A stretch of 20,273 bases of DNA, from contig AJFK01000351.1 of the NCBI GenBank assembly GCA_000467715.1, forward strand, positions 1 to 20,273. The letters are read 5' to 3'. This DNA comes from Hysterium pulicare CBS 123377. Its lineage: Eukaryota > Ascomycota > Dothideomycetes > Hysteriales > Hysteriaceae. Both the position numbers and the translations under genes were made by a program. Positions 1 to 20,273 of the stretch are shown here, piece after piece; position 1 is the stretch's first letter, and each line of letters opens with the position of its first letter. The notes under the pieces are model-generated. The model was not told the DNA's origin, ran no database searches, and saw only the letters and a list, made by a program, of their open reading frames with translations.

Positions 1-1
1 T

Positions 2-340
2 AATAGGTGCTTGGCCAAACCTCTTGTTCTGCTTGAGGATGTCGCAGAATTTGGCAGTGGTTACCGCGCTAGGATGGCCGTATCTGGATGTCATAGAAGG
101 CATGGAGTTTGCCAAGGATAGAGAATTAAGGAGATTTGTAACGGGAGGAAATCTTTTGTTGAAATGGACAGAGCCTAAGAGACTGAGGACTGCAGACTGG
201 GTGGTAAACAGATTGCGGGGAAGTTGGAGGGAGGACACTCATTATTGCCATCAAAAGATTGGCTAGATGTATCTCTAGAAAAGAACGAGTCAGCATTTGA
301 TACCATTAACGAGCACTTGATGGGACCAATAGATCGATAA
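2..340 (+). pseudogene. Possible 3' end of an unidentified coding region, disrupted or with unresolved introns
   Basis: One frame (codons starting at position 2) reads protein-like over 2-340 and closes at TAA 338-340. It is broken by TAG at 119-121 and TAA at 176-178. The last open part (179-337, 53 codons) includes the stretch LLPSKDWLDVSLEKNESAFD, which looks like a real C-terminus. A second frame is open from position 3 to 266, so an exon switch across an unseen intron is possible, but I found no donor/acceptor pair of normal length joining the frames. The family is not recognised. Both nonsense codons could arise from CAG or CAA by a C-to-T change. The alternatives are a decayed gene, a terminal exon plus intron, or chance. 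Confidence is low. Confidence 0.25.
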
Positions 341-760
341 GATCTTACTGGGATTGAACTTCCTGCCTCGTCTGCCACCGTGCCAGATGCCTAGGCAACT
401 TGTGATAGATGTTCATTGATTAGTATTGCGGGATGGTTGACGTTGAGGAGACCTTTGAGGATGCGTGAGACATGTCCGGCTATGATTTACCGGGGCGTTG
501 TTGCCTTTCTGGAGCACCCCTCGTTCCCCAGATCAAAGCAACCTCGGCTCCGGACCTCTCCACGGTCATGGCTGGGTTATGGCTTGCCCAACTTATATCC
601 GACGACAACCTCGATTCATGATGCTTATATCAATCGTCGTTTTCTCTTGCCATTTGCCTGCCGGCTGTCACAAGTTCTTGACTCTCTTGCTCATCAGTAT
701 TCAACTGCAACCCAGACAAGAATATCTCTCGAAGGGACCCTCTGTCCAAATACCGTCAAG
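341..760 (+). other. Promoter and 5' leader region of the thiolase gene
   Basis: This stretch holds no convincing gene of its own. The thiolase frame is open upstream to an ATG at 416, but the residues it would add do not resemble the family's N-terminus, so I treat 416-760 as leader or promoter. It contains one CCTCGG hexamer, listed separately. Confidence 0.5.
542..547 (+). promoter_or_regulatory. Candidate FarA/FarB (fatty-acid response) binding site CCTCGG
   Basis: The hexamer CCTCGG lies 214 bp upstream of the thiolase start. In Aspergillus, CCTCGG is the known core of the FarA/FarB zinc-cluster regulators that switch on peroxisomal fatty-acid catabolism genes. A thiolase is a sensible target. 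Only one copy is seen, and one hexamer can easily occur by chance in a 400 bp promoter. Confidence 0.35.
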
Positions 761-2192
761 ATGGTGAAGAAAGCAGTGCAGCCAGTATATGTGCTGGGTG
801 TCGGAATGACCAAATTCATCAAGCCTCGAGGCAAGGTCGACTATCCGGAACTGGGTTTCGAAGCAGGTGTTAAAGCTATGCTCGATGCCCACATCAACTA
901 TGACGATGTCGACCAAGGTGTAGCATGCTTCTGCTATGGTGACAGCACCAGTGGCCAGCGTGTTTTCTACCAATTTGGCATGACAGGAATACCGATCTAC
1001 AATGTGAACAACAACTGTTCGACAGGGTCGACTGGTCTATATATGGGAAGGAATATGATCGCGCACGGAGCGGCAGATTGTGTGCTAGTTGTTGGATTCG
1101 AGAAGATGTTTCCTGGAAGCTTGCAGACCTTCTTCCAGGACCGAGCAAACCCCACTGGCACAACGAGCCTGATGATGAAGGAGACGAGGGGCATTACCAA
1201 GGCACCTGGCGCTGCTCAGATGTTCGGTAATGCCGGCAGGGAACACATGGAGAAGTGAGTGTTAATGAGTTGTCACGGTGCTCTTAGACACAAAACTAAT
1301 GCTGAACAGGTACGGCTCCAAGCTAGAGGACTTCGCTGAGATTGCGCGTATCAACCATGCGCACTCCAAGAACAACCCTTACTCCCAGTTCCAAGATGAA
1401 TATACGCTGGAGCAGATCATGAAAGCACCTATGATTCACGAGCCGCTCACTAAACTACAATGCTGCCCTACTTCAGATGGTAGCGCCGCAGCGGTTCTCG
1501 TGTCCCAAGAGTTCCTCGATGCTCGACCGGAACTTAAGGATCAGGCTATTCTCATTGCTGGCCAATGCCTGGCCACTGATAAGCCTGAGCTTTTCAACCG
1601 CAGTGCCATCGAGTTGGTCGGCTACACTATGTCGGAGCTTGCGGCGAAGACTGCTCTCGCTGAGGCAAATACCTCCCCAGATGACGTGAAAGTTTGCGAA
1701 CTTCATGACTGCTTCTCCGCGAATGAAATGGTCACAATTGAAGCACTTGGCCTGGCGCCCAAAGGTAAGGCTCACGAGCTTATCCGTAAAGGGGGCATCA
1801 CCTATGGTGGAAAGGTTGTTATCAACCCATCTGGAGGTCTGATCAGCAAGGGACACCCTCTTGGTGCAACTGGACTCGCCCAATGCGCAGAATTGGTATG
1901 GCACATGCGTGGCTGGGCCAACAACCGCCAGGTCGAAGGCACAACGGTGGCATTGCAACACAACCTTGGCCTCGGTGGTGCCGTGGTCTGCACAGTATAC
2001 AAGAGAGCTGACGGGAAACCCGCTCAAACCCAATCCAATGACGTCGTTGCAAAGAAGACCGGTCTTGGATATAATCCTGCTGTTTCTGCCAAGGGATTCA
2101 CGAAAGCTCAAGTTGATTCAGTCAGATCAAAGAAGGCTAGGAGTGAGTGGGCTCTGCAAGATACTGAGCAGAAAGTTGAAGCGAGATTTTAA
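761..2192 (+). CDS. Peroxisomal SCPx-type thiolase (sterol carrier protein x-like, without SCP2 domain)
   Basis: The model is join(761..1254, 1310..2192), giving 458 residues. The 55-nt intron has a GTGAGT donor, a CTAAT-like branch and a CAG acceptor; splicing rebuilds an AAG lysine codon. SCPx thiolases cleave 3-ketoacyl-CoA with CoA in peroxisomal beta-oxidation. The start fits the family: GVGMTKF lies at residues 13-19, as in animal SCPx. NNNCSTGSTG carries the nucleophilic Cys86, HDCFSANE carries His297 and Cys299, and GHPLGATG carries His347. QHNLGLGGA near residue 395 is another family motif. The animal protein has about 120 extra residues forming the SCP2 lipid-transfer domain; here the protein stops about 50 residues after the thiolase core. 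The last three residues, ARF, resemble a weak PTS1 peroxisomal signal. Thiolase type is clear; exact chain-length specificity cannot be read. Confidence 0.93.
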
Positions 2193-2575
2193 ATTGGTCA
2201 AAAGTCTGCATCTTGGAGTTTGGGGGAGTGCATGACTGAAACCCGCTTGTATTTAATAGGTAGTCCTCATGAACAAATTGCAATGTGAATATTAGTTGCT
2301 CTTGTCATAAGGATCATGCCAGTCGCTATGATATATTTAGGAACTAAGTAGCAGAACGACAACTGAAATGGAGCGGTTGTAGATGGGCATGGTTGATATT
2401 TGGTTGACCCCTTGAAGGCGATAGGGCTGAAGAATTGACCCTTGTCGGAGGGCGACGCTAGAAAGTTCATCGAAAAAAGTACTCGGTACGCAACACCAAC
2501 GCAACTCACAGCTTTATTCCTGTCTCTCTCCTTGACTGGTGATAGACTACCTATACTCACTAGCATGTCTCTCTA
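2193..2575 (+). other. Intergenic: thiolase 3' flank and kinase promoter
   Basis: This 383-bp spacer lies between two tandem genes. It is AT-rich near 2250-2350, as expected for a 3' UTR and poly(A) region, and becomes pyrimidine-rich just before the downstream ATG (about 2510-2575). I see no ORF, RNA gene or repeat in it. Confidence 0.6.
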
Positions 2576-4460
2576 ATGTCAGGTTCCAACTTCTTGTCCC
2601 CGTTCTTGCGGAGAACTGCTCCTTGGACCTGCCGTGCTTGTCTCCGAAAAGAAACCGTCCGTCACCAACGATCCGGTTTTGCTACAGGCCAAAGTCCCAA
2701 GACTGCCTCGAGGAAAACTAGACGGAGGAAAATATTGTTAGCATCCTCAGGATTCGGGCTTACTGCAGGAGCAGTTGCGCTTAGCGATGATGCGAAACAC
2801 GCGGTGACGGCCGTCCAGAGATCAGGGAGGGTCGTGTCTACTCTTTTTCTCAATATTAACGAGTATGTTATCCCCCAAACTTCAGAGATATATGCTGATT
2901 GGAATCTGCTCTCCAGCTATAGAACCACGCTCAAACATGAGCATGCGAATCAAGAAGACTATGATGCCCTATTGCGAGCTTGTCATAAGAGATGCGCAGA
3001 ACGGACCTTAGTAACGCTTGAGAAGAATGGCTCTATATTCATCAAACTAGGGCAGCATCTTAGCAGCTTGACCTACCTCCTTCCCAGCGAGTGGTGCGAT
3101 ACCTTCGTTCCGCTACAAGACAGGTGTCCCGTATCTTCGTACGAGTCAATACGCAAGATGGTAGAGCAGGACACGGGGCACAGTCTCTCAGACTACTTTT
3201 CTGAGTTTGAGCAAGCGCCGATTGGAGCAGCCTCTCTGGCTCAGGTCCACCGGGCTGTGATCAAGGATACTGGACAGAAAGTCGCTGTGAAGGTACAGCA
3301 CCCGGCCTTGGACGAATGGGCGCGTTTGGATCTTGCGCTCACTAGTTTTACTTTCGCGACTGTAAAGAGATGGTTTCCAGAATATGACTTGACCTGGCTG
3401 TCGGATGAAATGCAGATATCGTTGCCACAGGAGCTAGACTTCTTCCAAGAGGGCCAAAATGCCATGCGTGCTCGGGAATATTTCGAAAAGGTACGAGATG
3501 CACCTGTGATTATTCCAAAGGTAATGTGGGCAAAACGTCGAATCTTGGTGATGGATTATGTGTCCGGCCACAGACCGGACGATCTGGGGTATCTCGATTC
3601 CCATCAGATTGACCGGGATGAAGTTTCAGCTGCTCTGGCGCGAATCTTCAATGAGATGATCTTTGGGACGAACGCTCCCCTACATTGTGATCCTCATGGT
3701 GGCAATATTGCTATCAGACACAATCCAACACGGCGTGGAAAGGGAAATTTTGACGTTATCATGTACGATCATGGCCTCTACCGTGATATTCCGCTACCTC
3801 TACGGCGCTCCTATGCTAAGCTCTGGCTCGCTGTGTTGGACGCAGATGAACCAAAGATGCGTAAATATGCCCATGAGGTTGCCGGCATTGGCGACGAACA
3901 TTTCGCACTCTTTGCAAGCGCTATTACGGGCAGGGACTATGATGTGATCAAACAAGATGTGTCTAAGCCTCGGAGTAAGCAAGAGAAGGATACTATATCA
4001 GATGCACTGGGAGAGGGCATGCTAGCAGAGCTTGTGCAGCTGCTGGGTCAGGTGCCGAGAGTTATCTTGTTAATCCTCAAAACGAAGTACGTCATTCCGA
4101 TCGAAAGTATGTCTTATTTGATACTTTGCTAACCGTGTTCCTAGTGATCTAAGTAAGTTGTACACGCTTGAGAAGATCGGTTCTATTGGCTGAGTCTAAC
4201 ACCCAACAGCACGCTCTCTCGACGAGAACCTTCATACTCGTCAAGGCCCTGCACGTACTTTTCTCATTCTGGCTCACTACGCCTCTCGAACGGTCTACGA
4301 GGAGCAGAAAGAAAATCTGAATAGTAGCCTCCTGTGGCCCTCGAGTCTTCTCGCCTTTCTCCGAGCATGGGCTTCGCATACGAGGGTTGAGCTGAAGCTC
4401 AGCTTCTACGAACGCTGGCTTGAAGTACGGGCCCTTTTGGGCATGGACCCAGTGGTCTGA
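2576..4460 (+). CDS. mcp2: Mitochondrial ABC1/UbiB-family atypical kinase, Mcp2/ADCK1 type
   Basis: The model is join(2576..4086, 4145..4152, 4210..4460), giving 589 residues, close to yeast Mcp2. The Arg-rich, acid-poor first 50 residues resemble a mitochondrial presequence, followed by a hydrophobic segment (about 53-70) that could anchor the protein in the inner membrane. UbiB-family features appear in order: KLGQ (KxGQ, 157-160), the Ala-rich loop GAASLAQVHRA (217-227) that replaces a P-loop, the VAVKVQHP lysine (Lys239), PQELDF (284-289), HCDPHGGN (370-377) and YDHG (DFG equivalent, 397-400). Mcp2/ADCK1 proteins affect mitochondrial lipid homeostasis and CoQ-related processes; the substrate is unknown. 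Without splicing the frame stops at 4130-4132. With the two introns (58 and 57 nt) and an 8-nt exon, the C-terminus continues with the ADCK1-like run NDLTRSLDENLHTRQG. The orthologue name rests on remembered similarity. Confidence 0.92.
4145..4152 (+). other. 8-nt microexon of the Mcp2-like gene
   Basis: The bases TGATCTAA lie between a TAG acceptor (4143-4144) and a GTAAGT donor (4153-4158). Spliced in, they complete an Asn codon, encode Asp and Leu, and give the first base of a Thr codon. This rebuilds KTNDLTRSLDE, a run conserved in ADCK1 relatives. Skipping the exon changes the frame and leads to an early stop within exon 3. Confidence 0.85.
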
Positions 4461-5743
4461 ACATCGGACCTGCCATCCGGAGCTGTCCGTTTTATAAATA
4501 TAATGTACATTATATATTGGGGTCATAAGTATTGACGCGTTACTGGCGCACCGTGAAGAATTGATGCGTGTCTTGCGCGCACACGGGCTTGTCAGCTGTG
4601 GCTGTGCTTATAGAAGGTATCAGTAACGTAGTTGGCCTAAAGTCCGCTCTAGGGTGCCCATATCTGCTTAGTACCTAATCCTACTGAGGCAATCAGTCCG
4701 ATTTGTGCATTCTTGGAATCGATAATCACTATAGTCACTAACTTCATGGACTGGAGATCCTGCCATAGTTCAAGATACGACTTCTGAAACAGGTACCCAA
4801 TACCACACCAAAAGGTTCAAGGTGACTGTACTCTTATAGGCTTGCACGGATTCCAAAGTAGTCATAGAAATTTGTATGCACAGGCACGCTTTTCGATGTG
4901 CAACGAATCGTGATGCTGTATTGAATACCATCGTGGATTGACTCGAGGCTAATAATTCTACAAATTGTAAAGCCCTTTACTGGAATAGTTGAAACTACGC
5001 TGAGGGTCAGCAAAGCCGTTCACTCTTGAAAGCTGGTCGCTATAATGAATCCAGGAAGATGGAATATCCGGAAACGCTATTCTAATAAGCTATGAAGTGT
5101 CGAAGACGCTTACCGTTAGACGCTGTCGTGTGCTTTGACATCATTACTGCTGTCTACGATGTTAGGACGTTGGAAGGGGCATACGGCGTAGCAGAAAGGG
5201 CCATAGATTCATTCAATTGCGATTGAGTCTGTTTGCTAATCAATCCACTCTCCAGCCTACATATGACCTAGATGTGAGGGTTTATCGACTCGATCATGGC
5301 TAGTGCATGAACACCAGCTTCACTGCAACAGACAAGCAACAAGCGGGGCAGGCTCCGCCAAAGATAGAACCGAAGGCGGCAATCTTCCTCACCCACCGAC
5401 ACCAACCCTTCTCCACCACAAGCCCTGCTTTTGCACGAACTCTTTGCTGCTGGTGTTCGGAAGTCGTCGCGTTTTTGCAATCGGTGACGACCCTCTAGCT
5501 CGAATCCAGCAAGGGCTTTTCCGCCTTTGTCGACGGTGAGCGGGCCGTCTCTTGATCCGCGCCTCTCTGCCTGCACAGCCCTCCTCACCCTAGACTCTCG
5601 TTCACGAGTATCCTCGACCCTGCTTTACTCTCGTGCAATACATCTCACACGCTGGAAGATCTGGACCTCGAGTCTGAAGGGGCTTTGAAAGCTCATATTC
5701 AGACCATCGTCGTTGAATCTTAGCGTCATAGTCCATCAAAACC
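4461..5743 (+). other. Intergenic, about 1.3 kb: kinase 3' UTR, then ubiquitin-ligase promoter and leader
   Basis: I see no gene here on either strand. The first 60 bases hold an AT-rich palindrome, listed separately. From about 5570 to 5640 the + strand is pyrimidine-rich, typical of a fungal core promoter or 5' leader for the ligase starting at 5744. The short open frames at 5268-5588 overlap on both strands and resemble no family. Confidence 0.5.
4498..4515 (+). promoter_or_regulatory. 18-bp perfect palindrome with Puf4-like UGUACAUUA in the kinase 3' UTR
   Basis: ATATAATGTACATTATAT is its own reverse complement and starts 38 bases after the kinase stop. On the RNA strand it contains UGUACAUUA, which fits the Puf4 consensus UGUAHAHUA, and it is flanked by UAUAUA-like poly(A) efficiency elements. 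The role is inferred; an AT-rich 3' end signal alone would also explain it. Confidence 0.4.
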
Positions 5744-8683
<2,940 letters not shown>

Positions 8684-9935
8684 GGGGAGGGCCCGTTACA
8701 TCTGTTGTCATTTTTACCATTTTTGTACGGCGACGAGGTAGATAGTGGGCCTAACGACCCGTGTACAAACACATGCAGGACAGCATTCGAAGAAAAGGGT
8801 GTGGGGATTCTTGCCACTGTTTCATGTTTCTTGCGATGGGTCAAAGATTTTGGTATATTTTACGGGTCGGTTCCAGTTAATGCAGCCTGCCGAAGCCTCG
8901 TTAGGATGAGGCGTTTTTGGGAATTATTGCAGTTGGCGTGGAGCGAGTAGTGGATAAGTAGATGAATAATTATCATAGTCCACAAGTAATGGTCCACGGA
9001 GAGACGGTGAATAGGTAGATGTTTGCTTCGTGACAAGCAGAGCTGCTGAAGCTGGAGATCAGGAGGTGAGTATTGCTTTTCATGCCCCTGTATGGAAAAT
9101 TGGGAGCGGATCGCTCTTACATCTTCACAAACAGCCTGGGACGCAGGGAAAAGCTTCTCGTGTCTCCCTCAGCGCCATTTGGCAACGTTCATCTCGCCAA
9201 TGATGCCTGCGTGGAGATGTGCTTGCCGAACGAGGCACGCTAAGAAAAGCCCCAGCTGGAGATCACTGGGGTCAGCCAATGGTATCGACCCACGCCCGAA
9301 ATGCATTAACTTAGTAAGCAGACCAAGGAGACCCTGTGCTTTCTCCTCGATGTTAATCTTCTCTATGCTGTGCGAGCACCCTTCGTCTTGCACGCCTTCG
9401 GAAGAAGAGAGACACAGATTGCGTGTTCTGCAGCTTTCTGTATGGCAAAGAATGATGGACGCAAGGAGCCATTCTGCGGAGGCAAGGGTTTTGGAGGGTG
9501 CGGGGGCTAATAATAGGAATCTCGACGCACTTCAGGGCCAACGACTCGCCATTTTCGGCTTGGTGTGAATATTGATTCGAAGCTCCCATGCACAATTATT
9601 CCACGATTCAATCGGCACGGTGGAGAAGCACGGTCCCAGGCGTTCCATGGACACGAGAGATGAGGCAGCTGGCTGGACAGAAATATAAGTCCGAGATCCC
9701 CATGTCTGCGCGTTGCTTCCGATTTTCTTCGCGTCCCCTTCTCGTCACCATACCAAAGATTCTTCATTCCACTTGTAATAAACCCATCACTCGTTCTGGG
9801 ATTCGTCTTAATCAAAACAAACTCTACCCCATATTCTTGCAAGCTTTGATATCACACTCTCGTCTTTTTACAAAGCATTTAGCATTCCCATCTTCTGCAT
9901 TCTTACTACATACATCTAATACTACATAATTCAAA
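8684..9935 (+). other. Intergenic, about 1.25 kb: ligase 3' flank and GPI-protein promoter
   Basis: There is no supported gene. A 158-codon open frame at 9092-9568 and an opposing one at 9353-9595 show no recognisable family features. ATATAAG at 9683-9689 is a possible TATA element about 250 bp before the next start. The 100 bases before 9936 are pyrimidine-rich and end in CAAAATG, typical of a well-expressed fungal gene. Confidence 0.5.
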
Positions 9936-10626
9936 ATGCGAGTCTCCGCTGTCGTTATCCTCGCTGTCGCTGGCCTTGCCGCCGCCCAAACTGCTTCTGC
10001 TCCTGCTGCACAGTCGACCTGCCAGGCCGAGAAGTGAGTCTTCCCCTGATTGCCTGTTGAGTTATTAATTTACCTTTCGCAGCATTGTCCAGGCATGCAT
10101 TGGAACTATCCAGCCGCAGATCAACTCCTGTGGTGCCAATGACTGGGTCTGCCTTTGCAACAACTACCAGAACCTCCTGACGTACGTCCTGACCTCTGTT
10201 CCAAACACCATCTACCGGCCTTGTACTGGCCTTATGTCCCAATGACTGACTCGTGGACTTCAATAGCTGCTACAACAACTGCCCTGGTGACATCGAAAGG
10301 ACTACCGTCCAGAATCAGGTCACATCCTACTGCAATGCCGCCGCTCCGTAAGGCACCTTACACCCACCATATATACACCTCATCTAATGACTTGCAGTAT
10401 CCTGTCTGCTAGTTTAGCCTCGGCCGCTTCAGCAGGCCACACCATGACTGGCTCAGTATCAGGGCCAGCATCGACAACAGTGGCCACAGCCACCTCCGCG
10501 GCCGCTTCCAAGTCATCGGGCACTGCATCGGCGGCCAGCGCTTCCAGCACTGGCGCTGCAGGTTCGGTCGTTGCTCCCGTGAGCGGCGTTTTGGCTCTCG
10601 TCTTCGGTCTTGCCGGACTCCTGTGA
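9936..10626 (+). CDS. Secreted GPI-anchored, serine/alanine-rich protein with a CFEM-like 8-cysteine domain
   Basis: The model is join(9936..10033, 10083..10181, 10267..10347, 10398..10626), giving 168 residues; introns are 49, 85 and 50 nt. Residues 1-17 form a signal peptide (cleavage likely after LAAA). A compact domain follows with eight cysteines at 29, 38, 49, 56, 58, 67, 71 and 88, including DWVCLCNNY and CYNNCPGD. Residues about 98-150 are rich in Ser, Thr, Ala and Gly, a likely O-glycosylated stalk. The C-terminus is a hydrophobic tail (151-168) after small residues, as for GPI attachment. The protein is expected at the plasma membrane or cell wall. The C-x-C pair, the Asp before it and the x16 spacing to the last Cys recall CFEM haem-binding proteins, but C1-C2 spacing (8) differs. 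Function is unproven; a wall-structural role is equally possible. Confidence 0.88.
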
Positions 10627-11790
10627 TCGCAACAGCGGGTAATAACAGTAGAGGAGGGTCGACTATGTAGGATTCTTGAAACTTGGGTGCATCTTAAAAA
10701 GTAATTCATAATGGACATCGGGAGATGGGTCGACAGGGAACTTGATGTAAATAGATCTGCTGGGTACTATAGGTAGTCTATCTTGGATCTGATCTATTCT
10801 CGTCAGCTTGTGGGAGATGTCTGTCTGAAGCGAACAATCATAAAAGTGAGCTTTTGAAGGTACCCTCGACCATGGATACAATGCCTCGTGGCTTGTGGCT
10901 CCTGAATCGTGGCATGGAAGCGCTTCCTAGGGTTACCTCAGTGTCGGGTTTGGACGACTTTCAACCATTGTACTCATGACCATGAAGTGCTTGTGCCATT
11001 GCTCCGTAAGTGGGTGTTTAATGATAGCGCTATTACTTTTCGTCGACGACATAGTTTTTCCGTCCCAAGATATCCGGGTTAAGGGCAGCATAAGTTTAAC
11101 ATCCATAGGACAATATCGATGGGTTCGTCGTGGGAGAGAACAATGACGGCATCCGCATCGGTAGATCCCAGGGTCAAGCAAAGATCTGGGGAACACCAAC
11201 TCGGATCTCGATGCCGCAGTGCCCAACAACTGTGAACACGGCCAGCAGCACGGAACGCATGCTCCGTCGACCGCAATACCTTCGCGTGATGGGAGAGAAG
11301 CAGAGTCGTCCCGATATTCTGCCCACCTGCCCACGATTGCCGGGGTCCCCATCCTTCTTCTGCTGACTGACGTGGTGGCTGGGATGCCTCCGCCTTTTCA
11401 TGCCCAGACTACCAAATGACGAGTGCGACTGACATCGATCCGGCTCAACACCAACGAGCCTAGGGATGCACACCATCAGATAATGCTCTCCTTTGCCCAC
11501 CGCCTGAATCCAATGCAAAAGTCTGGGGACCGGGACCGCAAAGACCCTTCCACGCTCGCATCCACGTTGAGTAAATAACTCTCTGGCCTCCAACTTCTCA
11601 CCGTCAATTCTCCCATTGACCGAGGCTCGCGCCGCCTGCCATACCTTAAGACCCGCGATTACCGTTCTTTGCGTTTGCGACGGCCATCATGTGCCTCTGA
11701 AAGCCCCCAAAGCATCGAGAGTATTGCCATTGAGCACCAGCATTTCCTCAATACGATGGTCTGGCGCACAATAATAGAACGGCGGAAACA
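10627..11790 (+). other. Intergenic, about 1.16 kb
   Basis: This spacer separates the GPI-protein gene from the fusion gene. Several overlapping open frames of up to 139 codons lie on the - strand between 10933 and 11593, none with a recognisable domain. TGTAAATA at 10746-10753 fits the Puf3 consensus UGUAHAUA, about 120 bases after the GPI-protein stop. Nothing else is supported. Confidence 0.45.
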
Positions 11791-14537
11791 ATGGCGAGCG
11801 GAAACCATGAAATACCCACACGAGGGCCGGTAGTGTTAGCCGTCACCACGGCTATGCTCGTGTGCTCGACTGTGTTCGTTGTTCTGCGCCTGATATCGAG
11901 AATTGGGATTGTTCAAAGAATCGGCTGGGACGATTATGCTATGATACTAGCGTGGGTGAGTTAATAACGAAAATATGGCCTGTCTGCTCTGGGACGTGAA
12001 CTCATGGAACACACAGTTCTTCGCGTTCGGAACATCATTTGCAATATGCTATGGCACGTCGGTAGGCCTAGGTCGACATGAAGAGGATGTTCCCTCAGCA
12101 TGGGATCCGTCGTTGAAGAAGTCTGAATATACCTTCTCGGTTCTTTATGTAGGTATCCGGTTTCGCCGCATATTTGAGAAGACATACTGAGACCTTTTAG
12201 AATCCGGCCTTGATGGCTACTAAGACTTCCATCCTGATCTTCTACCTCACACTATCGAAGACGCAGAAAATATTTCGCTGGGCCACCATTGCGACACTTG
12301 CCGTTGTCAATATCGGCGGGCTCGCCTTGACTTTCCTGAACATTTTCCAATGTCGACCATTCCATGCGGCCTTCTTAAATCCAGTCCCAGATTCGGCGAA
12401 ATGTACGGACATCGTTGCTCTCTACCTCTCATCGGCGCCATTGAATATTATTACGGACTTGGCAATATTGTTCCTACCTATGCCTATCTTAACGAGTATG
12501 CGTCTACCAAAGAAACAGAAAATAATTCTTGTGGTTACCTTCGGATTTGGCGTCTTTATTGCAGTTGTGGATGTCGTGCGAACAGCATACCTCCAATCCG
12601 CCGCAAAGACCCATCTTCAAGATATTCAACAGTACAGTGAATCAGCCGCAGGTGGGTCGAGAAACGCTGAATTGAACGACTTCTCCTGGTATGCTTCGCT
12701 ATCATTCTTATGGTCAGCCATTGAGATCAATGTCGGCATCATGTGCGCTTGTGTACCGGGCTTGAAGCCATTGGTATCCCGATTCATACCTCATTGGATA
12801 CGGGACTCCACTTATACGGAAAAAACGATGACGAGTGGCAGTCTGGGATATCATCCTGATATGCTGAACGCTGAGCGGCACGATTCGCTTCCAAAGGCTG
12901 CACCAACAATAACTTCCCCTCCGCCTGCTGCCCAAACTGGGCCTGAGGCCGGCATTGACATGATGGACTTCCTGACCACTCCGGATATGAACGAGATGCC
13001 TCAAGCTCATCAACCACATACTAATCCTACCTCTGCGACGCAAGGGACAGCTCTGCCCCGTCGTAAATCTAGCACTTTCTTCGACTTTGTAGACGTTGAG
13101 AGAAAAAAGAACATCACAATCATGAGCAACAGAGAATCCGTATTCCCATTCATGATGGTGACCGTTCTGTTCTTCATCTGGGGTTTTGCATATGGGTTGT
13201 TAGATACTCTGAATGCCCAGTTTCAAACCGTTGCGGGAATGTCAAATAGTCAGACCGTTGGTATCCACACAGCATACTTTGTGGGTTACATTGTGAGCCC
13301 CTTAACTTTCGGACGTTTGGTCTTTAATAAATGGGGCTTCAAAGCATGTTACACGGTCGGACTCATCATCTACGCTTGCGGTACGCTTGTTTTCTGGCCA
13401 TCTGCTGTTCTCACTTCCTTTCCTGCGTTTCTGGTTTCAAATTTTATCGTCGGTCTTGGCCTCTCAACTTTGGAGATCTCAGCCAACCCCTTCATCACTC
13501 TCTGTGGCCCTCCTGAATGGGGTGAGGTTCGATTAAACCTCTCACAGGGCATTCAGGCCATCGGAACTATCACTTCACCTCTTCTCGCCAAGAAAGTCCT
13601 TTTCAAAGCCTCGGCTAATTCCCTCATCGATGTGCAATGGACCTACCTGGGCATCTCCTTTTTCACTATCGTTCTCGCAATCGTCTACTATTACGTCCCA
13701 CTTCCTGAGGCCACAGACGATGAGCTGGAAGAACTTTCCATCCGCCTCGGTACTCGATCCCACGCAAAGTTTCTCAACACTAAAGTTATCTGGATCACGC
13801 TCGCTTTCGGCATTTTCTCACAGTTCTGCTATGTCGGCGGGCAGGAATCCGTCAATACTACCTTCTCTAGATACCTTGCCAGCGTTCACCCCGGACTCAA
13901 TGCTGTCAATTACCAAGCCATCGGACACACAGCATTTGCTTTATCCCGCTTCTTCGCCGCTGGTCTAGGAATTTTCTTCAAACCACGCTATCTCCTGCTC
14001 TTCTTCTATGCTGGCGCCATAGCCTTTGCAGCCGCTGCCATGAATGGCCATGGCGCCCAGCCAGTTACCATGGTTATGATGGTCTATCTCTTTGAAGGCC
14101 CTATATTCTCCCTCATCTTCGCACAATCCATAAGAGGGTTAGGAAAGCATACCAAAGAAGCAAGCGCGCTTCTGACTGCGGCCATCGGTGGTGGAGGAGC
14201 CATTTTCCCGCCTATCTTATATGGAGCACAACAAGCAAAGAACGTGCAGTATGCGTACTGTGTTGTTGTCGTCGCTTTTGCTTTTGGCATGTCGATGGCG
14301 ATCTGGCTGAACATAAGCTCGAAGGCGATGAAGATCTGTGACCCGGTCAAGGAAGGGCAAGCGGCCGAGAGGGACGAAGAAGAGGGAGAAAGCCAACCTC
14401 AAGAGAGCAAGGCTCGGTGGTCGAGTCTTAGTGAGAGTGTTAAAAAGAGGCTACATCGGGATAAGGACTCGGACGTACCTCAGGTGGAACACCGGGAAAG
14501 GAGAAGCTGGCCTCCTGAGCAAGGGGAGCGGAGCTGA
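11791..14537 (+). CDS. Fusion protein: PTH11/SAT4-type fungal rhodopsin domain joined to an L-fucose-permease-like (FHS) MFS transporter
   Basis: The model is join(11791..11955, 12017..12148, 12201..14537), giving 877 residues; both introns (61 and 52 nt) are phase 0. The N-terminal part (about 12-295) is a seven-helix fungal rhodopsin-like domain, with RLISRI, the GWDDYAM loop, NPALMATKTSIL and an extracellular CRPFHAAF cysteine pairing plausibly with Cys in KCTD. A polar Pro-rich linker (about 296-408) holds RRKS at 386-389. The C-terminal part (about 409-812) is a 12-helix FHS-family major facilitator: GLLDTLN carries Asp434 and GLGLSTLEISANPF carries Glu524, equivalent to E. coli FucP Asp46 and Glu135 for proton coupling. 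An acidic/basic cytosolic tail follows (813-877). Both domains are in one uninterrupted 2.3-kb exon, so the fusion does not depend on intron calls. The ligand and substrate (perhaps a sugar) are inferred only. Confidence 0.88.
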
Positions 14538-15327
14538 CATTTCCATACTGTAGATGGACTCAGGTCATATGGGTTTATGTGGGATGAGTTATGAGCAGCA
14601 TTTGGCGTTCCTGGGGTATTCCTGCATCATATCAAGGGCGTTTTTGCTGGAAGGGATTTTCGAAAGGGGATGGTTTATATGCGAGATCCGCATCGTGTTT
14701 TCGGTTTTCCGTGAGCGGCTTGATTCGACTTTCGAATATGATCATGAAGTGCATAGCATTAGCGCTGCAAGAGCACCGTTTAAATGATGGAAGAATATTT
14801 CCAATTGTATAAAAGGCAAGAAACTTGTTCACCAATTCATACATCAAGAATTGACATCTTTCAAGGTCATGAATAATGTGTGCACAGTGATAAATGTGAC
14901 ATTTCGGACTTACACACCTGTATCTCAGATCGGTGTATGCTGGAGTCTGCAAAGACCTGTAACAAACGTAATTCTTCTTCAAATGCAGTGCGCACAATGT
15001 CTCGTGATGTGATGAAAAGTCGGTGAAGGGACCCCGGAGGTAACACCAATTATCTGTCTTCACGATTTATATTAGACGAACATGCTTTCTGATCACAATT
15101 AGGCGGAAACCATTCTCATTTTTCTAAGGGTGTGAATTCTGTTCGAGATGCTTATGCTGAACTTGAAGGGGAGGTTCACGTGCTTTCGTGCCTTCGCGTC
15201 AGCACCTTGGTTCCTACCTTTTTGACAAACCGACCACTTCCACCTTCGCGTCTACACATGCTCAGAACCTCATATCGTCAACTAAAACTTCCTCGCTCAA
15301 TTATGATATTTAGCGACAAACATCAAC
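14538..15327 (+). other. Intergenic, about 790 bp: fusion-gene 3' flank and DNA-repair gene promoter
   Basis: No gene is supported. A TATAAAA box lies at 14808-14814, and a CACGTG E-box at 15177-15182, about 145 bp before the next start codon. A 143-codon open frame on the - strand (14632-15063) has no family resemblance. The last 60 bases before 15328 are rich in C, T and A, as in a fungal 5' leader. Confidence 0.5.
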
Positions 15328-17355
15328 ATGAGTTCTAATCGTCCTACTTTGATAAAAAAGAGACCAAGCACGGACGACGCAGGTAGAGGTGTGTCTCCTC
15401 CGCCAGTGAAACGGCGACAGCAGTCTACGACAACGAGTAGGTCAAAGCAAGATATTCATCAACAGATTTCGAGAAAAGCTAACCCTACTCAAGATAAGGC
15501 TGTTTCAAACTTTTTCACGCCCATATCGAAGAAAGAGAAGGAGCTGGAGACAATGTCTTGGCGGATTGTGAACGATAGCCTTCTTATTGGTCGCTATCAG
15601 ATTCCCTCAGCAACCCAGGCGTTCAAGTCTGGTGCCCAACGTCAAAAGATAGCAGCCTTCGACTTTGTAAGATATAATGTCCAACGTGCCTCTGCAGCAT
15701 TGATTGCGTTTTGTGGTTGTCTGACAACGTATGCTGTAGGACTCTACTTTGATCACGTCTGCTTCAGGTAATCGTTTTGGCCGTGATGGAGGCGACTGGA
15801 AATGGTGGAACGGCATAGTTCCTGGGACGCTAAGAAGCCTTCATGAGGATGGGTATGTTTCATTTCCACATTGCTAGGGCTAAGATAATGGCTGAATGTG
15901 TCCAGATATCTCGTTGCGGTACTGAGCAACCAAGGAGGGATCAGTTTGAAGCCTGATGCTAAAACTTTGAAGAGCGACCAAAAGCGAGTGGCTGATTTCA
16001 AAGGCAAAGTCTCGGCCGTACTTACCCAGCTTGACCTCCCATTATCTGTCTATGCCGCGACTGCACGGGACCAGTACCGCAAACCAAGGGTTGGAATGTG
16101 GCAGGAACTCCTCGAAGATCATGACTTGGAGTCGGAAGACTCTGTGGACCTGCAGAACTCCTTTTTTGTTGGAGATGCGGGTGGCCGAGAGGCAGTCGCT
16201 GCTCAAAAAGTACCCAAGGATCATTCGTGCGTTGACAGGTATGAATGACATGGGTACTTACTCTGCCAAGTTCGCTGACGGCTGAGCAGAGATTTTGCTG
16301 CTAACAATGGCATACGTTTTCTTACACCTGAGGAGTACTTCTTAAAACAAGAACCTAGAACATTCGTCAGGGACTTCGATCCAGCTGTTTTCATTGGAGA
16401 GACGGCTGGGAAATCAATATCTGCAGGTACGTTCTAGGATTGTCAGCCACCCGGAGATGGGTTCTTATCTCAGATATCTGACGGTAGCATCAGCAGCGCC
16501 GACTTCATTTGCAAAAGTCAACCCAATTGACATTGTACTATTTTGTGGTTGCCCAGGGGCGGGCAAATCGTCTTTCTATTGGCGACATTTGCAATCACTG
16601 GCGTATGTCCGAGTGAATCAAGACATCCTAAAAACAGTATGTGTTGTAGAACCACCCTCCCAGCATGTGCTGTATCACTTGTTCCCCGCTCCATGAGTAA
16701 CAATTCCGAAACAGCGCGAGAAGTGTCTGAAATCAGCATCAAATTTCCTAGACGAAGGAACGTCCGTTGTTGTTGGTATGTGGCGTCACATGGTTTATTG
16801 GAACTAGATGGGCATTAACGATTGTGGTCCCTGGTAGATAACACCAACGCCGATGCGGAGACGAGAGCACACTGGGTCAATCTGGCCAAGAAGCACGATG
16901 TACCGATCCGCTGTGTGCATTTTACAGCATCACCTAAATTATGCGAGCATAATGATATCGTCCGAGCCTTAAATGTTGGGCCTGAAGTAAGATTCCCAAC
17001 ATTATCATTTCAGTGCGGGGAAACACGTCCGTCCAATTGCACTCAATCTGCAGACGAAGCAGCAGCTCACTAATGGACTTACTACTGGACGGCATGGTGG
17101 AGAAAGCTAACTGCCCGTTAGACGAACCCTGAGAAACGAACTATCTTGCCTAAAATTGCGTTTACGGGGTTCGCGTCGAGATATCGGGAACCAACGTTGG
17201 ATGAAGGTTTCCAGGACATTACAAAGATTGACTTCGTGGTGAGTCGCATTGCTCGTGATGGCAGCAACCGTTATTTCATTAGCTTACCGGTGTGTACCAT
17301 GTAGTTCGAGGGTAGCGATGAACAGCGGATCTTGTGGAGTAAGTTCTGGGTGTGA
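15328..17355 (+). CDS. pnk1: Polynucleotide kinase 3'-phosphatase (PNKP/Pnk1), DNA strand-break end processing
   Basis: The exons are 15328-15666, 15740-15852, 15906-16238, 16290-16426, 16494-16636, 16715-16775, 16838-16986, 17122-17238 and 17305-17355, giving 480 residues. The enzyme removes 3'-phosphates and phosphorylates 5'-OH DNA ends for base-excision and strand-break repair in the nucleus. The N-terminus is basic (KRPS, VKRRQ), a likely nuclear signal, and has no FHA domain. The phosphatase (about 105-300) carries DFDST (nucleophile Asp112, acid Asp114), VLSNQGG, DQYRKPRVGMW and FFVGDAGGR. The kinase (about 312-480) carries the Walker A GCPGAGKSS (Lys332), RVNQDILKTREKC, VVDNTNADAETR and the terminal FEGSDEQRILWSKFWV. 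Most splice sites are supported by continuity of family motifs. The fifth exon could start at 16488, 16494 or 16497, all in frame. Confidence 0.92.
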
Positions 17356-18840
17356 ATAGGCTTCGACGGCGTCAAGAGGGGGTGCAGGTATACCCTGGAC
17401 AGAGCTCCTAAATAATGTTTGCAGCAAACGCCCGGGGTCAATTGTATGAGATTTCTGCAGTCAGAAAGTCGACGTCCAGTAACTCAACGTTCTCGGCTCT
17501 CCACGGCAGTTGACGAACGAAATTCGTCTGATATCAGCAGGACACTTGGACAATAGCTATTGCCCAACTTTTGGATTATTCACCAACGTCTTTACCAGAA
17601 TAGTAAGGCATATATTAAAGGTCTCAACCAATACTTGGCGAACCCTCAACAGCAAAGGTGGAGATTTTACCCTCGACTGACTTCGGCGTCGTCCGCCATG
17701 CGTAGATCATCGCATCGACCGCTTGAATTGGGGTCTTAGAACGGCGTAGTGCCATAGGGCGGTATGCGTGAAGTCGGCTAAGTGCACTTTCAGTGCTAAA
17801 TCACGATGAACCACGTCGTCCTTTTGACAGCTTTTCACACGCAGGAAACCGCTCATCATTGGACGCATGGTTTGTTTGACAGCGACTTCAGGGTCTAATT
17901 ACTACTGGTGAAACCGTGGGGAAGTCTCATATGCGCAGTCACCCTGAATACCAAACTTTGACTGCAAACACAGCAAACGGGGTTCCGATGGGTTGTAAGT
18001 AGGCCGCTGAGAATCCTCTCCGTTCTCGGTCCCAGCGTTGGCGGTTGGACGTTTGCCGGAAGTATGGACCCGCCGCCGGCCAAGCCCCAAGCTCAACTGT
18101 CGTCATGATCTGATGGCCCACGCTTTCGCCCCTGTCCCAGCGAAAGTTTTCCTTAGGGCGTGCCATGCCCGATCGGGACAACCGGCAGTCTTTTCTTTTC
18201 GACTTTGATCCTCGGTAACAGACTCTTGGGATGCTAAACAGATCGCGGGATCGTTAGCTTCACAAAGTGCAAGCCGGCCGAATCAATGGCGCTGGTCGCC
18301 CAACGTTGCGACGTGTGTCGAGAACGGAATTGCATTTGCAGGAACCCGCACCGCCTCAGCTTCAGCTATCAAAGGCATTGTGAAAGCAATGCGCTGGCCG
18401 CGTGAGGCTTGCAGCATTCTTTTGGCTTTCGGTGCCTGACAAGTCGTGACATGCCAGCATCCAAGCCTGTTCCTTGCTGGTGACAGGGCGAGCAGATGCC
18501 AGACGGCCAGGAACAAGGTCGTGGGGAGCACAAAAGACAGCTTGCAGGGTCCCAGACGCCAATCAGCCGCTTGTCATCATGTGCTTCTCCGATTCGCCTC
18601 GCGGCACAAACTGCCCACCGAAAGCTTTTCACGGCCTCCCAGCCTCCCAGCCTCCCAGCCTCCTCCGCCCACTCTGAGTCTACCGAACCTGAGAGCGGAG
18701 GAAACGAGTCGTGTGAGACCTCAAACAGCCCAATGTTTGGGACATCGCACAGGTAAAAATCGTGATGCGCAACTGGAAATGTTGTTTTCTGAGCGCTCAA
18801 TGTCGTTATCCCTTCTTCCGAGAGCCGACCGGCCACAATC
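17356..18840 (+). other. Intergenic without a supported gene, first part
   Basis: There is no supported ORF or RNA gene. Open frames near 17895-18181 and 18283-18878 overlap on several frames and show no domain. One short minisatellite is present and is listed separately. Confidence 0.45.
18635..18663 (+). repeat. Short minisatellite, 8-bp unit CCTCCCAG
   Basis: Three perfect tandem copies of CCTCCCAG (18635-18658) are followed by a partial copy (CCTCC, 18659-18663). It is a simple repeat with no known function. Confidence 0.9.
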
Positions 18841-20101
18841 CTAAAGAAGAAAAAAAGTGGAAAAGGAATCATCGACATAATTAATTAATCCAGTCTGTCA
18901 TCATCACTCCTCAACGGACACGGGAGAAGGACGGCAGAACTGTGATCTCGGAGGGTTCTCACCAGCCAACAAGAGCACCGCCTCGGTCAGCCATTCGGTT
19001 GCGCCTCTCTTCCTCTGTGTTCTGACTGCGTCGGGATTCTTCCTGTTAGCCATATCTCACTGTACCGGTACCAGGCCTTGGAACACTATCCATGAGAGCA
19101 GAGCAGTGACTATTGGAAAAAGCAAACCTTCTCAGCACCAACCCCGAAGGCGTCGGGGCTTGCCTGCTTAATCATGTTCAAACGGAGAAACTCAGTCGAA
19201 CGGTAGGCTAGCGGTTGTAAAAACCGTCAAAAACCCTCAGCGCTAGTCGAAATTTTTGTCCGTTCTTTTCCCACAAGACAAGCTCGGGGCAAAGGTCCAC
19301 TTCTCCACTGCCAGACCGCCCCGTCTGTCTGCTCTCTGGCGCTGTGAATTTGGTTCGCTCTAGCACGTCCGTTGTCAAGTGCCATTTGCCATGTGTGCAT
19401 TCTTCCATGTGCAGGGCGGACGGGCCGTCCTGACCACCAGTCGAAACCGGGGATGCTCCACATGATACCGGCCGCAGCCTTCCACTGCGCGCTGGGATGG
19501 ATGGTGAGGAGTAGCCGCTTTTGGTGTCTCTTCGCAACAAACCCTGTACCTGTACTTGTCGGCACACCCTGGTCGTCTTTCACAAAGTACCTCAGTAGCG
19601 CTCCGAAGGAAAACAGTGCGCTGCCCACAAATTCGCGCTCCATCCCGCTCGTCGTCCCCGAAGCTGATCGCTGCCTCCAATTCTTGTCGCTCTCTACCGT
19701 TTCCACTTCGTCCAACTGACGCCGCGCTCCTTCAATTGTCTCTAACAGATCCCTCCTGCACTCTGCGGAACGCAGCAAATCCACGGTGAGTGTGGCTGCC
19801 TCCTGTTTTACCGACCACCTGATTTTCGCTGTCTCACGTGCTGCTCCCAATATGGATGAGAAGCCGACGGGTGCTGACTTTGCATCCAGAAGTTGTCGCG
19901 ACAGGATAAACACACGTACATACGTGGACGTCTGGCCGTCGTGGCACCCTCCATAACCCTCGCGTCCCGCCACTCTGTCCAAGTCAGGAACACTATACAG
20001 CGAAGAGTACGGCAACAAGTTTTGCGCAGTATTGCGCGTCTGATCGTGTTGTCGTCCTTTTAAACTTGTGATGGGACCCCGGTAGACGAGAATTTTTCAA
20101 C
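18841..20101 (+). other. Probable promoter and long 5' leader of the gene starting at 20102
   Basis: The region begins with a purine tract (about 18843-18868) and TTAATTAATT (18880-18889). No family-like coding region is visible on the + strand. The largest open frame is on the - strand at 19227-20018 (263 codons), with no recognisable domain. Together with the 1.5 kb before it, this leaves 2.7 kb upstream of the next start. Long upstream regions are common for fungal regulatory genes, but this is inference. Confidence 0.35.
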
Positions 20102-20273
20102 ATGCGCGAAATGAAACCTTTAATTCTTCCCAAGCTCGTCGCGGCGAGGAAGTCTTCGAAAAGTTCCTTCGACATGTCCGCTGATCCAGCTTCTTCCGTC
20201 TATTCCTGTGGAGATTCTGGCTTTTACTCCATCTCGGACTCGTCACAACCCCCCCCCCCCCCCCCCCCCCCCC
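20102..20273 (+). CDS. N-terminal fragment of an unidentified Ser-rich protein with a polyproline run, cut by the window end
   Basis: The frame starts at ATG 20102 (context CAACATGC) and stays open to the window end, 57 codons. An in-frame TGA lies a short distance upstream, supporting this start. It reads as MREMKPLILPKLVAARKSSK, followed by a Ser-rich stretch with SSVYSCGDSGFYS and then at least eight prolines, all coded CCC. The Lys/Arg-rich then Ser-rich composition and the polyproline suggest a cytoplasmic or nuclear regulatory protein with a disordered N-terminus. I do not recognise the family. The sequence ends inside the C run, so nothing more can be said. Confidence 0.55.
   Translation, partial: MREMKPLILPKLVAARKSSKSSFDMSADPASSVYSCGDSGFYSISDSSQPPPPPPPP
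20249..20273. repeat. Perfect C homopolymer, at least 25 bases, at the window edge
   Basis: Bases 20249-20273 are all C. On the + strand they extend a polyproline run. The true length is unknown because the sequence stops inside the tract. Such tracts often end assembled contigs, so the length is unreliable. Confidence 0.95.

Follow-up and report, generated by a model that had tools for sequence, protein, structure and literature searches.

The locus described here raises the question of whether a seven-helix receptor-like domain and a sugar transporter are encoded by a single gene in Hysterium pulicare CBS 123377 and, if so, what such a protein might do. The window, by which we mean the whole stretch of DNA that was analyzed, comprises 20,273 bases. 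We re-derived the gene as three exons, and this model yielded the 877 residues plus stop codon that had been claimed in the original prediction (Table 1). Exon 3 (12201-14537) forms a single open frame of 778 codons without interruption, in agreement with the stop-free exon of approximately 2.3 kb proposed earlier; its start, which had been placed at helices 4-5 of the receptor, had to be moved, as the exon begins at receptor helix 3 with the stretch NPALMATKTSILIFYL. From among 510 possible frame-keeping combinations, splice sites were selected by visual inspection, with consensus intron ends and the restoration of receptor motifs as criteria. A listing of longest frames, in which the fusion gene stood at 778 and the other PF20684 matches listed at no more than 516, was not used for comparison because four stretches gave 215, 167, 341 and 232 aa, below the listed values.

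Table 1 Features of the receptor-transporter fusion gene, in positions of the window
Feature	Position	Strand	Evidence
Fusion gene with two introns, coding for 877 aa and stop	11791..14537	+	splicing, open frame
Exon 1: N-terminus, receptor helix 1 to the start of helix 2 (WDDY stretch)	11791..11955	+	splicing
Intron 1, GTGAGT...CAG	11956..12016	+	splicing
Exon 2: receptor helix 2 (remainder) and the loop after it	12017..12148	+	splicing
Intron 2, GTAGGT...TAG	12149..12200	+	splicing
Exon 3, part with receptor helices 3-7 (PF20684)	12201..12785	+	Pfam match
Linker of 112 codons, hydrophilic, Pro/Ser/Thr-rich, open, no GTRNGT donor	12786..13121	+	frame, codon score, donor scan
Two in-frame ATG codons within the linker, possible starts of a transporter-only form	12960..12965	+	sequence
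In-frame ATG, 8 residues ahead of the first transporter hydropathy peak	13122..13124	+	sequence, hydropathy
FHS/FucP-type major facilitator; Asp434 = FucP Asp46, Glu524 = FucP Glu135	13122..14309	+	Pfam, PDB and NCBIfam matches
C-terminal tail of about 75 aa, charged, with the stop	14310..14537	+	open frame

The Fung_rhodopsin profile (Pfam PF20684) was matched over its entire length, positions 1-237 of 237, within the first 412 aa of the spliced product (E=1.1e-61; 208.9 bits against a cut-off of 27), which bears out the assignment of this half to receptor-like domains of the PTH11/SAT4 type. Seven hydropathy peaks were observed between residues 14 and 284. The loops expected to lie inside contain 3, 3 and 4 lysines plus arginines and 2, 0 and 0 acidic residues, compared with 3, 2 and 3 and with 5, 2 and 4, respectively, in the loops expected outside, a distribution that weakly favors an N-out/C-in orientation. 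The complete profile, the seven peaks and the WDDY, TKxSILxFY and LPMPIL-type stretches, which we take to be typical of the PTH11/SAT4 class, are features that the fusion protein shares with class XIV fungal GPCR-like proteins; unlike these, it carries a tail, presumably cytoplasmic, that continues into a transporter. According to the available portions of the respective reports, the PTH11 class is a large receptor-like class of filamentous fungi, most fungal GPCRs being orphans (PMC13308352), has been reported from Pezizomycotina only (PMC12842992, PMC5526305), and includes a CFEM domain in 15% of its members in a survey of 20 genomes (PMC5526305). No CFEM domain was found in the receptor half of the fusion protein. 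The upstream neighbor on the same strand (9930-10626) appears to encode a secreted protein of small size that is probably GPI-anchored and whose cysteines follow a CFEM-like pattern. For this protein, the CFEM profile gave 18.5 bits with one exon piece and 15.3 with a provisional join, at a cut-off of 22. Some PTH11 receptors carry CFEM at their N-terminus, and the location of a CFEM-like gene beside a CFEM-less receptor may or may not be more than chance.

In the C-terminal half, Pfam identified an MFS_1 match in the exon-3 protein (E=1.8e-14), and a phmmer search of the transporter half against PDB sequences retrieved two chains of E. coli FucP (3o7q; best E=3.7e-38) over FucP residues 21-424, the remaining three matches being chance-like (E 0.3 to 1.8). 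In the FucP alignment, Asp434 and Glu524 correspond to Asp46 and Glu135, residues that presumably serve proton symport, so that the claim of a retained acidic pair was confirmed. Gln159 of FucP is also kept, and Asn162 is replaced by Gln; the same Gln is present in the paralogs on contigs C9 and C90, and the paralog on C339 retains Asn. The description of this half as a FucP-like sugar transporter, however, stood at the level of the family and not at that of the substrate: the best NCBIfam match, the L-fucose equivalog TIGR00885, reached 152.4 bits, below its cut-off of 280.4, and fucose is thus not the obvious substrate. By homology, we therefore regard the transporter half as a member of the FHS family (TC 2.A.1.7), and not demonstrably as an L-fucose permease; it resembles FucP in the equivalents of Asp46, Glu135 and Gln159 and departs from it in the Gln at the Asn162 position and in the 7TM domain that precedes it. 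RhtA of Aspergillus niger, compared here by description and not by sequence, is likewise a fungal FHS-family member, an L-rhamnose transporter with measured sugar uptake, studied in the monosaccharide-transporter-null yeast EBY.VW4000 (PMC5161314, available portion); a 7TM domain such as that of the fused transporter is not mentioned for RhtA in that portion of the report.

The same genome contains four clear FHS loci, the fusion included, and one weak match on contig C296 (E=7.5e-4). The three other clear loci, on C9, C90 and C339, look stand-alone: an in-frame stop lies 28, 40 and 3 codons, respectively, upstream of the presumed ATG, with the reservation that these starts were chosen by eye and that an upstream intron is possible. 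The listed PF20684 matches include none on these three contigs. The earlier statement that the two families are normally separate proteins can hence be upheld within this genome, where three of the four clear FHS loci appear to stand alone, and its extension to fungi at large lies beyond this comparison. Over the transporter core, the C9, C90 and C339 copies share 41, 54 and 45% identity with the fused copy; their frames are broken in an intron-like manner within the transporter, a region that the fused copy reads through without a break. Moreover, the stretch FEGPIFSLIFAQSIRGLGKHTKEASALLTAAIGGGGAIFPP (14091-14213) in the C-terminal half of the fused transporter takes the place of FESxIFPTIxxLxxRGLGxHTKRG in C9 and C339, and LEISANPF stands against their LETxANPY. 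These differences point to a distinct FHS subgroup that may also have a different substrate. PF20684 was matched 159 times in the genome, a number that counts exon pieces and hence corresponds to fewer genes, and that is as expected for a filamentous ascomycete.

The linker between the two halves, which agrees with the claimed Pro-rich character in being hydrophilic and rich in Pro, Ser and Thr, contains no stop codon in the frame shared by both domains, against 7 and 8 in the other two forward frames. Assuming independent bases, the chance that 112 codons of this base composition would remain open was 0.007. To score its codon usage, we sampled 20 stretches of 10 kb each from this genome and took their long open frames as the reference; the first set comprised 26 frames with 17,757 codons, and for the final score only frames bounded on either side by a stop, or by the start of the stretch, were admitted. 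Coding chunks were scored with their own frame excluded, and the wrong-frame controls were free of stops. The codon score of the linker (0.086) equaled the coding mean (0.086), with lower values in 74 of the 142 coding chunks, and was attained by 3 of the 68 controls read in a wrong but open frame; two stretches of the window that are presumably intergenic scored negative in all of their 12 readings. A measure restricted to synonymous codon bias, which is weak throughout this genome and separates the two classes poorly, gave -0.012 for the linker and lent no support to its being coding, relative to means of 0.035 for coding chunks and 0.001 for open wrong frames; 18 of 142 coding chunks fell below the linker (a fraction of 0.127), and 39 of 62 wrong-frame controls were at or above it.

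An intron within the linker was considered and rejected. No GTRNGT splice donor was found in 12700-13200, and the weak GT...YAG pairs in this interval, twelve in number and spaced 45-250 bases, four of them frame-keeping and eight frame-shifting, lack any of seven common donor hexamers; they would at most allow an intron with non-consensus ends, which we hold to be unlikely. AATAAA is likewise absent from the + strand of the linker; on this strand of the gene it occurs once, within the transporter at 13326. The last part of the linker is similar to the N-terminal tail of the C9 paralog (score 37 versus a shuffled mean of 22.7; P=0.0045 with 2000 shuffles, uncorrected for three tests), and the same procedure revealed no resemblance to the tails of C339 and C90 (P 0.43 and 0.20). 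This weakly suggests that part of the linker is an old transporter tail, which would fit the loss of a stop and a start between adjacent genes.

Together, the completeness of both halves, the coding-like character of the linker by one of two codon measures, the missing GTRNGT donor and the retention of the acidic pair support one fused, intact reading frame, from which a single polypeptide is likely produced, judging by the DNA. The hydropathy profile of the whole protein displays seven peaks, a gap of 130 residues and eleven further peaks. Of the 19 helices originally predicted, these peaks are thus directly visible, and we infer the twelfth MFS helix from the FucP alignment. The C-terminus of class XIV receptors and the N-terminus of MFS transporters are both expected in the cytoplasm, so that a linker of ~120 residues can join the two domains without an additional helix.

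In the scheme that we propose, a gene for a PTH11-class 7TM receptor-like protein became fused with one for an FHS-type sugar/proton symporter, and the product would be one membrane protein of 877 residues and about 19 helices, with an estimated size of roughly 95 kDa and presumably located in the plasma membrane. Its transporter half would use the Asp434/Glu524 pair to import a sugar, probably a monosaccharide or deoxy-sugar, along with protons; the 7TM half, being attached to it, would hold a sensor beside the importer at a fixed 1:1 ratio. The state of the receptor or the occupancy of the transporter might further be relayed via the shared cytoplasmic linker. We consider the chances slightly better than even that the locus encodes one chain with two working halves. 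The more specific reading is that of a receptor-transporter hybrid, in which an extracellular cue or the state of transport would be sensed by the PTH11-class 7TM domain, and this domain would control the symporter in the same chain or report on it; we put it forward by analogy and as a tentative possibility. The transceptor of the original prediction, a protein that both transports and signals, is likewise a hypothesis, with the animal protein GPR155/LYCHOS as its precedent.

The strongest rival to two working halves is a genuine fusion, neutral or recent, in which one half is idle, the 7TM domain being a mere passenger or membrane-targeting tether of what is otherwise a plain transporter. 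Given the size of the PF20684 family in this genome, with its 159 matches by exon pieces, accidental fusions are to be expected, and the stand-alone appearance of the remaining three clear FHS loci points the same way. However, the receptor profile is matched from end to end and the acidic pair is kept; both halves are intact, a state in which one would not expect to find a passenger of long standing, and we regard an idle half as rather unlikely. Distinctly less probable, in our estimate, are two overlapping products, namely the long frame and a transporter whose expression begins at a promoter and start codon inside the gene. The three in-frame ATGs at 12960, 12963 and 13122 would permit such a transporter, and the first two would place about 61 residues ahead of its first helix, compared with the 24 to 56 with which the stand-alone FHS paralogs appear to start; the weak likeness of the linker end to the C9 tail is also compatible with it. 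A start at 13122, by contrast, leaves just 8 residues before helix 1, neither a GTRNGT donor in 12700-13200 nor an AATAAA on the + strand of the linker is present, and the halves are not separated by a stop, so that the long product would still read into the transporter.

The remaining alternative is that an assembly or frame error has united two separate genes. The locus is known from a single assembly, in which the window is the whole of a short contig (C273). Nevertheless, the window contains no N, and a join by chance would have to preserve the frame as well as an open linker, the probability being 0.007 for the linker alone; the linker in the shared frame is, in addition, coding-like by codon score. 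A second copy of the junction was sought and discarded as a candidate: the junction DNA matched once in the 37.2-Mb assembly, and that match was the window itself. We accordingly consider an error of this kind very improbable.

A precedent for such a design comes from animals. In GPR155/LYCHOS, a PIN-type transporter and a 7TM domain form a single protein, in which, as proposed in the available portions of two reports, transport and sensing are linked (PMC11574030, PMC12716839). The fusion protein shares with it the presence of both domains in one chain, although the order is reversed, the transporter of LYCHOS coming first and the 7TM domain second; LYCHOS, moreover, has 17 helices and a DEP domain and is lysosomal. 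In the PDB sequence searches, GPR155 was absent from the matches both of the transporter half (E up to 10) and of receptor helices 3-7 (E up to 1), and the parts of the two proteins thus look unrelated. As an analogy, LYCHOS lends some plausibility to the coupling of sensing and transport, and the hybrid, in that reading, might be its counterpart of independent origin and opposite domain order, a parallel that we draw with reserve and hold to be doubtful. Were it to hold, the gene would represent a second, independently built case of the transporter-plus-7TM design known from LYCHOS. A PTH11-class member covalently tied to a transporter with measurable cargo would, furthermore, offer a way into the class, as the cargo suggests the cue.

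Among the papers listed on fungal GPCRs, FHS transporters and LYCHOS, no title or opening of an abstract reported a PTH11/SAT4-FHS fusion, nor is one mentioned in the available portions of papers dealing with GPCRs or with sugar uptake in fungi. In a scan with the exon-3 protein, 7 viral and 29 prokaryotic contig stretches fit the pattern, and in a scan with the transporter-core alignment 17 prokaryotic and 7 viral contig stretches were matched; none was related. Both scans covered viral and prokaryotic contigs, and their bearing on domain order is thus confined to these and does not extend to fungi. Such fused architectures may well exist in protein databases or in related fungi.

The remaining neighbors, in 395-8569 and 15307-17073, look ordinary. 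They include a thiolase-type profile match in 1269-2192, an ABC1-type kinase in 2564-4132 and a C2-WW-HECT ubiquitin ligase in 5724-8569, which we take to be similar to Rsp5/Nedd4. Downstream, Pfam gave nothing for 15325-15768 and an AAA_33 P-loop match in 16346-16690, which may belong to a polynucleotide kinase. The last 25 bases of the contig (20249-20273) are all C, possibly an artifact of sequencing or of the assembly end.
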